Below, piece after piece: positions 1 to 64,000 of a DNA stretch of 64,000 nucleotides; within the stretch, counting starts at the first letter, position 1; each line of letters starts with the position of its first letter. Location of the stretch: positions 1 to 64,000 of the forward strand of contig JALHNJ010000009.1 of the NCBI GenBank assembly GCA_022843585.1. The letters are read 5' to 3'. The notes under the pieces are model-generated. The model saw only the letters and a list, made by a program, of their open reading frames with translations, ran no database searches and had not been told where the DNA came from. The DNA comes from Chitinophagaceae bacterium (GTDB taxonomy: Bacteria > Bacteroidota > Bacteroidia > Chitinophagales > Chitinophagaceae). Both the position numbers and the translations under genes were made by a program.

Positions 1-741
1 GATAAACAACGACAGGATAAGCAAGATCAAAATGAATTAGATGATACGGCAAGCTCCCGTTTACAAAAGTTTATTGGCATGACCAATGCAGAGATTGATA
101 AATTGGTTACCCAAAATGCGATCCTTATAGGTAATACTTCAGTAAATAAAGATGATTGGAATAGACTAAAACAGGCACTTACTTTTTCAAACAGTACTTC
201 TAAATTAATTGGTGATAAGGTATCATTAATAAATGAGCTGATAAATCGTAACACCGTAGTAAAGCTTGACCAGGATGTTCTGTTTGGACCCGGGCAATAC
301 AATCTTTCACCTTCTGTAGCCTATAACATTGGCAAAATATTTGATCCGGTTGCAAAAGAGATTGATTACTTCGTAAAAAAATATCCCGACTTTCCATTGT
401 CGCTTGTAATCACTGCAAAAGGTTATGCCGATGCTACTAAAATAGATGAAAGTTCTTTTTTGTATAAAAAATTAAGACCTACTCTTACTATACCTGAATC
501 AGCTACTGCCACCAACGAACAAATTAATACAGCACTGTCCAATGCAAGAGCAAAGTCTGTAATAGAATTGCTTAAAACATTTACCGTTGGAAAATCTGCT
601 GATGGGAATAATATCAGGAACCTGTTGTTTCTGCATGAAGGCAAAGGAGAAAAATTTCCCAATCCTAAAATAACGGATTACAGTATTAACGACCCCCGCC
701 GACGCATTGTGCTTTTATTCTGGAGTATTTTCCCTGATTAA
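1..741 (+). CDS. OmpA-like domain protein, 5' end missing
   Basis: The reading frame is open from base 1, so the true start lies upstream of the window. The last ~150 residues resemble the OmpA/MotB peptidoglycan-binding fold: a strand with ITAKGYADATK, an ALSNARAKSVIELL helix where OmpA proteins carry 'LSxxRAxxV', and a closing DPRRRIVLLF strand like the usual 'NRRVEI'. Proteins with this domain sit in the periplasm and tie the envelope or an integral membrane complex to peptidoglycan. The N-terminal part seen here is polar and helical, with no recognisable domain. The stop codon directly abuts the stop of the convergent DUF4197 gene. The fold call is fairly good; the specific role is unknown because the N-terminus is missing. 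Confidence 0.7.
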   Translation, partial: DKQRQDKQDQNELDDTASSRLQKFIGMTNAEIDKLVTQNAILIGNTSVNKDDWNRLKQALTFSNSTSKLIGDKVSLINELINRNTVVKLDQDVLFGPGQYNLSPSVAYNIGKIFDPVAKEIDYFVKKYPDFPLSLVITAKGYADATKIDESSFLYKKLRPTLTIPESATATNEQINTALSNARAKSVIELLKTFTVGKSADGNNIRNLLFLHEGKGEKFPNPKITDYSINDPRRRIVLLFWSIFPD

Positions 742-1461
742 CTATTTTCCGCCAAATATTTTTTTCAGTATATCAGAGGTCCTGGCCAATGGATTAGCTC
801 TTATATTAGCTTCTTCTTTTGCAACCTGGTCAAATAATGCATCTACGGCTTTGCCAACAACATAAGAAGTAAGATTGGGATCTGCCTTTTTAAATGTAGT
901 GGGTAGTTTATTGTAGGTATTAATAATATCAGAATAATATTTTGTAGCTTCTGTTTTATCTAAGGATGATTTTACAGAAGGCGTAAATGCAGCAATCAAT
1001 TGTTGCTTGGTTTTTTCTTTAAAATATTTCGTGGCTTCATCTTTATCACCTTTAATAATATTCACAGCATCTTTCAGCGTCATCGCTTTAATGGCATCTA
1101 CAAAAATAGGTTTTGCAAACCCCACTGCATCTTCTGCACCCCTGTTTATTGCCAGTATGGCTTTATCAACCTGTGCGCCCATTCCCAGATTGCGCAATGT
1201 TTTTTCAGCCTTTAAAGCATCGGGAGGCAAAAGCATTTTATACAACTCATTACCAAAAAATCCATCTTCTTTATTGAGATTTAAAACTGCATTTGTAACT
1301 CCTTGGGATAAAGCTTCTTTAATTCCTTGACCAGCCTCCCCTTCCGTAATACCTGAACCTGACTTATTACCCCCTAATATTTTAGGCAATGAAATTTGAG
1401 AATAAGAAGTAGATGCAGCTAGCAAAAAGCTTGCAAACAAAGCAATAGAAAAAGTTTTCAT
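742..1461 (-). CDS. DUF4197 family protein, secreted
   Basis: 239 residues. A signal peptide of about 21 residues (MKTFSIALFASFLLAASTSYS) is followed by a full-length DUF4197 domain. Family hallmarks seen are EGEAGQGIKEALSQG, the NRGAEDA motif, FVDAIKAMTLKDA and the C-terminal VDALFDQVAKEE helix. It is predicted to be periplasmic, and the family has no established biochemical function. It is a close tandem paralog of the next gene upstream (1569-2267), 107 bases away on the same strand, but has a cleaved signal peptide where the paralog has a lipobox. Confidence 0.85.
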   Translation of the reverse strand: MKTFSIALFASFLLAASTSYSQISLPKILGGNKSGSGITEGEAGQGIKEALSQGVTNAVLNLNKEDGFFGNELYKMLLPPDALKAEKTLRNLGMGAQVDKAILAINRGAEDAVGFAKPIFVDAIKAMTLKDAVNIIKGDKDEATKYFKEKTKQQLIAAFTPSVKSSLDKTEATKYYSDIINTYNKLPTTFKKADPNLTSYVVGKAVDALFDQVAKEEANIRANPLARTSDILKKIFGGK

Positions 1462-1568
1462 AAACGAGATTTTAAATCTGGCACAAGATAGTACTCCCTG
1501 CTGCTTGCTGAAAGTACCGGAGCAGATTTTGACGTTATTTTATACTATTAACTGTGCGGTACTAGTGT

Positions 1569-2267
1569 TTATTTTACGCCACCACCAAAAACCCTTCGTA
1601 ATAGTTCGGTAGTACGGGCAGCAATGTTCTGACGGATGTTTAGTTCCTCTTTTGCCACGAGGTCAAAAAGAGCATCAGTAGCCTTGTTCGTAACGAATGA
1701 AGCAAGGTCTGGATTTATTTTCTTGAATGTAGTAGGAAAATTATTATAGGTATTGATTACATCACCATAATACTTAGTAGCATCAACTTTATCTAATGAT
1801 GTTTTAATAACAGGCATAAAAGCTGCCACCAACTTATCAGTAGTTTTAACTCTAAAAAAATGTGTAGCGCTGGTATCACCATTTTTTACCAACCCAATTG
1901 CATCGCTTAACGTCATGCTTTTTATAGCGTCAACAAAAATTGGCTTAGCATAACCAGCAGCATCCTCTGCACCGCGGTTAATTGACAGGATAGCTTTATC
2001 CACCATTTTACCCATACCCAAATCTCTTAATGTGTTTACCACTTTTTGTGCATCTGGTGGCATTAAAATTTTATAGAATGCATCGCCAAAAAAACCATCT
2101 TGTTTGTTCAACTTCAAAACGGCTTTTACCAGACCCTGGCTCAACGCTTCCTTAATTCCTTCCCCAGCCTCAGCTTCTGTTACACCGCCAACATTTGGAA
2201 GGTTAGATAACACATCACAACTACTTAGTGATATTGAAAGAAGAGCAACTGCCAGTATTTTTTTCAT
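1569..2267 (-). CDS. DUF4197 family lipoprotein
   Basis: 232 residues. The N-terminus MKKILAVALLSISLSSCD is a lipoprotein signal with Cys at about residue 17, so the protein should be lipid-anchored on the periplasmic side. The rest is a DUF4197 domain (EAEAGEGIKEALSQG, SINRGAEDAAGYAKPIFVDAIKSMT, ATDALFDLVAKEE). It is colinear with the paralog at 742-1461 and shares most motif residues, which suggests a local duplication. It lies 45 bases downstream of the paired HTH regulator genes on the same strand and may be co-transcribed with them. Function is unknown. Confidence 0.85.
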   Translation of the reverse strand: MKKILAVALLSISLSSCDVLSNLPNVGGVTEAEAGEGIKEALSQGLVKAVLKLNKQDGFFGDAFYKILMPPDAQKVVNTLRDLGMGKMVDKAILSINRGAEDAAGYAKPIFVDAIKSMTLSDAIGLVKNGDTSATHFFRVKTTDKLVAAFMPVIKTSLDKVDATKYYGDVINTYNNFPTTFKKINPDLASFVTNKATDALFDLVAKEELNIRQNIAARTTELLRRVFGGGVK

Positions 2268-2312
2268 GTTTTTAATTTTGTGCTATTATTAAGTAGCGAA
2301 AACCACGCCATG

Positions 2313-3314
2313 CTACATTTTTAAGGCTTGTTTACGATGAAGAATTTTGTCTCTTATAATTCTAAAAAACCGGGCTCTTTCTTTTTCACTCACTTCGCTT
2401 AGCAACGTAGCTCTTTTAATTTGGTTTTGAATGTGATTGTTCATGTTTTCATTAAATGCCGGGTCTTGCGTAATCATGAAGTTAATGGAAGTATGTGCTA
2501 CATACGACATTTTATTACCATCCATTACAACCATCATACTATTATCCCCAATCAACACTTCATTAAAATACATCCGAAACTTTCCGATTGGTTTCTTTTC
2601 TGCATCACCATAATTGAATTTATATCCTAACGCCGCCTGTTCTTCAAGGTGTGCCCACATTTTTTCCATTGCTTCATATAATCTCCACACATCTTTATCC
2701 GACTCAAATACCCCACCGTCATGGTAAAATTCAATCTGCCGGAAGAAAATATTCATACTTTCCAGATTCCAGACCTCCACACTTGGTATTTGGTTGTACA
2801 GATGAAGTACTTTTTGTTCCAATGCAAATAATTCATCGGGCTGGTCTTCAAACTTAAATTTTCGTTTTTCAAACTCTGGAAATTGAAAATAGGTTTTCAA
2901 CCAGAAAAACCATTTAAAAACCGCAATTTCCCGTATGTGATAGTGATGGAAAATTGGCAGATCCTTGCACATATAATAAAACTCCTTTTCCTTAAAACTA
3001 TTCATATAAGCAAGGTTATGCATCATACTTGTTACATATTCTTCAAACCTGAATGTTTTTCGATCAAGGAATTGCCCCTGAAATAGAATACCGGTAGGTT
3101 GTAAATTCATTAACCTATCCAGCGATACCCTATAATGATTACAAAGTATTTGAAGCTCATCGATTGTTACAGATTTTTCTCCCCGTATTCTTCTGTATGC
3201 ACTATCGGTACTTATTTCGAGCAGTTTTGCAATTTCCTCTACTGCAGACTGGTTCTCGCCTATTTTATCTTTTATAGATTTAAAAAGCTGCTCCTGTATT
3301 TGCCCGGTTGTCAT
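2313..3314 (-). CDS. HTH (XRE/BetR-like) transcriptional regulator
   Basis: 333 residues. Residues ~18-68 form a helix-turn-helix of the XRE/BetR type (EIAKLLEISTDSAYRRIRGE, then TIDELQILCNHYRVSLDRLM). The remaining ~260 residues are rich in aromatic and charged residues, have no membrane segment, and match no domain I recognise. They probably sense a ligand or mediate dimerisation. The ATG lies 2 bases after the stop of the paralogous regulator upstream, so the two are almost certainly one transcript. Both share AYRRIRGE, IEFY, GYKF and a conserved C-terminus. Target genes are unknown; the DUF4197 pair downstream is the nearest candidate. Confidence 0.8.
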   Translation of the reverse strand: MTTGQIQEQLFKSIKDKIGENQSAVEEIAKLLEISTDSAYRRIRGEKSVTIDELQILCNHYRVSLDRLMNLQPTGILFQGQFLDRKTFRFEEYVTSMMHNLAYMNSFKEKEFYYMCKDLPIFHHYHIREIAVFKWFFWLKTYFQFPEFEKRKFKFEDQPDELFALEQKVLHLYNQIPSVEVWNLESMNIFFRQIEFYHDGGVFESDKDVWRLYEAMEKMWAHLEEQAALGYKFNYGDAEKKPIGKFRMYFNEVLIGDNSMMVVMDGNKMSYVAHTSINFMITQDPAFNENMNNHIQNQIKRATLLSEVSEKERARFFRIIRDKILHRKQALKM

Positions 3315-3316
3315 TG

Positions 3317-4312
3317 CTATAAGTTACGTTTTCTATCCTGTATCTTGAAAAGTAAAATATTAAAGAAAATATTGCGTTGCTTTTCACTGCTCTCACTAAT
3401 CAGGGTTGCTTTTCGCATAAGGTTTTGTAGGTCTTCGTTTACCTGGCCACAGAATTCTTCATCCCGGGTATAGATATAATTCAGAACATCATAATTAAGA
3501 TAAACAGATCGCATATGATCTGTTATTACGAGGATTGTATTGTCGCCCAATACAACCCTGTTATAAAAAAACCGGAACGGAACCTTTTTACCTTCTATAT
3601 TTTCACCCGGCATGAATTTGTAGCCAAATTCTGCTTGTGCTTTTAAATGTAGTATTGTTTCTTCTAATGCATTATACACCTGCCTGATATCTGCTGCGGA
3701 AGAAAAAAGACCCGACTCTTTATAAAACTCAATCTGCGAAATATTGCTATTGATACATTCTGTATTCCATATTTCAGTAGAAGGTATTAATGTATACGCC
3801 TTTGTGAACTCCCTGCTTTGTTGCTCTATCTCAGGGGAAACACAGTTAAAATCAAATCCTTTATTAGTAAAGTCTGGATGTTGTAAAATACTTTTCATCC
3901 AAAAAAAATAACGGAATGCAATTAGAGGGGAATAGTAGAAGTTATGAAACAATGGAATGTCTTTGGTGAGATAAATAACTTCCTTTTGAAAAAAACTATT
4001 GATATGATGGGCTAATCCAATAAGACCCGACAAATATTTTTGATAAGAGTATTCCTTGTTATGTATTCGTATATTTTGAAAAAGAATAGTCCCGCTTGTA
4101 CTATTTAATAGCTGATCCACAGATAATTTAAAATGGTCACAGAGCAATCTTGCTTCTTCTAATACTAACGGAGTTTCGCCACGGATACGGCGGTAAGCAC
4201 TGTCGCTGCTTACATGGAGTATTTCTGAAACAACATCCACCATAGACAGATCCTGCGGCAGCATTTCTTTTATCCGCTGAAATAAAAAGTCCTGTGAGTT
4301 GGCAGTGGTCAT
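3317..4312 (-). CDS. HTH (XRE/BetR-like) transcriptional regulator, first of a tandem pair
   Basis: 331 residues from the ATG at 4312. The longest open frame starts 30 bases upstream at a TTG, but this ATG follows an AAGGAG ribosome-binding site and gives MTTANSQDFLFQRIKEML, which aligns with the MTTGQIQEQLFKSIKDKI of the paralog. The HTH spans residues ~18-65 (VSEILHVSSDSAYRRIRGE). The long C-terminal region aligns with the downstream paralog throughout. The pair looks like a duplication kept in one operon. An inverted repeat just upstream of the start (4329-4346) could act as operator or leader hairpin. Confidence 0.8.
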   Translation of the reverse strand: MTTANSQDFLFQRIKEMLPQDLSMVDVVSEILHVSSDSAYRRIRGETPLVLEEARLLCDHFKLSVDQLLNSTSGTILFQNIRIHNKEYSYQKYLSGLIGLAHHINSFFQKEVIYLTKDIPLFHNFYYSPLIAFRYFFWMKSILQHPDFTNKGFDFNCVSPEIEQQSREFTKAYTLIPSTEIWNTECINSNISQIEFYKESGLFSSAADIRQVYNALEETILHLKAQAEFGYKFMPGENIEGKKVPFRFFYNRVVLGDNTILVITDHMRSVYLNYDVLNYIYTRDEEFCGQVNEDLQNLMRKATLISESSEKQRNIFFNILLFKIQDRKRNL

Positions 4313-4328
4313 GGTAGGCTCCTTAAGC

Positions 4329-4346
4329 AAGATTGCATTCAATCTT
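4329..4346 (-). promoter_or_regulatory. Inverted repeat in the leader of the HTH regulator pair
   Basis: AAGATTG at 4329-4335 and CAATCTT at 4340-4346 form a perfect 7-base stem around a 4-base loop. CTTAAG occurs on both flanks. It sits 17 bases upstream of the regulator ATG at 4312. It could be an autoregulatory operator or a leader hairpin; the sequence alone does not decide. Confidence 0.4.
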
Positions 4347-4704
4347 AAGCAGAACTCCCCCTGTTCTGTTTGTAAAAGTTACTCGATTTTAAACAAACCG
4401 ACAATATGCCACGGGGGATTTTAGTAAAATTTGCCAATTCAAATCGATCAATTGCAAAATTCAATTTCTTATTCCCCTTGCCCGGATATAGCTTGGCAGT
4501 ACTAAAACTTTAATTATGAAACGACCTCTTTTTATCCCTGATTGACTTTGTTCCTCCGTAGCACATTGAAGAGCAACTACTTTGCTATTAAAATTGGCTT
4601 TTTACTAATAATACGAAAACATGAAAATAACCTGCCTGTTTCAATCTGACCCTAATTAGTTATAACTCTATGTATAATGATTCTTAATCACCAAACTACT
4701 AATT
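4347..4704. other. Divergent intergenic region, no gene seen
   Basis: The AT-rich spacer between the divergent HTH regulators and the membrane-protein pair at 4705 must hold promoters for both directions. I find no clean TTTG/TAnnTTTG pair. A 9-codon open frame starting near 4516 is too short to call. Nothing else recognisable. Confidence 0.4.
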
Positions 4705-5166
4705 ATGAAATCACAGATTATTATTACTGTTTTACTACTTTTTGCTGGCAGCTCTTTAGCGCAACTATCAGAACCGCCCAATCCATCACAGCCTTTTTCC
4801 AGGGACTATTATCTAAAAAAAAGTAAGAGCAATAAAACTGCTGCCTGGGTAATGCTTGCTGCCGGAACCGTATTAGTTGGAACTGGTATTGGAGTTGGAC
4901 TAAATGAATCGACTGATGCTTTTGTAACCATATTTACTGTTGAAGAAGAAAAATATTCCAAAACTGGTGAGATTTTATTTTTTTCCGGTCTTGCTGTTGC
5001 TGCTACAAGTATCCCCCTTTTTATAGCTTCTGATAAAAACAGGAAAAAGGCTAACGCTGTTTCCGCATCTTTAAAAATGGAAAAAAGTTTGTTGTTGCGC
5101 CAGCAATCTTTTGTAAAAACTAATTTTCCTTCAATTACTATAAAAGTTAATTTAAACAAACTATGA
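4705..5166 (+). CDS. Hypothetical membrane protein with signal peptide
   Basis: 153 residues, family not recognised. A signal peptide covers ~1-19 (ending SSLAQ). Two hydrophobic segments follow, at ~47-66 (AAWVMLAAGTVLVGTGIGVG) and ~88-107 (ILFFSGLAVAATSIPLFIA), then a short SDKNRKKA loop and a basic C-terminus. This layout of signal peptide, two Gly/Ala-rich helices and a DKNRKKA turn recurs in uncharacterised Bacteroidota proteins. The stop overlaps the next gene's start by ATGA, so the two are translationally coupled. Confidence 0.65.
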   Translation: MKSQIIITVLLLFAGSSLAQLSEPPNPSQPFSRDYYLKKSKSNKTAAWVMLAAGTVLVGTGIGVGLNESTDAFVTIFTVEEEKYSKTGEILFFSGLAVAATSIPLFIASDKNRKKANAVSASLKMEKSLLLRQQSFVKTNFPSITIKVNLNKL

Positions 5167-5912
5167 AAAAAATATCCTTCTGGGCCAAAAGCAACAAGCA
5201 AGCTGCCCGCATTATTATTGTTGTTTCATTTATTTTAATAGCAGTATCCGGAGTTATAACTGGTACTTTATTAAACGAACTTAGCCTTACTATACCCTTT
5301 TCTGGTCTTATACTAATCTTTTTTATTTATTTCGTCAGCATTCTTTATTATCCATCGCAACTACAAAAAAAAATACCTGCGGGCAGATTTTATCATTGGC
5401 AAAAGACCTGTGATTTTGCACTTGCTCTTTCAGGGTTTTTGATAATAGTATATGTAAGCAATGATAAGTTTAGAACGCTACATAACATTCCAATACAAAA
5501 GGCCGCCGCCAGTACCAGCTCTTTGCCCAGCGATAGCAGTCAGAAATCATATAAATCAATTAGCGCATTTTCTGCTTCCTTAAAAAATAATGAAGGAAAG
5601 AAACTGAAATTGAAGGAAAGAAAAAAACTGCTAAAAGAACAAGTGAGAGCTATTAAAAACTCAACTGACCTATCGAAAGGTGGTAAGATTGCACTGATTA
5701 TTCTCTCTGTAATTGTTGCTCTTGGATTACTATATCTTGTCGCAGCTCTTGCCTGTGGTCTCTCTTGTAACGGCTCTGCCGGTGCTGCTGTATTAGTGGC
5801 AATTGGGGGAACTGCCTTAGTTGCATATCTCCTCGTTATCGTAATCCGTGCTATTAATCAAAAACAAAGAAAAAAGTTATTAAACCCGGAAGAGCCTGCA
5901 AAAACCGGCTAA
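5163..5912 (+). CDS. Hypothetical multi-pass membrane protein
   Basis: 249 residues, family not recognised. Three hydrophobic segments lie in the first ~100 residues (IIIVVSFILIAVSGVITG; LILIFFIYFVSILYY; FALALSGFLIIVYV). A Ser-rich and then strongly basic stretch follows (KLKLKERKKLLKE), then two more hydrophobic segments from ~165 (ALIILSVIVALGLLYLVAAL and a Gly/Ala-rich helix). It overlaps the previous gene by four bases and ends just before a strong terminator, so the pair forms a two-gene operon. Nothing indicates function beyond membrane location. Confidence 0.6.
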   Translation: MKKISFWAKSNKQAARIIIVVSFILIAVSGVITGTLLNELSLTIPFSGLILIFFIYFVSILYYPSQLQKKIPAGRFYHWQKTCDFALALSGFLIIVYVSNDKFRTLHNIPIQKAAASTSSLPSDSSQKSYKSISAFSASLKNNEGKKLKLKERKKLLKEQVRAIKNSTDLSKGGKIALIILSVIVALGLLYLVAALACGLSCNGSAGAAVLVAIGGTALVAYLLVIVIRAINQKQRKKLLNPEEPAKTG

Positions 5913-5933
5913 TAAATCGCTGATTTTCTGATT

Positions 5934-5980
5934 AAAAGACCTCTGTTTTTACTTCTAAAGACGAGAGGTCTTTTTATTTT
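5934..5980 (+). terminator. Rho-independent terminator
   Basis: A perfect 11-base stem (AAAAGACCTCT at 5934-5944 with AGAGGTCTTTT at 5964-5974), a 19-base loop and a T-rich tail. It lies 22 bases after the stop of the membrane-protein gene. Confidence 0.85.
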
Positions 5981-6007
5981 TTCTTCGGTCGGCAACCAGT
6001 ACCTTTG
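5977..6007 (+). promoter_or_regulatory. Probable Bacteroidota promoter for the 6249 gene
   Basis: The -7 box TACCTTTG (6000-6007) matches TAnnTTTG exactly. A TTTT lies 19 bases upstream (5977-5980) in the -33 position, where TTTG is the consensus. The 'ccagTACCTTTGcc' context is shared with the lysS promoter. Initiation here would give a leader of about 235 bases. Confidence 0.5.
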
Positions 6008-6248
6008 CCCCTGCTGAAAACGACCCTGCAGCACACAGGATAGCTAAAAATTAGTATTGAAAAATAGAAAAGCAGTTGTGGTAAAGAATAATATATTTAT
6101 CATACCGGTTTAATTCGGGGAATGCTGAAAAATATTATTTTAGCCCTTTAGAGGCAAGATAAAAGGAGTTTCCGGAAAATCCAGACCAAAGAGTACGGCG
6201 CAGCAACCGAAAAGCGATATTAGTAGGCAAACCAAAAAATTACTGTTT
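6008..6248 (+). other. Long untranslated leader with potential RNA structure
   Basis: No open frame of note. AATAATAT (6087-6094) can pair with ATATTATT (6132-6139), enclosing a CCGG/TTCGG-containing segment. A smaller GCTGAAAA/TTTTAGC hairpin lies within 6124-6144. The 3' half is purine-rich with no obvious fold. I cannot match it to a riboswitch family. Confidence 0.3.
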
Positions 6249-6905
6249 ATGAAAAAAACGATTTTTATTTCTTTTCTTTTTGTTTGTTGCTTCCAGCTGA
6301 GTAGCCTTGCTCAAAAATCAAGAGTAGGTTTTAGCTTAACTGGCGGTCTTGCCACTCAGCGGGGAACTGTAGATGGCACAAAAGAAAAAGGTTTATATAC
6401 TCCGGGTTTTGGCGTTGGCTTTTTTGTGGATGCTCCGATTAAAAACAGCAAATTCAGTTTTCAGCCAGCTATTCAATATATACAAAAAGGAAAAGTACAA
6501 CAAGAACTACTTGGTGTATTACAGCCAAAAATTAGTGTTGAGCTTCGCTATGCAGAAATGCTATTTAATTTTGTATATAATACCGGTGGTAGTGCTGGTG
6601 GTTTTTTTATTGGCGCAGGTCCTACGCTTAGTTTTAATTTGCCCAGCAAACAAGTTACTGAAACAAGTGATGGCACAAAAACTGAAAGCGATTTAAGCTT
6701 TGGTAACGAAGTTGCCAATGCTTATAGAGGAATTGACTATGGTGCTAATTTTGTTATGGGCTATCGTTTAAAAGGTGGTTTTTTTGTATCGGCCAATGGT
6801 ACATTAGGATTGAGAAATCTAATTCCTGCTAACTCTTTGGCAACTGGTGAGATCAAAAACACCAATTTTGGACTTAATCTTGGTTGGCTGATCAACAACA
6901 AATAA
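6249..6905 (+). CDS. Outer-membrane beta-barrel protein (PorT/OMP_b-brl_2-like)
   Basis: 218 residues. A signal peptide of ~21 residues ends SLAQ, followed by alternating amphipathic strands typical of the small 8-strand outer-membrane barrels common in Bacteroidota (RVGFSLTGGL, FSFQPAIQYIQKG, RYAEMLFNFVYN, FFIGAGPTLSFNL, GANFVMGYRL, LGLNLGWLINNK-type closing strand). The length fits the family. It probably spans the outer membrane; its role is unknown. It is a single-gene unit between a predicted promoter and a strong terminator. Confidence 0.75.
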   Translation: MKKTIFISFLFVCCFQLSSLAQKSRVGFSLTGGLATQRGTVDGTKEKGLYTPGFGVGFFVDAPIKNSKFSFQPAIQYIQKGKVQQELLGVLQPKISVELRYAEMLFNFVYNTGGSAGGFFIGAGPTLSFNLPSKQVTETSDGTKTESDLSFGNEVANAYRGIDYGANFVMGYRLKGGFFVSANGTLGLRNLIPANSLATGEIKNTNFGLNLGWLINNK

Positions 6906-6922
6906 TTTACTGATCTTTTTAT

Positions 6923-6953
6923 AAAAAGCCTCCATACTATGGGGGCTTTTTTC
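6923..6953 (+). terminator. Rho-independent terminator
   Basis: AAAAGCCTCC and GGGGGCTTTT pair around a short ATACTAT loop with one G-U pair, followed by TTTTTT. It lies 18 bases after the outer-membrane protein stop. Confidence 0.85.
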
Positions 6954-6956
6954 GTC

Positions 6957-6987
6957 TTTGACTGCCACTGCCAAACCAGTACCTTTG
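6957..6987 (+). promoter_or_regulatory. Canonical Bacteroidota promoter of lysS
   Basis: TTTG (6957-6960), a spacer of exactly 19 bases, and TACCTTTG (6980-6987) match the Bacteroidota sigma-A consensus TTTG-N19-TAnnTTTG. Predicted initiation is near 6993, about 60 bases before the lysS ATG. Confidence 0.8.
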
Positions 6988-7055
6988 CCTGCCCGAATAC
7001 ACAATTAAAAAAATTGTGGTCAGTCGGGCAGCAATTTTGAAAAGTAATTGAAAAC

Positions 7056-8597
7056 ATGAGTACAACACATTTATCTGAACAGGAACAACTACGCAGAGAA
7101 AAATTAGCCGAACTAATAATGATGGGCATTGAACCTTACCCGGCACCATTATTTCCGGTGAATAGTAATGCTGTAACTATAAAAGAAAATTTTACAGTAG
7201 AAACAAAAGAGCAGTTTTCGGATATATGCCTGGCTGGCCGCATTATGAGTGTGCGGGATATGGGCAAGGCAAATTTTTGTGTGCTGCAGGATTCAACTGG
7301 CAGAATACAATTGTATATCCGAAGGGATGATATATGCCCGGGTGAAGACAAAACATTATATGATATTGTTTGGAAAAAATTAATTGACATCGGCGATATC
7401 ATCGGCATTCGTGGATACGGTTTTATTACCAAGACTGGGGAAACATCTGTACATGTAACAGAATTAACCATTCTTAGCAAATCGCTGCGACCATTACCTA
7501 TTGTAAAAGAAGCAGAAGGACAAACTTTTGATGCGGTTACCGATCCTGAATTTAAATACCGCCAGCGATATGCTGATTTAATTATCAATCCGGCTGTTAA
7601 AGAAACTTTCTTAAAAAGAACAAAGCTGATCAACTCCATCCGTGAATTTTTAAATAACCATGGCGCTATAGAAGTTGATACACCCGTTTTGCAAAGTATT
7701 CCCGGCGGTGCTGCTGCAAGACCTTTCAGTACTCATCATAATGCGCTGGATATTCCTTTGTATTTGCGAATTGCCAATGAGCTTTATTTAAAAAGATTGA
7801 TTGTCGGCGGATTTGACTGGGTGTATGAGTTCAGCCGCAACTTCCGTAACGAAGGAATGGACAGAACGCATAATCCTGAATTTACCATTCTGGAGTTTTA
7901 TACTGCCTATAAAGATTATTTCTGGATGATGGAAACAACAGAGCAGTTGTTGGAAAAAGCAGCACTGGATGTTTGCAACACTACCGATGTAACGGTTGGT
8001 GCAAATACCATTTCATTTAAAGCACCATTTAAACGCATCAGCATTTTTGATGCTATACAAGAACATACTGGTATTGATGTAAGTAAAATGAATGAAGAAC
8101 AACTTCGTTCGGTTTGCAAACAGCTACATATACCCGCTGATAATACAATGGGTAAGGGCAAATTGATAGATACCATCTTTGGTGAAAAATGTGAGAAGAA
8201 TTATATACAACCAACTTTCATTATTGATTACCCGGTGGAAATGAGTCCGCTTACTAAAAAGCATCGTGACAAGCAGGGTTTAGTAGAAAGATTTGAGTTA
8301 ATGATCAATGGAAAAGAAATTGCCAATGCGTATAGTGAGTTGAACGATCCTATTGACCAACGTGAACGTTTTGAAGAACAAGTAAAACTTTCTGAGAGAG
8401 GTGATGATGAAGCCATGTTTATTGATTATGATTTTCTAAGGGCTTTGGAATACGGTATGCCCCCAACATCCGGAATTGGTTTTGGTGTAGACAGGCTTTG
8501 TATGTTACTTACCAACCAGGCTTCTATACAAGATGTGTTGTTGTTCCCGCAAATGAGACCGGAGAAACAACTGGAGCAAGAGGAAACAGAAGAATAA
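7056..8597 (+). CDS. lysS: Lysyl-tRNA synthetase, class II
   Basis: 513 residues, the usual LysS length. It charges tRNA-Lys with lysine in the cytoplasm. An N-terminal OB-fold anticodon-binding domain (~55-165, with AGRIMSVRDMGKANFCVLQD) precedes the class II catalytic core. Motif 1 lies around KETFLKRTKLINSIREFL. Motif 2 is FRNEGMDRTHNPEFT. Motif 3 is GIGFGVDRLCMLL near the C-terminus. The signature YADLI and the lysine-pocket segment EFTILEFY are present. The ATG at 7056 gives a normal N-terminus and follows a canonical promoter. The gene is a single unit closed by a terminator. Confidence 0.97.
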   Translation: MSTTHLSEQEQLRREKLAELIMMGIEPYPAPLFPVNSNAVTIKENFTVETKEQFSDICLAGRIMSVRDMGKANFCVLQDSTGRIQLYIRRDDICPGEDKTLYDIVWKKLIDIGDIIGIRGYGFITKTGETSVHVTELTILSKSLRPLPIVKEAEGQTFDAVTDPEFKYRQRYADLIINPAVKETFLKRTKLINSIREFLNNHGAIEVDTPVLQSIPGGAAARPFSTHHNALDIPLYLRIANELYLKRLIVGGFDWVYEFSRNFRNEGMDRTHNPEFTILEFYTAYKDYFWMMETTEQLLEKAALDVCNTTDVTVGANTISFKAPFKRISIFDAIQEHTGIDVSKMNEEQLRSVCKQLHIPADNTMGKGKLIDTIFGEKCEKNYIQPTFIIDYPVEMSPLTKKHRDKQGLVERFELMINGKEIANAYSELNDPIDQRERFEEQVKLSERGDDEAMFIDYDFLRALEYGMPPTSGIGFGVDRLCMLLTNQASIQDVLLFPQMRPEKQLEQEETEE

Positions 8598-8620
8598 ATT
8601 ATATTGATTTAAATTTTACA

Positions 8621-8652
8621 AACCATTCTGCATCAACCAGAATGGTTTTTTA
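8621..8652 (+). terminator. Rho-independent terminator of lysS
   Basis: AACCATTCTG (8621-8630) pairs perfectly with CAGAATGGTT (8639-8648) across an 8-base loop, followed by TTTT. It starts 23 bases after the lysS stop. Confidence 0.85.
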
Positions 8653-8688
8653 GCACTTAAAAGATTTTCTTTATATAAATTTAGATAT

Positions 8689-9237
8689 ATGAGGAAAACG
8701 ATTGTTTTGATAATGTGCAGTTGCTTTTGTGCTTTACTTAGTGAAGCGCAAATAAAAAAAAGTACTGTGGTCGCTCAATTTAGTGTTGGGGATATAAGTG
8801 CAATTAGAATAAATAAGAGCCAGGAAAAAGATCAAAAAAATATTTTCCAATCCGGCGTTGGATATTTTATTAAAGACAATTGGGAAGTTGGCATTAATTT
8901 TAATTACACCCACATCAATTTTATTTTTGCCGATTATGCTAAAAAAACTAATACACTTGGAATCGGCATTTATTCTAATTACTATTTTGGTAGGGGTAAA
9001 TTAAAACCATATGTTACTTTTCAAACAGGATGGCGGCATGAAAAGGGCTCTTCTTATTCAGGTTGGGTAGGACACAAGAATATAAATAGAAGCTACTTCT
9101 ATGCTGACCCAGGAGTCGGATTAAACTGGAATATCAAATCCAAATTTTCCTTATTTAACGAAGCCGCTTATAGTCAAGATGATTTAAATCTTTCTTTTGG
9201 TATTCGATTATTCTTTAACAAGATGAAAAAACACTAA
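8689..9237 (+). CDS. Outer-membrane beta-barrel protein
   Basis: 182 residues. A signal peptide of ~20 residues ends SEAQ. About eight amphipathic strands follow (SGVGYFIKDNWEVGINFNYT, LGIGIYSNYYFGRG, LKPYVTFQTGWRHE, FYADPGVGLNWNI, FSLFNEAAYSQ, LNLSFGIRLFFN), in the pattern of small OmpW/OmpX-size barrels. It differs clearly from the 6249 barrel, so it is not a recent copy. It is predicted to sit in the outer membrane with unknown function. Its stop abuts the stop of the convergent SDR gene with no spacer. Confidence 0.7.
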   Translation: MRKTIVLIMCSCFCALLSEAQIKKSTVVAQFSVGDISAIRINKSQEKDQKNIFQSGVGYFIKDNWEVGINFNYTHINFIFADYAKKTNTLGIGIYSNYYFGRGKLKPYVTFQTGWRHEKGSSYSGWVGHKNINRSYFYADPGVGLNWNIKSKFSLFNEAAYSQDDLNLSFGIRLFFNKMKKH

Positions 9238-10056
9238 TTAAACAAACAAATCATTGTACAATTGTGCCCCGGGCACTACTGAATATTTTTCTAAATCAGT
9301 AATACCTTCTTTGGCCAGCACCTGCTCATCTACAAATAAATTACCGGTACATTCACCAGAAGGCTGGCGTAAAATATAATATGCGGCATCTGCCAGTATA
9401 TCAACAGTACGACTCATTTTCGCCAGCACTTCTCCACCCAATAAATTCCTTACAGCCGCAGTATCTATTGTTGTTCTTGGCCATAAAGCATTTACCGCAA
9501 TTCTATCCTTCTTAAACTCCTTTGCCCAACCAATCGTCATCATACTCATGTTGTATTTGGTAATTGTGTAAGCCACATGCTTATCAAACCATTTTGGGTC
9601 GAGGTTGATAGGTGGAGAAAGTGTAAGGATATGTGCATTCTCCGATTTTTTAAGATGTGGTATGCATGCTTTAGTAACTAAAAAAGTTCCCCGCACATTG
9701 ATGCTTTGCATCAGATCAAAACGCTTTGCTTCTGTTTGCTCTGTAGAAGTAAGCGAAATAGCTGATGCATTGTTTATTAAAATATCAATGCCACCAAATG
9801 TTTCAATGGCTTTATCAATTACATTTTGAATCTGATCTTCAAAACGAATATCACATTGTACGGCCAATGCCTTACCACCTGCAGCTTCTATTTCAGCAGC
9901 GGCAGAAAAAATAGTTCCTCCCAGTTTTGCATTCTCTTCTACACTTTTTGCAGCAATAACAATATTGGCTCCTTCTTTTGCTAATCGTAACGCCATTGCT
10001 TTACCTATTCCACGGGTAGCTCCGGTAATAATGGCGGTTTTATTTTTGAATGACAT
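9238..10056 (-). CDS. SDR family oxidoreductase, HSDL2-like
   Basis: 272 residues from the ATG at 10056 (MSFKNKTAIITG); the longer frame begins inside the neighbouring gene and adds a non-domain extension. It has a Rossmann fold with the cofactor motif TGATRGIG (TGxxxGIG), NNAS, the catalytic Ser in LTLSPP and YTITK (YxxxK). The motif set and the tail with ECTGNLFVDEQVL follow the hydroxysteroid-dehydrogenase-like 2 group. These are NAD(P)-dependent enzymes, often linked to lipid metabolism, with unsettled substrates. It lies 25 bases downstream of the aldo/keto reductase gene and is probably in the same operon. Confidence 0.88.
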   Translation of the reverse strand: MSFKNKTAIITGATRGIGKAMALRLAKEGANIVIAAKSVEENAKLGGTIFSAAAEIEAAGGKALAVQCDIRFEDQIQNVIDKAIETFGGIDILINNASAISLTSTEQTEAKRFDLMQSINVRGTFLVTKACIPHLKKSENAHILTLSPPINLDPKWFDKHVAYTITKYNMSMMTIGWAKEFKKDRIAVNALWPRTTIDTAAVRNLLGGEVLAKMSRTVDILADAAYYILRQPSGECTGNLFVDEQVLAKEGITDLEKYSVVPGAQLYNDLFV

Positions 10057-10081
10057 ATTGAAAATTTTAAATTTAAAAATA

Positions 10082-11071
10082 TTAATATTCTGGTAGTACA
10101 GGTTTTGTTCCTGTAATGGTATCAATTTTTTGCATTATTTCAGCAGATAATTTTTCTACTGCGGGTAATGCGCCTAAGTTTTCTAGTAATTGCTCTTTGC
10201 GGCTTGCACCTAAAATTGTTGTTGTAACATTTGGATTTTTTATAGTCCATGCAATGCTTAATTGAGCTAAAGTAATTCCCAGTTCCGTAGCCAGAGTTGC
10301 TAATTCTTTTATTTTATTTAAATAACTTTCTTTCATCCAGCGGTCTTTTAACCAATCAAAACCCGTTATAGCAAAACGACTGTCTGCTGGAACTCCATCA
10401 TTGTATTTTCCACTTAATAGCCCTGATGCTAATGGGCTCCAGATGGTAGTACCCATTCCTACCGTTTTAAAGATCATCAGGAATTCATTCTCTATTTTAT
10501 TTCGTTCCAGTAAATTGTATTGCGGTTGTTCAACCGAAGGACCAATCAATCCATACTGGTGTGCTACCCGGTGAGCTTCCATTATTTCTACTCCACTCCA
10601 CTCACTGGTTCCCCAGTATAAAATTTTTCCTTGTTGAATAAGATTATGCATCGTCCATACCACTTCTTCAATGGGTACTCCTTTATCCGGACGGTGACAA
10701 AAATATAGATCGAGATAATCCAATTGTAACCGTTGCAATGCTTCATGACAAGCCTCTACCAAATGTTTTCTGCTCAATCCATGTTGATTGGGTTTGTTTT
10801 CAGCTCCCCGCCAACCCCAAAATGCTTTAGATGAAATGGTGAAAGAAGATCTTTCCCAGTTTTTTTGCTTCAATACTCGACCCATCATTTTTTCACTTTC
10901 CCCCAATGCATATCCTTCGGCATTGTCGAAAAAATTTACGCCATTGTCATAAGCAATTCCCATTAACTCATCAGCTACGCCGTCATTAATTTGTTTGTGA
11001 AAACTTACCCAGCTGCCAAATGACAATACGCTTAGCTGTAAGCCGGTTTTACCCATGTACCGATAATCCAT
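10082..11071 (-). CDS. Aldo/keto reductase, Kv-beta-like
   Basis: 329 residues from the ATG at 11071 (MDYRYMGKTGLQLSVLSFGSW), the standard family start; the 27-residue upstream extension is not domain sequence. It is an NADPH-dependent (beta/alpha)8-barrel reductase. The catalytic tetrad is visible as NFFDNAEGY (Asp and Tyr), KAFWG (Lys) and FCHRPD (His). The WGTSEWSG, SVEQPQYN and LGASRKEQLLENL motifs match the voltage-gated potassium-channel beta-subunit/YghZ-type branch. It likely reduces small aldehydes or ketones. It is upstream of, and probably co-transcribed with, the SDR gene. Confidence 0.9.
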   Translation of the reverse strand: MDYRYMGKTGLQLSVLSFGSWVSFHKQINDGVADELMGIAYDNGVNFFDNAEGYALGESEKMMGRVLKQKNWERSSFTISSKAFWGWRGAENKPNQHGLSRKHLVEACHEALQRLQLDYLDLYFCHRPDKGVPIEEVVWTMHNLIQQGKILYWGTSEWSGVEIMEAHRVAHQYGLIGPSVEQPQYNLLERNKIENEFLMIFKTVGMGTTIWSPLASGLLSGKYNDGVPADSRFAITGFDWLKDRWMKESYLNKIKELATLATELGITLAQLSIAWTIKNPNVTTTILGASRKEQLLENLGALPAVEKLSAEIMQKIDTITGTKPVLPEY

Positions 11072-11124
11072 ATTTAGATTAGTGTTTTGTTTTGGTTGAG
11101 AAGAATTCGATATTCCTGCTATCC

Positions 11125-11153
11125 TAAAGATAGCTTTTTGGCACCTACTCAAA
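11125..11153 (-). promoter_or_regulatory. Possible promoter of the aldo/keto reductase gene
   Basis: On the minus strand, TTTG (11153-11150), a 17-base spacer and TATCTTTA (11132-11125) give one mismatch to TAnnTTTG. It lies about 50 bases before the ATG at 11071. Confidence 0.45.
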
Positions 11154-11176
11154 CAACAGAAATATTATTGCAAAGT

Positions 11177-11752
11177 TTATTGCGGAAATCCGCTATCAGA
11201 AACTTTTACCGTACCTGTGGGTTGGTGAAAGATGACACTATTGAGGTCTTGTGTGGCTGTTAATCCTTTTCCTCCGTATATATTTTTTCCAATGCCAGTA
11301 TAGGTAGCATACTTATCCGTGTAAAAAAGTTTGGTATTCTGGTCCCACCAGAGGTCAGGTGCTTTAAGTGTATCACCTTTTAATGTAATTACAATTACAC
11401 TATCCCTTAAATACACTTTACCCAGGCCTTCATAATATTTGGCATACTTACTATCTAACCAGGTTTCTACTTTATTAGTGCTGTCGTAAAAATCTACATG
11501 AAGGGAGTTTGGAAATTCTACATACAATGTATCTGTAGATACTCTGTACATTAACGGTGCTTTCAACTTAGCTTTCATTTTACCCGACTGGCTCAGGTAA
11601 CTTTCTACATTGATAGCTTCTTCTTTCATTATCACAGCCTTGTTCCAGTCGTTTACCACTTTCACATCATTCTCGCAGCTATAAACAAAACAGCAGCCTG
11701 TAATAAGAGCTGCTGTGTAAAATATTTTTGTATAAGAAAAAAAATTAGTCAT
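11177..11752 (-). CDS. lptC: LptC-like LPS export protein
   Basis: 191 residues from the ATG at 11752 (MTNFFSYTKIFYT), which overlaps the end of the upstream gene by 8 bases. It has a hydrophobic N-terminal segment with a Cys at about residue 27 (FVYSCEND), compatible with a lipoprotein or membrane anchor. The body is LptC-like and rich in beta-strands (KAPLMYRVSTDTLYVEFP, YAKYYEGLGKVYLRDSVIV, DKYATYTGIGKNIYGGKGL). LptC takes lipopolysaccharide from the LptBFG pump and passes it to LptA in the periplasm. In Bacteroidota it is often encoded beside coaX and this outer-membrane protein, as here. Confidence 0.82.
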   Translation of the reverse strand: MTNFFSYTKIFYTAALITGCCFVYSCENDVKVVNDWNKAVIMKEEAINVESYLSQSGKMKAKLKAPLMYRVSTDTLYVEFPNSLHVDFYDSTNKVETWLDSKYAKYYEGLGKVYLRDSVIVITLKGDTLKAPDLWWDQNTKLFYTDKYATYTGIGKNIYGGKGLTATQDLNSVIFHQPTGTVKVSDSGFPQ

Positions 11753-13193
11753 ACTTACGTTTAATAAACCAGGCATCACTGAGCGAAAAGCCTATGGAAA
11801 TCCGGAACATATTTTCCCGGAGCAAGTTATTATTATTTCCTCTTTTGCTATATTCAAATGCAAGGTTCAACGTTTGATTTTGGTTAGGAGCCTGTCTGCT
11901 AAAACCCAGTGGCAAGCCGAATCCAAAAGATCCGCCCATTATTCCTAATTTACTGCCCACATTTACATAATCGGTGCCCGTAAAAAAGCCAAAGCGGTAG
12001 GCAACATTGCTAAAATAATTCTTCACTCTGGGTGTTGGGCTTAACTGACCACCAATTCTCAACTCCCATTTGTTTTGTAATTGATCTGCCTGACCATAAT
12101 AGCGATACTCACTCCAGTTTTGTTGCATATAATCAACACCTATTAACCAACCACCTTCTTTATTAAAAATGGCAAGTTTCTGCAATACAAAACCAAATGT
12201 GTAAGATGCTGGCAATTCTATTTTTCCTTTTACATCCCGCAGATCAGATACACTATCTAATCTGATTTCTCCCTGGCTTGGGTCAAAAATAAAAGTTTCT
12301 CTAAGTATGTCCTGGGTAGCGTTTAACTGATGCCCGATATTACCATAAGCACCCAGTGTTAATGATACGAGTTTGTTTATTGGAAGTTTGTATTGTATGC
12401 CGGCGTTAAAATAGAGTTTACCAAAGTTTGCTTTGGTTTCATAATTTGCCTGGTAGTACTCTACTGTATCGTTGATAAGGCTTCTCCTGGTGTTATAATT
12501 TTTTTCGCCAAATAAATAGCCGGCGTTTACACCAATACTAAGATTTTCCTCTGCAAGACCCCTATTCTCTCCCTTACCTACTGTTTTATTTCTTTTGATA
12601 ATACTGATACCCGTACCAATTGATGCAAGATAGGAACCTCCATCTCCTTCAAATCTTGTGAGGGCACTATCAATAGGATTGAAAGGTGGATTGGGATTAA
12701 TTAATTTTTCAGTATTAAACATTTTATAGCTGATCCTCGACATAGGACGCAGCCCGAACGATAAACCCCAGTTTTGTTTTAGTGGCAAGCCTACCTGCAC
12801 ATAAGAAAACAGTGCATTGCTGGCAGTAAAAGTTTTAGAAGTTGCCGGCTCAGTTAGTTTACGATTCTCTACGTTGATACCTATATCTAATATAGCTCTG
12901 CCTGAAGTAAGCTTTTTTGATTTTAATTCTTTAGTACCCTGAAAATAGGCATACGATGCAGGGTTGTTGAAATTTATAGATATATAATCCACATAACCGG
13001 CAGAAACGCCTCCCATACCACGGGTAATAATATTTGTTGATGGAACCAGATCGCCGATGCCATACCGGGAGTAAGGTGAATTATCCTGTGAAAAAGCAGG
13101 GGAAACAGCAGTAAGTAGTAAAACCAAAATCGTTGCGCAAAAACCTCGTAACGTATTGATTTTCTTAGGGGTTATTAACTTCACTAATTGCAT
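11745..13193 (-). CDS. Outer-membrane beta-barrel protein in the coaX-lptC cluster
   Basis: 482 residues. A signal peptide of ~35 residues ends AFSQ, followed by DNSPYSRYGIGDL and RGMGGVSAGYVD, typical of a large uncharacterised Bacteroidota outer-membrane family with FadL/OmpP1-like features (NNPASYAYFQG near the N-terminus). Alternating strands fill the rest, ending in an amphipathic strand with FRISIGFSLSDAW. It sits between coaX and lptC with overlaps on both sides (28 bases with coaX, 8 with lptC), so translation is probably coupled. A transport or envelope role is inferred, not shown. Confidence 0.72.
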   Translation of the reverse strand: MQLVKLITPKKINTLRGFCATILVLLLTAVSPAFSQDNSPYSRYGIGDLVPSTNIITRGMGGVSAGYVDYISINFNNPASYAYFQGTKELKSKKLTSGRAILDIGINVENRKLTEPATSKTFTASNALFSYVQVGLPLKQNWGLSFGLRPMSRISYKMFNTEKLINPNPPFNPIDSALTRFEGDGGSYLASIGTGISIIKRNKTVGKGENRGLAEENLSIGVNAGYLFGEKNYNTRRSLINDTVEYYQANYETKANFGKLYFNAGIQYKLPINKLVSLTLGAYGNIGHQLNATQDILRETFIFDPSQGEIRLDSVSDLRDVKGKIELPASYTFGFVLQKLAIFNKEGGWLIGVDYMQQNWSEYRYYGQADQLQNKWELRIGGQLSPTPRVKNYFSNVAYRFGFFTGTDYVNVGSKLGIMGGSFGFGLPLGFSRQAPNQNQTLNLAFEYSKRGNNNNLLRENMFRISIGFSLSDAWFIKRKYD

Positions 13194-13893
13194 ACAGACC
13201 TTTAAATATTAAATCAGGGTCTGCAAATATCTTGTTTTTAAGGTGCGAACCCAAATACACTATATCACCCCCGGTTAACAGCACGTTAAAGTTCCTGAAC
13301 TTCTCCCTGTATGCATCTATAAAACCATCGATCTCTTTGGCCATTCCCATCACCACTCCGGTGAGAATATTGGTGTTGGTATCGTACCCGATTAATGGCA
13401 CATTGCTGTCGGCCTTTACAATTGGCAGCTTGGCGGTATAATAATTAAGTGCTTTGAGCCTCATTTCCATTCCGGGAGAGATGGCACCTCCCACAAACTC
13501 ATGGTATTTATTAATAAAGTTGTAGGTAATACAAGTTCCAAGACCGATAACAAGATTATTGCTCGAAGGATAAAAATGAACCGCTGCTGCGGTGAGTGCT
13601 AACCGGTCAGCACCAATCGTTTCTGGTTTACCAACAGGCGTAGTAAAGGCAACTTTGGTGAGATGGCTTAGTTTATGAAATTTTGTATTGGCTGCCAATA
13701 ATTCTTCAATGGCCGGGTTATGTTCTATTACGGATGATAAAATGGATTTAGTGGGCTTCACCCTGTTGATGAGAGCTTGCATTGTTGGCAGCGAATCATC
13801 CGGTAATACCACCACTTCTTTCATCTCCTCTTTATGAAAGACCGCACATTTTTTTCGGGTGTTGCCAAAATCAAAACAAAGAGTTGTAGACAT
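13165..13893 (-). CDS. coaX: Type III pantothenate kinase
   Basis: 242 residues from the ATG at 13893 (MSTTLCFDFGNT). CoaX phosphorylates pantothenate in the first step of coenzyme A synthesis and, unlike CoaA, is not feedback-inhibited by CoA. ASKHA-fold motifs are visible: DFGNTR (phosphate 1, usually DxGNT), GADRLALTAAA, the GLGTCITYN segment (phosphate 2) and GGAISPGMEMRLKAL, plus LLTGGD near the C-terminus. Length fits the family. The 3' end overlaps the outer-membrane protein gene by 28 bases, and the start is 22 bases after the Lon-N gene, so this is one operon. Confidence 0.93.
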   Translation of the reverse strand: MSTTLCFDFGNTRKKCAVFHKEEMKEVVVLPDDSLPTMQALINRVKPTKSILSSVIEHNPAIEELLAANTKFHKLSHLTKVAFTTPVGKPETIGADRLALTAAAVHFYPSSNNLVIGLGTCITYNFINKYHEFVGGAISPGMEMRLKALNYYTAKLPIVKADSNVPLIGYDTNTNILTGVVMGMAKEIDGFIDAYREKFRNFNVLLTGGDIVYLGSHLKNKIFADPDLIFKGLYAISEVNNP

Positions 13894-13915
13894 AATTATT
13901 TTTTCTCTGGTGCTA

Positions 13916-14551
13916 TTATAATTTAAAGCCACCCAAATTTTTAAAATGGCCGTTCAGTTTTATCTTCTCTTTTAATTGCTCCATACTTACCACCATCGGC
14001 AGCACTTTTGCCAAATGCAAGTTCAGGTATTTTTGACGTTGTCTTTCATCCAACAAATGCAGCAATTCATATTCTTCTGCTAAAGATAACCCAATGTGGT
14101 GAGCTACTTCGTAGGTATTCAGCACTTCATCTTCTTTTTTAAAATCTTTATTTACGTTTAATAATTTGTGCAACTCCCTTATACCAGTCATTAATTTTCG
14201 CATAGTATCCGGGTTTCCTTTTTCGTTATTGTCAGGATAGTTTACAATAGCGCCGCTGTATAATTTGTCGGGTAGTTCTTTTATCACTTCTAAAATGCGA
14301 AAGACCTTTACACCTTTTGTTTTGATATCCATTTCACCATTCTCATGCAGTTTGTATAATTCAGCGATCTCTACCAGGGAACCATAATCCTGCATTTTAT
14401 TATCGATCACCGTAGGAATACCAAATGGTTTCTTTGCGGCATGGCATTCAGTAATGAGTTGTTTATACCGGGGTTCAAATATGTGCAGGTTCAAATCTTC
14501 ACCGGGATACACCACAATGCCAAGTGGAAATATGGGAATGAAATTGGTCAT
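13916..14551 (-). CDS. Lon N-terminal (substrate-binding) domain protein
   Basis: 211 residues from the ATG at 14551 (MTNFIPIFPLGIVVYPGEDLNLHIFEPRYKQLI), the classic start of Lon substrate-binding domain proteins. There is no AAA+ or protease domain, so this is a stand-alone LON_substr_bdg protein, not Lon protease. The C-terminal helical part (EVAHHIGLSLAEEYELLHLLDERQRQKYL) matches the family. Such proteins are thought to bind other proteins or act as adaptors; no reaction is known. Same strand as coaX, 22-base gap. Confidence 0.85.
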   Translation of the reverse strand: MTNFIPIFPLGIVVYPGEDLNLHIFEPRYKQLITECHAAKKPFGIPTVIDNKMQDYGSLVEIAELYKLHENGEMDIKTKGVKVFRILEVIKELPDKLYSGAIVNYPDNNEKGNPDTMRKLMTGIRELHKLLNVNKDFKKEDEVLNTYEVAHHIGLSLAEEYELLHLLDERQRQKYLNLHLAKVLPMVVSMEQLKEKIKLNGHFKNLGGFKL

Positions 14552-14626
14552 TACGCAAAAGTAAAAAAGAATGGGGAGGGGTAAGTGACTAACAAGGTTA
14601 AAATTCTGAACTCTATTTCCCACTCG

Positions 14627-15394
14627 CTACTTACCAAACCCTACTTTCTTGTTTAATTCTCTCAATCGTTCATATTTTAACGAAGTGTACCAGGCTGTAA
14701 TTTTTGCGCATATATATCCGGCATAGCCATCCAAAAAGCCCAACCGGAAAATATAGTAATTGATAAATGTAAATACCGGGGAAAGATATCGTTTAACCCA
14801 GGTTGCTTTTTTTCCCAGTTGATGATACTTGCCCGCATTCAGCAAAGCATACTGTTGCATTTTTTGTTTATAGTCATCAATGCTTTTTACTGTTTTGTGC
14901 AATACATATCCATTAATTTTTTTTACAGAAACTCCTGCAGGGATTACCAATTTTTCATGCACCGCAGCATCATCCCAGTTTACCTGCTTTCGGTTAAACA
15001 AGCGGATATGCTTATCATTTCCCCACTCACCAAAGCGTAACCATTTATCACCAAAGAAATTTTTAAATTTTATTTCGCCAACAACTTCAGCATTTTCCGG
15101 TTCAAAATTCAATAAGGTTTCTTTTAATGCATCATCAATAGCTTCATCCGCATCCAACGATAATATCCAATCGTATTTTGCCAGGGCATTGGCTTTGCGT
15201 TTTGTTTTACCAAAACCTTCCCAACTTCCCTGGTGTACTTGTGCTGAATAAGCTTTTGCCTTTTCTATTGTATCATCTGTGCTTCCATTATCATACACCA
15301 CAATATCATCTGTAAGTCCCTGCAGACTTTGCAAGGTTTGCCCGATAATACTGGCTTCATTTTTACAAACAATAACTACTGATAATGATTGCAT
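14627..15394 (-). CDS. Glycosyltransferase family 2, WaaE/KdtX-like
   Basis: 255 residues from the ATG at 15394 (MQSLSVVIVCKNE); the 30-residue longer frame is not GT2 sequence. It has a GT-A fold with VVIVCKNEASIIGQTLQSL, VYDNGSTDDT and the metal-binding SLDADEAI (DxD-like). The order GFGKTKRKANALA then WILSLDADE, followed by FGDKWLRFGEW and HEKL, is characteristic of the lipopolysaccharide-core glucosyltransferase WaaE/KdtX group. It probably adds a sugar to the LPS core at the cytoplasmic face. The C-terminal YIFRLGFLDGYAGY segment is amphipathic and membrane-proximal. The link to LptC nearby is suggestive only. Confidence 0.85.
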   Translation of the reverse strand: MQSLSVVIVCKNEASIIGQTLQSLQGLTDDIVVYDNGSTDDTIEKAKAYSAQVHQGSWEGFGKTKRKANALAKYDWILSLDADEAIDDALKETLLNFEPENAEVVGEIKFKNFFGDKWLRFGEWGNDKHIRLFNRKQVNWDDAAVHEKLVIPAGVSVKKINGYVLHKTVKSIDDYKQKMQQYALLNAGKYHQLGKKATWVKRYLSPVFTFINYYIFRLGFLDGYAGYICAKITAWYTSLKYERLRELNKKVGFGK

Positions 15395-15546
15395 ACGTAC
15401 AAAGATTGCATCTTTTTTGTGTTCAGCAAGTTTAATATATAGTGCCTTTGCTGTTTCTTGAAAACCTATAAAATCAATGGTCATTCTGGCTGAATATTGT
15501 AACTTGTCCGGTATAGTTTATAAACATTCAACATCCCGTTCATTCT

Positions 15547-16443
15547 ATGTGGCAGCAACTTTTACAACAAATGCAGCAGGGAGATATTAAAGCACTGGCA
15601 CGGAGTATTTCGCTGGTGGAGAATGAATTTCCTGGATATGAATCTTTATTGCAAACACTTCCCACTGTTCATTCAAAAATTATCGGTATAACTGGTCCTC
15701 CCGGTGCTGGTAAAAGCACATTGGTTGATGCATTGATTGGTCAATTAGTAGAAGCAGGAAAAAAAGTTGGAGTGCTCTGTGTTGACCCTTCCTCTCCATT
15801 TAATTTAGGTGCTGTGCTGGGCGATAGAATCAGAATGAGCAACTGGTACACTCATCCTAATGTTTTTATCCGTTCGCTTGCAACAAGAGGTTCTATGGGT
15901 GGGTTACATCCAAAAATTATTGAAATAACGGATTTGCTTAAAGCATTTCAGTTTGATCATATCATCGTAGAAACAGTTGGCGTTGGGCAAAGTGAAATTG
16001 AAATTGCAGGGTTGGGTGATGTAACCGTGGTGGTAGTGGTGCCCGAAGCCGGTGATGAAGTACAAACCATGAAAGCAGGCTTGATGGAGATTGCCGATAT
16101 TTTTGTAGTGAACAAAAGCGACCGGCCTGATGCGGATCTGTTTGTAAGAAACTTACAGCAAATGCTGGCACCCGCATTTAGTAACCATTATAATGAAGTG
16201 CCGGTTGTAAAAACGGTAGCATCACAAAATGAAGGCATAAAAGAGTTGCTGGCTATAATAAAAAACCAATTACAGAAGTCACATCTAACGGATAAAACAT
16301 TCTGGTTACTCGCCGAAAGGGCTTTTTACCTGATTGAGCAAAAAAGAATGAAAGGAGTAGATAAAGCTGTTCTCAAAAAGGAGATCGAGGCTGCTTATAC
16401 AAAAGGCAGTTTTAACTTATACAAGTTTGTTGCTGATAAATAA
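15547..16443 (+). CDS. meaB: Methylmalonyl-CoA mutase-associated GTPase MeaB
   Basis: 298 residues. A G3E-type P-loop GTPase that protects and reloads adenosylcobalamin in methylmalonyl-CoA mutase. It shows Walker A GPPGAGKST (residues ~50-58), VDPSSP, GDRIRM, the RGSMGGL switch region, ETVGVGQSE (the G3 equivalent of DTAG in this family) and NKSD (G4), with a C-terminal dimerisation helix. The mutase genes are not in the window. It is divergent from the WaaE-like gene across 152 bases. Length and motif set are typical. Confidence 0.95.
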   Translation: MWQQLLQQMQQGDIKALARSISLVENEFPGYESLLQTLPTVHSKIIGITGPPGAGKSTLVDALIGQLVEAGKKVGVLCVDPSSPFNLGAVLGDRIRMSNWYTHPNVFIRSLATRGSMGGLHPKIIEITDLLKAFQFDHIIVETVGVGQSEIEIAGLGDVTVVVVVPEAGDEVQTMKAGLMEIADIFVVNKSDRPDADLFVRNLQQMLAPAFSNHYNEVPVVKTVASQNEGIKELLAIIKNQLQKSHLTDKTFWLLAERAFYLIEQKRMKGVDKAVLKKEIEAAYTKGSFNLYKFVADK

Positions 16444-16593
16444 ACGCTTACAAAAAAGCAAAATTTAAAAAAGTAAAACTCCTGTTGCAACCACGAAAGA
16501 ATCTCTTCGTAAATATTCCATTAAAACTTATTAAGGGCTGTGGATTTTATACCTTCTCTATTGATTAAAATGTTTTTACCTTGAACGGAAGAA

Positions 16594-18504
16594 ATGAAAT
16601 CCTTAAACTCATTGCTACAAGCTCTGTTAGCTATTCTTAAAAAGAGAGTAGCTGTTTTTATTTTTTGCTTGCTGATTTCTTTTTACTCCATCGCCCAAAC
16701 ACCTATACAAGGGGTTGTAAACACTTATCATAAAGTAATTGATATAGTTCCTTCTAAAGCCTGCATTGTGGTTGAAGATCCTACGGGTTTAAATATAAAC
16801 TCAATGGTGATGCTGGTACAAATGAAAGGAGCCGATATTAACACTACAAATACTTCCGCTTTTGGTGATATAACAAATATCAACAACGCAGGTAATTATG
16901 AAATCGGAACCATTTGCTTTATAAAAGACGACTCGGTGTTTTTGTTTCATACTTTTTTAAACAACTATACACCCACAAATGGGAAAGTTCAGTTGGTACA
17001 ATTTGCTGACGGTGTTTCCTTTAATGTTGTAAATACTGTAACAGCATTGCCATGGGATAGTGCAACAGGTTTAGGCGGAGTGATTGCTATACATGCAGAC
17101 CTTAGCATTACATTAAATGCCGGAATAGATGCAAGTGGAAGTGGATATAAAGGAGGCCCTTTAGTCCATAGCGGTAGCTTTTGTAATAATTCTCCGGGTG
17201 CTAATGGTTATGTGTACAATGGAACTGTTTCTACCCCATCAACACAAAATGGGGCAAGAAAAGGTGAAGGTGTTGCATTTGTAAGTGCCGTTCAAAGCGG
17301 AGGTCGTGGAGCACCAGCTAACGGCGGTGGCGGTGGCAATAATCATAATAATAGTGGTGGTGGTGGCGGCAATCTGGTAAGTGGTGGTTTAGGAGGTGGC
17401 AACTCAAGTTCTACTGGTTGCTCTCTAACTTTTCAGGGGTTTGGTGGTAAAGCTCTATCATCTTCCGGAGGACAAAAAATTTTTATGGGGGGCGGTGGCG
17501 GTGCCGGCCATAATAATAACAATGCTATAGTAACCACAGGTGGTGGAAATGGTGGCGGAATAGTTTTTATATGGGCTAATAGTATTGATGGGAATAGCCA
17601 ATTAATTAGAGCCAATGGTGGAAGTGGCGGAAATTCTTTAGCAGACGGTGCAGGTGGTGGTGGTGCAGGTGGAACTGTAATTATGCATATTACTAATTAT
17701 ACCAGCACACCGATTATTGAAGCTGTTGGAGGGAATGGAGGGAATTCAAATGATGGAGGGAATATCCAACAATGCTTTGGAGGCGGTGGTGGTGGAAGCG
17801 GTGGAGCCATTTATTTTACTGGTTCAATTCCATCAATCACAACTTCAATTGATGGTGGATTAGCAGGAGCAGAAACCGGTAGCGATCCTGGTTGCAATCC
17901 GCCTCAACCTGCTCAACCTGGAAGTAACGGTAACATCTTCTCCAACTACACCTTCACTCGTTCAACCAGCCCTGCCGCTTATTGCAGATTCTTATTACCG
18001 GTTAAGCTACTCTCTTTTAATGCAGCATTAATAAATAAAAAAGTAGAGATTGACTGGATGGTAGAAAATCCTGAACTGGCTAAGCATTATTTGATAGAAA
18101 AAATAAATAGCAATAACGAAAGGTCTGTACTTACCACTATCATCGCTAATGATGTTCAACGGAATTATACAACGATTGATAATAATCCAACCCCTGGCAA
18201 TAATTTATACCGGTTAAAAATCATTGAAAAAGATAACTCAGTTACTTATTCTGAATACAAACAGGTTTTTATTAATTATCCGGCTAATCAATTTTCAGTA
18301 TATCCAAATCCTGCAACTAATAAAATAACCATCAATGGAAACTTTGTTGTTCCTGTTGTAATGAGACTAACAGATATCAGCGGCAAATTGATTTTACAAC
18401 AACAGTTATCTGGTAATAGTATCACAATAAACTTACCTCCACTTTCGCCGGGAATTTATTTACTCGGTATAGGCGAAAAAACGCAGAAACTAATTATCCA
18501 TTAA
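16594..18504 (+). CDS. Glycine-rich secreted protein with T9SS sorting domain
   Basis: 636 residues. A long signal peptide (~35 residues) ends YSIAQ. A beta-rich N-terminal region follows, then ~200 residues (about 190-440) packed with poly-Gly runs (NGGGGGNNHNNSGGGGGN and similar). After an Ig-like/fibronectin-like segment (LPVKLLSFNAALINKKVEI), the end is a type IX secretion type A sorting domain (FSVYPNPATNKITI ... PGIYLLGI ... KLIIH). It should be exported through T9SS and attached to, or released from, the cell surface. Gly-rich domains of this kind suggest an adhesive or matrix role; that is inference. The stop overlaps the convergent protease gene by TTAA. Confidence 0.8.
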   Translation: MKSLNSLLQALLAILKKRVAVFIFCLLISFYSIAQTPIQGVVNTYHKVIDIVPSKACIVVEDPTGLNINSMVMLVQMKGADINTTNTSAFGDITNINNAGNYEIGTICFIKDDSVFLFHTFLNNYTPTNGKVQLVQFADGVSFNVVNTVTALPWDSATGLGGVIAIHADLSITLNAGIDASGSGYKGGPLVHSGSFCNNSPGANGYVYNGTVSTPSTQNGARKGEGVAFVSAVQSGGRGAPANGGGGGNNHNNSGGGGGNLVSGGLGGGNSSSTGCSLTFQGFGGKALSSSGGQKIFMGGGGGAGHNNNNAIVTTGGGNGGGIVFIWANSIDGNSQLIRANGGSGGNSLADGAGGGGAGGTVIMHITNYTSTPIIEAVGGNGGNSNDGGNIQQCFGGGGGGSGGAIYFTGSIPSITTSIDGGLAGAETGSDPGCNPPQPAQPGSNGNIFSNYTFTRSTSPAAYCRFLLPVKLLSFNAALINKKVEIDWMVENPELAKHYLIEKINSNNERSVLTTIIANDVQRNYTTIDNNPTPGNNLYRLKIIEKDNSVTYSEYKQVFINYPANQFSVYPNPATNKITINGNFVVPVVMRLTDISGKLILQQQLSGNSITINLPPLSPGIYLLGIGEKTQKLIIH

Positions 18505-20915
18505 TCCCAATCACAACCAATTGGTGCGCCGGGTGGAATTTCCTTATGAATAGTAGGCTTTGCTGCTTCCGGTACATTCATTCTTTCTAATGCCAGCAAT
18601 AAATGTCCTTTGTATGTTTCGTCGGTAGCAGCTTTTTCTTGCTTATCTACAAAAATCCATAAGTCAGATATTGCTTTTTGCAAAGCTGCTTTAACAGCAA
18701 ACGAATTATTGTCGTTAACACTGGCTGACATTAAATAAGTCAATAATACTTGTTCAGTTTGCAGCTGTATTAATTTATGTATGCCTGTTTGTCTTGGTGC
18801 TTTCCATGTTTTTGTAATCAACGTATTTATCATTTCGGCTACACCCAAACCGTTGCTCTGCACTTCATACTGTGCCATTCTGCTCAACCTTTGTGCATTA
18901 AATAGAAAAGATAAAGGAAGATCTGCCGCTGTTTCTGCAGGCGACAAAACATCAAATACTAATCCGGTTCTTTTCTTAAACAATTCTCTTGAAAAATCAT
19001 ATCCAGCTGGTCGTGGTGGAATTAGCTGCGCAATTCTGTTGGGTAATTCTAAAAATTTTGGATCAAGGCAATCAATAATTGCATTCAATGCTTTTTTCTG
19101 TTCTTCTTTTGAAAGTGATTTGGTTACTAATTGTCCATCTCCTCTTGTAGCATACGTATAATTCATACCGCCAACTAATTTTGTTACGGCTTCTACTTGA
19201 TAACGATGATAAAAATAAACCGGCACTAATGCATCTTCCAGCATTGCCATTGGCATACCGGTTCTTATATTCTTTTCTCCGAATTGCGACAATGCTTTAT
19301 TACGAACTTTTATTGATTCCTTTAATTCTATTACTGCATCGTTGCCATTATCCCATAAATGTGCTTGTGGATGCAAACCACCTGCAGCCCTGGCATCCTG
19401 GTCAGAAATAAATTGTAACCCCTTTTTATTTGCATCAACTAAAATTTTATTTAATGCTGTTGCTTCATTTGTTCCGGAAGGAAAATCCTGGTAACCCCAG
19501 GCGATGGCTGCTTTGTCCCATTCTCCAATTTTTAGATCATAGGCATCACTCAAATCAATTTCGCCAGCTGTATTTAGTTTTACCAATGGATGCGGGTAAT
19601 CCATTACACTGGCACGGTTGCTTACACTGGCAGCATAATTATGCATCAACCCAATGGTATGACCAATTTCATGTGCTGCTAATTGTTTTAATCTATCCAA
19701 TGCCAACTTCAGCATTTTATTATCGGCAGGTATGCCATTTTCATAAGGCGCTAATAAACCTGACGCAATTAAATAATCTTGCCGTACTCTTAATGAGCCG
19801 AGTGTAACATGCCCTTTTATAATTTCTCCTGTTCTTGGATCAGCTACTGATGCACCATAGCTCCACCCTCTGGTAGAACGATGTACCCAGTTAATCACAT
19901 TGTAGCGAACATCCATAGGGTCTGCGTCCTCCGGTAATAATTTTACCTGGAAAGCATTTTTATATCCTGCTGCTTCAAATGCCTGGTTCCACCAGCTGGC
20001 TCCTTCCATTAATGCGCTGCGGATTGGCTCAGGTGTTCCGTTATCCAAATAATAGATGATTGGTTTTACAGGTTCACTAATAGCCGCAGTTGGATCTTTT
20101 TTCTTCAGCCTGTGCCTCATGATGTAGTATTTTTCAATCGGCTCGGTTACAGGTGTACTAAAATCATAAAAGGAAACAGGATAATAACTACTTCGGGGAT
20201 CAAATACCCTTGGCTGGTAATCATTGTCTGGCAACTGCACAAATGAATGATGCATCCGAACTGTAATCGCTTCGGCTGATGGTACAACATCTCTTAAATA
20301 ACTACCTGTATTGCCATCAGCATTAGTAAATGTGGTTGATACTTCAAATTCTGTATTCTGCGGAAAATTTTTTGTTCGCTGTAAATACATTGCGGAGCGA
20401 CTTTTATCTAACGAGTAATTTCCTTGCTGGTTACTTCTTAAACGATTGCTAACCTGCATGGCATCCCGTAGTAAAAAATCTGTTGCATCAACCAAATAAT
20501 GATTGTTTGATTCTGCCTCCAATGTAAATCCCCATAGAGTGGATTGAGCAAAAGATTGTTCTACTGCTCTTTTCTCGGCCACATCGTTTGTTATTGCCCT
20601 GTAATTTTGATTGGGCTGAATTAATAATATTTTTCTTCCAACTTTTGAAAATTTTACAAGGCGTTTGCTGCCCAGCAAGCCTCTGTCAAGCCCTACATCA
20701 TTAGAGCCAAGCCCTGCAGGTAGTGAAGTAACATATAATAGTTCCGAATCCAGCTTATCTATTTCCAGCCAAACCTTGCCTGAGTTTTCATCCCAATAAA
20801 AATTTAAAAAGCCTTCATACTTTTTAAGGTCTTTTGTTTTTTCTTCAATAGTGGGAAGCTTTTGTGCTGTTACATAAATTGGTAACAGTAATAAGAAAGC
20901 AATCAGCTTTTGCAT
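18501..20915 (-). CDS. Zinc-dependent metalloprotease, DUF5117/DUF4953 type
   Basis: 804 residues. A signal peptide of 17-18 residues (ending VTAQ) leads into a DUF5117-like N-terminal beta domain (GFLNFYWDENSGKVWLEI). The metzincin-like catalytic domain carries HEIGHTIGLMHN, with zinc ligands His415, His419 and His425 and catalytic Glu416, and a downstream Met-turn VMDYPHP. The C-terminal ~250 residues are helical. This large secreted or periplasmic family is common in Bacteroidota; substrates are not established. The gene is a single unit and overlaps the convergent T9SS protein by four bases. Confidence 0.9.
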   Translation of the reverse strand: MQKLIAFLLLLPIYVTAQKLPTIEEKTKDLKKYEGFLNFYWDENSGKVWLEIDKLDSELLYVTSLPAGLGSNDVGLDRGLLGSKRLVKFSKVGRKILLIQPNQNYRAITNDVAEKRAVEQSFAQSTLWGFTLEAESNNHYLVDATDFLLRDAMQVSNRLRSNQQGNYSLDKSRSAMYLQRTKNFPQNTEFEVSTTFTNADGNTGSYLRDVVPSAEAITVRMHHSFVQLPDNDYQPRVFDPRSSYYPVSFYDFSTPVTEPIEKYYIMRHRLKKKDPTAAISEPVKPIIYYLDNGTPEPIRSALMEGASWWNQAFEAAGYKNAFQVKLLPEDADPMDVRYNVINWVHRSTRGWSYGASVADPRTGEIIKGHVTLGSLRVRQDYLIASGLLAPYENGIPADNKMLKLALDRLKQLAAHEIGHTIGLMHNYAASVSNRASVMDYPHPLVKLNTAGEIDLSDAYDLKIGEWDKAAIAWGYQDFPSGTNEATALNKILVDANKKGLQFISDQDARAAGGLHPQAHLWDNGNDAVIELKESIKVRNKALSQFGEKNIRTGMPMAMLEDALVPVYFYHRYQVEAVTKLVGGMNYTYATRGDGQLVTKSLSKEEQKKALNAIIDCLDPKFLELPNRIAQLIPPRPAGYDFSRELFKKRTGLVFDVLSPAETAADLPLSFLFNAQRLSRMAQYEVQSNGLGVAEMINTLITKTWKAPRQTGIHKLIQLQTEQVLLTYLMSASVNDNNSFAVKAALQKAISDLWIFVDKQEKAATDETYKGHLLLALERMNVPEAAKPTIHKEIPPGAPIGCDWD

Positions 20916-21091
20916 ATGCAGATGGTTTTATCTGCTCAAGTTATACTAAATACATTTTAATTCGGACCAAAAAAATTATGTATAATGCCGATAGAGTAGC
21001 TGTTTAGTCGAGATAAAATGTGGGCTATTATAGATAACGTATCGGTATTAAACAATGTAAAAAAGTGTAACAATGATTTTTATGAGAGGAA

Positions 21092-21313
21092 TTAACTGGT
21101 CTTATTATTTTTCCACCAACGGTAACCTATATATCCTACAATTGCAAAAGGAGTAAATGCGAGGTATAGAATACCACTGTTCATTCCCTTGGCTGGCTTT
21201 TCACCAAGTTGTTGGGCGGTTTTTGTGCATATAGAACATTGCGCCGATATATCGATAGTGCTAAAGAGGAAAAATAGTATTGCAAAAAATAAAACTGGTA
21301 TCACTTTTTTCAT
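21092..21313 (-). CDS. Small conserved membrane protein
   Basis: 73 residues. A signal-like hydrophobic N-terminus (VIPVLFFAILFFLFS) is followed by a CSICTKTAQQLGEKPAKGMN segment and a second hydrophobic helix (ILYLAFTPFAIVGYIGYRWW). The CxxC pair and the layout recur in small uncharacterised Bacteroidota proteins. Function is unknown; a metal or redox role for the CxxC is only a guess. A TAATTTTG box lies just upstream at 21330-21337 on the minus strand. Confidence 0.7.
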   Translation of the reverse strand: MKKVIPVLFFAILFFLFSTIDISAQCSICTKTAQQLGEKPAKGMNSGILYLAFTPFAIVGYIGYRWWKNNKTS

Positions 21314-21329
21314 ACCCTCATATTTACTG

Positions 21330-21337
21330 CAAAATTA
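21330..21337 (-). promoter_or_regulatory. Possible -7 box of the small membrane protein gene
   Basis: TAATTTTG on the minus strand matches TAnnTTTG and lies 16 bases before the ATG at 21313. No -33 TTTG is visible at the right spacing, so support is partial. Confidence 0.35.
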
Positions 21338-21345
21338 TACCCTTT

Positions 21346-22611
21346 TCACATCTCTTCCGGCTTTTGTGTATCCAATAATTCATAATAAAATGAGTTTCTT
21401 TCTTCGGCAAATAAGGCTTGGCCAAATTCCTTCTGCGCCAGCTCAAATGCATCGTCTGAGATTTTCTGTCGTAACTGCTGATCATTGAGGAGTTGTATGG
21501 TAGCTGCCGCAAAAGTTTCAGGAGTATCAGCTATTATCGCATTTACATTATTTGTAATACCAGGAATGCCAGAGATGCCCAGCGAGGTAGAAACTACCGG
21601 CACTCCTTTGGCAAAAGCAGTAATTACTTTAATTCGTATACCAGATCCAATATGTATTGGAACAATTAAAATCCCATTTTTAAAAACACTGGCCACATCC
21701 TCAATAAAACCGGTAAACTGTATATTTTTTTGTGCCACATATACGCTTCTAAACCTCTCTGTCCAATGGCCGGTAATTTTTATTACAGTGTCAACTCTTT
21801 CCTTATTTATTAGCGGATATACTTTTTCTAAAAACCAACTTAGTCCTTCCTTATTGGGAAAATGCGACTCCCCTCCTACAAATACTAATTGCGGATGACC
21901 AGCAGCATCATAATCTTTCACTAATTCGTCATCAAATAACGCAAACGGCCTTGCGACCAACACAGAAACAGTAACACCTTTACTAATTAATAGCTCTTTG
22001 TCTTCCCGGCATAATGTAATTACTCCATCATATTTATGAAGCCAGTTTATCTCCATAGCTTCTGCTACGGAAGATATGTAAGATGCATAGTCTTTACTGT
22101 ATCCCACAGAAGTCAAATCACTGCATATACGGGTATGTGCAATTTCATGATGAACAAATACTTTACGGGGATGAGCTGGTAACACTTCAATAAGCCCCAT
22201 ATTTATTGAATGTTCTACCTGTATTATATCATACTCCTTTTGAGATGTAATTTGTCTGACTGTATCTATAAAAGATGCATCATTGTTTATCAACCCGTTA
22301 AAATGCTTTTGCTTTTTTAGTTTATAGGCATGATCCCGTTGTGAAATTTTTCTGTACTGCTTTTTAAAGAAAGCTTTTAAGTTTTTTAGAGCTGGTGACT
22401 TCTCATACCCAACCGTTATTAATTGCAGGGATGGAAATTTTGTTTTAAAATCGTTCAGATATTCGACTGCAATATTGTGGGGTGTAACCAGTAAATCAAT
22501 TGAATGTTGCTCTTGTTGCCTGGCTAAAAAAGTAAGTTGGGCATGTGCTCCACCCGAATCGACCGGGAATAGCTTAAAACCAGGAATGACCAATATGCTC
22601 AACTGTTTCAT
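21346..22611 (-). CDS. Glycosyltransferase family 4
   Basis: 421 residues from the ATG at 22611 (MKQLSILVIPG); the longest frame adds six residues from a TTG. It has a GT-B fold with an N-terminal GGAHAQ loop (acceptor side) and a C-terminal donor domain carrying LVFVGGESHFPNKEG, FTGFIEDVASVFKNG and IGSGIRIKVITAFAKGVPVVST, the GT4 EX7E-like region. It probably transfers a nucleotide-activated sugar in cell-surface glycan assembly. It is divergent from a GT2 gene 57 bases away; the pair may serve the same glycan. Acceptor and donor cannot be read from sequence. Confidence 0.85.
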   Translation of the reverse strand: MKQLSILVIPGFKLFPVDSGGAHAQLTFLARQQEQHSIDLLVTPHNIAVEYLNDFKTKFPSLQLITVGYEKSPALKNLKAFFKKQYRKISQRDHAYKLKKQKHFNGLINNDASFIDTVRQITSQKEYDIIQVEHSINMGLIEVLPAHPRKVFVHHEIAHTRICSDLTSVGYSKDYASYISSVAEAMEINWLHKYDGVITLCREDKELLISKGVTVSVLVARPFALFDDELVKDYDAAGHPQLVFVGGESHFPNKEGLSWFLEKVYPLINKERVDTVIKITGHWTERFRSVYVAQKNIQFTGFIEDVASVFKNGILIVPIHIGSGIRIKVITAFAKGVPVVSTSLGISGIPGITNNVNAIIADTPETFAAATIQLLNDQQLRQKISDDAFELAQKEFGQALFAEERNSFYYELLDTQKPEEM

Positions 22612-22668
22612 TGTAAACTTTAATTTCAACGGAAATATGATAAAGCTATTGCAACTTTACTGAAAATT

Positions 22669-23607
22669 ATGAATACTCCACTTATATCTATTTGTATACC
22701 AGCTTATAAAAGGCAGGATTGCCTTTTCCGGCTATTGAATTCCATCAACGAACAAACATATAAGCAGTATGAAATTATAATAACAGACGATAGCCCTGGA
22801 GATGAAATTCGTAATGTGCTAAAAGCATTCACTCAGCTCCCTATTCAATATTACAGCAATAAACCAGCATTGGGCTCACCCGGTAACTGGAACTATGCTA
22901 TGTCAAAAGCCAATGCAGATTGGATTCACTTGCTGCATGCAGATGACTGGTATGCTTCTCCAACATCTTTACAACATTTTGTAAATGTTATTACAGAAGG
23001 AAATTCTGATTTTATTTTTTGTGCCAGCAAAGAAATAAATCTTGCTACCAACAGCATAAAAAATATGGAACTAACCGAAAAGAAAAGAGAATTGCTGGAC
23101 GGCAGCCCGATCAATCTTCTATATGATAATGTAATTGGTCACCCCAGCACTGTGATTCATAAAAAAGATACTTCGATTCAATACGACACAGCTTTTAAAT
23201 GGGTAGTAGATATTGATTTTTACATCCGCTATCTTCAGCAACATAGAGGCTATAGTTATATTCATGCCCCAATGATCAATATTGGTATAGATACAGAACA
23301 GGTATCAGAGAGCAGTTATAAAAATCCTTTTGTAGAAATACCGGAGTATCTCAATCTTTTTAATAAATTTCCTGAAACTATTGTCCGCACAAATAAATAT
23401 GCTTTTCATTGTTTGTGGAATCTTATCCGCAAATTCAAAATAAAAGATGAAACATATATCCGGGAACATGGTTACAATGGAAAGAAGCTAGAGGGAGTCG
23501 CTGCTATTATTAACTATCAAAAAAAAATTCCCCGTCTTATTTTAAAACAAACTAATTGGTCTGTTTATTTTATGAACAAGTGCTATAAAAGCTTTACCAA
23601 AAAATAA
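22669..23607 (+). CDS. Glycosyltransferase family 2
   Basis: 312 residues. GT-A fold: SICIPAYKRQDCLFRLLNSI, ITDDSPG, the GSPGNWNYAMSKANADWIHLLHADDWY segment with the DD metal site, and a C-terminal helical part ending in a basic tail. It is likely cytoplasmic or membrane-associated and involved in surface polysaccharide or LPS synthesis. It faces the GT4 gene across a 57-base divergent spacer and ends at a bidirectional terminator shared with typA. Confidence 0.85.
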   Translation: MNTPLISICIPAYKRQDCLFRLLNSINEQTYKQYEIIITDDSPGDEIRNVLKAFTQLPIQYYSNKPALGSPGNWNYAMSKANADWIHLLHADDWYASPTSLQHFVNVITEGNSDFIFCASKEINLATNSIKNMELTEKKRELLDGSPINLLYDNVIGHPSTVIHKKDTSIQYDTAFKWVVDIDFYIRYLQQHRGYSYIHAPMINIGIDTEQVSESSYKNPFVEIPEYLNLFNKFPETIVRTNKYAFHCLWNLIRKFKIKDETYIREHGYNGKKLEGVAAIINYQKKIPRLILKQTNWSVYFMNKCYKSFTKK

Positions 23608-23634
23608 AGCCTTGTATTGCTACAAGGCTTTTTA
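23607..23634. terminator. Bidirectional terminator between GT2 and typA
   Basis: AAGCCTTGTA (23607-23616) and TACAAGGCTT (23621-23630) form a perfect 10-base stem with a TTGC loop. T-rich runs follow on the plus strand (TTTAT) and on the minus strand (TATTTTTT). It sits between the two convergent stops. Confidence 0.85.
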
Positions 23635-23638
23635 TCTT

Positions 23639-25453
23639 TTAAGAAACCGCTTCCGATTCCATTTTCTTCTGAACTTTCTTTCTCTCATCTTCGTTCAGTA
23701 TCACTTTTCTCATCCGGATGAAGTTTGGCGTTACTTCAATACACTCATCTTGCTGAATGTACTCCATGCACTCTTCCAATGTCATGAGTGTCTTAGGAGC
23801 AATTTTAGTAGCATCATCACTTCCGCTTGCACGGTGGTTGGTTAATTTCTTTCCTTCCGTGGCATTTACTACCAGGTCGCCTGGCTTAATGTTCTCGGCA
23901 ATAATTTGCCCAGTGTAAACCTCTTCTCCCGGATCTACAAAGAATGTTCCTCTATCCTGCAATTTATCGATGGAGTAACCGGTTGTTTTATCAGTACTTT
24001 TTGATATCAATACACCATTATTTCTTCCTGGAATGGGCCCTTTCCATGGTTTATATTCTGTAAAACGGTGTGCCATTACAGCTTCACCGGTGGTAGCAGT
24101 CAACATTTGTGTACGTAAGCCTATCAAACCTCTTGAAGGAATTTCAAATTCCAAATGCTGCATTTCACCTTTGGTTTCCATGATCAGCATTTCACCTTTA
24201 CGACGGCTAACCAGATCAATTACTTTAGAAGCAAATTCTTGTGGCACATCAACAACAAGGTTTTCATAAGGCTCACATTTCTTACCACCTATCTCTTTTA
24301 CAATTACCTGCGGCTGACCTATCGTTAACTCATATCCTTCCCGACGCATTGTTTCGATCAATATACCTAAGTGTAAGATACCACGACCGTACACCATCAG
24401 GCTATCCCCTTCTTCGCTATCTTCTACTTTGAGGGCCAGATTTTTTTCTGTTTCTTTCATCAAACGATCTCTAAGATGTCTTGATGTAACGAACTTTCCA
24501 TCTTTACCAAAAAAAGGTGAGTTGTTAACCGAGAACAACATATTCATCGTTGGCTCATCCACACTTATTACGGGTAATGCTTCCTGTGTTTCTGCATCTG
24601 AAATAGTATCACCAATATTGAAATCTTCGATACCAACTACAGCACATAAATCGCCGGCTATTACTTCTGTTACTTTCTTTTTACCCATTCCTTCAAACAC
24701 ATACAACTCTCTAACTTTTGTTTTCTTAACACTACCATCGGCCTGCATTAATACAACATTCTGTCCTTCTTTCAATACACCACGGCTTACCTTACCTACC
24801 GCAATACGGCCAAGGAATGAAGAGTAATCTAATGAAGTGATCTGCATTTGCACCGGCCCTTCATTTACTTTTGGCGGTGGCACATATTTTACAATACCAT
24901 CCAGCAGTGGATTGATATTATCAATTTGATCTAATGTATCATTGAACCAACCATTTTTTCCAGAACCATAAAAGGTTGGAAAATTTAATTGCTCTTCTGT
25001 AGCATCCAGATTAAAGAACAATTCAAAAACTGCATCGTGAACTTCATCTGGACGGCAGTTTGGCTTATCTACTTTATTAATAATTACAATTGGCTTTAAT
25101 CCTAAGGCCAAAGCTTTTTGTAATACAAATCTTGTTTGCGGCATCGGACCTTCAAAAGCATCCACCAACAGACATACACCATCAGCCATTTTCAAAACCC
25201 TTTCCACCTCACCACCAAAGTCGGCGTGACCCGGCGTATCAATTACATTGATTTTTACGTCTTTGTACATTACAGAAGCATTCTTACTGAAAATAGTGAT
25301 ACCTCTTTCTCTTTCAAGGTCATTACTATCCATGATCAGGTCGCCAGTTTCCTGGTTTTCACGAAAGACTTTTGTGGTGTGTAATATCTTGTCAACCAGT
25401 GTAGTTTTACCGTGGTCAACGTGGGCAATGATTGCTATGTTTCTAATATCCAT
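23639..25453 (-). CDS. typA: Ribosome-associated GTPase TypA/BipA
   Basis: 604 residues, full length. A translational GTPase of the EF-G family that aids 50S ribosome assembly and stress or low-temperature growth. G1 is AHVDHGKTTL, the switch/G2 region includes RERGITI, G3 is DTPGHADF, and G4 is NKVDK. The BipA-specific C-terminal domain follows (GRGILHLGILIETMRREGYEL, PWKGPIPGRNNGVLIS, ENIKPGDLVVNATEGKKLTNHRASGSDDA). A Bacteroidota-like promoter lies just upstream. Monocistronic by appearance. Confidence 0.97.
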   Translation of the reverse strand: MDIRNIAIIAHVDHGKTTLVDKILHTTKVFRENQETGDLIMDSNDLERERGITIFSKNASVMYKDVKINVIDTPGHADFGGEVERVLKMADGVCLLVDAFEGPMPQTRFVLQKALALGLKPIVIINKVDKPNCRPDEVHDAVFELFFNLDATEEQLNFPTFYGSGKNGWFNDTLDQIDNINPLLDGIVKYVPPPKVNEGPVQMQITSLDYSSFLGRIAVGKVSRGVLKEGQNVVLMQADGSVKKTKVRELYVFEGMGKKKVTEVIAGDLCAVVGIEDFNIGDTISDAETQEALPVISVDEPTMNMLFSVNNSPFFGKDGKFVTSRHLRDRLMKETEKNLALKVEDSEEGDSLMVYGRGILHLGILIETMRREGYELTIGQPQVIVKEIGGKKCEPYENLVVDVPQEFASKVIDLVSRRKGEMLIMETKGEMQHLEFEIPSRGLIGLRTQMLTATTGEAVMAHRFTEYKPWKGPIPGRNNGVLISKSTDKTTGYSIDKLQDRGTFFVDPGEEVYTGQIIAENIKPGDLVVNATEGKKLTNHRASGSDDATKIAPKTLMTLEECMEYIQQDECIEVTPNFIRMRKVILNEDERKKVQKKMESEAVS

Positions 25454-25477
25454 AATTCTCTTTTTTCAAACGAGCGG

Positions 25478-25509
25478 CGAAGGTACGTTAATTAAGCGGG
25501 GGGAGCAAA
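25478..25509 (-). promoter_or_regulatory. Probable promoter of typA
   Basis: On the minus strand: TTTG (25509-25506), a 20-base spacer, then TACCTTCG (25485-25478), one mismatch from TAnnTTTG. The typA ATG is 25 bases further on. Confidence 0.6.
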
Positions 25510-25583
25510 CGAAAGGCCTAATTAATAAAGGCTTAACGCAGTTAGAAACAAGGATTTAATGTAGTTTTAGCAAAATTGTAGCC

Positions 25584-26585
25584 ATGAAATTTCTCAAATG
25601 GTTAGGCCTCATCCTTTTAGTGCTGATCGCCGTTTACTTTGTGGGGCCAAAACCCTCTCACCCCAAGCTTACAAAAGATCTCCCCACTGTTCCTGCCGAT
25701 GCAGCTTCGCTGGAAAAATACATCAGTGATAATGAAGCCAAGCAAAAGTTGAAACCTGACAATGAAGCCCGGATTTTGTGGTTCAACGATTCTTTAAAAC
25801 AGGTAACAGAATATTCGATAGTTTATTTACATGGTTTTTCTGCCAGCCAGGAAGAAGGCGATCCGGTACATTATGAGTTTGCTCAAAAGTTTGGTTGTAA
25901 TTTATTTTTAAGCCGGCTTTCCGATCATGGAGTGGATACAACAGAACCGTTATTGAATTTTACGGCTGATAGAGTTTGGAACTCCGCCAAACAGGCTTAT
26001 GCCATTGCAAAACAATTAGGTAAAAAAGTTATTCTCATGGCCACCTCAACAGGAGGCACATTAGCATTAAAGTTGGCGGCAGAATATCCTGACATCGCCG
26101 GGTTGATTTTACTTTCTCCCAATATTGCTATTAATGACCCTAATGCATGGTTGCTCAACAATCCCTGGGGTTTACAAATTGCCAGAATGGTAAAAGGCAA
26201 ATACAATAGGGCAAAGGATACAACAACAACCTATGCACAATACTGGAATAATAAATACAGGATTGAGGCAACCGTACAGTTGGAAGAATTGCTTGAAACA
26301 ACCATGAAAGAATCAACTTTCAAAAAAATTACACAACCAACACTATTGCTCTATTATTACAAGGATGAAGACAACCAGGATAATGTCGTGAAAGTGTCGG
26401 CTATGAAACGAATGTTTAACCAATTAGGTACGGCTGCTAATTTAAAAAGAGAAGTAGCCATACCCAATGCAGGCGATCATGTAATTGGCTCGTATGTAAA
26501 ATCAAAAGACATACAAAAAGTGCAGGAAGAGTGTGAGAAGTTTGCAACAGAAATATTGAAACTTAAAGAAGTGGCAGCTTATTGA
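25584..26585 (+). CDS. Alpha/beta hydrolase, membrane-anchored
   Basis: 333 residues. One N-terminal hydrophobic helix (WLGLILLVLIAVYFVG) anchors or exports the protein. The alpha/beta-hydrolase core follows: YLHGFSASQEEGD near the oxyanion hole, the nucleophile elbow MATSTGGTLAL (Ser in a TSTGG variant of GxSxG), an Asp candidate in YYKDEDNQD, and the catalytic His in NAGDHVIGS. Resembles carboxylesterase/monoglyceride-lipase-type enzymes; substrate unknown. It is divergent from typA and followed by a hairpin. Confidence 0.8.
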   Translation: MKFLKWLGLILLVLIAVYFVGPKPSHPKLTKDLPTVPADAASLEKYISDNEAKQKLKPDNEARILWFNDSLKQVTEYSIVYLHGFSASQEEGDPVHYEFAQKFGCNLFLSRLSDHGVDTTEPLLNFTADRVWNSAKQAYAIAKQLGKKVILMATSTGGTLALKLAAEYPDIAGLILLSPNIAINDPNAWLLNNPWGLQIARMVKGKYNRAKDTTTTYAQYWNNKYRIEATVQLEELLETTMKESTFKKITQPTLLLYYYKDEDNQDNVVKVSAMKRMFNQLGTAANLKREVAIPNAGDHVIGSYVKSKDIQKVQEECEKFATEILKLKEVAAY

Positions 26586-26593
26586 TAAATAAA

Positions 26594-26620
26594 CAGCCCC
26601 GATAAACCGGGGCTGCAAAA
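26594..26620 (+). terminator. GC-rich hairpin after the hydrolase gene
   Basis: CAGCCCCG (26594-26601) pairs perfectly with CGGGGCTG (26608-26615) around a 6-base ATAAAC loop. Only a short AAAATT tail follows, so termination is plausible but not certain. Confidence 0.55.
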
Positions 26621-26923
26621 TTGGTGGACTTTAGAATTTAAAGGAGTTCGCCTTCATCAGGACATTTGGATTGTGATAGTTTTCATAGATATGGATTGTT
26701 TGAACGGTCTTTCAATTATTTCATCAGAGCCTTAACCTTAGTCATTGTTTCTACCGCAAAGAAACGCCTCATCTCCATATTAAAATATAGAACAATACCC
26801 TAATCTTATGTAGTAAGTAGAACTACATCTGCGCCATCGTTTGCGTAAGCTTTTGTGCAGAATGAAACAGCGCTGCCCTGAAGCAGTTTGATTCCTGCCC
26901 TTATAGCATATTACTCCAGGCTG
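26621..26923. other. Intergenic stretch, nothing recognised
   Basis: About 300 bases between the hydrolase and the end of the glucan-utilisation operon. I see no open frame, tRNA, repeat family or strong hairpin. Confidence 0.4.
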
Positions 26924-27847
26924 CTACTGGGGAGCCAAAGCGATTTTAGGAGTCCTGTCTGCATAAAACAAGCCCCAATGTTTTTCCGGCTCAAGTGGGT
27001 GGGGTGAACCCTTCCAGGCCTCATCAAAGGCTTCAAAGAAAAAAGTAAGCACTCTCCTTTTTTCAGACCAGTGCATTAGTTCTTCGTAATACCGCTTTTG
27101 ATATTTTTCATTTACGTTTTCCGGAGGGATTCCCCGCCCATTTGAGTTCGTGGCCCAACCTGCTTCGGTAATGATCACCGGTTTACCCGGGTAAAGATTG
27201 GCTACTGCATCAAAATTGGACTGTGTATAAGCTATCGCCTCATCAATCGTTTTATACTCCCACACCGGGTAAGTGTGTATGGAAATAAAATCCACCACTT
27301 CCGCAAGAGGTTCTAATTTATTGAGCCAGGGCACATAGTTTTCGCAGAAGGTTACAGGTTGTTTGGCTGATTTCTTTACGAGTCTTGCATATTCAATAAC
27401 ACTTTCAACTGAAACTAAATGATCCGTCCACCTCACACAAGCTTCATTACCTACCGAGAGGGAAAAAATTATATCAGGATACTGGTTGGCATACTCAATT
27501 AATCTAATAATTTTCTTGCCATTGCTTATTTTGTTTCTCTCTAACTGTCCTTCGTTGTACACTCCACCGCCCCAGGGACAATCAGGATTATTTATCTCTG
27601 CTTCTATATAAGCACCAAGCATTATTTTGAAATCCAACTTTTCTTTTTCTATCACTTGCAATACCGTTTCAGCATGTTCATCACAATCGTATAATCGTAA
27701 ATACTTCCAATGCTGTTGAAGAATAAGTAAATCTTCTTTCACTTCTGCATACAAAGGTGTAATACCGCCCGGCTGTTGCCCATCACGGAAGCCAGAATAG
27801 CAAATTGCTTTTGCCACAGGTAGATTAAACTGCTCAAAAAAATCCAT
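26924..27847 (-). CDS. GH17-like beta-glucanase, cytoplasmic (third GH17 module)
   Basis: 307 residues, no signal peptide. It is a (beta/alpha)8-barrel of the GH17 type with acid/base Glu135 in SVGNEACVRW and nucleophile Glu228 in ITEAGWAT, and a FEAFDEAWKG segment near the end. GH17 enzymes cleave or rearrange beta-1,3-glucan. It is more divergent than the other two GH17 modules upstream (HTYPVWEY in place of NCYPFWEG), so it may use a different chain length or act as a transglycosylase. Starts 2 bases after the stop of the preceding GH17 gene; last gene of the operon. Confidence 0.82.
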   Translation of the reverse strand: MDFFEQFNLPVAKAICYSGFRDGQQPGGITPLYAEVKEDLLILQQHWKYLRLYDCDEHAETVLQVIEKEKLDFKIMLGAYIEAEINNPDCPWGGGVYNEGQLERNKISNGKKIIRLIEYANQYPDIIFSLSVGNEACVRWTDHLVSVESVIEYARLVKKSAKQPVTFCENYVPWLNKLEPLAEVVDFISIHTYPVWEYKTIDEAIAYTQSNFDAVANLYPGKPVIITEAGWATNSNGRGIPPENVNEKYQKRYYEELMHWSEKRRVLTFFFEAFDEAWKGSPHPLEPEKHWGLFYADRTPKIALAPQ

Positions 27848-27849
27848 TC

Positions 27850-28746
27850 TTAAAACTTTAGTTTTTCGTCTTTATCCCAAATTCCCCAATAAGCACCTAC
27901 TGTTCCTTCTGCACCCACCTTCCAGCTTTCATCAAAAGAAGAAAAATAAAATACCGGTATATCTTCATTGGCACTCCAAAGCTGTGTATTGATAAAATAA
28001 TCCCTTGCACTCTGTGCAGATGGTTGTGCCCCTTTAGTATTTTCACCCTGGCTGGGCCATCCTGTTTCGGTAATGATTACTTTTTTCCCATTGGCAGCCT
28101 GCGTGGCCTGCTGGTACATTTGCTGCATGTGCGCCAACGAATGTTCAAATGGGCAGCCTTCCCAAAATGGATAGCAGTTGCATAATATCACATCACAGGC
28201 TTCGGTAATTTTTGTGCGATGGGTAAACTCATAGTAAGCATCCACATATCCAACAGGTATCTGCGATACCCGGCTTTTTACTTCATTGATAAACCACAGC
28301 AATTCTTCTTCACTTAAATCATTTCTATACATTACTTCGTTACCAACAGCGGCTATATCAACTAACCCTTCATTGGCTAGTTGTATTAATCCTTCCACCT
28401 CCCGGCGATTTATTTCCGCATCATTACCCAGCCAGGCGCCCACTAATGTTTTTATACCGAGCTCCTTTGCAACTTTTGGTATCAGTTCATTACCATCGGT
28501 GCAGGAAAAAGAACGTACCCATTTTGTATGGGGTCTTATGATTTCCATTCGTCGACGCACCTGTGCTTCAGAAATGATATCACCGGGCTTTTGTCCTTCT
28601 TCATATAAACTGAAACAAAAACCATGTACTCCCGTTTGTAAAATTTCTGCAAATAAGTTAGTAAGGCCTTCTTCTGTTTCACCAGCCAGGTAATTTACTT
28701 CTGCTAAATTCTGTGATGAAAAAATATTTTCTTTGCGGTATGACAT
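27850..28746 (-). CDS. GH17-like beta-glucanase, cytoplasmic (second GH17 module)
   Basis: 298 residues from the ATG at 28746 (MSYRKENIFSS); the longest frame would start inside the upstream gene. No signal peptide, so cytoplasmic. It has acid/base Glu137 in AAVGNEVMYR and nucleophile Glu227 in ITETGWPS, with NCYPFWEG and FDESWKVG as in the GH17 domain of the adjacent fusion protein. The two align end to end and are clearly paralogs. It probably trims imported beta-1,3-oligoglucans alongside the phosphorylase. Gap to the upstream fusion gene is 13 bases. Confidence 0.85.
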   Translation of the reverse strand: MSYRKENIFSSQNLAEVNYLAGETEEGLTNLFAEILQTGVHGFCFSLYEEGQKPGDIISEAQVRRRMEIIRPHTKWVRSFSCTDGNELIPKVAKELGIKTLVGAWLGNDAEINRREVEGLIQLANEGLVDIAAVGNEVMYRNDLSEEELLWFINEVKSRVSQIPVGYVDAYYEFTHRTKITEACDVILCNCYPFWEGCPFEHSLAHMQQMYQQATQAANGKKVIITETGWPSQGENTKGAQPSAQSARDYFINTQLWSANEDIPVFYFSSFDESWKVGAEGTVGAYWGIWDKDEKLKF

Positions 28747-28759
28747 AAAATTGTATTGC

Positions 28760-31126
28760 TTAGTTAAACTTAAATTTTTCGTTTTCATCCCACAGGCCCC
28801 AAGAGGTTCCTGCCCATCCTTCAAAATGGATTTTCCACGACTCATCGAAGGAGGAGAAGTAAAACAGTTTTACTCCCGCCTGTGCCACCCATAATTGTAC
28901 TTCTGCATAATACAGCATTTGATTTTCTTTAGAAGGCACTGCATCACCAACTACCTGCCCGCTGGAGGGCCAGCCTGTTTCTGTAATAATTACTTCCTTT
29001 CCATTGGCTATAGCATTTACTTTACTATACATTTCCTGTAGGTAAATACCTGCATGTTCAATATGAGCACCTTCCCAAAACGGATAACAGTTGATTAATA
29101 ATTTGTCGCATGCCTGTACCAGTTTAGGATGGCTGATTAGTTCACTATATATGTCAATACAAGATACCGGTACACCACTGGTATTTTTCTTTACTTCATT
29201 AATATAACCGATTAAAACATTTTCGTCCTGGTCGCCTCTGAATAAAACTTCGTTACCCACTGCAGCCATATCTACTACTCCTTCCTTTACAAGTTTTATT
29301 AAAGACTGTATTTCCCTTTCATTCTGCTTGTTGTTCTTATCAATCCATGCACCCATCAATACTTTGAATCCCATTTTTTTGGCAATGGCCGGAATCAGCT
29401 CATAACCGTTTGTAGTGGAGAATACCCGAACCCATTCAGTATGCCCGGCCAGTACCTTTAAGCGTTTTATAATTTGTTCTTCTGTTATCTGGTCGCCGGG
29501 ATTTTGATCTTCTGTAAATACCGTGAAGCAAATGCCATGCATACCATTATTAAATATTTCGCCAAATTTCGTTTTGATAGATTCCCCTTTCATTATTTCA
29601 AAATCAATACCGGTATTAACATAAGCGGGATATTTTTTCAACAGCATAGGCTTGGTTAATCCTTTAAAATTTAAGCCTGCAAATACACTAGTAACGCCGT
29701 ATCCAGAAGGTTTTGGTGCTTTTCTTCTGGCGAGTTCAGCACTTATTTCTCTTGATTTTTCTTCGGTAACATCATAATTTCTCATAACCCAAATAGCAGC
29801 TAATGTTCCTAAAACGGGAATAGCAGAAAAGAATAATCTTAACTCAAACATCGTTTCATAAGTTTGGGTTGCTGCGCCAGATTTAAAATGTATGATGGAT
29901 AATATTGCCCCGCTTAAAAGACCTGCGATAGCTAACCCAAACTTTACCATCCACCAGTAAATAGCCCCAAAAATCCCTTCTCTTCTTTTCCCGGTGTTTA
30001 ATTCGTCAATATCAATTACATCTGAAGTCATTGACATCATCAACGTAAATAAACTACCTATTCCAAAAGAAATAAAAGGCAAAGCAAACAAAAACAAATA
30101 AGGCTTTCCCGGAACAAATAAAAACAATAATGAAACGTAACCCAGTATTGAAATTCCCTGCGACCATATAAAAGCTTTCTTTTTGCCCATCACCTTCGAC
30201 ATTCTGGCCACAATGGGAATAATTAATATGGTTGTAAATATGGCGCCCACACATCCAAATAAAGTTGGCCATACTCCCTGACCATCACCATTAAACAAAT
30301 AATATTTTATAATGAAAAATGAAAAACCTGCGGTAGTATTAAAGGCATTGAAAATAAAAAAGGTGGCGATACATAATTTTCTGAAAGGAATAATTTTCAA
30401 CGCTTCTTTAAAACCCTGAATAATTAAATCAAAACTTCTGCCGGCATTTTTTAAGTTTAAAGGTTCGTAGTTTTCATTTAACGTGGATTTACTTTTTATA
30501 AAAATACCAGGAATGACAGCTAATATGGTACATATTATTGCAACATAAACGGCCAAGGTTCGGGTGGCTTCTTCTGCTGATGGAAAGAATTTAACATCAT
30601 ACATAATTACCCAAAGCCAGGGTGCAAACACCCAGGCCAGCTGACCTATTAATTGTGAAACGGCCATGATACTGGTTCTTTCATGAAAGTCGTCACTCAT
30701 TTCATAGCCCATGGCAACATAAGGCACACTAAAAATTGTGATGCCTAAATAAAAAATCAAAGAAACCAACAGGAAATAAGTAAAATTATAATTCACTGAA
30801 TTTTCGGGATATAACTGCCACATGAAAGCAAAAGAAATTCCCGTTAGTATACCGCCTACAATAACATATTGCCTTCTTCTTCCCCATTTAGATTTGGTAT
30901 TATCTGTAATAAAACCCATAATGGGATCTGTAATCGCATCAAAAATTTTAGGAATAAAATAAATAATACTAAGCATCCATCCCGGAAATCCTAACTTATC
31001 AATTAATATAACTATAAAAATTCCTAATACCGCTGGAAACAGTTGATTAGCCAACATCCCTAATCCAAAAGCAACTTTTTGCCCCATGGGAACTTTGTTT
31101 CTTTCACTGGTTTGATAATTTGCCAT
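28760..31126 (-). CDS. MFS sugar transporter fused to a GH17 domain
   Basis: 788 residues in one uninterrupted frame. Residues ~1-455 are a 12-helix GPH/MelB-type cation:sugar symporter, with FDAITDPIMGFITDNTKSKWGRRR in the first half and a matching second half. A basic linker (~456-500, ARRKAPKPSG) leads to a complete GH17 domain (~500-788) with acid/base Glu626 in AAVGNEVLFR and nucleophile Glu716 in ITETGWPSS. In GPH transporters both termini are cytoplasmic, so the hydrolase should face the cytosol at the exit of the transporter. Import and cleavage of beta-1,3-oligosaccharides by one polypeptide is the natural inference. It starts 19 bases after the phosphorylase stop. Confidence 0.9.
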   Translation of the reverse strand: MANYQTSERNKVPMGQKVAFGLGMLANQLFPAVLGIFIVILIDKLGFPGWMLSIIYFIPKIFDAITDPIMGFITDNTKSKWGRRRQYVIVGGILTGISFAFMWQLYPENSVNYNFTYFLLVSLIFYLGITIFSVPYVAMGYEMSDDFHERTSIMAVSQLIGQLAWVFAPWLWVIMYDVKFFPSAEEATRTLAVYVAIICTILAVIPGIFIKSKSTLNENYEPLNLKNAGRSFDLIIQGFKEALKIIPFRKLCIATFFIFNAFNTTAGFSFFIIKYYLFNGDGQGVWPTLFGCVGAIFTTILIIPIVARMSKVMGKKKAFIWSQGISILGYVSLLFLFVPGKPYLFLFALPFISFGIGSLFTLMMSMTSDVIDIDELNTGKRREGIFGAIYWWMVKFGLAIAGLLSGAILSIIHFKSGAATQTYETMFELRLFFSAIPVLGTLAAIWVMRNYDVTEEKSREISAELARRKAPKPSGYGVTSVFAGLNFKGLTKPMLLKKYPAYVNTGIDFEIMKGESIKTKFGEIFNNGMHGICFTVFTEDQNPGDQITEEQIIKRLKVLAGHTEWVRVFSTTNGYELIPAIAKKMGFKVLMGAWIDKNNKQNEREIQSLIKLVKEGVVDMAAVGNEVLFRGDQDENVLIGYINEVKKNTSGVPVSCIDIYSELISHPKLVQACDKLLINCYPFWEGAHIEHAGIYLQEMYSKVNAIANGKEVIITETGWPSSGQVVGDAVPSKENQMLYYAEVQLWVAQAGVKLFYFSSFDESWKIHFEGWAGTSWGLWDENEKFKFN

Positions 31127-31145
31127 AACAATCGTTTTTATTTAT

Positions 31146-34100
31146 TCATCTGACTAACAGGTTTGCTGTGTTTATATAAACAGTGATGTTTTCAATTGCA
31201 CTCGTACGGTTGTAAAGCTTTTCAGTGTCTTCAATGATTAATGATGGTTCAGGTATTTCTTTTACTACGCCATCATTGTATTTTATCAGCAAGCCTTGTT
31301 TTTCGCAGAGGAGATATAACACTGGCACCTGGCACAGTGTAAACAGTATGGAATTTTCCGGCAATAGCATTTTTATCGCTTGCCCTTTTGTATTGATAAC
31401 AGTTACTTCTTTGGCTTTTTTTAAAAACTCTTCTTTACGAAGTAGTGCAGGATGAAAACTCAATTGCCCGTTGCTTATCCTAATTCCCAATTCGCCAAAG
31501 CGGCTGATGATGTCTTCCTTTACCTGTCCCGTCATTCCGGGTTGTTGTGCTCCTTTGCCAAAAGGTGTATGCGAGTAGGGGTCAGTAGGGAAAGCCCCAT
31601 ATACTTGTGGCGATTTATGTACACCAACTCCTTCTTTAATGGCATGGAAATGCGCAAATATTTTTTGTAGTGTTATATTGTCTGTTGTAGTTTGTTGTGC
31701 GGTTGAACAAATTTCTTCTACGGCCAATAGTAATTTGGAAACCATGTGCCAGTAGATAGAACCCAATCCTTCATAAGCGAAGAAAGTGCCTGACCGTCCG
31801 GTAAATGCTTTGTGATTAAACACTTCTTCAAACAACTGTAATACGGCAGATGCTTCTTTGTTTACACTCTCCTGGTATTTTTCCGGCAAAGCCTGCAATG
31901 CTTTTTCTACATCACCTGCATTTCTGAAATTACCATTGAAGTGATAACCACCGATTATATCTTTTTCAATAATGCCTGCACCACCATCCTGCAACAGTAA
32001 TTGTAAAAATGAGTTGCTCTGTACGGATTGTACAGGAATATTATTCTTCTTTAAAAAAGAAGGAAGTTGCTTGTTAGGATATAAAATATAACTATCCTGG
32101 TCGGGGCGATAGAGTGAGCTATTCTTTAACGCATCTAATAAGTCTACCGTTTTTGGTGCTGATAAATAACCACTGCTTAAAACGGCTACCTGGCCCTCCA
32201 GCATTTCATCCAACGGTGAAATGCTTAACTGATGGGCGTCATAACTTAATAAATTATACGTATGGTACAATCCATCATTTCTTTTATTAGCTGTTATAGA
32301 TTGTTCGGTAAATGCTAAAGCAGCATGAATAAACTGGTCGATATTCGCAAAACTTATCGTTGCTTTATTCCCTGAAAATTGGTTAGCATAAATATTTTCT
32401 CTGTAATTGCTTGCCGCATTTCCTAACTCATCCAGCATTTTTTTCTTTTGCTGATTCGTTAATGATGCCGGTAAGGCATCGGCATATTTTTCAAATATTT
32501 CAGCGACAGCAATAAAATAGACTTGCATTTCTGCTGAAAGTGAAACTGCCTTATTCTCTTTTGATTCGAACAACGGTTGAACGAAAACTAAAAACCTCCG
32601 CAGGTAGTATAAAGTAACCATGGAAAGGCCATTGCCTACCAATGCATTATTGGCATCGTTCCATTCAGGCCGTTGTGTATTCATCCATATGCCGCCACCG
32701 GGTACTAAGTTGGTGAGCTTAGCCAGCAGCATAGCCAGTATCTTTTCTGTAAAATTTACTGTATGAATGGCACTACCACTACTAGTAACTAAAGTGCCGT
32801 CTGCACCAATTGTTTCTTTTCGTTTTGCTAATTCTTTTTCGGTTGCATGATTGTATTCAATAGTGTCCTTAGGATTAGCCAATATTTGCTGATAGTTTTT
32901 TATTTTATACGGCACATTCGCATACACAAACAAATCTTTCTCCAACAGTGATGAAAGCAATTGCGGATAACGGTCTTGTGCAAACTCCAAAAACTTTTGC
33001 AGGTAAATAACCTGGTGGTCGCCCCAGTAACCGATATAGCTCCAGGGATTATCCGGCTCAATGGTTTCCCAGTCAAATCCATCTTTGGTTACCCGGTATG
33101 GATTGTAACCATCAAAGGTGGAGGCGTTGAGAAATTTAAATATCATTCCCTCTATGTAAGCGGGGTAGGAATGTGCTAATGCTTCCCAGTTTTGAAAAAT
33201 ATCCCGCCAGTTGCCTTCGTAATCTAAAATTTTGGAGCCATCCAATTCACTGCTTGTATTAATAGTGAATTTATTCCACGGCCTGCTAGGGTCGCCGTGG
33301 CGGCGACTGAATTTCAACGGCAGGTATTCCGTTGCCAAGCGAATAAAATCAACATCGGCTGATTGGACTGCTGTTTCTTTCAACGCAAATACAGAAAACG
33401 AAGCAGGTAAAGCCTGGCAATACTTTTCATTTTTTTGAAAAGCATTATTGTTTGCCTTTTTGAAGTAAGTAAGAAAATCATTTTTGCTGATAGTATAACC
33501 ATCATCAAAAATGCCACCCCGCATAATGTTGAAAAGTGTATTGGAAAAATGCCGGGTGTTCCCTGGCTCATCAGCACTGTATTGCAGACCATCTGCTGCT
33601 GCTACCAAAGCAACGAGGTTTTTTGTTCCCTCCTCTACATCAACTAATATTTCCTGTAAGAGTTTAGGATTGCTCCTTATATTTTCTGCTAACTGAATAA
33701 CTGCCGATTGACTTTGATTTACATTGGCAACTATCAGCCAGTTTTTTTCTTCACCGGCAGTAAGCAAAAAATTGCTTACCATAAAATAAGCACCTTTTTC
33801 ACCTTTTACATCTGCTTCCTCAACAAGCTTTTTCCCATTTCTAAACTGCGATAGCTGCAAAGTTGAAAGCAGGTACATTGGTTTCGATAACCCCCAGCCC
33901 CAAACCACATTTGCTTTTAATGCTTCGCTGGGTTCTGCTTTGTCAACAATTATGGCACTGAGTGCAAAGATGCCCAAACCAGAATCGGGTAACAGTTCAC
34001 TTCGCTTATACGCATCGCCAAGGTTGCTGGTAGTGCTCTGCAAATTACTATCGATGCCATAGGGTAATATATTCTGCAACCCATCCAGTAGTTCCACTGC

Positions 34101-34571
34101 TAAAGAAACCGAAGAGTGATTAATCAATTTAGCTTTTCTTACAAAGCCAAACTGATTACTGCTATTCCATTCATATTGAAAACTGATTGCGAGGTCTTGA
34201 TTAATTTCTTCAAAAATGATTTTATTGCCAAAGCGATTTTTATAAACGTTGCGTTGACAATTAAACACCGCTTCGCTTCTTATGGAAAATGGTTCCCAAA
34301 CATGCACTTTGCCATCAATAGTTGCTCGCACAATTGTTTTACTGCCGGTAATTTCTGCCGACTCTGTAATCTTATCATCGGTATAATAAGGGAACAATGC
34401 ATGTTCAGCATCTTTACGGCCTGCAGTGATGCCGCCGTTGCTGGCAACAAATAACCAGTGATTAGAATCGCTGACGATACTCATAAAGAAGGGACGCATA
34501 GCAGTCACATCAGAAATTCTATAAAAAATTTCTTCCCCTATTTTTACTTCTTCTAACTTACTATGCTGCAT
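31146..34571 (-). CDS. Beta-1,3-glucan phosphorylase, GH149-like (GH94-related)
   Basis: 1141 residues, no signal peptide. Related to the GH94/GH149/GH161 inverting phosphorylases. An N-terminal beta-sandwich (SDSNHWLFVASNGGITAG, PFSIRSEAV) precedes an (alpha/alpha)6 barrel. The barrel carries GDPSRPWNKF, IGYWGDHQVIYL, TQRPEWNDANNALVGNG (Asp639 aligns with the general-acid Asp of the GH94 DWND motif) and a phosphate-site region with YSHTPFGKGAQQPGMTGQ. The ~1100-residue length and the GH16/GH17 neighbours favour GH149, which splits beta-1,3-oligoglucans with phosphate to glucose 1-phosphate. GH161 is the main alternative. First gene of the cytoplasmic part of the operon. Confidence 0.82.
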   Translation of the reverse strand: MQHSKLEEVKIGEEIFYRISDVTAMRPFFMSIVSDSNHWLFVASNGGITAGRKDAEHALFPYYTDDKITESAEITGSKTIVRATIDGKVHVWEPFSIRSEAVFNCQRNVYKNRFGNKIIFEEINQDLAISFQYEWNSSNQFGFVRKAKLINHSSVSLAVELLDGLQNILPYGIDSNLQSTTSNLGDAYKRSELLPDSGLGIFALSAIIVDKAEPSEALKANVVWGWGLSKPMYLLSTLQLSQFRNGKKLVEEADVKGEKGAYFMVSNFLLTAGEEKNWLIVANVNQSQSAVIQLAENIRSNPKLLQEILVDVEEGTKNLVALVAAADGLQYSADEPGNTRHFSNTLFNIMRGGIFDDGYTISKNDFLTYFKKANNNAFQKNEKYCQALPASFSVFALKETAVQSADVDFIRLATEYLPLKFSRRHGDPSRPWNKFTINTSSELDGSKILDYEGNWRDIFQNWEALAHSYPAYIEGMIFKFLNASTFDGYNPYRVTKDGFDWETIEPDNPWSYIGYWGDHQVIYLQKFLEFAQDRYPQLLSSLLEKDLFVYANVPYKIKNYQQILANPKDTIEYNHATEKELAKRKETIGADGTLVTSSGSAIHTVNFTEKILAMLLAKLTNLVPGGGIWMNTQRPEWNDANNALVGNGLSMVTLYYLRRFLVFVQPLFESKENKAVSLSAEMQVYFIAVAEIFEKYADALPASLTNQQKKKMLDELGNAASNYRENIYANQFSGNKATISFANIDQFIHAALAFTEQSITANKRNDGLYHTYNLLSYDAHQLSISPLDEMLEGQVAVLSSGYLSAPKTVDLLDALKNSSLYRPDQDSYILYPNKQLPSFLKKNNIPVQSVQSNSFLQLLLQDGGAGIIEKDIIGGYHFNGNFRNAGDVEKALQALPEKYQESVNKEASAVLQLFEEVFNHKAFTGRSGTFFAYEGLGSIYWHMVSKLLLAVEEICSTAQQTTTDNITLQKIFAHFHAIKEGVGVHKSPQVYGAFPTDPYSHTPFGKGAQQPGMTGQVKEDIISRFGELGIRISNGQLSFHPALLRKEEFLKKAKEVTVINTKGQAIKMLLPENSILFTLCQVPVLYLLCEKQGLLIKYNDGVVKEIPEPSLIIEDTEKLYNRTSAIENITVYINTANLLVR

Positions 34572-34710
34572 AACTTAAAATATATTTTAACTTTCTTTGT
34601 TTGCCACGGTTTATTGAATACAATTAGAAAATGTCTACACATTTTTGCATACCAATCCTGATTGCCAATAGCTATCGCTTTGACAGTAATAAAGCTTTTA
34701 AAAAGAACGG

Positions 34711-35559
34711 TTATTTCTGCTTAAATACTTTTACATAATCCACATACATGGATTGCGGAAAAGGAGTTCCAGATGTGGGGAAGCCAACAAAGTTTCCTCC
34801 TACTGCCACATTCAGAATAATGAAAAAAGGATGATCGTATACCCACTGGCCTGTTACATCCTCGGGAGTTATTCGCTGGTATAAAAAATCATCAACGAAG
34901 TAATCAATATAACCTTCGCCCCATTCGATTGCGTAGATATGATAATCTGTATCGAACCGTCCGTTGGTTAAGCCATATGCTTTGGTTTTTGCATTGCCCC
35001 CAGAGTAGCCTGGTCCATGCACACTTCCATAAGTGATAGAAGGCTGCTGACCCCTTTGCTCCATGATATCAATTTCGCCACACTGTGGCCAGGGCGTTGC
35101 ATCAATATTGGAGCCAAGCATCCAAAATGCTGGCCATACACCCGGACCGCTTGGTGTTTTTATTCTGGCTTCAAAGCGGCCATAGGCTTGTGCATATAGA
35201 TCTTTTGTTTTTATTCTGGCCGAGGTAAAACCTGCCCCGCTAAAGGATTCGCTTCTGGCAGTAATAACTAATTTTCCTGTGCCATCTAATTGAACATTTG
35301 AAGAACGGGATGTGTAATACTGTAGTTCGGCGTTTCCCCAACCATTATTACCCGTACCAATATCAAACGACCATTTAGTATTATCAGGTGAAGCACCTGC
35401 GGCACCATTAAAATCATCGCTCCAAACCAATGTCCATTCCCTTTCAGGTAATGTTTGTACCGCTTCTTTTTCGCAACTGCTCAGCAAGAAAAAAAGTACC
35501 ATTGAAAAAGAGACGATCTTTAAAAAAGAAGTTCGGGATTTTATATTTATCGATATCAT
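34711..35559 (-). CDS. GH16 endo-beta-1,3-glucanase lipoprotein (laminarinase)
   Basis: 282 residues from the ATG at 35559. The longer frame starts 38 residues upstream in non-signal sequence. A lipoprotein signal (FSMVLFFLLSSCEKE) anchors it, probably in the outer membrane. The GH16 jelly-roll core has WSDDFNG, WPAFWMLGSN and the catalytic signature GEIDIMEQRG (ExDxxE: nucleophile Glu162, Asp164, acid/base Glu167), without the extra residue typical of lichenases or agarases. It would cut laminarin-type beta-1,3-glucans at the surface or in the periplasm. It lies 46 bases downstream of the surface lipoprotein gene. Confidence 0.92.
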   Translation of the reverse strand: MISINIKSRTSFLKIVSFSMVLFFLLSSCEKEAVQTLPEREWTLVWSDDFNGAAGASPDNTKWSFDIGTGNNGWGNAELQYYTSRSSNVQLDGTGKLVITARSESFSGAGFTSARIKTKDLYAQAYGRFEARIKTPSGPGVWPAFWMLGSNIDATPWPQCGEIDIMEQRGQQPSITYGSVHGPGYSGGNAKTKAYGLTNGRFDTDYHIYAIEWGEGYIDYFVDDFLYQRITPEDVTGQWVYDHPFFIILNVAVGGNFVGFPTSGTPFPQSMYVDYVKVFKQK

Positions 35560-35605
35560 AATTCGTTTTTTAACTATTAATACTTGAGACTTCGTATTTA
35601 TAATA

Positions 35606-37021
35606 TTACCTATAGAAATATACATTATCAACAAAAACGTTTGGAATGCTACCGGAGAGAACCAATTGTGCAAGATTTGCTCTGGTAGTGAGACCTGTAA
35701 AGCTGGCTAATGGGATGTCTAAACTTACCCAATTACCAGTAACTAAGGTGGGTCGGATTATCGTAATTTCATGTTGCACATCATCACCACCTCCAAAAGT
35801 ACCATTGGCTCCAAAATCAATAAGGAGTACTTTAAAATTATTAGGAAGTGCTGTATTATCAGGAGTCCAGATATCCAAGTGAAAATGCGTCATCGCACTT
35901 GCATTTATTTTGTTGGAAGTAAATTCTATTCCAACAAAGTTTAAATTTTTATACCGGATAATATTGTCATTACTGATTTGTATAAAAAACTCATCTGCTG
36001 TTGAAAACTGCCAACGGGTATTCCATGTATCAACCGGAACATTTGTATACGCATTACTGTACATAGAAATTACATTAGCAGGGCTACGGGTGGGTGGTAC
36101 AGGGGCCGGAGTTGCCGGCAAATTGGCCTGACCTACTGATGTTAAAGTTAATTTACCAATAGCTGTATTATTATTCAGCTTTGCTGTAATTGTTGTGTTG
36201 CCGGCAGTAAGTACTGTAATCAATCCCACTTCATTTACATTGGCCACTAAAGGTGAGGAAGAAGAGAAGGTAAAATAGTGTGGCGTAATGGCAACTCGTT
36301 GATTTACCCCAGTTGGTAAGTTTACTGTAGCCTGAAGTCCATCAACAGTAATCTTATCCCCTGTTTCAGCATTGCTAATTACCCGGTCTTGTCCTGTAAA
36401 TATCAATCCTTGCAGGTTAGCAATATCACCCAATTTTTCAAACCGTACTTCATCAATCCAGAAAGTATATCCTCTTCCGGCTTGTGAACCGGTAGAATAA
36501 TAAAACAATCCTTTTTCAGCAGTTAGTTTTGAAGCATCTGGTATAGGTATGATTACTTTTTTCCAATTGCTGTTTACGGGTAAATCTATCAGAGTAACCT
36601 GGTATTTATTTGCCCCTAAATCATTACCAAATCCAAGCACACCAATAGTAGCAGCTTGTGAAGCTTTTATATAAAAGGTCAAGGCATTAAAGCCGGATAA
36701 ATTTCTACCTGTTTTGCTAAAGAAAACACCTCCTGCATAAGAGCCTCCTGGACTATTATCATCGGGTACATCAAACCGCATTGATTGTCTGGTACTACCA
36801 TAAGCTACCTGGTTGTCCACCTGAAAAGCTTTTACATCCGACCCACCAAAAGCTGCATATGCCAAATCACTGGTGAAATCATCAATGAAAACTTCAGCCG
36901 TACTAGGAAAGGAAGGGTTTTGCAAATCTGCAACATCCCGTTTCTGACAACCCATGCCTATTAGTATCATTAGTCCTAAAAGGCTAAACAACACACGGTG
37001 GAGTGATTGATTTTTTTTCAT
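35606..37021 (-). CDS. Surface glycan-binding lipoprotein with BIG2 domain
   Basis: 471 residues from the ATG at 37021 (MKKNQSLHRVLFSLL); the longer frame overlaps the upstream gene. Lipoprotein signal with Cys at about residue 25 (LIGMGCQKRD). Domains in order: a jelly-roll, CBM-like module (~45-210, VFIDDFTSDLAYAAF ... TFWIDEVRFEKL), a BIG2-type Ig domain (~215-305, VTLTAGNTTITAKL-like), and a second jelly-roll module (~320-471, MTHFHLDIWTPDN ... PNVFVDNVYFYR). This layout is typical of surface glycan-binding proteins in laminarin loci. It probably captures beta-glucan for the GH16 enzyme encoded next. No catalytic motif seen. Confidence 0.78.
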   Translation of the reverse strand: MKKNQSLHRVLFSLLGLMILIGMGCQKRDVADLQNPSFPSTAEVFIDDFTSDLAYAAFGGSDVKAFQVDNQVAYGSTRQSMRFDVPDDNSPGGSYAGGVFFSKTGRNLSGFNALTFYIKASQAATIGVLGFGNDLGANKYQVTLIDLPVNSNWKKVIIPIPDASKLTAEKGLFYYSTGSQAGRGYTFWIDEVRFEKLGDIANLQGLIFTGQDRVISNAETGDKITVDGLQATVNLPTGVNQRVAITPHYFTFSSSSPLVANVNEVGLITVLTAGNTTITAKLNNNTAIGKLTLTSVGQANLPATPAPVPPTRSPANVISMYSNAYTNVPVDTWNTRWQFSTADEFFIQISNDNIIRYKNLNFVGIEFTSNKINASAMTHFHLDIWTPDNTALPNNFKVLLIDFGANGTFGGGDDVQHEITIIRPTLVTGNWVSLDIPLASFTGLTTRANLAQLVLSGSIPNVFVDNVYFYR

Positions 37022-37055
37022 ATTAAGTTCTTTAAAATTATTAGCAAGCATATTT

Positions 37056-40000
37056 TTATTTACCAAGATTGAATTGAATGTAAGTCCGTATTTCCCACTC
37101 ATTCCCATCAGGAAAACCAATAGCAGTTGGGTCGGGCACCCAGTTACCGGCTCCATCAATTGTTTTAACAGGTGAATAGCGGGGAGAGTAGCGGTCTAAT
37201 GTTCTGTAAGTTCCCCTGATGCCGATTTTAGTGCCAGGCATCATAAACCAATCCGGTTTACCAATTTCAGTGGATATATCTGCAATTAACTGTAGCGGAA
37301 ACGTCAAGTTAAAGTCACGGTGGTAATCAAAAGGTCCCCAATCGTTGAACTTCCCAATAGCAATGAATTTTGTTTTCTTATAAATACTTCTTAAATCGAA
37401 TCCATAGCGGTTGATGGTTCTTGCATCATTTCCGTTTGCCTGCCCGTTACCTATATAGAGGTTCGCAATTAAACCAAGCTCAGGATTTACTTTAGAAACT
37501 ATCCTTGTATTTACTTCCCATAAATCTTGTGCTGGTGCAGAACCAGGAAATACAAATGTTGCTCTTCCATTTCCTAAAATACCAATGGCTGCATCTTGTA
37601 CAGTTGGTAAATGACGATACACTACATCTGCACTAATGGCAAACTTAGCATCTTCGGAACGGTCGTTATCCCACTCATACATCCAGGTACCAGGTGTAGG
37701 GTCGTAAGTCAATAATAATTCTCCCCCTATCGTTTCCCTGTTGCTGCGAACAGAGAAGGGGTCGTCTAAAATATTTCTGGGTCTGCCGGGTGCAAATACA
37801 TCTGCCGGTATTGGACCTTCAATTGGTTTTTGATATAAAAAGTTAGGAGCAATTTGCAATTTGCCAACATTTACGGTAAATCCACTTAGCACATTATACA
37901 TATTACCGCTACCAATATCTTTCAATCTCCAGCCGGTAAATGTTCTTGTTTGATCTACACCACCATTTGCCACAAGACCCATGTAAGAAGCAAGTCCATA
38001 CCATTGTATAATACCGCTGGCATAAGTGAGTTTTATTTTACCGCCGAAATTGTCTTCCGTTTTTATTACATCCTGATAAACTTTCCCTTCTCTCATCAAT
38101 TGAAATACTCTGCCATTCAGCGGTTGCCCAGCCCATAAGCCGCCAATATCAAAAGTGAATTTTTCAAATTTTCTTCCAATGCTAAGTGCTGCTTTTCTTG
38201 TTTTAGGAACCGGTACTGCAAAAGAACTTTGTAAACCACTTCGTTGTTCTAAATCTTCATGAAACATCCCGGTTACATCAAACTTAGCCAGCTTACGATG
38301 GTACTTAACTAACACTGCCGGGTTGGCTCCCCACCATAGTTCCGGGCCAAATGCAATTTTTAATCCTTTCAATGCTTTCTTTGCTTCTATTTCAAAACCA
38401 AATGGTGCTTCGCCATTATATATATCTATGTTGGGTCCGTAGTTGGCTTCCGGATATAATCCAAAGAAATCTCCTTCGTATCCCCAATGATAATGACCGG
38501 TACGGTAAAAACCTGTTAGCTTAAATGTTTTATTATCCCAGTTGAAGCTGCTGCGGTATAATTGAAAACGGTTATTAGAATTTACCAATAAAGGTCCATT
38601 AGGTGTGTTAACTGTTATTTTTCTTCCCCGGTTTTCATAAAACACTTCATCAATCGGGTTCTCGGCCACATTGCCCAATGCATTAAACTGTATGTTGGCC
38701 GTTACGTTTGGTGCTGGCTTTGCGGTAATACCAATGTTGAAGGATTGCATGTGGTCGAAACCTAACCGGGTAGGATAACCTGTGGTAGCAGGGTCGTCTG
38801 CTTTTGGTGTTGAAATTAAACTACCGCCAGTATTGTAAGTGGTGAAGTTGGCCTGTAAGTCGCTCAAGTATAATTTGCCTTTGTCTTCAGCCTGCAGTGC
38901 GGCCTTATCCCCTCTTGCCCTTAAAACAGCATCGGCCATTTGTATATTATCCAACTGGTTGAGTTGCGCTTTCGCTTCTGCTTTATAAGGATTAAACTGG
39001 TGTACCTCTTTCAATGCATAATAAGCAGCACGGGGATATAATTCATAAATACCTCTTTCATTGGTTTTGCCTTTTGCACAAATGCCAAACCACTCTTCGT
39101 TCATATTGTTTTCACCTTCTTTATAATCATTGAGATAACCACCATTTGACCAGGAAGCAGCTGCATCATGCTCATCCAGATTTGTGGTCTGCCCTGTTTT
39201 CCACCAGCCATCACTAAACTGAAAAGTAAACCCTCCAAGACTGTTTTCTGCTTTACCCATACCGGCAGCATTCGAATAAATTTCCTTCCAATTACTAACC
39301 AAAACTTTTGCCTGGTATTCCTGGTCTTCATTGTTGGCTTGTGTGTTGTACGCATCAGCGCCAAACTCGGTGAGTATTATCGGCTTACCGTATTCTTTTT
39401 TAGCCCGGTCATATAAATCAGTAAAAGTGAGGCCCCGGTAAGTATTGATACCGAGAATATCAATCGCTGTACATTCCCTGGCAATTATATCGAGGAATAA
39501 TAGATCACCATTACAGATAGATATTGGGCGACTTTGATCAATTGCTTTCATTGCCAACACTGCATCATTAAATAATTTATACATGTGGCCGGCCGCAATA
39601 GTTGACTGGCGGTCTTTCATAGGAATGTTTTCTGTTTCGGCGCCTCTCCAAAAGAGGCCGTAGTTATTTTCATTCCCTAACAAGAATAGCAACAGCCCTG
39701 GTGTGCCTTTGTATTCGTTTACCATGGCAGTTACTTCTTTCAATAAAATTTCTTTTACGGCCGGGTTGGAATAATCTGTATTAGCTTCCCACTTGCCCTT
39801 TACCGTTAGGCCATAGCGTCCAAAAGAATGATTGAGCATGGTGTAAATGCCATAATTCTCATAGATGTATTTAATCCATTTGGCCGGTACACCTGTGTAC
39901 TGGCGAATGGTATTTACACCCATGTTTCGAAGCAGTGGCATTTCATAATCCAACGCAGCCCGAATTATGTCGTCAGATTGTTTCCACAAACTATAATTGA

Positions 40001-40172
40001 AGTTGGTACCCACGGGAAAGTAGTCCCAGTTCATACCGTTGACAATGAAATCACTTCCATTAACAACGAGCCGAAAGCCATCATCAGAATTTTTCAGGTT
40101 AACACTATTCGTTTGTGCTTGAAGTAAGTTTCCGATGAAAACAAAGGCAAAAATGAGAATTGACTTACGCAT
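37056..40172 (-). CDS. TIM-barrel glycosidase fused to a probable outer-membrane beta-barrel
   Basis: 1038 residues, with a signal peptide ending LLQAQ. Residues ~25-400 form a clan-A (GH2-C/GH72-like) TIM barrel: GMNWDYFPVG, NMGVNTIRQY, acid/base Glu168 in LLGNENNYG and nucleophile Glu269 in ILTEFGAD. From ~430 the sequence changes to long runs of alternating amphipathic strands with aromatic girdles (FNIGITAKPAPNVTANIQF, FKLTGFYRTGHYHWGY, and closing RTYIQFNLGK). This resembles an outer-membrane barrel of 16 or more strands. The GH2 sandwich domains normally preceding such a TIM barrel are absent. It may be a surface-tethered glucanase or glucanosyltransferase, and possibly a porin. Barrel assignment is from strand pattern only. 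Confidence 0.7.
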   Translation of the reverse strand: MRKSILIFAFVFIGNLLQAQTNSVNLKNSDDGFRLVVNGSDFIVNGMNWDYFPVGTNFNYSLWKQSDDIIRAALDYEMPLLRNMGVNTIRQYTGVPAKWIKYIYENYGIYTMLNHSFGRYGLTVKGKWEANTDYSNPAVKEILLKEVTAMVNEYKGTPGLLLFLLGNENNYGLFWRGAETENIPMKDRQSTIAAGHMYKLFNDAVLAMKAIDQSRPISICNGDLLFLDIIARECTAIDILGINTYRGLTFTDLYDRAKKEYGKPIILTEFGADAYNTQANNEDQEYQAKVLVSNWKEIYSNAAGMGKAENSLGGFTFQFSDGWWKTGQTTNLDEHDAAASWSNGGYLNDYKEGENNMNEEWFGICAKGKTNERGIYELYPRAAYYALKEVHQFNPYKAEAKAQLNQLDNIQMADAVLRARGDKAALQAEDKGKLYLSDLQANFTTYNTGGSLISTPKADDPATTGYPTRLGFDHMQSFNIGITAKPAPNVTANIQFNALGNVAENPIDEVFYENRGRKITVNTPNGPLLVNSNNRFQLYRSSFNWDNKTFKLTGFYRTGHYHWGYEGDFFGLYPEANYGPNIDIYNGEAPFGFEIEAKKALKGLKIAFGPELWWGANPAVLVKYHRKLAKFDVTGMFHEDLEQRSGLQSSFAVPVPKTRKAALSIGRKFEKFTFDIGGLWAGQPLNGRVFQLMREGKVYQDVIKTEDNFGGKIKLTYASGIIQWYGLASYMGLVANGGVDQTRTFTGWRLKDIGSGNMYNVLSGFTVNVGKLQIAPNFLYQKPIEGPIPADVFAPGRPRNILDDPFSVRSNRETIGGELLLTYDPTPGTWMYEWDNDRSEDAKFAISADVVYRHLPTVQDAAIGILGNGRATFVFPGSAPAQDLWEVNTRIVSKVNPELGLIANLYIGNGQANGNDARTINRYGFDLRSIYKKTKFIAIGKFNDWGPFDYHRDFNLTFPLQLIADISTEIGKPDWFMMPGTKIGIRGTYRTLDRYSPRYSPVKTIDGAGNWVPDPTAIGFPDGNEWEIRTYIQFNLGK

Positions 40173-40301
40173 ATAGCTTGGTAGTTTAAATGTTATGCAA
40201 TCGATTTTTCTATGGTGCTTAAAATAATATTATTCAGAAATAACGTATAAAAGCATCCTTCAATGTTAAAACTGACAATTTTTTAAAACAACTTCTATTT
40301 C

Positions 40302-40344
40302 AAAGAAAGGTGTTACTAAAAAATAGTAATGCCTTTCTTTTTCT
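40302..40344 (-). terminator. Hairpin terminator after the T9SS glycan-binding gene
   Basis: AAAGAAAGG (40302-40310) with CCTTTCTTT (40332-40340), and inner TTACT with AGTAA, form a 14-pair stem with one internal TG/TG mismatch and an A-rich loop. It lies 13-55 bases past the stop of the 40357-42510 gene. The U-tract on the minus strand is weak. Confidence 0.55.
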
Positions 40345-40356
40345 CTCACTACTCAA

Positions 40357-42510
40357 TTAATGTGAAATCATAACTCTTTCTGTGTCTATAACCGTTCCAT
40401 TATTTTCCATTAAATGCACTATGTAAACTCCATTGCCATTTCTCCTCAAATCAACATTAATTGGAGTATATGCACCTGACATAATATTTAAAGAACTGTA
40501 AACTAATTTTCCTGCAGCATTATAAATAGCAAGTCTTCTTGGGGAAAGATTATTTACATCACTATAGTATCTAACCTGAAATTGTCCTGAGGACGGATTG
40601 GGGTATATGAATAGTTTCTTTCTTTCAACACCTGATACTACTACATTATTCGAAGTACTCGTACATCCGTCTATACTGGTAAGTTTTAATGAATAAGTTC
40701 CTAATCTATCCACATCTACAACAACAGAATTACTTGTTTGTCCGGTTAACAATATTCCGTCCCGATACCATTCAATTGAATTACCTGCACTCGCTGTCGT
40801 TGTAATTGTAACTGTTTCCCCCGGTTGCAATGTATTGTTTGGTACTGCTACAATAAATGGTGTAGCCGGAATTGTTTTAGTAGATACTACTATCTCAGAT
40901 CTTTGACTTTCGCAACCTAACGTATTGGTTTGACTAACATAGTAACTTCTATTTCCTACTAAGTTTGTAGCTGGTACCGGAGCAGACAGATTTCCTGTTC
41001 CACCAGTTGAAACAGTATACCATTTCAGCGTATTACCGCTAACACCTTGTGCAGTTAATGCCTGAGCAGTAGCATTTAAACAATAATTGATAGGGGTACT
41101 TGCTACCGTAGGTGCTGCCGGTGTTGGATTAACCGTTACTGCTATCAAAACTCTGATACTCTCTATCATTGCAGCACTCATCTGGCTAACATAATAATTA
41201 GTTGTTCCGATAGTTGCTGTTGAAGGTGTTGGGGCAGTTGTACTTCCTGTTCCACCTGTTGGTACTGTATACCATCTTAATGTGTTCCCAGGTAGTGTTG
41301 TTGCAGTTAAGCTAGAAGCTAATGCAAACTGACAATAGGTAACTGGCGTAGTTACTACTGGTGGAGGAGTAACAGGTATTGCACCAAACTTCACATCATC
41401 AAAATAATAGGTTCTCTCTCCGGCTACGGCTCCCGTTGTTCCAAAGTTGAAGAAGATCGATGCTTTGTTATAGCTAAACGAAAGGTTGATCGCCGCTGTA
41501 CCAGTTGCCTGGTTGGCAAAATTAAATTCTAAGGTCTGCCAGCTTCCCGCTGTTCCCGTAAACATCGTTTCCGTCTCTACCGATTTTGTCGGGTCTGTTT
41601 TGTCTTCTACTTTTAAGCGTATCGGTATATTGGTATGGGGACTCCATACTCTTATATTCATTTTCTGCTCCGAAGCTGTAAATGGAATATTTGTTGCAAA
41701 GCCTGTTTGTACATTCGCTACTACTGCCGTTATCGTTGCTCCTGCCCACAACTCGGCTGTTGACGTCTTGATCACTTTACCTACTTTATTGGTCGGCTGT
41801 GTAGGATCTGTTTCCACAGTTGCCTGTTCTGCTCCGCCAAAACCTACCAACCCATAATTTACTGTCGCATCATCAAAGGTTACTGGTAAGTTCATTTGTG
41901 TTAAGCCACCGCCACCACCGGCTGCACCAAACTTCACATCATCAAAATAATAGGTTCTCTCTCCGGCTACGGCTCCCGTTGTTCCAAAGTTGAAGAAGAT
42001 CGATGCTTTGTTATAGCTAAACGAAAGGTTGATCGCCGCTGTACCAGTTGCCTGGTTGGCAAAATTAAATTCTAAGGTCTGCCAGCTTCCCGCTGTTCCC
42101 GTAAACATCGTTTCCGTCTCTACCGATTTTGTCGGGTCTGTTTTGTCTTCTACTTTTAAGCGTATCGGTATATTGGTATGGGGACTCCATACTCTTATAT
42201 TCATTTTCTGCTCCGAAGCTGTAAATGGAATATTTGTTGCAAAGCCTGTTTGTACATTCGCTACTACTGCCGTTATCGTTGCTCCTGCCCACAACTCGGC
42301 TGTTGACGTCTTGATCACTTTACCTACTTTATTGGTCGGCTGTGTAGGATCTGTTTCCACAGTTGCCTGTTCTGCTCCGCCAAAACCTACCAACCCATAA
42401 TTTACTGTCGCATCATCAAAGGTTACTGGTAAGTTCATTTGTGTTTGAGCAAATGAAGGAGAGACAGAAATAAGAAATAGGCTAAAAAAAAGAAGAATTA
42501 ACTTTCTCAT
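40357..42510 (-). CDS. T9SS-secreted glycan-binding protein with duplicated CBM-like module
   Basis: 717 residues. A signal peptide ends SFAQ. Two CBM-like jelly-roll modules (~22-200 and ~203-381; each starts QMNLPVTFDDATVNYG and ends YYFDDVKFGA) appear identical in protein and DNA. Then come two CHU_C-type Ig-like repeats (NTLRWYTVPTGGTG and NTLKWYTVSTGGTG), a PKD/Ig-like module (~560-635) and a type A T9SS sorting domain (KLFIYPNPSSGQFQVRY ... GVYIVHL). It should be displayed at the surface and bind beta-glucan. First gene of the minus-strand locus, divergent from its likely regulator. Confidence 0.85.
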   Translation of the reverse strand: MRKLILLFFSLFLISVSPSFAQTQMNLPVTFDDATVNYGLVGFGGAEQATVETDPTQPTNKVGKVIKTSTAELWAGATITAVVANVQTGFATNIPFTASEQKMNIRVWSPHTNIPIRLKVEDKTDPTKSVETETMFTGTAGSWQTLEFNFANQATGTAAINLSFSYNKASIFFNFGTTGAVAGERTYYFDDVKFGAAGGGGGLTQMNLPVTFDDATVNYGLVGFGGAEQATVETDPTQPTNKVGKVIKTSTAELWAGATITAVVANVQTGFATNIPFTASEQKMNIRVWSPHTNIPIRLKVEDKTDPTKSVETETMFTGTAGSWQTLEFNFANQATGTAAINLSFSYNKASIFFNFGTTGAVAGERTYYFDDVKFGAIPVTPPPVVTTPVTYCQFALASSLTATTLPGNTLRWYTVPTGGTGSTTAPTPSTATIGTTNYYVSQMSAAMIESIRVLIAVTVNPTPAAPTVASTPINYCLNATAQALTAQGVSGNTLKWYTVSTGGTGNLSAPVPATNLVGNRSYYVSQTNTLGCESQRSEIVVSTKTIPATPFIVAVPNNTLQPGETVTITTTASAGNSIEWYRDGILLTGQTSNSVVVDVDRLGTYSLKLTSIDGCTSTSNNVVVSGVERKKLFIYPNPSSGQFQVRYYSDVNNLSPRRLAIYNAAGKLVYSSLNIMSGAYTPINVDLRRNGNGVYIVHLMENNGTVIDTERVMISH
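41380..41902. repeat. Direct repeat, copy A (523 bp)
   Basis: Identical by eye to 41923-42445 over 523 bases, at an offset of 543 bases. Encodes the second CBM-like module of the T9SS protein. The first mismatches bounding it are at 41379/41922 and 41903/42446. Confidence 0.9.
41923..42445. repeat. Direct repeat, copy B (523 bp)
   Basis: Partner of 41380-41902. It encodes the first CBM-like module, directly after the signal peptide. The 20-base spacer between copies encodes a glycine-rich linker (AGGGGGL). Confidence 0.9.
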
Positions 42511-42770
42511 ACAGCAATTTTTTAAGTGACAATCGTTGTGCCTGCAATAGCTTTTTATAAACTAACCAGCGGCACTTTTATAGCAATCAATATTTAGTTC
42601 TCTTTTCCACTGATGTGGTAAAAAAGTACGGTTTAAAGGTAGCTGCACTAGTATTGCAGTTCCAAAAAAACAGCCACATCAGTACTACTACTGAAACAAA
42701 AAAAACCTACATTTAGTTTAAAACCACTACATCTATACTACATCTGGTCACATATAAGCCATCCAACCGG
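42511..42770. other. Divergent control region of the glucan locus
   Basis: The AT-rich spacer between the T9SS binding-protein gene and the regulator gene. It must hold the promoter for the minus-strand locus and probably the binding site of the LuxR-type domain. I find no clear TTTG/TAnnTTTG pair and no strong palindrome. Confidence 0.4.
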
Positions 42771-42911
42771 ATTTGTTTAAAAAAACTGCTCCTGCTTTTT
42801 TTAGTAGTAGTATGGGCTATTTCGAAGAGTTTTGCACAAGAATATATAGGCAAGGGGGAGATTAAAAGTTTTACCCGTAGCCAGTATGGCGGAGGTGCTC
42901 AAAACTGGGCC

Positions 42912-45668
42912 ATGGCGCAGGATAAAAACAACCGCCTTTATGTAGCTAATAATGAAGGGCTGTTGGTGTTTGATGGTACAAATTGGCAGGCATACCCAGT
43001 CCCTAATAAAACTATTCTGCGTTCAATTGGTTTTGGCCCGGGCCAAAAACTATTTGCTGGTGCTCAGGATGAAATTGGATATTTTGCCCCAGACAATTCA
43101 GGTCGTCTGCTTTTTACTTCTATAAAAAATCAATTACCCCTCAGCGACAGGATCTTTTCCGATGTATGGGAATTGGAAGTGGCTGGTAACGACGTTTTCT
43201 TCCGTACAAACGCTAAGATTTTTAAACTCAGTGATGAAAAATTTACGGTTTACCCGGCCCCATCCAACTGGATTTCGCTTCATAATGGCCAAGGCAGCAT
43301 TTTTGCACAAGATGATAAGGCCGGACTGATGCGCTACGAAAATGGCAATTGGAAAACTTATATTCAAAAGGATTTACTGCCGCCCGGTTTTTTTGTAACA
43401 GATATTGCTCCCTATAAAAAAGATACCAGTCTGGTGAGTACGGCTGGCCATGGTTTGTTTTTAATGATCGAAAACAAATTGCTTCCATTCCGATTTAGCT
43501 ATACTGATTTTAATGCCTTACAGCATATTACCTCACTATCCGTTCTTAATGATTCAACTTTTTTAATCGGTACTTATTTTAACGGAGTATACCACATCAG
43601 CCGGAAGGGAAGAGTACTGGAAAATGTATCTACCAAAAACGGGTTGCCTAATAACACGGTGCGTTTTGTATTTGATGATAAAAATGGCAATGCCTGGGCA
43701 GGGTTGGATAATGGCCTTGGCTTTTTTTCTTACAATAATTCTATACGTCATATTAACCCTCCTGCATTTAATAATGGTGCCGGTTATAATGCAATTGCAC
43801 AAGGCAGCGATTTATACTTTGCACTTTCTACGGGGCTTCATTGGCTCCCTTTAGAATCACAGGCTAATCTTAGTGCCATAACCAGCCAGCCGCAATTAAT
43901 AGTTAGCGGTCTCACCTGGAATATATCGGCTATAAACAACCAATTACTTGCCGGGCGGGATGATGGTTTATGGAAAATCAACAATCGACAGGCTACAATT
44001 TTTTCAGCTTCATCCGGCTATTGGAATGCTAAACTATTTCCGGGTGCACTACCAGAGCAAGTAGTAACTGGCAACTATACAGGTATTGAGAAATATACAT
44101 TGGTGGATGGAAAATTAACCAGGCTTGGGCAAGTAGGAAATTTTTCAGAGTCCAGCCGTTATATAGAAATGGATAATAAAAATATATGGGTATCACATCC
44201 CTACAGAGGAATATATAAAATTGATCCGGGTACCAATGCTGTTACTTTATTTACACAAAAAGATGGACTCCCTGCTGACCTCGACAACCATGTATTTAAA
44301 ATAAAAAGCAAGATTGTGTTTGCAACTTCGGCAGGTATTTATGTGTATGATGCCGCTAGTAATAAAATAATACTTGCAAAAGAGTTTGAGGCCTTGTTTG
44401 GAAAATTACCTATCCGTTATTTAAAAGAAGATGAGAAAGGCAACATCTGGTTTGTGCAGGAAAAAATGGTGGGAGTAGCCGATTACAGTACTGGCAATCC
44501 TGCTATTCATTATATACCTGAACTAAAAAATAAAATACTCAGCGGTTTTGAAAATATTTTCCCTTACAACACCCGAAATATTCTGATAGGTGGCGAAGCT
44601 GGCTTTTATAATATTGATTATGAAAAATACCGGGAAAGCATAAAACCTTTTTCTGCCTATTTAACCAGGGTAAAAACCATTAGCGGCGGCGATAGCATAT
44701 TGTATGGAGGTTACGTTTTTGACAGTAGTACCATTAGTAACAAAATTGAAATCCCCTTTAAGCAAAATTCATTGCAGTTTGCTTATGCCGCATCTGTTTT
44801 TGGGCAACACCCCGGGCTGGAGTTTAGCTATTATTTAGATGGCTTTGATGAAGGATGGAGTGATTGGGGCAATAAATTAGAAAAGGAATATACTAACCTG
44901 CCAGCTGGTTCCTACATCTTTAAAGTTAAAGCCAGAACTAGTCCATCTCATGAATCAACAGTTTACGAATACGCTTTCAATATTAAGCCACCCTGGTACG
45001 AAACCATCTGGGCTTATGCTTTATATGTTTTATTAGCCGGGTTAGCTCTTTTTGCGATTTTAAAATACCAGTCGAAAAGACACCGGAAAAAATTAGCCGC
45101 TAAGCGACTGGCCGACAAATTGCGGTTTGAAGAAGAGCAACAGCAAACAGCTTACCGCCATCAGTTGGAATTGGAGAAATCAGAAAAAGAATTAATTGGA
45201 TTACAAAATGAAAAATTAGCCGCTGAGATAACACATAAAAATGCCGAGCTGGCCAGCGCTACCATGAACCTGGTACAGAAAAAAGAATTTATTCTGAAAT
45301 TAAAAGCAGAGTTGCAGCAATTACAAAAAGCGGTGAAAGTGGGAGATGATAACCCGGAATTGAAAAAGGTTTTAAAAGCATTGTCCGAAGAAGAAAAGTT
45401 GGATGAAGAGTGGGAACATTTTTCGCACCATTTCAACAGTGTACATGGAGATTTTTTAACCATTTTAAAAAATAAATTTCCGTCGTTAAAGCCACATGAG
45501 CTACGACTTTGTGCTTATTTGCGCATGAATTTAAGCAGCAAAGAAATTGCACCACTGATGAGTATTTCCGTTCGGGGTGTTGAAATAAGCCGGTATAGAT
45601 TGCGTAAAAAAATGGTATTGCCTACAGAAATAAACCTTGTACAATATTTATTGGAGCTTAAGGCATAA
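42912..45668 (+). CDS. Transmembrane Y_Y_Y/LuxR-type sensor-regulator of the glucan locus
   Basis: 918 residues from the first ATG. The frame stays open to 42717, and 42786-42839 encodes a signal peptide (LLLLFLVVVWAISKSFAQ), so the real start is upstream at a non-standard codon or across a homopolymer error. Order: periplasmic beta-propeller repeats (~1-590), a Y_Y_Y domain (~615-690, ending IKPPWYETIW), one TM helix (~697-717), a coiled coil (~725-815) and a C-terminal LuxR-type HTH (~850-918, LKPHELRLCAYLRMNLSSKEIAPLM). There is no kinase or receiver domain; it is a one-component regulator sensing a periplasmic ligand. Its divergent position implies control of the beta-glucan genes. Confidence 0.85.
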   Translation: MAQDKNNRLYVANNEGLLVFDGTNWQAYPVPNKTILRSIGFGPGQKLFAGAQDEIGYFAPDNSGRLLFTSIKNQLPLSDRIFSDVWELEVAGNDVFFRTNAKIFKLSDEKFTVYPAPSNWISLHNGQGSIFAQDDKAGLMRYENGNWKTYIQKDLLPPGFFVTDIAPYKKDTSLVSTAGHGLFLMIENKLLPFRFSYTDFNALQHITSLSVLNDSTFLIGTYFNGVYHISRKGRVLENVSTKNGLPNNTVRFVFDDKNGNAWAGLDNGLGFFSYNNSIRHINPPAFNNGAGYNAIAQGSDLYFALSTGLHWLPLESQANLSAITSQPQLIVSGLTWNISAINNQLLAGRDDGLWKINNRQATIFSASSGYWNAKLFPGALPEQVVTGNYTGIEKYTLVDGKLTRLGQVGNFSESSRYIEMDNKNIWVSHPYRGIYKIDPGTNAVTLFTQKDGLPADLDNHVFKIKSKIVFATSAGIYVYDAASNKIILAKEFEALFGKLPIRYLKEDEKGNIWFVQEKMVGVADYSTGNPAIHYIPELKNKILSGFENIFPYNTRNILIGGEAGFYNIDYEKYRESIKPFSAYLTRVKTISGGDSILYGGYVFDSSTISNKIEIPFKQNSLQFAYAASVFGQHPGLEFSYYLDGFDEGWSDWGNKLEKEYTNLPAGSYIFKVKARTSPSHESTVYEYAFNIKPPWYETIWAYALYVLLAGLALFAILKYQSKRHRKKLAAKRLADKLRFEEEQQQTAYRHQLELEKSEKELIGLQNEKLAAEITHKNAELASATMNLVQKKEFILKLKAELQQLQKAVKVGDDNPELKKVLKALSEEEKLDEEWEHFSHHFNSVHGDFLTILKNKFPSLKPHELRLCAYLRMNLSSKEIAPLMSISVRGVEISRYRLRKKMVLPTEINLVQYLLELKA

Positions 45669-45752
45669 TAGCCTTCAGCCACAACCATTTCACACCGAAA
45701 TAGTTTCATTTCCCACCCTTTTCCTATCTTCCCTTTTCTTAACAAGCTTGCT

Positions 45753-46805
45753 ATGTTTAAATCGAAGATTGCCGGAATAGGAATGTATGTTCCCTCCAAT
45801 GTGGTTACCAATAATGACCTGTTGAAATACATGGATACCAGTGATGAGTGGATTCAAGAACGTACGGGTATAAAAGAACGACGCTTTGCCCACCGAACTG
45901 ATGAAACAACCACTACTATGGGTGTGGAGGCTGCCAAAATCGCCATTGAAAGAGCCGGCATCACTCCACAGGATATAGATTTTATCGTTTTTGCTACCTT
46001 AAGCCCTGACTATTATTTTCCGGGTTGTGGTGTTCTATTGCAACGGGCTATGAAGATGAAAGAAATTGGCGCCTTAGATGTACGCAACCAATGCAGTGGT
46101 TTTGTATATGCATTAAGTGTAGCCGACCAGTTCATTAAAACTGGTATGTATAAAAACATATTGGTGGTTGGTGCCGAAAAACACTCTTTCGGTTTAGACT
46201 TTACAACCAGGGGAAGAAATATTTCAGTAATATTTGGCGATGGTGCAGGGGCAGTAGTGTTACAACCTGCTGACATATCCTCTTCATCAGGTATTCTTTC
46301 TACTCATTTGCATAGTGATGGTGAAGCGGCAGAAATATTGGCAATGTATAATCCAGGAACCCATGCCAACCATTGGGTAAAGGAGAAAGTCGCTGATTTT
46401 AACAGCAATGAAATAGGCGATATGTTTATGAGTCATGAAATGATTGACAATGCGCAGAATTTTCCTTTCATGGACGGTCAATCTGTTTTTAAAAAAGCAG
46501 TAGTCAAATTTCCGGAAGTAATTATGGAAGCATTACAGCAAAACGGACTTCAAACCTCTGATTTAAAAATGCTGATTCCACACCAGGCTAATTTGCGCAT
46601 TGCACAATTTGTGCAACAAAAGCTAAAACTAAACGATGACCAAGTGTATAATAATATTCAAAAATATGGCAACACCACAGCAGCTTCTGTTCCAATTGCT
46701 CTTTGCGAAGCATGGGAAAGCGGAAAAATAAAGGAGGGTGATTTAGTTTGCCTGGCAGCATTTGGTAGCGGTTTTACCTGGGCCAGTGCTTTATTAAGAT
46801 GGTAA
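45753..46805 (+). CDS. fabH: 3-oxoacyl-ACP synthase III (FabH-like)
   Basis: 350 residues. A thiolase-fold condensing enzyme that joins acetyl-CoA (or a branched acyl-CoA) to malonyl-ACP to start fatty-acid synthesis. Catalytic triad: Cys114 in NQCSGFVYAL, His in IPHQANLRIA, and Asn in YGNTTAASVP. GDGAGAVVL is also present. The STEWI-like N-terminal motif appears as TSDEWIQERTGIKERRFA. The sequence is slightly longer than E. coli FabH (insert around residues 190-235 with HANHWVKEKV), as in FabH-related proteins that make other acyl products; the exact role is less sure than the fold. It stands alone, 85 bases after the regulator. Confidence 0.88.
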   Translation: MFKSKIAGIGMYVPSNVVTNNDLLKYMDTSDEWIQERTGIKERRFAHRTDETTTTMGVEAAKIAIERAGITPQDIDFIVFATLSPDYYFPGCGVLLQRAMKMKEIGALDVRNQCSGFVYALSVADQFIKTGMYKNILVVGAEKHSFGLDFTTRGRNISVIFGDGAGAVVLQPADISSSSGILSTHLHSDGEAAEILAMYNPGTHANHWVKEKVADFNSNEIGDMFMSHEMIDNAQNFPFMDGQSVFKKAVVKFPEVIMEALQQNGLQTSDLKMLIPHQANLRIAQFVQQKLKLNDDQVYNNIQKYGNTTAASVPIALCEAWESGKIKEGDLVCLAAFGSGFTWASALLRW

Positions 46806-46880
46806 TTGTGTATATGTCCCTTTATAATCATCTTCTAATAGTCAAATCGTTTTGGTAAGGTTATTGAACTGTTTACTAGT

Positions 46881-47300
46881 ATGAAAAGATTATTTCCTCT
46901 TTTAACCCTTATTTTAACAACCGTGATTGCTGATGCCCAAGAGAACAGTTGGAAGATAAAACTGAACAATAAAACATTGGTAGCTACGACCGATGAAGAT
47001 GAAAATAAAAACAGTATAAAAATAAAGTCAGAAGAGTGGAAGAAAAATGGATGCCTGGAAATACAGTTTACAGAAGCTGAACCTGATACCTGGTGGCGGT
47101 CTTTTCTTTTTTATGATGAAAATGACAATGAGATATTAAGAAAGGACAGCGTTACCTCGTATAAAATAAAGATTGGGTTTTTACGTAAGTCCTTCGCAGG
47201 AAAAAAAGAAATAAGAATCTACACTACAATAAGTCCCAAAGACCCTAACCTCGCAGTGAGAGTTCGTCGGGTACATTTATGTACATTGCGGCTTCAATAA
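46881..47300 (+). CDS. Hypothetical secreted protein
   Basis: 139 residues, family not recognised. A signal peptide of ~19 residues (LLTLILTTVIADAQ) precedes a compact beta-rich domain (SWKIKLNNKTLVATTDEDENKNSIKIKSEEW-type strands, then IQFTEAEPDTWWRSFLFYDEND and KEIRIYTTISPKD). It ends 3 bases before the lipid kinase gene, so they are probably one transcript. It is likely periplasmic; no motif suggests an activity. Confidence 0.65.
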   Translation: MKRLFPLLTLILTTVIADAQENSWKIKLNNKTLVATTDEDENKNSIKIKSEEWKKNGCLEIQFTEAEPDTWWRSFLFYDENDNEILRKDSVTSYKIKIGFLRKSFAGKKEIRIYTTISPKDPNLAVRVRRVHLCTLRLQ

Positions 47301-47303
47301 TAC

Positions 47304-48206
47304 ATGAGCCGCAACATTATTTATATTATTAATCCCATTTCCGGTACCCGTACCAAGAAAGATTTGCAAGAATATATAGAGAAAAAAACAACGGAGAAAA
47401 AAGTTCCTTTCCAAATTTTTCCATCTGTTGCCAGTGGCGATTATTCTTTTCTTCATTCTATTATTAAAGAACAAAAAGTAACAGACATTGTAATTGCCGG
47501 GGGTGATGGAACAGTAAACCAGGTGGTAGGCAGCTTAATGGAGTTACCTGTGAACTTTGGGATTATTCCCTGTGGTTCTGGGAATGGGTTAGCTTATACA
47601 GCCAAAATTCCGAAGCAACCGGCCAAAGCTTTGAACATTATTTTCAACGGAAAAGCTTCGGCTATTGATGGCTTTACTATTAATAAGCAATTTGCCTGTA
47701 TGCTTTGCGGGTTAGGATTTGATGCAAAAGTGGCACATGATTTTGCAGAACAATCAAAAAGAGGGTTGGCAACTTATGTAAAGCAAGTAGTAAAAAATTT
47801 CTTTTCCGCCAGCACTTATAATTTTGAATTAACGGTTAACAACAAGATTATAAAAACAGAGGCCTACTTCATCAGCATTGCTAATAGCAACCAGTTTGGA
47901 AATAATTTTACCATTGCTCCCGAAGCAAGCCTGAGCGATGGATTGCTCGATATTGTTATTGTAACCAATCAAAGCAAGCTGAGTTTACTACTGCAAACAC
48001 TAAAACAAGTTCGGGGAAAGAATAAATTACAGACCGGGGCTGTAACCGGAAAAGAAAAAGGGGTTATTTATTTTCAAACAGATAAACTAACAATAAAGAA
48101 CCTCTCTGTTGCGCCATTGCATATTGATGGCGATCCTGCCGAAACGCCTGAAAAAATAGAGATAGTGATGAAAAAGAAAGTTTTTCGGCTTATTCAGCCC
48201 ATATAA
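47304..48206 (+). CDS. Diacylglycerol kinase-family lipid kinase (YegS/BmrU-like)
   Basis: 300 residues. DAGK catalytic domain: NPISGTRTKKDL at the N-terminus, then DIVIAGGDGTVNQVVG (nucleotide-binding GGDGT) and GIIPCGSGNGLAYT. The C-terminal beta-domain (ISIANSNQFGNNFTIAPEASLSDGLLDIVIV) fits YegS/BmrU and bacterial sphingosine/ceramide-kinase-like enzymes. It phosphorylates a lipid alcohol at the membrane; Bacteroidota make sphingolipids, so a sphingoid substrate is possible but not shown. It ends 4 bases before the stop of the convergent patatin gene. Confidence 0.88.
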   Translation: MSRNIIYIINPISGTRTKKDLQEYIEKKTTEKKVPFQIFPSVASGDYSFLHSIIKEQKVTDIVIAGGDGTVNQVVGSLMELPVNFGIIPCGSGNGLAYTAKIPKQPAKALNIIFNGKASAIDGFTINKQFACMLCGLGFDAKVAHDFAEQSKRGLATYVKQVVKNFFSASTYNFELTVNNKIIKTEAYFISIANSNQFGNNFTIAPEASLSDGLLDIVIVTNQSKLSLLLQTLKQVRGKNKLQTGAVTGKEKGVIYFQTDKLTIKNLSVAPLHIDGDPAETPEKIEIVMKKKVFRLIQPI

Positions 48207-48210
48207 AACA

Positions 48211-50487
48211 CTACCATCTTCTTGGAAAAATGCTATTTCTTTGAGAAGAATCCGCCGCATTTTTTTTACTAAATAAATCAAGCATTTGCTGGAACCCCTT
48301 TGTATTAGATGGTGAATGAATAGACCCAACAATATCTTTTTCTTCCCGCTTAGTAAGATGAAAGCTTAATGCCGCTTTATCTTGCTGGTTATCGGCTGCA
48401 TACTGAAACGCAATTTTATAAACAGGGATGTTATTATTTGTAGTATAGTAATTCAATAAATCATTTTGCGAATACTCCATCATCTTAAACCAGTTGTGTT
48501 GCAGCAATAAGAAAGGCTTGGTGATATGGTCACTGATATCGTCCGATACATAAGGCACTTCCCAACCTCCGGCAGTTCGGTCTCTTATTTGTATTATTAA
48601 TACACCGCTGGTATTTTCCTTAATCCAATCATCGAACGATGATAAGAACCGAAGGGTAGTTTCCTGTCCATAATTATCTCTCAATCCTGCATCCATTACA
48701 TCCACCACAGGATTGGATGGAAGCCACACATTGGGCAATACTACCGGGAACGTAGCATTCATTCGTAATGCTGTAAGCATACGAATATTGTACGGGTCTT
48801 GCTTTGCAAAAAATCTGGTGAAGTCAATCACATCAGGATCCACAAAAGGTATGGAAGTGGTATCCTGTGGTGCCAGCATCATAAACCGAACTGGTTGTGT
48901 GCTGATGATCATTTTGCGGCTATCTCTTGTAACAACTGAGCCAAAAAACATTAGTGGAATGTTGGTTGCCTTTTCATCGGCTTCATAATCCCGCAATTGT
49001 TTGTTTAAATATCCATTGGTATTACTGTTCAACTTTTCTTCAAAAGCAAAGCCTCTGTCTTTTACATACTTATAAGGACCAATAGAAAACTTTTGTGCCG
49101 GCGCAATTAAGTCTCTCGCAAAAAATGAAGTAAATAACGGATTCAACAGGTCACCGGAAATATCATCCACATATTGTTTATCCTGCAGGTATATATTATT
49201 GCCTTGCTGTCTTCTTAAATATAATTCCCGGAAGTAGGCTGCTCCAATCATTCCACCGGATGCACCATTGATGAGGAATGTTTTCTTCATAATGTCGCCT
49301 TTGGTAATACTATCTAAGTGCTGCAGCACACTCATCGTAAATGTAGCACTGCGATGGCCGCCGCCACTTGTATTTATCAAAACCAACAATGGTTTTTCAC
49401 TATCCTGTTTTTTTTTCCAGGTATTTAAAATACTAATCATATTCTGTTTGTCTGCATCCATATTCTCTTTGGTGCATAAAGCAAGCAAACCTTCACGGGT
49501 ATAAGCAGGACGTTCATCCTTATTCCAATAATTTATACCATATGCTTTATTACGAGGATCGATCCAATCCTTTTGATAAAAAATATTCAAAATCAGCACT
49601 AACCCTACCAGATACGGAATACTCCAGCTTTGTAAAAAATAAGTGATAGCACCAGCCACACCAATTAAAATAGAAAAGAAAATAGTAATACTGGCAGCAG
49701 CAGGTAATTGAAAAAAAGCACTATCAAGCAAAAAGCCAATCATCACCAAAAAAAGAAAAGCAAAAAATACAGAGAGAATAGCTGCAAAGTGATGCCGCTT
49801 AAAAATAGATGCTACAAATTCATCTGTATAATGCGATACATCTCTTACTGGCCGCAGGCGAAATGGTGATTCTAAATAAGTTTCCACTTTCATTAATGTT
49901 CCGCCATAATAAACCTCTTTTATAGGACTTAAATGAGTGATATACGATTGTGGATTAGAAAACATCGGCATCATTCTGCGAAGAATTGAACGATCGGCAC
50001 GAAAAAAATAAATAAGTGATGCTGCTAAAATAAAAATCAAGCCGCTGGTAAAGCCGCCAAATAAGAATAATACTTCAGTTGTGGTAATTAACTCTTTAAA
50101 ATGTGCAAACTGGTATGCTTTGAAAAAATAAAACACAAGAAAAAGCCCGGGTATAATTGAATTATTAATACAATATTTTAAAAATGGATTGGTAGTAGCT
50201 GCCAGAAAACGAAAATGTTTGGTAAACAAAATAAAACTGGAAATATTCCAGCTCATAATAAACATACCAATAGCGGCACCAACTATAGCAGAGCTGATCG
50301 GGTTTACATTACCCAAATATTCCGGTGCAAGAAATAATGAATCCGCACCGAATGTTTTCATGAAACTTCCATTCACTGTACTGAACATAATGAACCAGAA
50401 AAGCAGCAACACCTGGTACTTCCTGAAATGAAGAAACAGTAATTGAATAGGAAAGGAATAAAAAAATCCCCGGAGCCAGGCTTTCAT
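48211..50487 (-). CDS. Multi-pass membrane protein with patatin-like lipase domain
   Basis: 758 residues. The first ~310 residues carry about eight hydrophobic segments (LLLFWFIMFSTVNG, ISSAIVGAAIGMFIMSW and others). Then a patatin domain begins: oxyanion motif TSGGGHRSATF, nucleophile Ser in INGASGGMIGAAYF (GxSxG), and the catalytic Asp in VMDAGLRDNYG (DxG dyad). Patatins hydrolyse acyl chains from phospholipids or other lipids. The fusion to a membrane region is larger than in typical RssA-type patatins. Convergent with a lipid kinase gene. Substrate unknown. Confidence 0.82.
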   Translation of the reverse strand: MKAWLRGFFYSFPIQLLFLHFRKYQVLLLFWFIMFSTVNGSFMKTFGADSLFLAPEYLGNVNPISSAIVGAAIGMFIMSWNISSFILFTKHFRFLAATTNPFLKYCINNSIIPGLFLVFYFFKAYQFAHFKELITTTEVLFLFGGFTSGLIFILAASLIYFFRADRSILRRMMPMFSNPQSYITHLSPIKEVYYGGTLMKVETYLESPFRLRPVRDVSHYTDEFVASIFKRHHFAAILSVFFAFLFLVMIGFLLDSAFFQLPAAASITIFFSILIGVAGAITYFLQSWSIPYLVGLVLILNIFYQKDWIDPRNKAYGINYWNKDERPAYTREGLLALCTKENMDADKQNMISILNTWKKKQDSEKPLLVLINTSGGGHRSATFTMSVLQHLDSITKGDIMKKTFLINGASGGMIGAAYFRELYLRRQQGNNIYLQDKQYVDDISGDLLNPLFTSFFARDLIAPAQKFSIGPYKYVKDRGFAFEEKLNSNTNGYLNKQLRDYEADEKATNIPLMFFGSVVTRDSRKMIISTQPVRFMMLAPQDTTSIPFVDPDVIDFTRFFAKQDPYNIRMLTALRMNATFPVVLPNVWLPSNPVVDVMDAGLRDNYGQETTLRFLSSFDDWIKENTSGVLIIQIRDRTAGGWEVPYVSDDISDHITKPFLLLQHNWFKMMEYSQNDLLNYYTTNNNIPVYKIAFQYAADNQQDKAALSFHLTKREEKDIVGSIHSPSNTKGFQQMLDLFSKKNAADSSQRNSIFPRRW

Positions 50488-50556
50488 TTTTTAGAAAAAT
50501 AGTTTCGACTTAAAAATACTGATAAATACTTGCGAAATCAAGCTATATATAGACGC

Positions 50557-51471
50557 TTACTTTAGTCGGAGACTAAACGAAAAAACGGAAAGCACTAATA
50601 TGCATGCCAATAACAGGTGCAGAGGTTGCGCAATAGCGGGAACATTATAAAATGCCATAACTAATCCGGCAACAATTGTTGCTACTATACACCCAAGAAT
50701 AAAAAATGTATTTGCCTGCAACGATTTAATGCCTCTTGATTTAAACCAAAGTGCTATGCCCCCGATAGCAACAAGCCATGAAAAACTTCTATGAATAATG
50801 AATATGCTATCCAATCTTGAAATCCAAAGTTCCCGCTGCTGATATTTTAACGATTTTGAAATTTCATCAATTTGCTCCCGCACTTGTGTCCCTAATATAA
50901 TTTGAATCAGGAGTATTACAATAAGCGAATAAGATAAATATTTTAAAAACTTTGCTTCTATTTTCCGTTCTGCTTGTAGCTTATAGATAATTATTAATGG
51001 CACGGCTGCAATCAGCAATGCTACCAGCATATGTATGGTTACTTTAACTACGGCAAGATTATGGTCCACTACTTTCTTTCCTAACCAACCTTGAAAGCCA
51101 ACCGCAACCAACAGGAATAAAGAAAGTAAAACAACGGGCAGATTACTTCTGCGAAACTTTCTAAAACTCCAGATAAAATGGATGAAAATAAAAACACCGA
51201 GTAAAGCACCAAGCAAACGATTTATGTATTCGATCCAGGTGTGGTATACATTGAATGTATGGTCAATGTCCTGGGCCTTCAGGTATTTTTCAAAATCCGG
51301 GGGCAATTGGTCGGCACTGGTGGGTGGTATCCAGCGACCGAAACAGGTAGGCCAATCGGGGCAACCCATTCCACTTTGCGTCATCCGCACAACCCCACCT
51401 GCCAATATTACTAAAAAGACCATTATGGTTACAAACCAGGTATACTGCAGGTATTTTTTGTTGGAATCCAT
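50557..51471 (-). CDS. ctaA: Heme A synthase (COX15/CtaA family)
   Basis: 304 residues, with about eight membrane helices. It oxidises heme O to heme A for cytochrome aa3-type oxidases. Features are the N-terminal VRMTQSGMGCPDWPTCFG loop, conserved His in the helices (YHTWIEYINR, HNLAVVKVTIHMLV, IIHRSFSWLV, AQPLHLLLA) and ILGTQVREQID after helix 5. The order of helices and histidines is that of COX15/CtaA. The usual heme O synthase (ctaB) is not adjacent. It diverges from rnhB, 64 bases apart, with a TAATTTTG box just before its ATG. Confidence 0.93.
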   Translation of the reverse strand: MDSNKKYLQYTWFVTIMVFLVILAGGVVRMTQSGMGCPDWPTCFGRWIPPTSADQLPPDFEKYLKAQDIDHTFNVYHTWIEYINRLLGALLGVFIFIHFIWSFRKFRRSNLPVVLLSLFLLVAVGFQGWLGKKVVDHNLAVVKVTIHMLVALLIAAVPLIIIYKLQAERKIEAKFLKYLSYSLIVILLIQIILGTQVREQIDEISKSLKYQQRELWISRLDSIFIIHRSFSWLVAIGGIALWFKSRGIKSLQANTFFILGCIVATIVAGLVMAFYNVPAIAQPLHLLLACILVLSVFSFSLRLK

Positions 51472-51535
51472 TGCGAAGCAAAATTAACTGCACTTGTTTG
51501 CTAAAAATAATTTTTGTTGACTGAAATTGCAGCAA

Positions 51536-52132
51536 ATGTTAGCTTCCTTTTATCAAAAAGAATTAATAGAAGCCGGTTGCGATGAAGCCGGAAGGGGTTG
51601 CTATGCCGGGCCTGTGTTTGCAGCGGCTGTTATTTTGCCTAAAGATTTTCATCACCCTTTGTTGAATGACTCCAAACAGCTTTCAGAAAAACAGAGGGGT
51701 GAATTAAGACCCATTATAGAAAAAGAAGCCATTTCGTTTGCTGTTGCTTCTGTTAGCAATGAAGAAATCGACCAAATAAATATTCTGAATGCATCTTTTA
51801 AGGCGATGCATTTGGCTTTGGATAAGTTGAAGAAAAAACCACAGCTCTTATTGATTGACGGCAATCGCTTTGTTCCTTACAAAAAAATTCCACATCAATG
51901 TTTTATAAAGGGTGATGGCCGATTTGCTGCTATTGCTGCGGCAAGTATATTGGCTAAAACGTACCGGGATGAATATATGTATCAGCTACATCACCAATTT
52001 CCGCATTATGGATGGGATAGAAATAAAGGGTACGGCACTTTAGTTCACCGGGAGGCAATTTCAGCGTTTGGTCTTTGTGATCATCATCGGAAGAGTTTTA
52101 AGTTATTGCCGGTGCAGGCTGAAATGTTTTAA
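51536..52132 (+). CDS. rnhB: Ribonuclease HII
   Basis: 198 residues from the ATG at 51536; the longest frame begins at a TTG three codons earlier. It cuts the RNA strand of RNA-DNA hybrids and single embedded ribonucleotides. RNase HII motifs are [21 protein letters not shown] (DEAGRG, Asp-Glu metal ligands), [20 protein letters not shown] and a later ligand region in [15 protein letters not shown], then [11 protein letters not shown]. Length is normal. Stands alone. Confidence 0.95.
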
Positions 52133-52303
52133 TTTTTATCACGCAAAGACGCTAAGGGACAAAGCCGCAAAGGAAAACTTAAAGACAATAAGACTAATCG
52201 CAAATGGTGAGTAGAATTACCGAACGATGAAGTGAGACCTTCTTCCACTGGAAGAAGCTAGACAACAGGTGATGATAGTAGCAATTTGCTGGCATCATAA
52301 TTT
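52133..52303. other. Intergenic spacer with degenerate CGCAAAG repeats
   Basis: Contains a short array of CGCAAAG/ACGCTAAG-like units at about 52141-52176 (ACGCAAAGACGC ... CCGCAAAGG). Similar short motifs are widespread between bacterial genes and have no agreed function. No gene seen. Confidence 0.4.
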
Positions 52304-52912
52304 TTACTCCCCCCATTTTCCTAAGCCTTCTCTTATTAAAACAGGCTCTTCTTCGGTACAATCAACAACGGTTGATGGTACTGTGCCACCAATTCCGCCA
52401 TCTATTACAAAGTCAACTTCGTTCATAAAATTTTCATACATCACTTCGGGGTCGGTATAATCTTCTACCATTTCGCCGGGGAGTGATGCACTTAATATTG
52501 GACGGCCTAATTCTTTAATGATGGCCATGGCAATTGCGTTGTCAGGAATACGCAGCCCGATTGTATCTTTTTTGCTTTGTAATATTTTGGGTACCATTTT
52601 ACTGGCTTGCAGAATAAAGGTGTACGGCCCCGGGAGATAATCTTTTAAAATCCGGTAAGTAGGGTTTGAAATAGGTTTTGCAAAATCGCTGAGGTGAGAA
52701 AGATCGCTGCATACAAAAGATAACTGTGCCTTTTTGGGTTCTACATTTTTTATCCGGCAAATTCTCTCAACGGCTCTCTGTTGCAAAATATCGCAGCCCA
52801 GCCCATATACCGTATCGGTTGGGTAAATAATGATGCCACCCTGCTGTAAGCTTTCTACCACTTGTTTTATCAATCGTGGCTGCGGGTTATCTGGATGAAT
52901 GTGTAATAACAT
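52304..52912 (-). CDS. L-threonylcarbamoyladenylate synthase-like (Sua5/YciO/YrdC)
   Basis: 202 residues. YrdC-fold protein of the Sua5/YrdC/YciO group, which makes threonylcarbamoyl-AMP from threonine, bicarbonate and ATP for tRNA t6A. The N-terminal GGIIIYPTDTVYGLGCD motif and KNVEPKKAQLSFVC, PGPYTFIL, IGLRIPDN and LSASLPGE are visible. The length and single-domain form fit the YciO/YrdC side better than the longer Sua5. The KRxxxKP motif appears as IKNVEPKKAQ, a YciO-like variant, so activity in t6A synthesis is likely but not certain. Confidence 0.85.
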   Translation of the reverse strand: MLLHIHPDNPQPRLIKQVVESLQQGGIIIYPTDTVYGLGCDILQQRAVERICRIKNVEPKKAQLSFVCSDLSHLSDFAKPISNPTYRILKDYLPGPYTFILQASKMVPKILQSKKDTIGLRIPDNAIAMAIIKELGRPILSASLPGEMVEDYTDPEVMYENFMNEVDFVIDGGIGGTVPSTVVDCTEEEPVLIREGLGKWGE

Positions 52913-53017
52913 AAATGTGCCTTCGGTTTAAAAATACAGGGTTTTGCTAAAACAAACTGTTACAAACTCAGTTTTGACGTACAAATCGTAATTTGGCGGC
53001 AAATTAAGATCTCCAGT

Positions 53018-53902
53018 ATGCAGTTAAAGCCGGTTCCCACTTTCGATTCATTGAGTCCTGAGGTATTCAAAAAGGAATATTATGAGCCCGGCCAACCTGT
53101 TGTAATCAAAAATCTTGCTAAAGAATGGCCAGCGTATGATAAATGGAACTGGGATTATTTTAAGCAATTAGTAGGCGATAAAAAAGTACCACTTTATAAT
53201 AACGTAAAAAGTGACGCCTATACTCCCATTAACACGGCTGATGATTACAAAACCTTTGGCGAGTATATTGACATGATAAAAGCCGGTCCTGCTGCGTGGC
53301 GAATTTTTCTCTTCAATATTTTTGACCATGCTCCGCAACTGATCAACGATTTTAAATGGCCGGAACATTATATGAAGGGCTTTATAAAAAAATACCCGAT
53401 GCTGTTTACCGGCGGACAAGGCAGCATCACTCACATGCACTTTGATATTGATCTCTCTCATATTTTACATACACAGTTTAGCGGCAGAAAAAGAGTATTG
53501 ATGTTTCCTTTTAAAGAACAGCACAAATTATATCGCAAACCGTATGAAGTATTAAGTCTTGCTGATTTTTCTAAATATTATGAGCAAAACGGAAGTCCTG
53601 ATTATGAAAAATTTCCGGCACTAAAACTAGCCGAGGGTTTTGATTTTATATTAGAGCCGGGTGATACGTTGTTTATGCCTGCGGGCTATTGGCACCATAT
53701 GGAATATTTGGATAGTGGCTTTGCTATGAGCTTACGGGCCTTGCAACCCACTTTTGCCGGAAAACTAAAAGGCATGTGGAGTTTGATTGGTATGCGTAAT
53801 ATTGATACGCTGATGAAAAAAACTGCTCCGCAATGGTGGTATAAAAGAAAAGAGAAGAAAGTGTATGAGAATGCGGCGAGGGTGCTGGCTAATTTAGGAT
53901 AA
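53018..53902 (+). CDS. Cupin-like (JmjC-type) domain protein
   Basis: 294 residues. Cupin_8/JmjC fold, as in Fe(II)/2-oxoglutarate dioxygenases that hydroxylate proteins. The N-terminal YYEPGQPVVIKNLAKEWPA is the usual lead-in. The metal site would be HFDID (HxD) plus a distal His in PAGYWHHMEY, with FILEPGDTLFMPAG between. Substrate unknown. It may modify a protein side chain, as family members do. The last 9 bases overlap the end of the convergent hydrolase gene. Confidence 0.85.
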   Translation: MQLKPVPTFDSLSPEVFKKEYYEPGQPVVIKNLAKEWPAYDKWNWDYFKQLVGDKKVPLYNNVKSDAYTPINTADDYKTFGEYIDMIKAGPAAWRIFLFNIFDHAPQLINDFKWPEHYMKGFIKKYPMLFTGGQGSITHMHFDIDLSHILHTQFSGRKRVLMFPFKEQHKLYRKPYEVLSLADFSKYYEQNGSPDYEKFPALKLAEGFDFILEPGDTLFMPAGYWHHMEYLDSGFAMSLRALQPTFAGKLKGMWSLIGMRNIDTLMKKTAPQWWYKRKEKKVYENAARVLANLG

Positions 53903-54553
53903 ACGCTTCTTGCTAATTTCATTTACAATAAAAGTAGAAATCTCTTCTGCTCTATTATAGACCATAAAATGTCCTCCTTCCTCAATAAGAACATCGGCCT
54001 TGACTTTTTTAAACCAGAATAGTCTGTCTGCAGTACCGTGTATATGAAAAACATTGATTGACCTTTCTTTATTTTTCCAGGAAAGTATTTGACCGATTGC
54101 CCATTTTATGAAATTTGGTGAAGTTTTTTTAATTGAATTTCGCAATAAAGCCTTTTCAGTCTTAGACTTTACTCCAAAAAACCAATACGTAATAAAAGAA
54201 GTCGATGCTAACAAAGTAGCTGGAATAATTTTATGCAGTCCTAGAAAACCAGCTATTTTATAATAAAAAGAAAGCTCATTTTTATTGGAAATGCTTGATA
54301 TGAGAATCAGATGTTTTGGAGAAATAACTTTAGATAATTCAGTAGCAACAATTCCTCCGAATGAAAGTCCGACAAATAAAAACGTCTCAGTTGTATTGAT
54401 TTGAGTTGAAAGCCTGTTGCAATATTCTTTTAATGTTTCCTTTCTTTCAACTTCGAGCCATGTAATATGAACTACTTTCCAGTTGCTTGGTAATACTATT
54501 TTCTGAAATACAGTTTCATCAGCACCCAATCCGCTAAAAAAGTAAACTGTCAA
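53894..54553 (-). CDS. Alpha/beta hydrolase with TTG start
   Basis: 219 residues. The only usable start is the TTG at 54553, directly preceded by an in-frame TAA. The next ATG lies deep in the protein. The first residues (TVYFFSGLGADE) are already the first core strand, which supports this start. Triad candidates: Ser in VGLSFGGIVA (GxSxG), Asp in HGTADRLFW, and His in EEGGHFMVY. The compact size and GLGADE loop resemble small esterase/thioesterase-type hydrolases. Substrate unknown. It lies 17 bases upstream of nothing on its strand except korB beyond 54571, from which it may be transcribed. Confidence 0.75.
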   Translation of the reverse strand: MTVYFFSGLGADETVFQKIVLPSNWKVVHITWLEVERKETLKEYCNRLSTQINTTETFLFVGLSFGGIVATELSKVISPKHLILISSISNKNELSFYYKIAGFLGLHKIIPATLLASTSFITYWFFGVKSKTEKALLRNSIKKTSPNFIKWAIGQILSWKNKERSINVFHIHGTADRLFWFKKVKADVLIEEGGHFMVYNRAEEISTFIVNEISKKRLS

Positions 54554-54570
54554 TTATTTTTATTTTAGTC

Positions 54571-55599
54571 TTACTGTATCGTCCAAACTTCATTTCCCTT
54601 CAACAGTTTATCCAGATCAGCAGGCTTTCTTGTTTTGGCTTCCTCTAATTGTGCAGCCATCACATCTTCATAGCAAGCCCGGTTAGTTTGATAGAAAACG
54701 CCGAATGGTCTTGGTAAATGACCTTCAATTTTCGGGTCATCAAATATGCGGGTTAAAATCTGTGCTTTGTAAATATCCTGTTCATCATGTATCCATAGAT
54801 CATCGGCACTGTGTCCGAGATTTAAATCAACCACCACTGGTTTAAAGCCATCGAGTTTTATTCCTTTGTCTTGCGCTGCACCAAATAACAATGGTTTGCC
54901 TTGTTCTAAGAATAAAGTTTCTGTGGGCTTGCTTCCTTTCTCTGTAAATATTTCAAAGGCACCATCATTAAAAATGTTGCAATTCTGGTATATCTCTAAA
55001 AAAGATGCTCCTTTATGTTGATTGGTCCTGATCAACATGGCCTGCAAATGTTTTGGGTCTCTGTCCATCGTTCTGGCTACAAATGTTGCATCGGCTCCCA
55101 ATGCCAGAGCAAGTGGATTGAACGGATGGTCGATACTTCCCATTGGTGTGCTCTTCGTTACTTTCTTTTCTTCGGAGGTTGGAGAATATTGTCCCTTTGT
55201 TAATCCATAAATCTGGTTGTTGAACAATAATACATTTACATCAAAATTTCTGCGCAGTAAGTGAATGGTATGGTTACCCCCAATACTCAACCCATCACCA
55301 TCACCGGTAACGATCCACACACTTAGCTCGGGACGACTGGCTTTTAAACCAGAAGCCACCGCTGTAGCACGGCCGTGGATAGAATGCATACCATAGGTGT
55401 TCATATAATAAGGGAACCGACTGCTGCAACCGATACCGGATATAATTACAATATTTTCCCGGGCAATACCCAGCGTAGGCATTACTTTCTGCACCTGGGC
55501 CAGTATAGAATAGTCGCCACAACCGGGACACCAGCGAACTTCCTGGTCGGTAGCAAAATCTTTGGCTGTTAAAACGGGGGCTGTTGTTGTTTCACTCAT
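54571..55599 (-). CDS. korB: 2-oxoacid:ferredoxin oxidoreductase, beta subunit
   Basis: 342 residues. The thiamine-diphosphate subunit of 2-oxoglutarate (or related 2-oxoacid):ferredoxin oxidoreductase, which decarboxylates the acid to its acyl-CoA and reduces ferredoxin. It shows VRWCPGCGDYSILA (CxxC), the SGIGCSSRFPYYM loop, the ThDP/Mg motif TGDGDGLSIGGNH followed by NNQIYGLTKGQYSPTS, and a C-terminal extension. The alpha (korA) subunit normally encoded next to it is absent: upstream lies a CMD-family gene on the same strand. A promoter-like sequence precedes it. Gene symbol is by family; substrate is not settled by sequence. Confidence 0.9.
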   Translation of the reverse strand: MSETTTAPVLTAKDFATDQEVRWCPGCGDYSILAQVQKVMPTLGIARENIVIISGIGCSSRFPYYMNTYGMHSIHGRATAVASGLKASRPELSVWIVTGDGDGLSIGGNHTIHLLRRNFDVNVLLFNNQIYGLTKGQYSPTSEEKKVTKSTPMGSIDHPFNPLALALGADATFVARTMDRDPKHLQAMLIRTNQHKGASFLEIYQNCNIFNDGAFEIFTEKGSKPTETLFLEQGKPLLFGAAQDKGIKLDGFKPVVVDLNLGHSADDLWIHDEQDIYKAQILTRIFDDPKIEGHLPRPFGVFYQTNRACYEDVMAAQLEEAKTRKPADLDKLLKGNEVWTIQ

Positions 55600-55615
55600 A
55601 CATTGGGGATTCAGG

Positions 55616-55647
55616 CAAAATTACTATTCTAAAAACAAATGTTCAAT
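55616..55647 (-). promoter_or_regulatory. Possible promoter of korB
   Basis: Minus strand: ATTG (55647-55644), a 20-base spacer and TAATTTTG (55623-55616). The -7 box matches TAnnTTTG; the -33 differs by one base from TTTG. The ATG follows 16 bases later, so korB is probably transcribed on its own. Confidence 0.5.
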
Positions 55648-55665
55648 TTTCGATAGCCCAATGCA

Positions 55666-56016
55666 TTATTGGGGATTTTCCAACAAAGCTTCCCAGTATT
55701 CGGCCGCCCTTCTCGTATGGGGTATTACAATGGTTCCACCAACAATATTGGCAACAGCAAATACTTCATACATCTGTTCGGTATTTACGCCAAGCTCATG
55801 AGATTTACCAAGGTGATATTTAATACAATCATCGCAACGAAGCACCATGCTGGCAACCAAGCCTAATAGCTCTTTCGTTTTTACATCCAATGCGCCTTCG
55901 GCATAAGTGTTGGTATCCAGATTCCAAAGGCGCTTGATAACAAGATTATCCTTGCTCAATATTACATCATTCATTTTAGTTCTGTAATCGTTAAATTCTG
56001 TTACAAGATTGCTCAT
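55666..56016 (-). CDS. Carboxymuconolactone decarboxylase (CMD/AhpD-like) family protein
   Basis: 116 residues. The CMD/AhpD fold is all-helical. The redox pair CxxC and following His appear as RCDDCIKYHLGKSHELG, the active-site helix of AhpD-like alkylhydroperoxidases. The single-domain length fits. It could reduce peroxides with a thiol partner; decarboxylase activity is not implied. TACATTTG lies just upstream (56043-56036, minus strand), a TAnnTTTG match with no clear -33. Confidence 0.88.
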   Translation of the reverse strand: MSNLVTEFNDYRTKMNDVILSKDNLVIKRLWNLDTNTYAEGALDVKTKELLGLVASMVLRCDDCIKYHLGKSHELGVNTEQMYEVFAVANIVGGTIVIPHTRRAAEYWEALLENPQ

Positions 56017-56090
56017 GATAATAGTTTTATGTCTTCAAATGTAGAAAACTTAACCTTTCATCATTTACCAATAGCGGAAACAGCAGCAAA

Positions 56091-56120
56091 TTTGTATTTT
56101 CAGGAACCAAAATAATTTTG
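56091..56120 (+). promoter_or_regulatory. Canonical Bacteroidota promoter of the cytochrome c gene
   Basis: TTTG (56091-56094), an 18-base spacer and TAATTTTG (56113-56120). Predicted start of transcription is near 56126, about 40 bases before the ATG at 56166. Confidence 0.75.
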
Positions 56121-56165
56121 GGGTGGCCAATGCCGCCTTATTAACTAATCCCTCGTCTGTAAACC

Positions 56166-56576
56166 ATGTTACATAAAAGGAAAATACTAATCATTTTCAT
56201 TCTAACTGCTTTCATAGTTGTAAGCATTGCCGCTTCAAAAGCTCCTGTATTAAAAGAAAGGAATTTAAAAATATTACCCAAAGACATCAGCGATGCAAAA
56301 CTGGATAGCATTATGCAAACGTATAATGTGGCATTGGGTGTAAAATGTAACTTTTGTCATGCCCCTTATGATAAAATGAATTTTGCGATGAAAGATTCGC
56401 TGGATTATGCATCTGATGCAGAACCGATGAAAGAAGAAGCGAGGAAAATGATGCGGTTGACAATTGACATTAACAAAAACTATTTTTACTATAATAAAGA
56501 TATTCGTCCTGAATATTTACATGTGGTGCATTGTAAAACTTGTCACCAGGGTGAACCATTTCCACCAGAAGATTAA
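56166..56576 (+). CDS. Diheme c-type cytochrome, small
   Basis: 136 residues. An N-terminal hydrophobic segment (IIFILTAFIVVSIAAS) serves as signal or anchor. Two heme-binding CxxCH sites are present: CNFCH at about residue 61 and CKTCH near residue 126. The region between is helical with several Met residues that could act as sixth ligands. It resembles the photosynthetic reaction-centre cytochrome-type (cytoC_RC) domain found in non-phototrophic Bacteroidota. It is periplasmic and an electron carrier. The stop overlaps the convergent amidase gene by TTAA. Confidence 0.88.
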   Translation: MLHKRKILIIFILTAFIVVSIAASKAPVLKERNLKILPKDISDAKLDSIMQTYNVALGVKCNFCHAPYDKMNFAMKDSLDYASDAEPMKEEARKMMRLTIDINKNYFYYNKDIRPEYLHVVHCKTCHQGEPFPPED

Positions 56577-57751
56577 TCATTATTCTTCTTGCATGCTTTC
56601 AACCAATCTTTAATACCTGCTACTATTTTTTTGGCTACCTGCTTATGAAAAGCAGGGTCAAGAATTTTCTTTTCATCTTCTTTATTACTTAAGAAAGCTA
56701 CTTCTACCAAGCAGTTTGGATAATCTGTTGGTGCACTCAATGCAAAGTTGAAATTGCCAACATTGCCGAACTCGGCTAGTTCAAGTTCAAGCATACGGTC
56801 CAGAATATGTTGCGTTAACGGACGAAAACCAATATGCTTATAGTATGTACTCACACCGTTCACACTATCCTTTACAGAAGAATTTAAATGAATACTGATT
56901 AGAAAATCGGGATCCTCTTCTTTCAGCATCGCCGTTCGCTCCTGCATACCGAGAGAAATATCAGTTTCTCTGGTCATAAACACCGTGGCATTTTCATCCA
57001 GCAACTCCCGCTGTAATTCTCTTGCGATTAGTAAGGTGTATTTTTTTTCTGAAATATTAGTGCTAACTCCTGTGGCTCCATTGTTCGTTCCACCATGCCC
57101 AGCATCTACGGCTATTTTCACTTTTGAAATTTCAAGCTCTTGCGGTTGTCTTTTAACTCTTATAGTTAGTTTCTTTCCTACATAATAAATACTGTAGCCC
57201 CAATGTTGTTCGTGGTTTAATTCAATAGATACCCGATATACATCGTCTTCTGTTTGTTCATAATATACATTCTTTATTTCTTTTGCCGAAGATCGCTGTG
57301 TAATCCAGTTTGTATTAGAGCTGGCACCATAAATATCAATCACCAGTTTTGACGGATTGATTTGCTGGATGCTCCGGTAAGGGAGCTTTTCATCTAATGC
57401 GATGCTCAGGTAATCATACTTTTCGTCACCAATGGCCAATAAACTGGCTGTTAGATAATATGCTGCGGCTTTAATGGAGCTGTCTTTTTTAAAATTGCTT
57501 TTTGATAAATACGCAACATGGTTTTTTGATAGCTGCACTTTATAATTTACAGCTGTACTATCCACCACTTTAATAACAACTCCTGTATCCAGGTACGTAA
57601 TTTTTGCGCCGCCTAATCTATCAAAGCCAAAACCATATTCCAGGTATGGTTGTGCACCAATAGTTGTTCCCATTATGGGTTTTACAACTATAGGCTGTGC
57701 ACTTGCCTCTACACAGTAAAAAATGATAGCATAAAAAGTAAATCGAATCAT
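56573..57751 (-). CDS. N-acetylmuramoyl-L-alanine amidase
   Basis: 392 residues from the ATG at 57751 (MIRFTFYAIIFYC); the longest frame begins at a TTG six codons earlier. A signal peptide ends EASAQ. An N-terminal AMIN-like beta region (~40-210) precedes an Amidase_3 domain (~215-385): DAGHGGTNNG (first zinc His), ISEKKYTLLIARELQ (Glu), SIHLNSS (zinc His) and VEVAFLSNKED (catalytic Glu). It cleaves the peptide from muramic acid in peptidoglycan, as AmiA/B/C do at division. Zinc-dependent and periplasmic. Confidence 0.92.
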   Translation of the reverse strand: MIRFTFYAIIFYCVEASAQPIVVKPIMGTTIGAQPYLEYGFGFDRLGGAKITYLDTGVVIKVVDSTAVNYKVQLSKNHVAYLSKSNFKKDSSIKAAAYYLTASLLAIGDEKYDYLSIALDEKLPYRSIQQINPSKLVIDIYGASSNTNWITQRSSAKEIKNVYYEQTEDDVYRVSIELNHEQHWGYSIYYVGKKLTIRVKRQPQELEISKVKIAVDAGHGGTNNGATGVSTNISEKKYTLLIARELQRELLDENATVFMTRETDISLGMQERTAMLKEEDPDFLISIHLNSSVKDSVNGVSTYYKHIGFRPLTQHILDRMLELELAEFGNVGNFNFALSAPTDYPNCLVEVAFLSNKEDEKKILDPAFHKQVAKKIVAGIKDWLKACKKNND

Positions 57752-57985
57752 ACCAGAAAGATAAATCAAAGTAAAATATCGTTAGCACACGAGAAAAACT
57801 ATCTAGTAATATTACCAGTTTTCTATACTAAAAAATAGTAGTTATTCAATCGCTAAAGCATTCGCATAAAAACCCGTTATCCTCCTTTCCGTATTATTAC
57901 TGAACAGCATTTCGGTTTTACTGAATTTTAGTATAAACTCCTATAAGTAAACACTATGTACATATGAATCCCGTTAATATTGCAT

Positions 57986-58020
57986 CCGGATTTATCAATT
58001 GAGATAAACCGGTCTTTATC
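57986..58020 (+). promoter_or_regulatory. Overlapping inverted repeats upstream of the 58045 gene
   Basis: CCGGATTTATC (57986-57996) pairs with GATAAACCGG (58003-58012), one base bulged. The same GATAAA can instead pair with TTTATC at 58015-58020. The two hairpins share an arm, have 6-base loops and exclude each other. They end 24 bases before the ATG. Operator or leader switch; not decided. Confidence 0.4.
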
Positions 58021-58044
58021 CAATCCTAAGAAAAAACTAATGAT

Positions 58045-58827
58045 ATGACGTGGAATTCTACAATGGGTCTTATATCCACTCTGGCTTTAATCTTACCAGT
58101 AATCTTGGTGCTAACGCTTCGACTAGGCAGGTACAAAGCATTTCCTGCTTTAATTACCTATTATTTTTTATTGTTCACCTATAATTTAATGACCGAGGGC
58201 TATATTAAAGCGGATGACGACATAATTTTCTATTGGGGGCTTGCTAATAATTTGCTAGACGCTCCGTTAATGATTTTATTTCTAAGTTATTTTAGTACCT
58301 CGCTGGTATTTACTAAAAATCTGAGATTACTAATTGCTCTATTTGTTGCATTTGAAATAGCCGTACTTTCTATTAAAGGTATTAATACAGAGGCTATAAC
58401 AATCATACTTGGGCCGGGAATTCTTATTGTCTTTTCACTCGGTCTTTACTTTTTTATTAAGCAAACTAAAATTGCTATTACTCATCGTAAAGCAACGGGT
58501 AAGGCATTGATTTGTGCAGCGCTGCTTTTTGCTTATGGTTGTTATGCTATTGTTTATCTTATTTACTATGTGTTTAAAGCGCATATAGAAGAAAGCGGAA
58601 AAATTAGCCAGGAATATGTAGCTGACACCTTTCTTGTGTACTTTTTTGTTACTACACTATCTTCCTTATTAATGTGTGTGGGAATTGTTGTTGAAAGAAA
58701 ACGTATTCAAAAACTAAATGAGTTGAAAGTAACCCGTAAAGAACTTTCTACTATTTATACCGACACAAAAACGGCTGCCCCGGTAAGGACAGCCATGCTT
58801 GATTTTGATAAAGAATTGTGGAATTAA
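58045..58827 (+). CDS. Hypothetical seven-helix membrane protein
   Basis: 260 residues, family not recognised. Seven hydrophobic segments can be counted (STLALILPVILVLTL; FPALITYYFLLFTY; LMILFLSYFSTSL; LLIALFVAFEIAVLS; ILIVFSLGLYFFI; ALICAALLFAYGCYAIVYLI; YFFVTTLSSLLMCVGIVV), then a ~40-residue basic and Thr-rich cytoplasmic tail. The layout resembles small Bacteroidota 7TM proteins, but no sensor or enzyme motif is visible. The stop overlaps the convergent acyl-CoA dehydrogenase by TTAA. An inverted repeat lies just upstream of the start. Confidence 0.6.
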   Translation: MTWNSTMGLISTLALILPVILVLTLRLGRYKAFPALITYYFLLFTYNLMTEGYIKADDDIIFYWGLANNLLDAPLMILFLSYFSTSLVFTKNLRLLIALFVAFEIAVLSIKGINTEAITIILGPGILIVFSLGLYFFIKQTKIAITHRKATGKALICAALLFAYGCYAIVYLIYYVFKAHIEESGKISQEYVADTFLVYFFVTTLSSLLMCVGIVVERKRIQKLNELKVTRKELSTIYTDTKTAAPVRTAMLDFDKELWN

Positions 58828-60617
58828 AAACAATACTTTCCTTCAGCCACCATTTTATCTGCAATTCTTCTTCTTGCATCTTTTACATTAAAGGGTTCTG
58901 CTTTGGTAAATCGTTTTAAGCCCATTAATATCATTCGTAACTCATCCCCATCGGCAAATGAGTTAACAGAATCTTTTCCTGCTTTGTTTACTTTGTCTGC
59001 TGCATCGAAGAGGTAAGTTCTCATTATATCCAGGTGTAATGCAGAAGCTGCTGCACCTTTTTCTTCTACCATTTTCGTTACTCTTAATAATACACTCTCC
59101 GCATTAAAGGTTTCAATAGCCATATCAGCAATATTCATCAGTACCTCCTGTTCACTTTCAATTTTCATCATCAGCTTTTGTACTGCTGCACCAGAAGTCA
59201 TCAAGATTGCTTTCTTCAAATTCGCCACCAATTTTCTTTCTGCTGCAAATGGTGTTTCATCCTCTGCACCAAAATCAGGAATACTCATCAATTCTTTTTG
59301 TACTGCCATTGCAGGCCCCATCAGATCCAATCTTCCACCCATGGCTCTTTTCAATGTCATATCCAACGTGAGCAAACGATTAATTTCATTCGTTCCTTCA
59401 TAGATACGGTTAATGCGACTATCACGGTAAGCTCTTGAAGCATTATACTCCGCACTAAACCCATTACCACCATGTACCTGCACCCCTTCATCCACTACAT
59501 AATCCAACACTTCGCTACCATATACTTTCAGCATCGCACATTCAATGGCATATTCTTCTGCCGCACCTAATAATGCTTCATTAAACGGTTTACCTGCTGC
59601 TAACAACTCTTCTTCTTTTTGATCTACCCAATTGGCTGTACGATACAATGCTGATTCCGCAACGAAAACTTTGATCGCCATTTCAGCCAACTTATATTTA
59701 ATGGCGCCAAAGTTTGAAATCGGTTGCTTGAACTGCTCTCTTGTTTTTGCATAGTTAACAGTATCTGTTACTGATCTTCTTGCACCGCCCAAAGCTGCTG
59801 CACATAATTTTAAACGGCCGATGTTTAAAATGTTGAAGGCGATCTTATGTCCCTTACCAACTTCACCTAATAAATTTTCCACAGGTACTTTACAATCCTG
59901 AAAATATAATTGTACGGTAGAAGAACCTTTGATACCCATTTTATGTTCCTCGGGACCTTGTGTAAACCCTTCTGTTCCCCGGTCAACAATAAAGCCAGTG
60001 AATTTATCACCATCTACTTTAGCAAACACCGTATATACTTGCGCAAATCCACCATTGGTGATCCAACATTTTTGTCCGTTCAAAATATAGAACTTACCAT
60101 CATCACTCAACTTAGCCGTTGTTTTTGCGCCCAATGCATCACTACCACTGTTTGGTTCTGTTAATCCGTATGCACCAGCCCATTCACCAGTAATTAATTT
60201 AGGAATGTATTTTTCTTTTTGTTGTGGCGTACCGAAATATAAAATTGGTAAAGTACCAATTCCGGTATGTGCAGCAACTGCAACGGAGAATGAATGGCCT
60301 GCACCGAGATATTCATTTACGATTGTTGAAGTCACAAAGTCTTTTCCTAATCCGCCAAACTCTTCCGGAAAAGAAGTTGATAGCAGACCTTGCTCACCAG
60401 CTTTTGTTACCAACGATTTCATTAAGCCCGGCTCCAGGTCATCTATACGGTCGAGATTAGGGTACACCTCTGCTTCCAAAAACTGGTTGCACATATCCCG
60501 GATCATTAATTGTTCTTCGCCAAATTGTTCGGCTACAAATGTTTCAGCTGCTGATGATTCTTTCACCAGCCATTCGCCGCCTTTCAACACTGCTTTTGTT
60601 GCTGTTTCAGTAGACAT
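58824..60617 (-). CDS. Acyl-CoA dehydrogenase, VLCAD/ACAD9-like
   Basis: 597 residues. FAD enzyme for the first step of fatty-acid beta-oxidation. Acyl-CoA dehydrogenase core: EEFGGLGKDF, GAYGLTEPNSGSDALGAKT (FAD/substrate loop), VHGGNGFSAEYNASRAYRDSRINRIYEGTNEI, where the Glu of YEGTN is the catalytic base. The ~190-residue helical C-terminal extension and total length match very-long-chain (ACADVL/ACAD9) enzymes rather than 380-residue short-chain ones. It lies 73 bases downstream of the MarR gene on the same strand, so it may be controlled by it. Confidence 0.93.
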   Translation of the reverse strand: MSTETATKAVLKGGEWLVKESSAAETFVAEQFGEEQLMIRDMCNQFLEAEVYPNLDRIDDLEPGLMKSLVTKAGEQGLLSTSFPEEFGGLGKDFVTSTIVNEYLGAGHSFSVAVAAHTGIGTLPILYFGTPQQKEKYIPKLITGEWAGAYGLTEPNSGSDALGAKTTAKLSDDGKFYILNGQKCWITNGGFAQVYTVFAKVDGDKFTGFIVDRGTEGFTQGPEEHKMGIKGSSTVQLYFQDCKVPVENLLGEVGKGHKIAFNILNIGRLKLCAAALGGARRSVTDTVNYAKTREQFKQPISNFGAIKYKLAEMAIKVFVAESALYRTANWVDQKEEELLAAGKPFNEALLGAAEEYAIECAMLKVYGSEVLDYVVDEGVQVHGGNGFSAEYNASRAYRDSRINRIYEGTNEINRLLTLDMTLKRAMGGRLDLMGPAMAVQKELMSIPDFGAEDETPFAAERKLVANLKKAILMTSGAAVQKLMMKIESEQEVLMNIADMAIETFNAESVLLRVTKMVEEKGAAASALHLDIMRTYLFDAADKVNKAGKDSVNSFADGDELRMILMGLKRFTKAEPFNVKDARRRIADKMVAEGKYCF

Positions 60618-60690
60618 AAGAAAAGTTTTAAGGATTTATATTCTATTAATATTTTTCTTTCGATGCACTCACTACTCTACATTCATCACT

Positions 60691-61131
60691 TTATTTCAAA
60701 TTATCGTACACCACCTGCAACACCTCTTTACATACCTCAATTTTATCTGGCGGTACTGTTATCAATGCTTCATTCAATGTTTCATCAGCAATGGCCATTG
60801 TTTCTTCCTGTAGTTTCAATGCCTGTTTAGTTAAAAAAATTAAATTGATACGACGATCATTTTCCGAAGCCACTCTTTTTACCAGATTGGCTTTCTCCAG
60901 GTTATCAACTAGTCTTGTTATACTTGGTTTATCTCTAAAAGTAGCGTTGCACAATTCCTGCTGACTAATGCCTTCCTGTTTCCATAAATGATAAAGTACA
61001 CTCCATTGTTCGATGGTAATATTCAGTCCGGCGGCATTAAATTTTTTCTGTAACCGGCGGGCAATAGCGGTGGAAGCTTTACCTGTAATAAAGCTGTAGA
61101 GTTCTCCCTTCTTAAATTGGTTGTTTGGCAT
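60691..61131 (-). CDS. MarR family transcriptional regulator
   Basis: 146 residues from the ATG at 61131 (MPNNQFKKGELYSFITG); the longer frame runs through the promoter region. It is a winged-helix MarR protein with a dimerisation helix at the start, recognition region ISQQELCNATFRDKPSITRLVDNLEKANLVKRV, and wing SENDRRINLIFLT. It probably represses itself and the divergent hydrolase gene by binding the inverted repeat at 61132-61151. The acyl-CoA dehydrogenase gene downstream suggests a link to fatty-acid use. Inducer not known. Confidence 0.9.
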   Translation of the reverse strand: MPNNQFKKGELYSFITGKASTAIARRLQKKFNAAGLNITIEQWSVLYHLWKQEGISQQELCNATFRDKPSITRLVDNLEKANLVKRVASENDRRINLIFLTKQALKLQEETMAIADETLNEALITVPPDKIEVCKEVLQVVYDNLK

Positions 61132-61151
61132 ATAGTTGTTTGTGCAACTAT
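61132..61151. promoter_or_regulatory. Likely MarR operator
   Basis: ATAGTTG (61132-61138), 6 bases, CAACTAT (61145-61151): a perfect 7-base inverted repeat directly before the marR start codon. It covers the -33 TTTG of the divergent hydrolase promoter and the expected marR transcription start, so a bound repressor would block both. Confidence 0.6.
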
Positions 61152-61172
61152 CCAAAATTAATAGTATTTTTG
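61139..61172 (+). promoter_or_regulatory. Promoter of the 61217 hydrolase operon
   Basis: TTTG (61139-61142), a 22-base spacer and TATTTTTG (61165-61172). Transcription would start near 61178, about 39 bases before the ATG. It overlaps the marR operator. Confidence 0.55.
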
Positions 61173-61183
61173 AAATAAGCAAG
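61153..61183 (-). promoter_or_regulatory. Promoter of marR
   Basis: Minus strand: CTTG (61183-61180), a 19-base spacer and TAATTTTG (61160-61153). One mismatch in the -33 box. The operator lies between this -7 box and the start codon. Confidence 0.6.
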
Positions 61184-61216
61184 TTTAATTTTCCGCAAAA
61201 TTTACGGTGTTCGCAC

Positions 61217-62023
61217 ATGGATCAGCAATGGCTTTCTTATAAGAACTCAGTTATTTACTACTACCAGTTTGGCAACGGGCCAAAGCAGGCAGTCTGTTTT
61301 CATGGCTATGGTGAAACAGCTACCAACTTTGAATTCCTGGCTAAGTATGCTGGAAATCAATATAGCTTCTACGCCATCGACCTACCCTTTCACGGCAAAA
61401 CCGATTGGAAAGAAGGATTAAATTTTACCAAAGCAGACCTACAACAAATAGTAGAGCAGATTACAGGTCAGGAAAACCGGCAACTTTCATTAATTGGTTT
61501 CAGCTTAGGCGGTCGCATGGCCCTTAGTCTCTATGAAGTCATTCCCGAAAAAGTGGAACGGCTTATTCTGCTGGCTCCAGATGGATTAAAAGTAAATTTC
61601 TGGTATTGGCTGGCAACACAAACCTGGTTGGGAAATAAATTCTTTGCTTTCACTATGAAAAAGCCACACTGGTTCTTTGGCTTGCTGCGATTAATGAACA
61701 AGCTAAAATTGATCAATGCAAGTATTTTCAAATTCGTTAATTATTATATCGGCGATGCTGAAGTGCGGCGGTTATTATATGCCAGGTGGACCGCATTGCG
61801 AAACATACAACCGAATATCAAAAAAATCAAACAGCAAATTATCGTCAATAAAACCCCGGTTCGCTTAATCTATGGAAAGCATGACCGTATTATTCTTTCA
61901 TCGGTAGGCGAAAAATTTAAAAAGGGTATTGAAGAGTATTGTACAATAAGTGTTATCCATGCCGGCCACCAGGTACTGCATGAAAAACATGTGGAAGAAA
62001 TACTGCCGGCTTTGTTGCAATGA
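61217..62023 (+). CDS. Alpha/beta hydrolase
   Basis: 268 residues from the ATG at 61217 (MDQQWLSYKNSVIYYYQF); the longest frame starts at a TTG inside the promoter. Alpha/beta-hydrolase core: FHGYGETATNF near the oxyanion hole, DLPFHGKTD, nucleophile in IGFSLGGRMAL (GxSxG), Asp in YGKHDRIIL, and His in HAGHQVLHEKH. Resembles MenH/BioH-type small hydrolases; substrate unknown. Divergent from marR under a shared control region; the next glycosyltransferase gene follows 18 bases later. Confidence 0.85.
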   Translation: MDQQWLSYKNSVIYYYQFGNGPKQAVCFHGYGETATNFEFLAKYAGNQYSFYAIDLPFHGKTDWKEGLNFTKADLQQIVEQITGQENRQLSLIGFSLGGRMALSLYEVIPEKVERLILLAPDGLKVNFWYWLATQTWLGNKFFAFTMKKPHWFFGLLRLMNKLKLINASIFKFVNYYIGDAEVRRLLYARWTALRNIQPNIKKIKQQIIVNKTPVRLIYGKHDRIILSSVGEKFKKGIEEYCTISVIHAGHQVLHEKHVEEILPALLQ

Positions 62024-62041
62024 TTAGTTTTGTCCAATTAC

Positions 62042-63157
62042 ATGATCCTTCTCTACGTTATTATAACATTATTTATTCTCTACAGCTTGCTGATCATTTA
62101 TTATTGGCGGACATGGAGTTCAATCGTCATTTTTCACCCAACAAAAAAAGACGCACAAAAAAAAATAGCTCTCATCGTCCCCGCACGAAATGAAGAAAAT
62201 AATATCGGAAAATTATTATCCGCATTAACCAATCAATCTTATCCAAAAGAACTCACTGAAATAATTGTAGTGGATGATAATTCTACAGACAACACCGCAG
62301 CTATTGTTCAACAATTCCCTTTTGCAAAGCTGATTCAATTAAAAGAAGATGCTATCAACTCTTATAAAAAGAAAGCAATAGAAAAGGGCATCGCTGCTGC
62401 TACTGGTGAATTGATAGTTACTACCGATGCAGATTGTATTCCCCCAAAAAACTGGTTGCAAACAATTGCTTCATTCAAAGAAGAAAAAGAAGCCATATTT
62501 ATTGCTGCTCCGGTGGTGATAAATTGTAACTCATCGGTATTGCAGGTTTTCCAGGCAATGGATTTTATGGTATTGCAAGGTATTACCGGGGCCGTTGTTG
62601 CCAGTCAAAAAATGTCGATGTGCAATGGCGCCAATCTTGCGTATGAACGAAATGCATTTTATGCGGTGAATGGTTTTACTGGCATCGACCATATCGCTTC
62701 CGGCGATGATATGCTGCTAATGCATAAGATTGTAAAACTATATCCGGGAAAAGTACATTACCTGAAATCCAAAGAAGCCATTGTAAGTACAGAGCCTATG
62801 CAAACATGGAGATCATTTTTTAATCAGCGTATCCGCTGGGCCAGTAAAGCCGGTCTCTATAATGATAAAAGAATTTTACCGGTGCTATTATTGGTATATC
62901 TCGTCAATGTATCCTTTGCTGCATTATTAATAGCTGGTATCTGGGATACTCACAATTTATTATACGCTGCAATTTTATGGGTCGTCAAAACATTAGTTGA
63001 GTTGCCTTTTTTTATCAGCGTATCAAATTTCTTTGACAAGCAATGGGCCATTAAACTGTTTTTCATTTTTCAGCCGCTGCATATTTTTTATACAATTATT
63101 TCCGGGCTATTTAGCCAATTTGGTAAGTATGAGTGGAAGGGAAGAAAGGTGAACTAA
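62042..63157 (+). CDS. Membrane glycosyltransferase family 2
   Basis: 371 residues from the ATG at 62042 (MILLYVIITLFILYSLL); the longest frame starts at a TTG four codons earlier. One N-terminal helix precedes a GT2 domain (IALIVPARNEENNIGKLLSAL, VVDDNSTDNT, TTDADCIPP with DxD, SGDDMLLMHK and the QRIRWASKAG motif, the Q/RxxRW of processive GT2 enzymes). Two or three C-terminal helices follow. This build is typical of surface polysaccharide or glycolipid synthases that extend a chain at the inner membrane. Probably co-transcribed with the hydrolase. Confidence 0.87.
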   Translation: MILLYVIITLFILYSLLIIYYWRTWSSIVIFHPTKKDAQKKIALIVPARNEENNIGKLLSALTNQSYPKELTEIIVVDDNSTDNTAAIVQQFPFAKLIQLKEDAINSYKKKAIEKGIAAATGELIVTTDADCIPPKNWLQTIASFKEEKEAIFIAAPVVINCNSSVLQVFQAMDFMVLQGITGAVVASQKMSMCNGANLAYERNAFYAVNGFTGIDHIASGDDMLLMHKIVKLYPGKVHYLKSKEAIVSTEPMQTWRSFFNQRIRWASKAGLYNDKRILPVLLLVYLVNVSFAALLIAGIWDTHNLLYAAILWVVKTLVELPFFISVSNFFDKQWAIKLFFIFQPLHIFYTIISGLFSQFGKYEWKGRKVN

Positions 63158-63158
63158 A

Positions 63159-63178
63159 CCCCAATCCGCTGATTGGGG
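63159..63178 (+). terminator. Hairpin after the glycosyltransferase gene
   Basis: CCCCAATC (63159-63166) and GATTGGGG (63171-63178), perfect 8-base stem, CGCT loop. It starts right at the stop of the gene, but no T-run follows directly, so it may slow rather than end transcription. Confidence 0.5.
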
Positions 63179-63243
63179 AGCTTCCGAATATTTTTCCTAA
63201 ATCAATTTCTATTTTAACATGTACCTTCTCTTCTATCGAACTG

Positions 63244-63273
63244 TTTTATAATCGCTGGATAAAGATATATTTG
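63244..63273 (+). promoter_or_regulatory. Probable promoter of the permease gene
   Basis: TATATTTG (63266-63273) matches TAnnTTTG. TTTT (63244-63247) lies 18 bases upstream in place of TTTG. The ATG follows 23 bases after the -7 box. Confidence 0.5.
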
Positions 63274-63296
63274 TACGCATTCATTTTAAACATTCA

Positions 63297-64000
63297 ATGA
63301 ACCAATCACAATCATTCCAGGCAGCAGCATGGCGACGGCTTAAAAAAAACAAAGGTGCTGTTTTTGGATTGGTGATTATTATGCTGGCAACACTCATTGC
63401 CATCTTCGCATATTTTATTGCTCCTGATTCCTCCCCTTATGCCAATAGAATAATTGTTGAAATTGATGGAAAAAAACCCGGATTTAAACAAGAGTTTATT
63501 AAAGTAAAAAAAGATAAAGACGTTGCTTCAACCGGATTTTTTCAGCAACTGCTGAGTGGCAAAGAAGATGTGCATTATTACATTCCCATCACCAATCATG
63601 AAGAGAAAACAGACAGCATTATTGTTCAAAAATATATTGACGAAGGTGTATCTGAAAGACAAGCCTATCACAAATCGCAATTACATGAGAAAGCAATTAC
63701 TCAATTAAAATTTCCAATAGGCACCGATAAATATGGCCGGGATATTTTAAGTCGCATTATAGTAGGTACCCGAGTAAGTTTAAGTGTTGGGTTAATTACG
63801 GTCATCATTTCATTAAGTATCGGATTGATCTTAGGCTCATTGGCGGGTTATTTCCGTGGCCGTACGGATGACATCATCATGTGGTTCATCAATGTTATCT
63901 GGAGTATTCCTACTTTATTACTTGTCTTCGCCATCACCTTAGCATTAGGAAAAGGTTTTTGGCAAGTGTTCATCGCTGTAGGTTTAACCATGTGGGTTAA
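63297..64000 (+). CDS. ABC transporter permease, OppC/DppC type, 3' end missing
   Basis: The frame starts at the ATG at 63297 (MNQSQSFQAAAWRRLKKNKG) and runs off the window after about 234 codons. One helix (VFGLVIIMLATLIAIFAYFIA) is followed by an unusually long soluble insert (~40-140, rich in Lys, Glu and Asp), then FPIGTDKYGRDILSRIIVGTRVSLSVG, the hallmark of OppC/DppC permeases of peptide/nickel importers, and further helices. The insert, absent from E. coli OppC, recurs in Bacteroidota homologs as far as I recall. Substrate unknown; partner genes would lie downstream. Confidence 0.85.
   Translation, partial: MNQSQSFQAAAWRRLKKNKGAVFGLVIIMLATLIAIFAYFIAPDSSPYANRIIVEIDGKKPGFKQEFIKVKKDKDVASTGFFQQLLSGKEDVHYYIPITNHEEKTDSIIVQKYIDEGVSERQAYHKSQLHEKAITQLKFPIGTDKYGRDILSRIIVGTRVSLSVGLITVIISLSIGLILGSLAGYFRGRTDDIIMWFINVIWSIPTLLLVFAITLALGKGFWQVFIAVGLTMWV

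Follow-up and report, generated by a model that had tools for sequence, protein, structure and literature searches.

The fusion gene and its neighbourhood

The window, i.e. the whole analysed stretch of 64,000 nucleotides from a Chitinophagaceae bacterium, carries on its minus strand a single open reading frame of 788 amino acids (P0001, 28760..31126) with an ATG start and zero internal stops. Pfam and NCBIfam profiles, alignment, an AlphaFold model and fold comparison divide it into an MFS_2/GPH-like symporter (residues about 1-470) and a GH17 domain (about 500-788). The Pfam MFS_2 profile is matched by residues 20-455 along profile positions 2-427 of 427 (E 2.4e-69). The Pfam GH17 profile is matched in its last quarter only, by residues 711-787 (E 1.1e-7), with a PF00332 score of 32.2 bits, above the gathering score of 28.2; the remainder of the barrel is evident from alignment with RmBgt17A and from fold comparison. 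The uninterrupted frame had been proposed in a sequence-only reading, which gave no strand, and is confirmed here. The order MFS to GH17, in a single ORF located in a laminarin-type cluster, is that of an FbGH17B-type fusion.

A free GH17 gene (P0002, 27850..28746, minus; ORF, Pfam, tree and alignment) starts with an ATG at 28746, after the fusion stop and 13 bases on, exactly as had been read earlier. It is followed after 2 nt by P0003 (26924..27847, minus; Pfam), a second, divergent GH17/GH2-like barrel with a GH17 Pfam score of 25.8, below the cut-off of 28.2. In many loci the free GH17 is likewise followed by a P0003-like gene. On the other side, 19 nt upstream of the fusion, lies a GH149 beta-1,3-glucan phosphorylase (P0004, 31146..34571, minus; NCBIfam NF058639, 1699.6 bits, cut-off 1150). 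Inspection by eye disclosed no export signal in GH149 and no signal peptide in P0002. Further upstream on the minus-strand side are a GH16 beta-glucanase with a lipoprotein-like start by eye (P0005, 34711..35673, minus; Pfam), a 517-residue ORF with an Ig-like domain, a 1038-residue GH-containing protein (P0006, 37056..40172, minus) and a T9SS-tailed protein in which profile scans found Ig-like and weak CBM matches. Family scans of the genes around the cluster revealed no SusC/SusD.

In P0006, a signal-peptide-like start (by eye) and a GH2_C-like GH barrel at about 20-420 are followed by a 600-residue C-terminal extension (Pfam, genome search, model). Matches were found in 23 of 198 genomes of the order, 20 of them full length in one ORF, one split over two contigs and two covering the N-terminal part only. 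Stand-alone GHs of this type (ORFs of 432-459 aa) occur in loci L070, L075, L046 and L081. Pfam and NCBIfam gave nothing credible for the C-terminal part, which was modelled with a mean pLDDT of 45.5; by eye it resembles an outer-membrane barrel, and the model gave no confirmation. If the extension is such a barrel, the cluster would hold a second enzyme-membrane fusion.

The T9SS-tailed protein (40357-42510, minus) includes two 300-nt stretches that are 100% identical (41380-41679 and 41923-42222) and 543 nt apart, a repeat that either arose by recent duplication inside the gene or was produced by the assembly. In divergent orientation to the cluster, a Reg_prop/Y_Y_Y protein is encoded at 42912-45668 (plus). 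Its C-terminus is weakly like response-regulator ends, and judged by sequence it is a possible sensor for the cluster.

Structure and residues of the two halves

The transporter half (29717..31126, minus; alignment, charge analysis, AlphaFold model) shows a full-length PF13347 match and twelve transmembrane helices in the model, followed by a C-terminal helix, as expected of an MFS_2/GPH symporter. The score against the GPH profile TIGR00792 reaches 195.7 bits over the full profile length, below its cut-off of 231.35 bits, and P0001 is therefore named GPH-like; with this wording, the GPH type and the twelve helices assigned to it by the earlier reading stand. The model of this half aligns with MFSD2A and MelB at TM-scores of 0.76-0.84, normalised by target length. 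P0001 Asp63, Asp67 and Lys395 align with MelB Asp55, Asp59 and Lys377, which we take to be cation-site residues, and are conserved among the aligned fusions. MelB Asp19 and Asp124 correspond in the alignment to Gln28 and Ser133. Since the sugar-site aspartates of MelB are not kept, the sugar can be suggested from the gene neighbourhood: this half would be a cation-coupled symporter for short beta-1,3-gluco-oligosaccharides, presumably working in the direction of import.

The AlphaFold model of P0001 (pTM 0.61) is composed of 12 long membrane-type helices, a short helix at 455-469, a low-confidence linker at 471-482 and the barrel. The hydropathy profile alone does not separate all twelve helices. 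Across 55 fusions, with loop limits and side labels set by hand, loops on the N-terminal side hold a mean of 31.5 Lys+Arg in 188 positions, compared with 3.2 in 69 positions on the opposite side. Counter to this bias, two of the seven inner segments (loops 4-5 and 10-11) carry a net negative charge. Past the last helix, the most hydrophobic 19-residue stretch (mean 1.09, at 615) falls within the GH17 barrel of the model. In MelB-like proteins both termini are inside. Charge bias and model together predict a C-in topology with GH17 in the cytosol, as the first reading had assumed, and such an arrangement implies uptake first and hydrolysis afterwards. Because the linker is of low confidence and pTM is 0.61, no fixed arrangement of the domains can be proposed, and the model does not support GH17 being docked on the pore in a defined way. 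The placing of the enzyme at the pore exit, where it would keep intermediates from the cytosol, as suggested in the first reading, is hypothetical.

In the GH17 half (28760..29629, minus; alignments), alignment, model and fold comparison reveal a (beta/alpha)8 barrel with two catalytic glutamates, as in GH17 enzymes. The TM-score to RmBgt17A is 0.87-0.88, normalised by target length. Glu626 and Glu716, both named by the earlier reading of a complete GH17, align with the two RmBgt17A glutamates (numbered Glu99 and Glu189 in the consulted part of PMC11005184), with the active-site mutant chain 4wtr deviating at the second. They are invariant across 55 aligned fusions, and both catalytic glutamates occur in all 98 fused-type and all 136 free GH17s of the alignment.

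A difference between fused and free enzymes was observed at the position of MlGH17B Tyr136, a residue tied to transglycosylation and replaced by Met in FbGH17B according to the available text of PMC11005184. Free-type GH17s carry Tyr (121/136) or Leu (15/136) there. Among the 98 fused-type domains, Leu is the most frequent (55), followed by Met (13), Phe (9), His (9), Gln (7) and Tyr (5). P0001 has Phe629 and so differs from an MlGH17B-type transglycosylase at this position, and its free neighbour P0002 has Tyr. As fused GH17s are mostly without the transglycosylation tyrosine, a tethered hydrolase beside a free transglycosylase is suggested; this is a correlation from one residue, weakened by Tyr in 5/98 fused-type and Leu in 15/136 free GH17s. 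Concerning two other positions, the excerpted discussion and conclusion of PMC11005184 disagree on whether FbGH17B retains Trp191 and Glu192; in our alignment Glu192 is kept in 234/234 GH17 rows and Trp191 in 233/234.

Distribution and histories of the two domains

The sequence-only reading had considered transporter-hydrolase fusions uncommon, and the genome scans disagree, since the MFS-GH17 fusion is widespread. In the scan of titled genomes, 75 of the 80 best loci among the matches listed contain a fused ORF, a proportion biased towards fusions because these loci are the top matches. Fusions in these 80 loci come from Flavobacteriaceae, Weeksellaceae, Saprospiria, Cyclobacteriaceae, other Cytophagia and Chitinophagaceae, and those from Balneolaceae and Burkholderiales are found in MAGs only. 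Altogether, 107 fetched loci, some of them from named strains, present the same domain order in an uninterrupted fused ORF; 99 with distinct transporter halves comprise 97 of A-type and 2 of B-type (types defined by the trees below). Within 58 relatives, own genome counted, the full fusion was found in five, and three more (G010, G045, G050) have the transporter and an adjacent separate GH17 gene. With types assigned by HMM score, a match at 1e-60 was obtained in 46 of 395 phylum genomes. The transporter is of A-type in fused form in 13 and unfused in 6, of B-type in fused form in 2 and unfused in 21, and more distant in 4. The same assignment applied to 396 order genomes yielded 54 with a match, of which 6 were left unclassified. 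In the other 48 the A-type is fused in 13 and unfused in 16, the B-type is unfused in 18, and one genome has both unfused types.

A free GH17 is located within 400 nt downstream in 81 of the 97 distinct A-type fusions, is missing in 10, and in 6 there is no sequence at that place. Of the 27 unfused A-type transporters, 14 have no same-strand GH17 within 400 nt downstream. In Burkholderiales/betaproteobacterial MAGs (L092, L095, L104, L107, L099) the gene order is changed, with the free GH17 and the P0003-like gene upstream of the fusion. A single in-frame stop parts the transporter from the free GH17 in 13 distinct unfused loci, six of A-type (L006, L080, L087, L091, L108, L109) and seven of B-type, where occasional fusion could occur by readthrough, judging from the sequence. 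In L192 (G732) the transporter is followed by an in-frame GH17 split by a further stop. The HMM scores of both pieces lean slightly to the free-type, and the gene is possibly decaying or else mis-sequenced.

Trees were built separately for the two domains. MFS matches with ≤400 bits or <420 residues and GH17 matches with ≤200 bits or <230 residues were dropped, and identical domain sequences were merged (MFS rows from 185 to 173, GH17 rows from 259 to 235). The tally excludes L192 (G732), G492, G668, G451, G533 and G544. Careful trees are subsamples of 59, 65, 40 and 60 rows, partly random, and the careful MFS tree omits L002 on account of its long branch. The quick MFS tree divides its 173 distinct rows into 124 A-type (97 fused, 27 unfused), 45 B-type (43 unfused, 2 fused) and 4 distant. 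Support for the A-type clade is 100 in the quick tree, and 100/100 for the A/B split in the careful one (65 rows). With 27 of the 124 distinct A-type transporters lacking a fused GH17, the fusion is not required for transport.

Changes between the fused and unfused states number at least 20 in the 173-row tree, 13 of them forced by starred branches. Among the A-type transporters, the careful tree requires 14 such changes (13-14 in bootstrap trees); firm branches alone force 8-9 of them, and a single loss of the GH17 half is thereby ruled out. The trees indicate instead that this half has been lost repeatedly, which counts against its being indispensable. The ancestral state is uncertain because the deepest A-type branch of the careful tree is unfused.

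The quick GH17 tree (235 distinct rows) is comprised of a fused-type clade, in which 98 of 98 domains are fused, and a free-type clade of 137 with one fused member, that of G098 (L129). Support for the fused-type clade is 97 in the quick and 99/90 in the careful tree (59 rows), and adding L129 to it was rejected by the AU test (p 0.001), the AU-test groups here and below having been picked after the trees were seen. Both halves of P0001 are placed inside clades of other fusions. Its GH17 is in the fused-type clade and P0002 is outside, which rules out a recent joining of this copy with its neighbour.

Where an unfused A-type transporter is followed by a free GH17 (13 cases), the latter always belongs to the free-type clade of the quick tree, with L006 lacking a firm place in the careful one. 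Ten of ten further GH17 matches outside the tree score as free-type by HMM, for which the control on fused-type and free-type sequences was in-sample. Tails lost from transporters were thus not retained as free neighbouring genes. When the GH17 half alone was searched in 98 genomes (those with a match in the phylum or order set; every candidate was scored, compared with about two per genome earlier), 75 matched at 1e-30, and every free match was in a typed locus except one in G639. This one (L240, ORF 1547-2956, minus) is a divergent, lipoprotein-like free GH17 of 470 residues. It scores 258 bits against the fused-type HMM and 240 against the free-type, and is attached to the fused-type clade by a branch of 4.7 (support 98/92); a tree with L240 outside is equally good (p-AU 0.52). 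It could either have split off from the fused-type clade as a free gene or lie outside that clade.

Some proteins combine the two types. G109 and G410 have a fused-type GH17 on B-type transporters that are not sisters in the MFS trees, and G098 has a free-type GH17 on an A-type transporter. By the tree evidence, partners have been exchanged between the halves, and the transporter half has been replaced at least once. The halves of ordinary fusions also have, as far as the sequences tell, conflicting histories: forcing the MFS clade of P0001 to stay intact in the GH17 data lowers the log-likelihood by 403 units (p 7e-55, 40 rows), and the reverse constraint, the GH17 grouping in the MFS data, lowers it by 564 (p 8e-6, 40 rows).

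Proposed working and comparison with known fusions

We consider P0001 to be, probably, an FbGH17B-type transporter-hydrolase fusion in a cluster for utilisation of a beta-1,3-glucan (laminarin or similar), in which imported material is hydrolysed by the tethered cytosolic GH17. Domain order, intact catalytic and cation-site residues, charge-bias topology, neighbourhood and conservation, as seen in sequence or model, are in accordance with this. Outside the cell, GH16 (P0005) and perhaps P0006 would release short beta-1,3-gluco-oligosaccharides, which the MFS half would import coupled to a cation. As the transporter has 12 helices with both ends inside, the GH17 would be tethered in the cytosol, where on its flexible linker it may hydrolyse oligosaccharides on arrival, possibly with a kinetic gain. 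Some of these oligosaccharides would be converted to glucose 1-phosphate by the cytosolic GH149, and the free P0002 is probably a transglycosylase rearranging chains.

That the ORF arose from a sequencing or assembly error, such as a missed stop or frameshift, had been raised as a possibility. A lost stop could mimic a fusion at loci such as the 13 in which one in-frame stop parts the two genes; however, recurrence of the fused ORF in many loci, 97 distinct for A-type, across Bacteroidota, Balneolota and Pseudomonadota and with a GH17 clade of their own, leads us to reject this reading as practically negligible. It is also very improbable that GH17 is on the non-cytosolic side, with cleavage before uptake. 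The wording of section 14 in the accessible text of PMC6246565 favours it, and it is contradicted by the charge bias, by the MelB-like fold with 12 helices and no extra helix in the model, and by GH149 and free GH17 without an export signal by eye. That the fused GH17 is a transglycosylase, lengthening or branching imported oligosaccharides, seems unlikely. RmBgt17A, the best-matching solved GH17, is a transglycosylase, and the FbGH17B module is, in the available text of PMC11005184, 53% identical to the transglycosylase MlGH17B; against this are Phe629 at the Tyr136-equivalent, the tyrosine in just 5/98 fused-type domains, and glucose released by FbGH17B (PMC6246565, text available in part).

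Much closer to even, and only slightly on the doubtful side, is the explanation that the fusion just sets a 1:1 ratio and brings the enzyme to the membrane, without hand-over from pore to active site. The low-confidence linker and pTM value agree with it, as do the repeated loss of the GH17 half and a variable gap (21 to 66 residues in 107 fused ORFs) between the two profile matches. In contrast, a GH17 subclade that is almost solely tethered suggests that tethering matters for that enzyme. We tentatively suggest, as a rather improbable model, a tether-dependent GH17 subfamily that exists only as an importer tail (one divergent case aside), has shed the transglycosylase tyrosine and has spread by swapping partners. 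The tail would work like a one-way valve by hydrolysing every imported oligosaccharide, with transglycosylation left to the free paralog and phosphorolysis to GH149. Laminarin is a major algal carbon store, and import and cutting in one protein offer a testable case of transport-metabolism coupling. Natural fused/unfused pairs, some one stop codon apart, provide ready comparisons on whether tethering pays.

In the literature searched, which left most subscription journals outside, no study on evolution of the MFS-GH17 fusion was found. Compared with the reports found, the domain-level history and the residue split at the Tyr136 position are additions, and the range of the fusion is extended to Saprospiria, Cytophagia and, in MAGs, Balneolaceae and Burkholderiales.

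MelB and MFSD2A share the MFS_2 fold with P0001, and unlike P0001 their chains have no enzyme domain. P0001 has the MelB-type cation-site Asp pair but lacks the sugar-site Asp residues of MelB. MlGH17B, described in the consulted part of PMC11005184 as a free cytosolic beta-1,3-glucanosyltransglycosylase of Muricauda, has its tyrosine matched in P0002, whereas in the fused domain of P0001 it is replaced by Phe629. In Muricauda, the GH17B gene adjoins a separate MFS gene (PMC13188888, as excerpted). As the sequence-only reading had suspected, a similar protein exists in marine laminarin-degrading flavobacteria: the sections available of Unfried et al. 2018 (PMC6246565) describe FbGH17B (FORMB_24740), an MFS-GH17 fusion of Formosa sp. 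Hel1_33_131 and of a kind common in marine Flavobacteriia. Its module converts debranched laminarin oligosaccharides to glucose and is inactive on branched laminarin (same sections), and the effect of fusion on activity is described as not known in the text at hand of PMC11005184. According to the part of PMC10108472 available, most expressed variant-1 laminarin PULs of active bloom MAGs have at least one GH17-MFS fusion, the same fusion as in P0001 but in marine MAGs, and with no treatment of topology, residues or domain history in that part; the wording on SAR92, Luminiphilus and SAR86 loci, listed next, is ambiguous between fusion carriers and just variant-1 loci. By its published description, as far as accessible, FbGH17B resembles P0001 in the N-terminal 12-helix MFS, the C-terminal GH17 and the laminarin cluster, and the A-type clade of P0001 includes Formosa MAG and Polaribacter loci (L064, L082, L103). 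P0001 differs in its Chitinophagaceae host, with GH149 directly upstream and the free GH17 paralog directly downstream, and is thus a further example of the known FbGH17B-type fusion, here in Chitinophagaceae.
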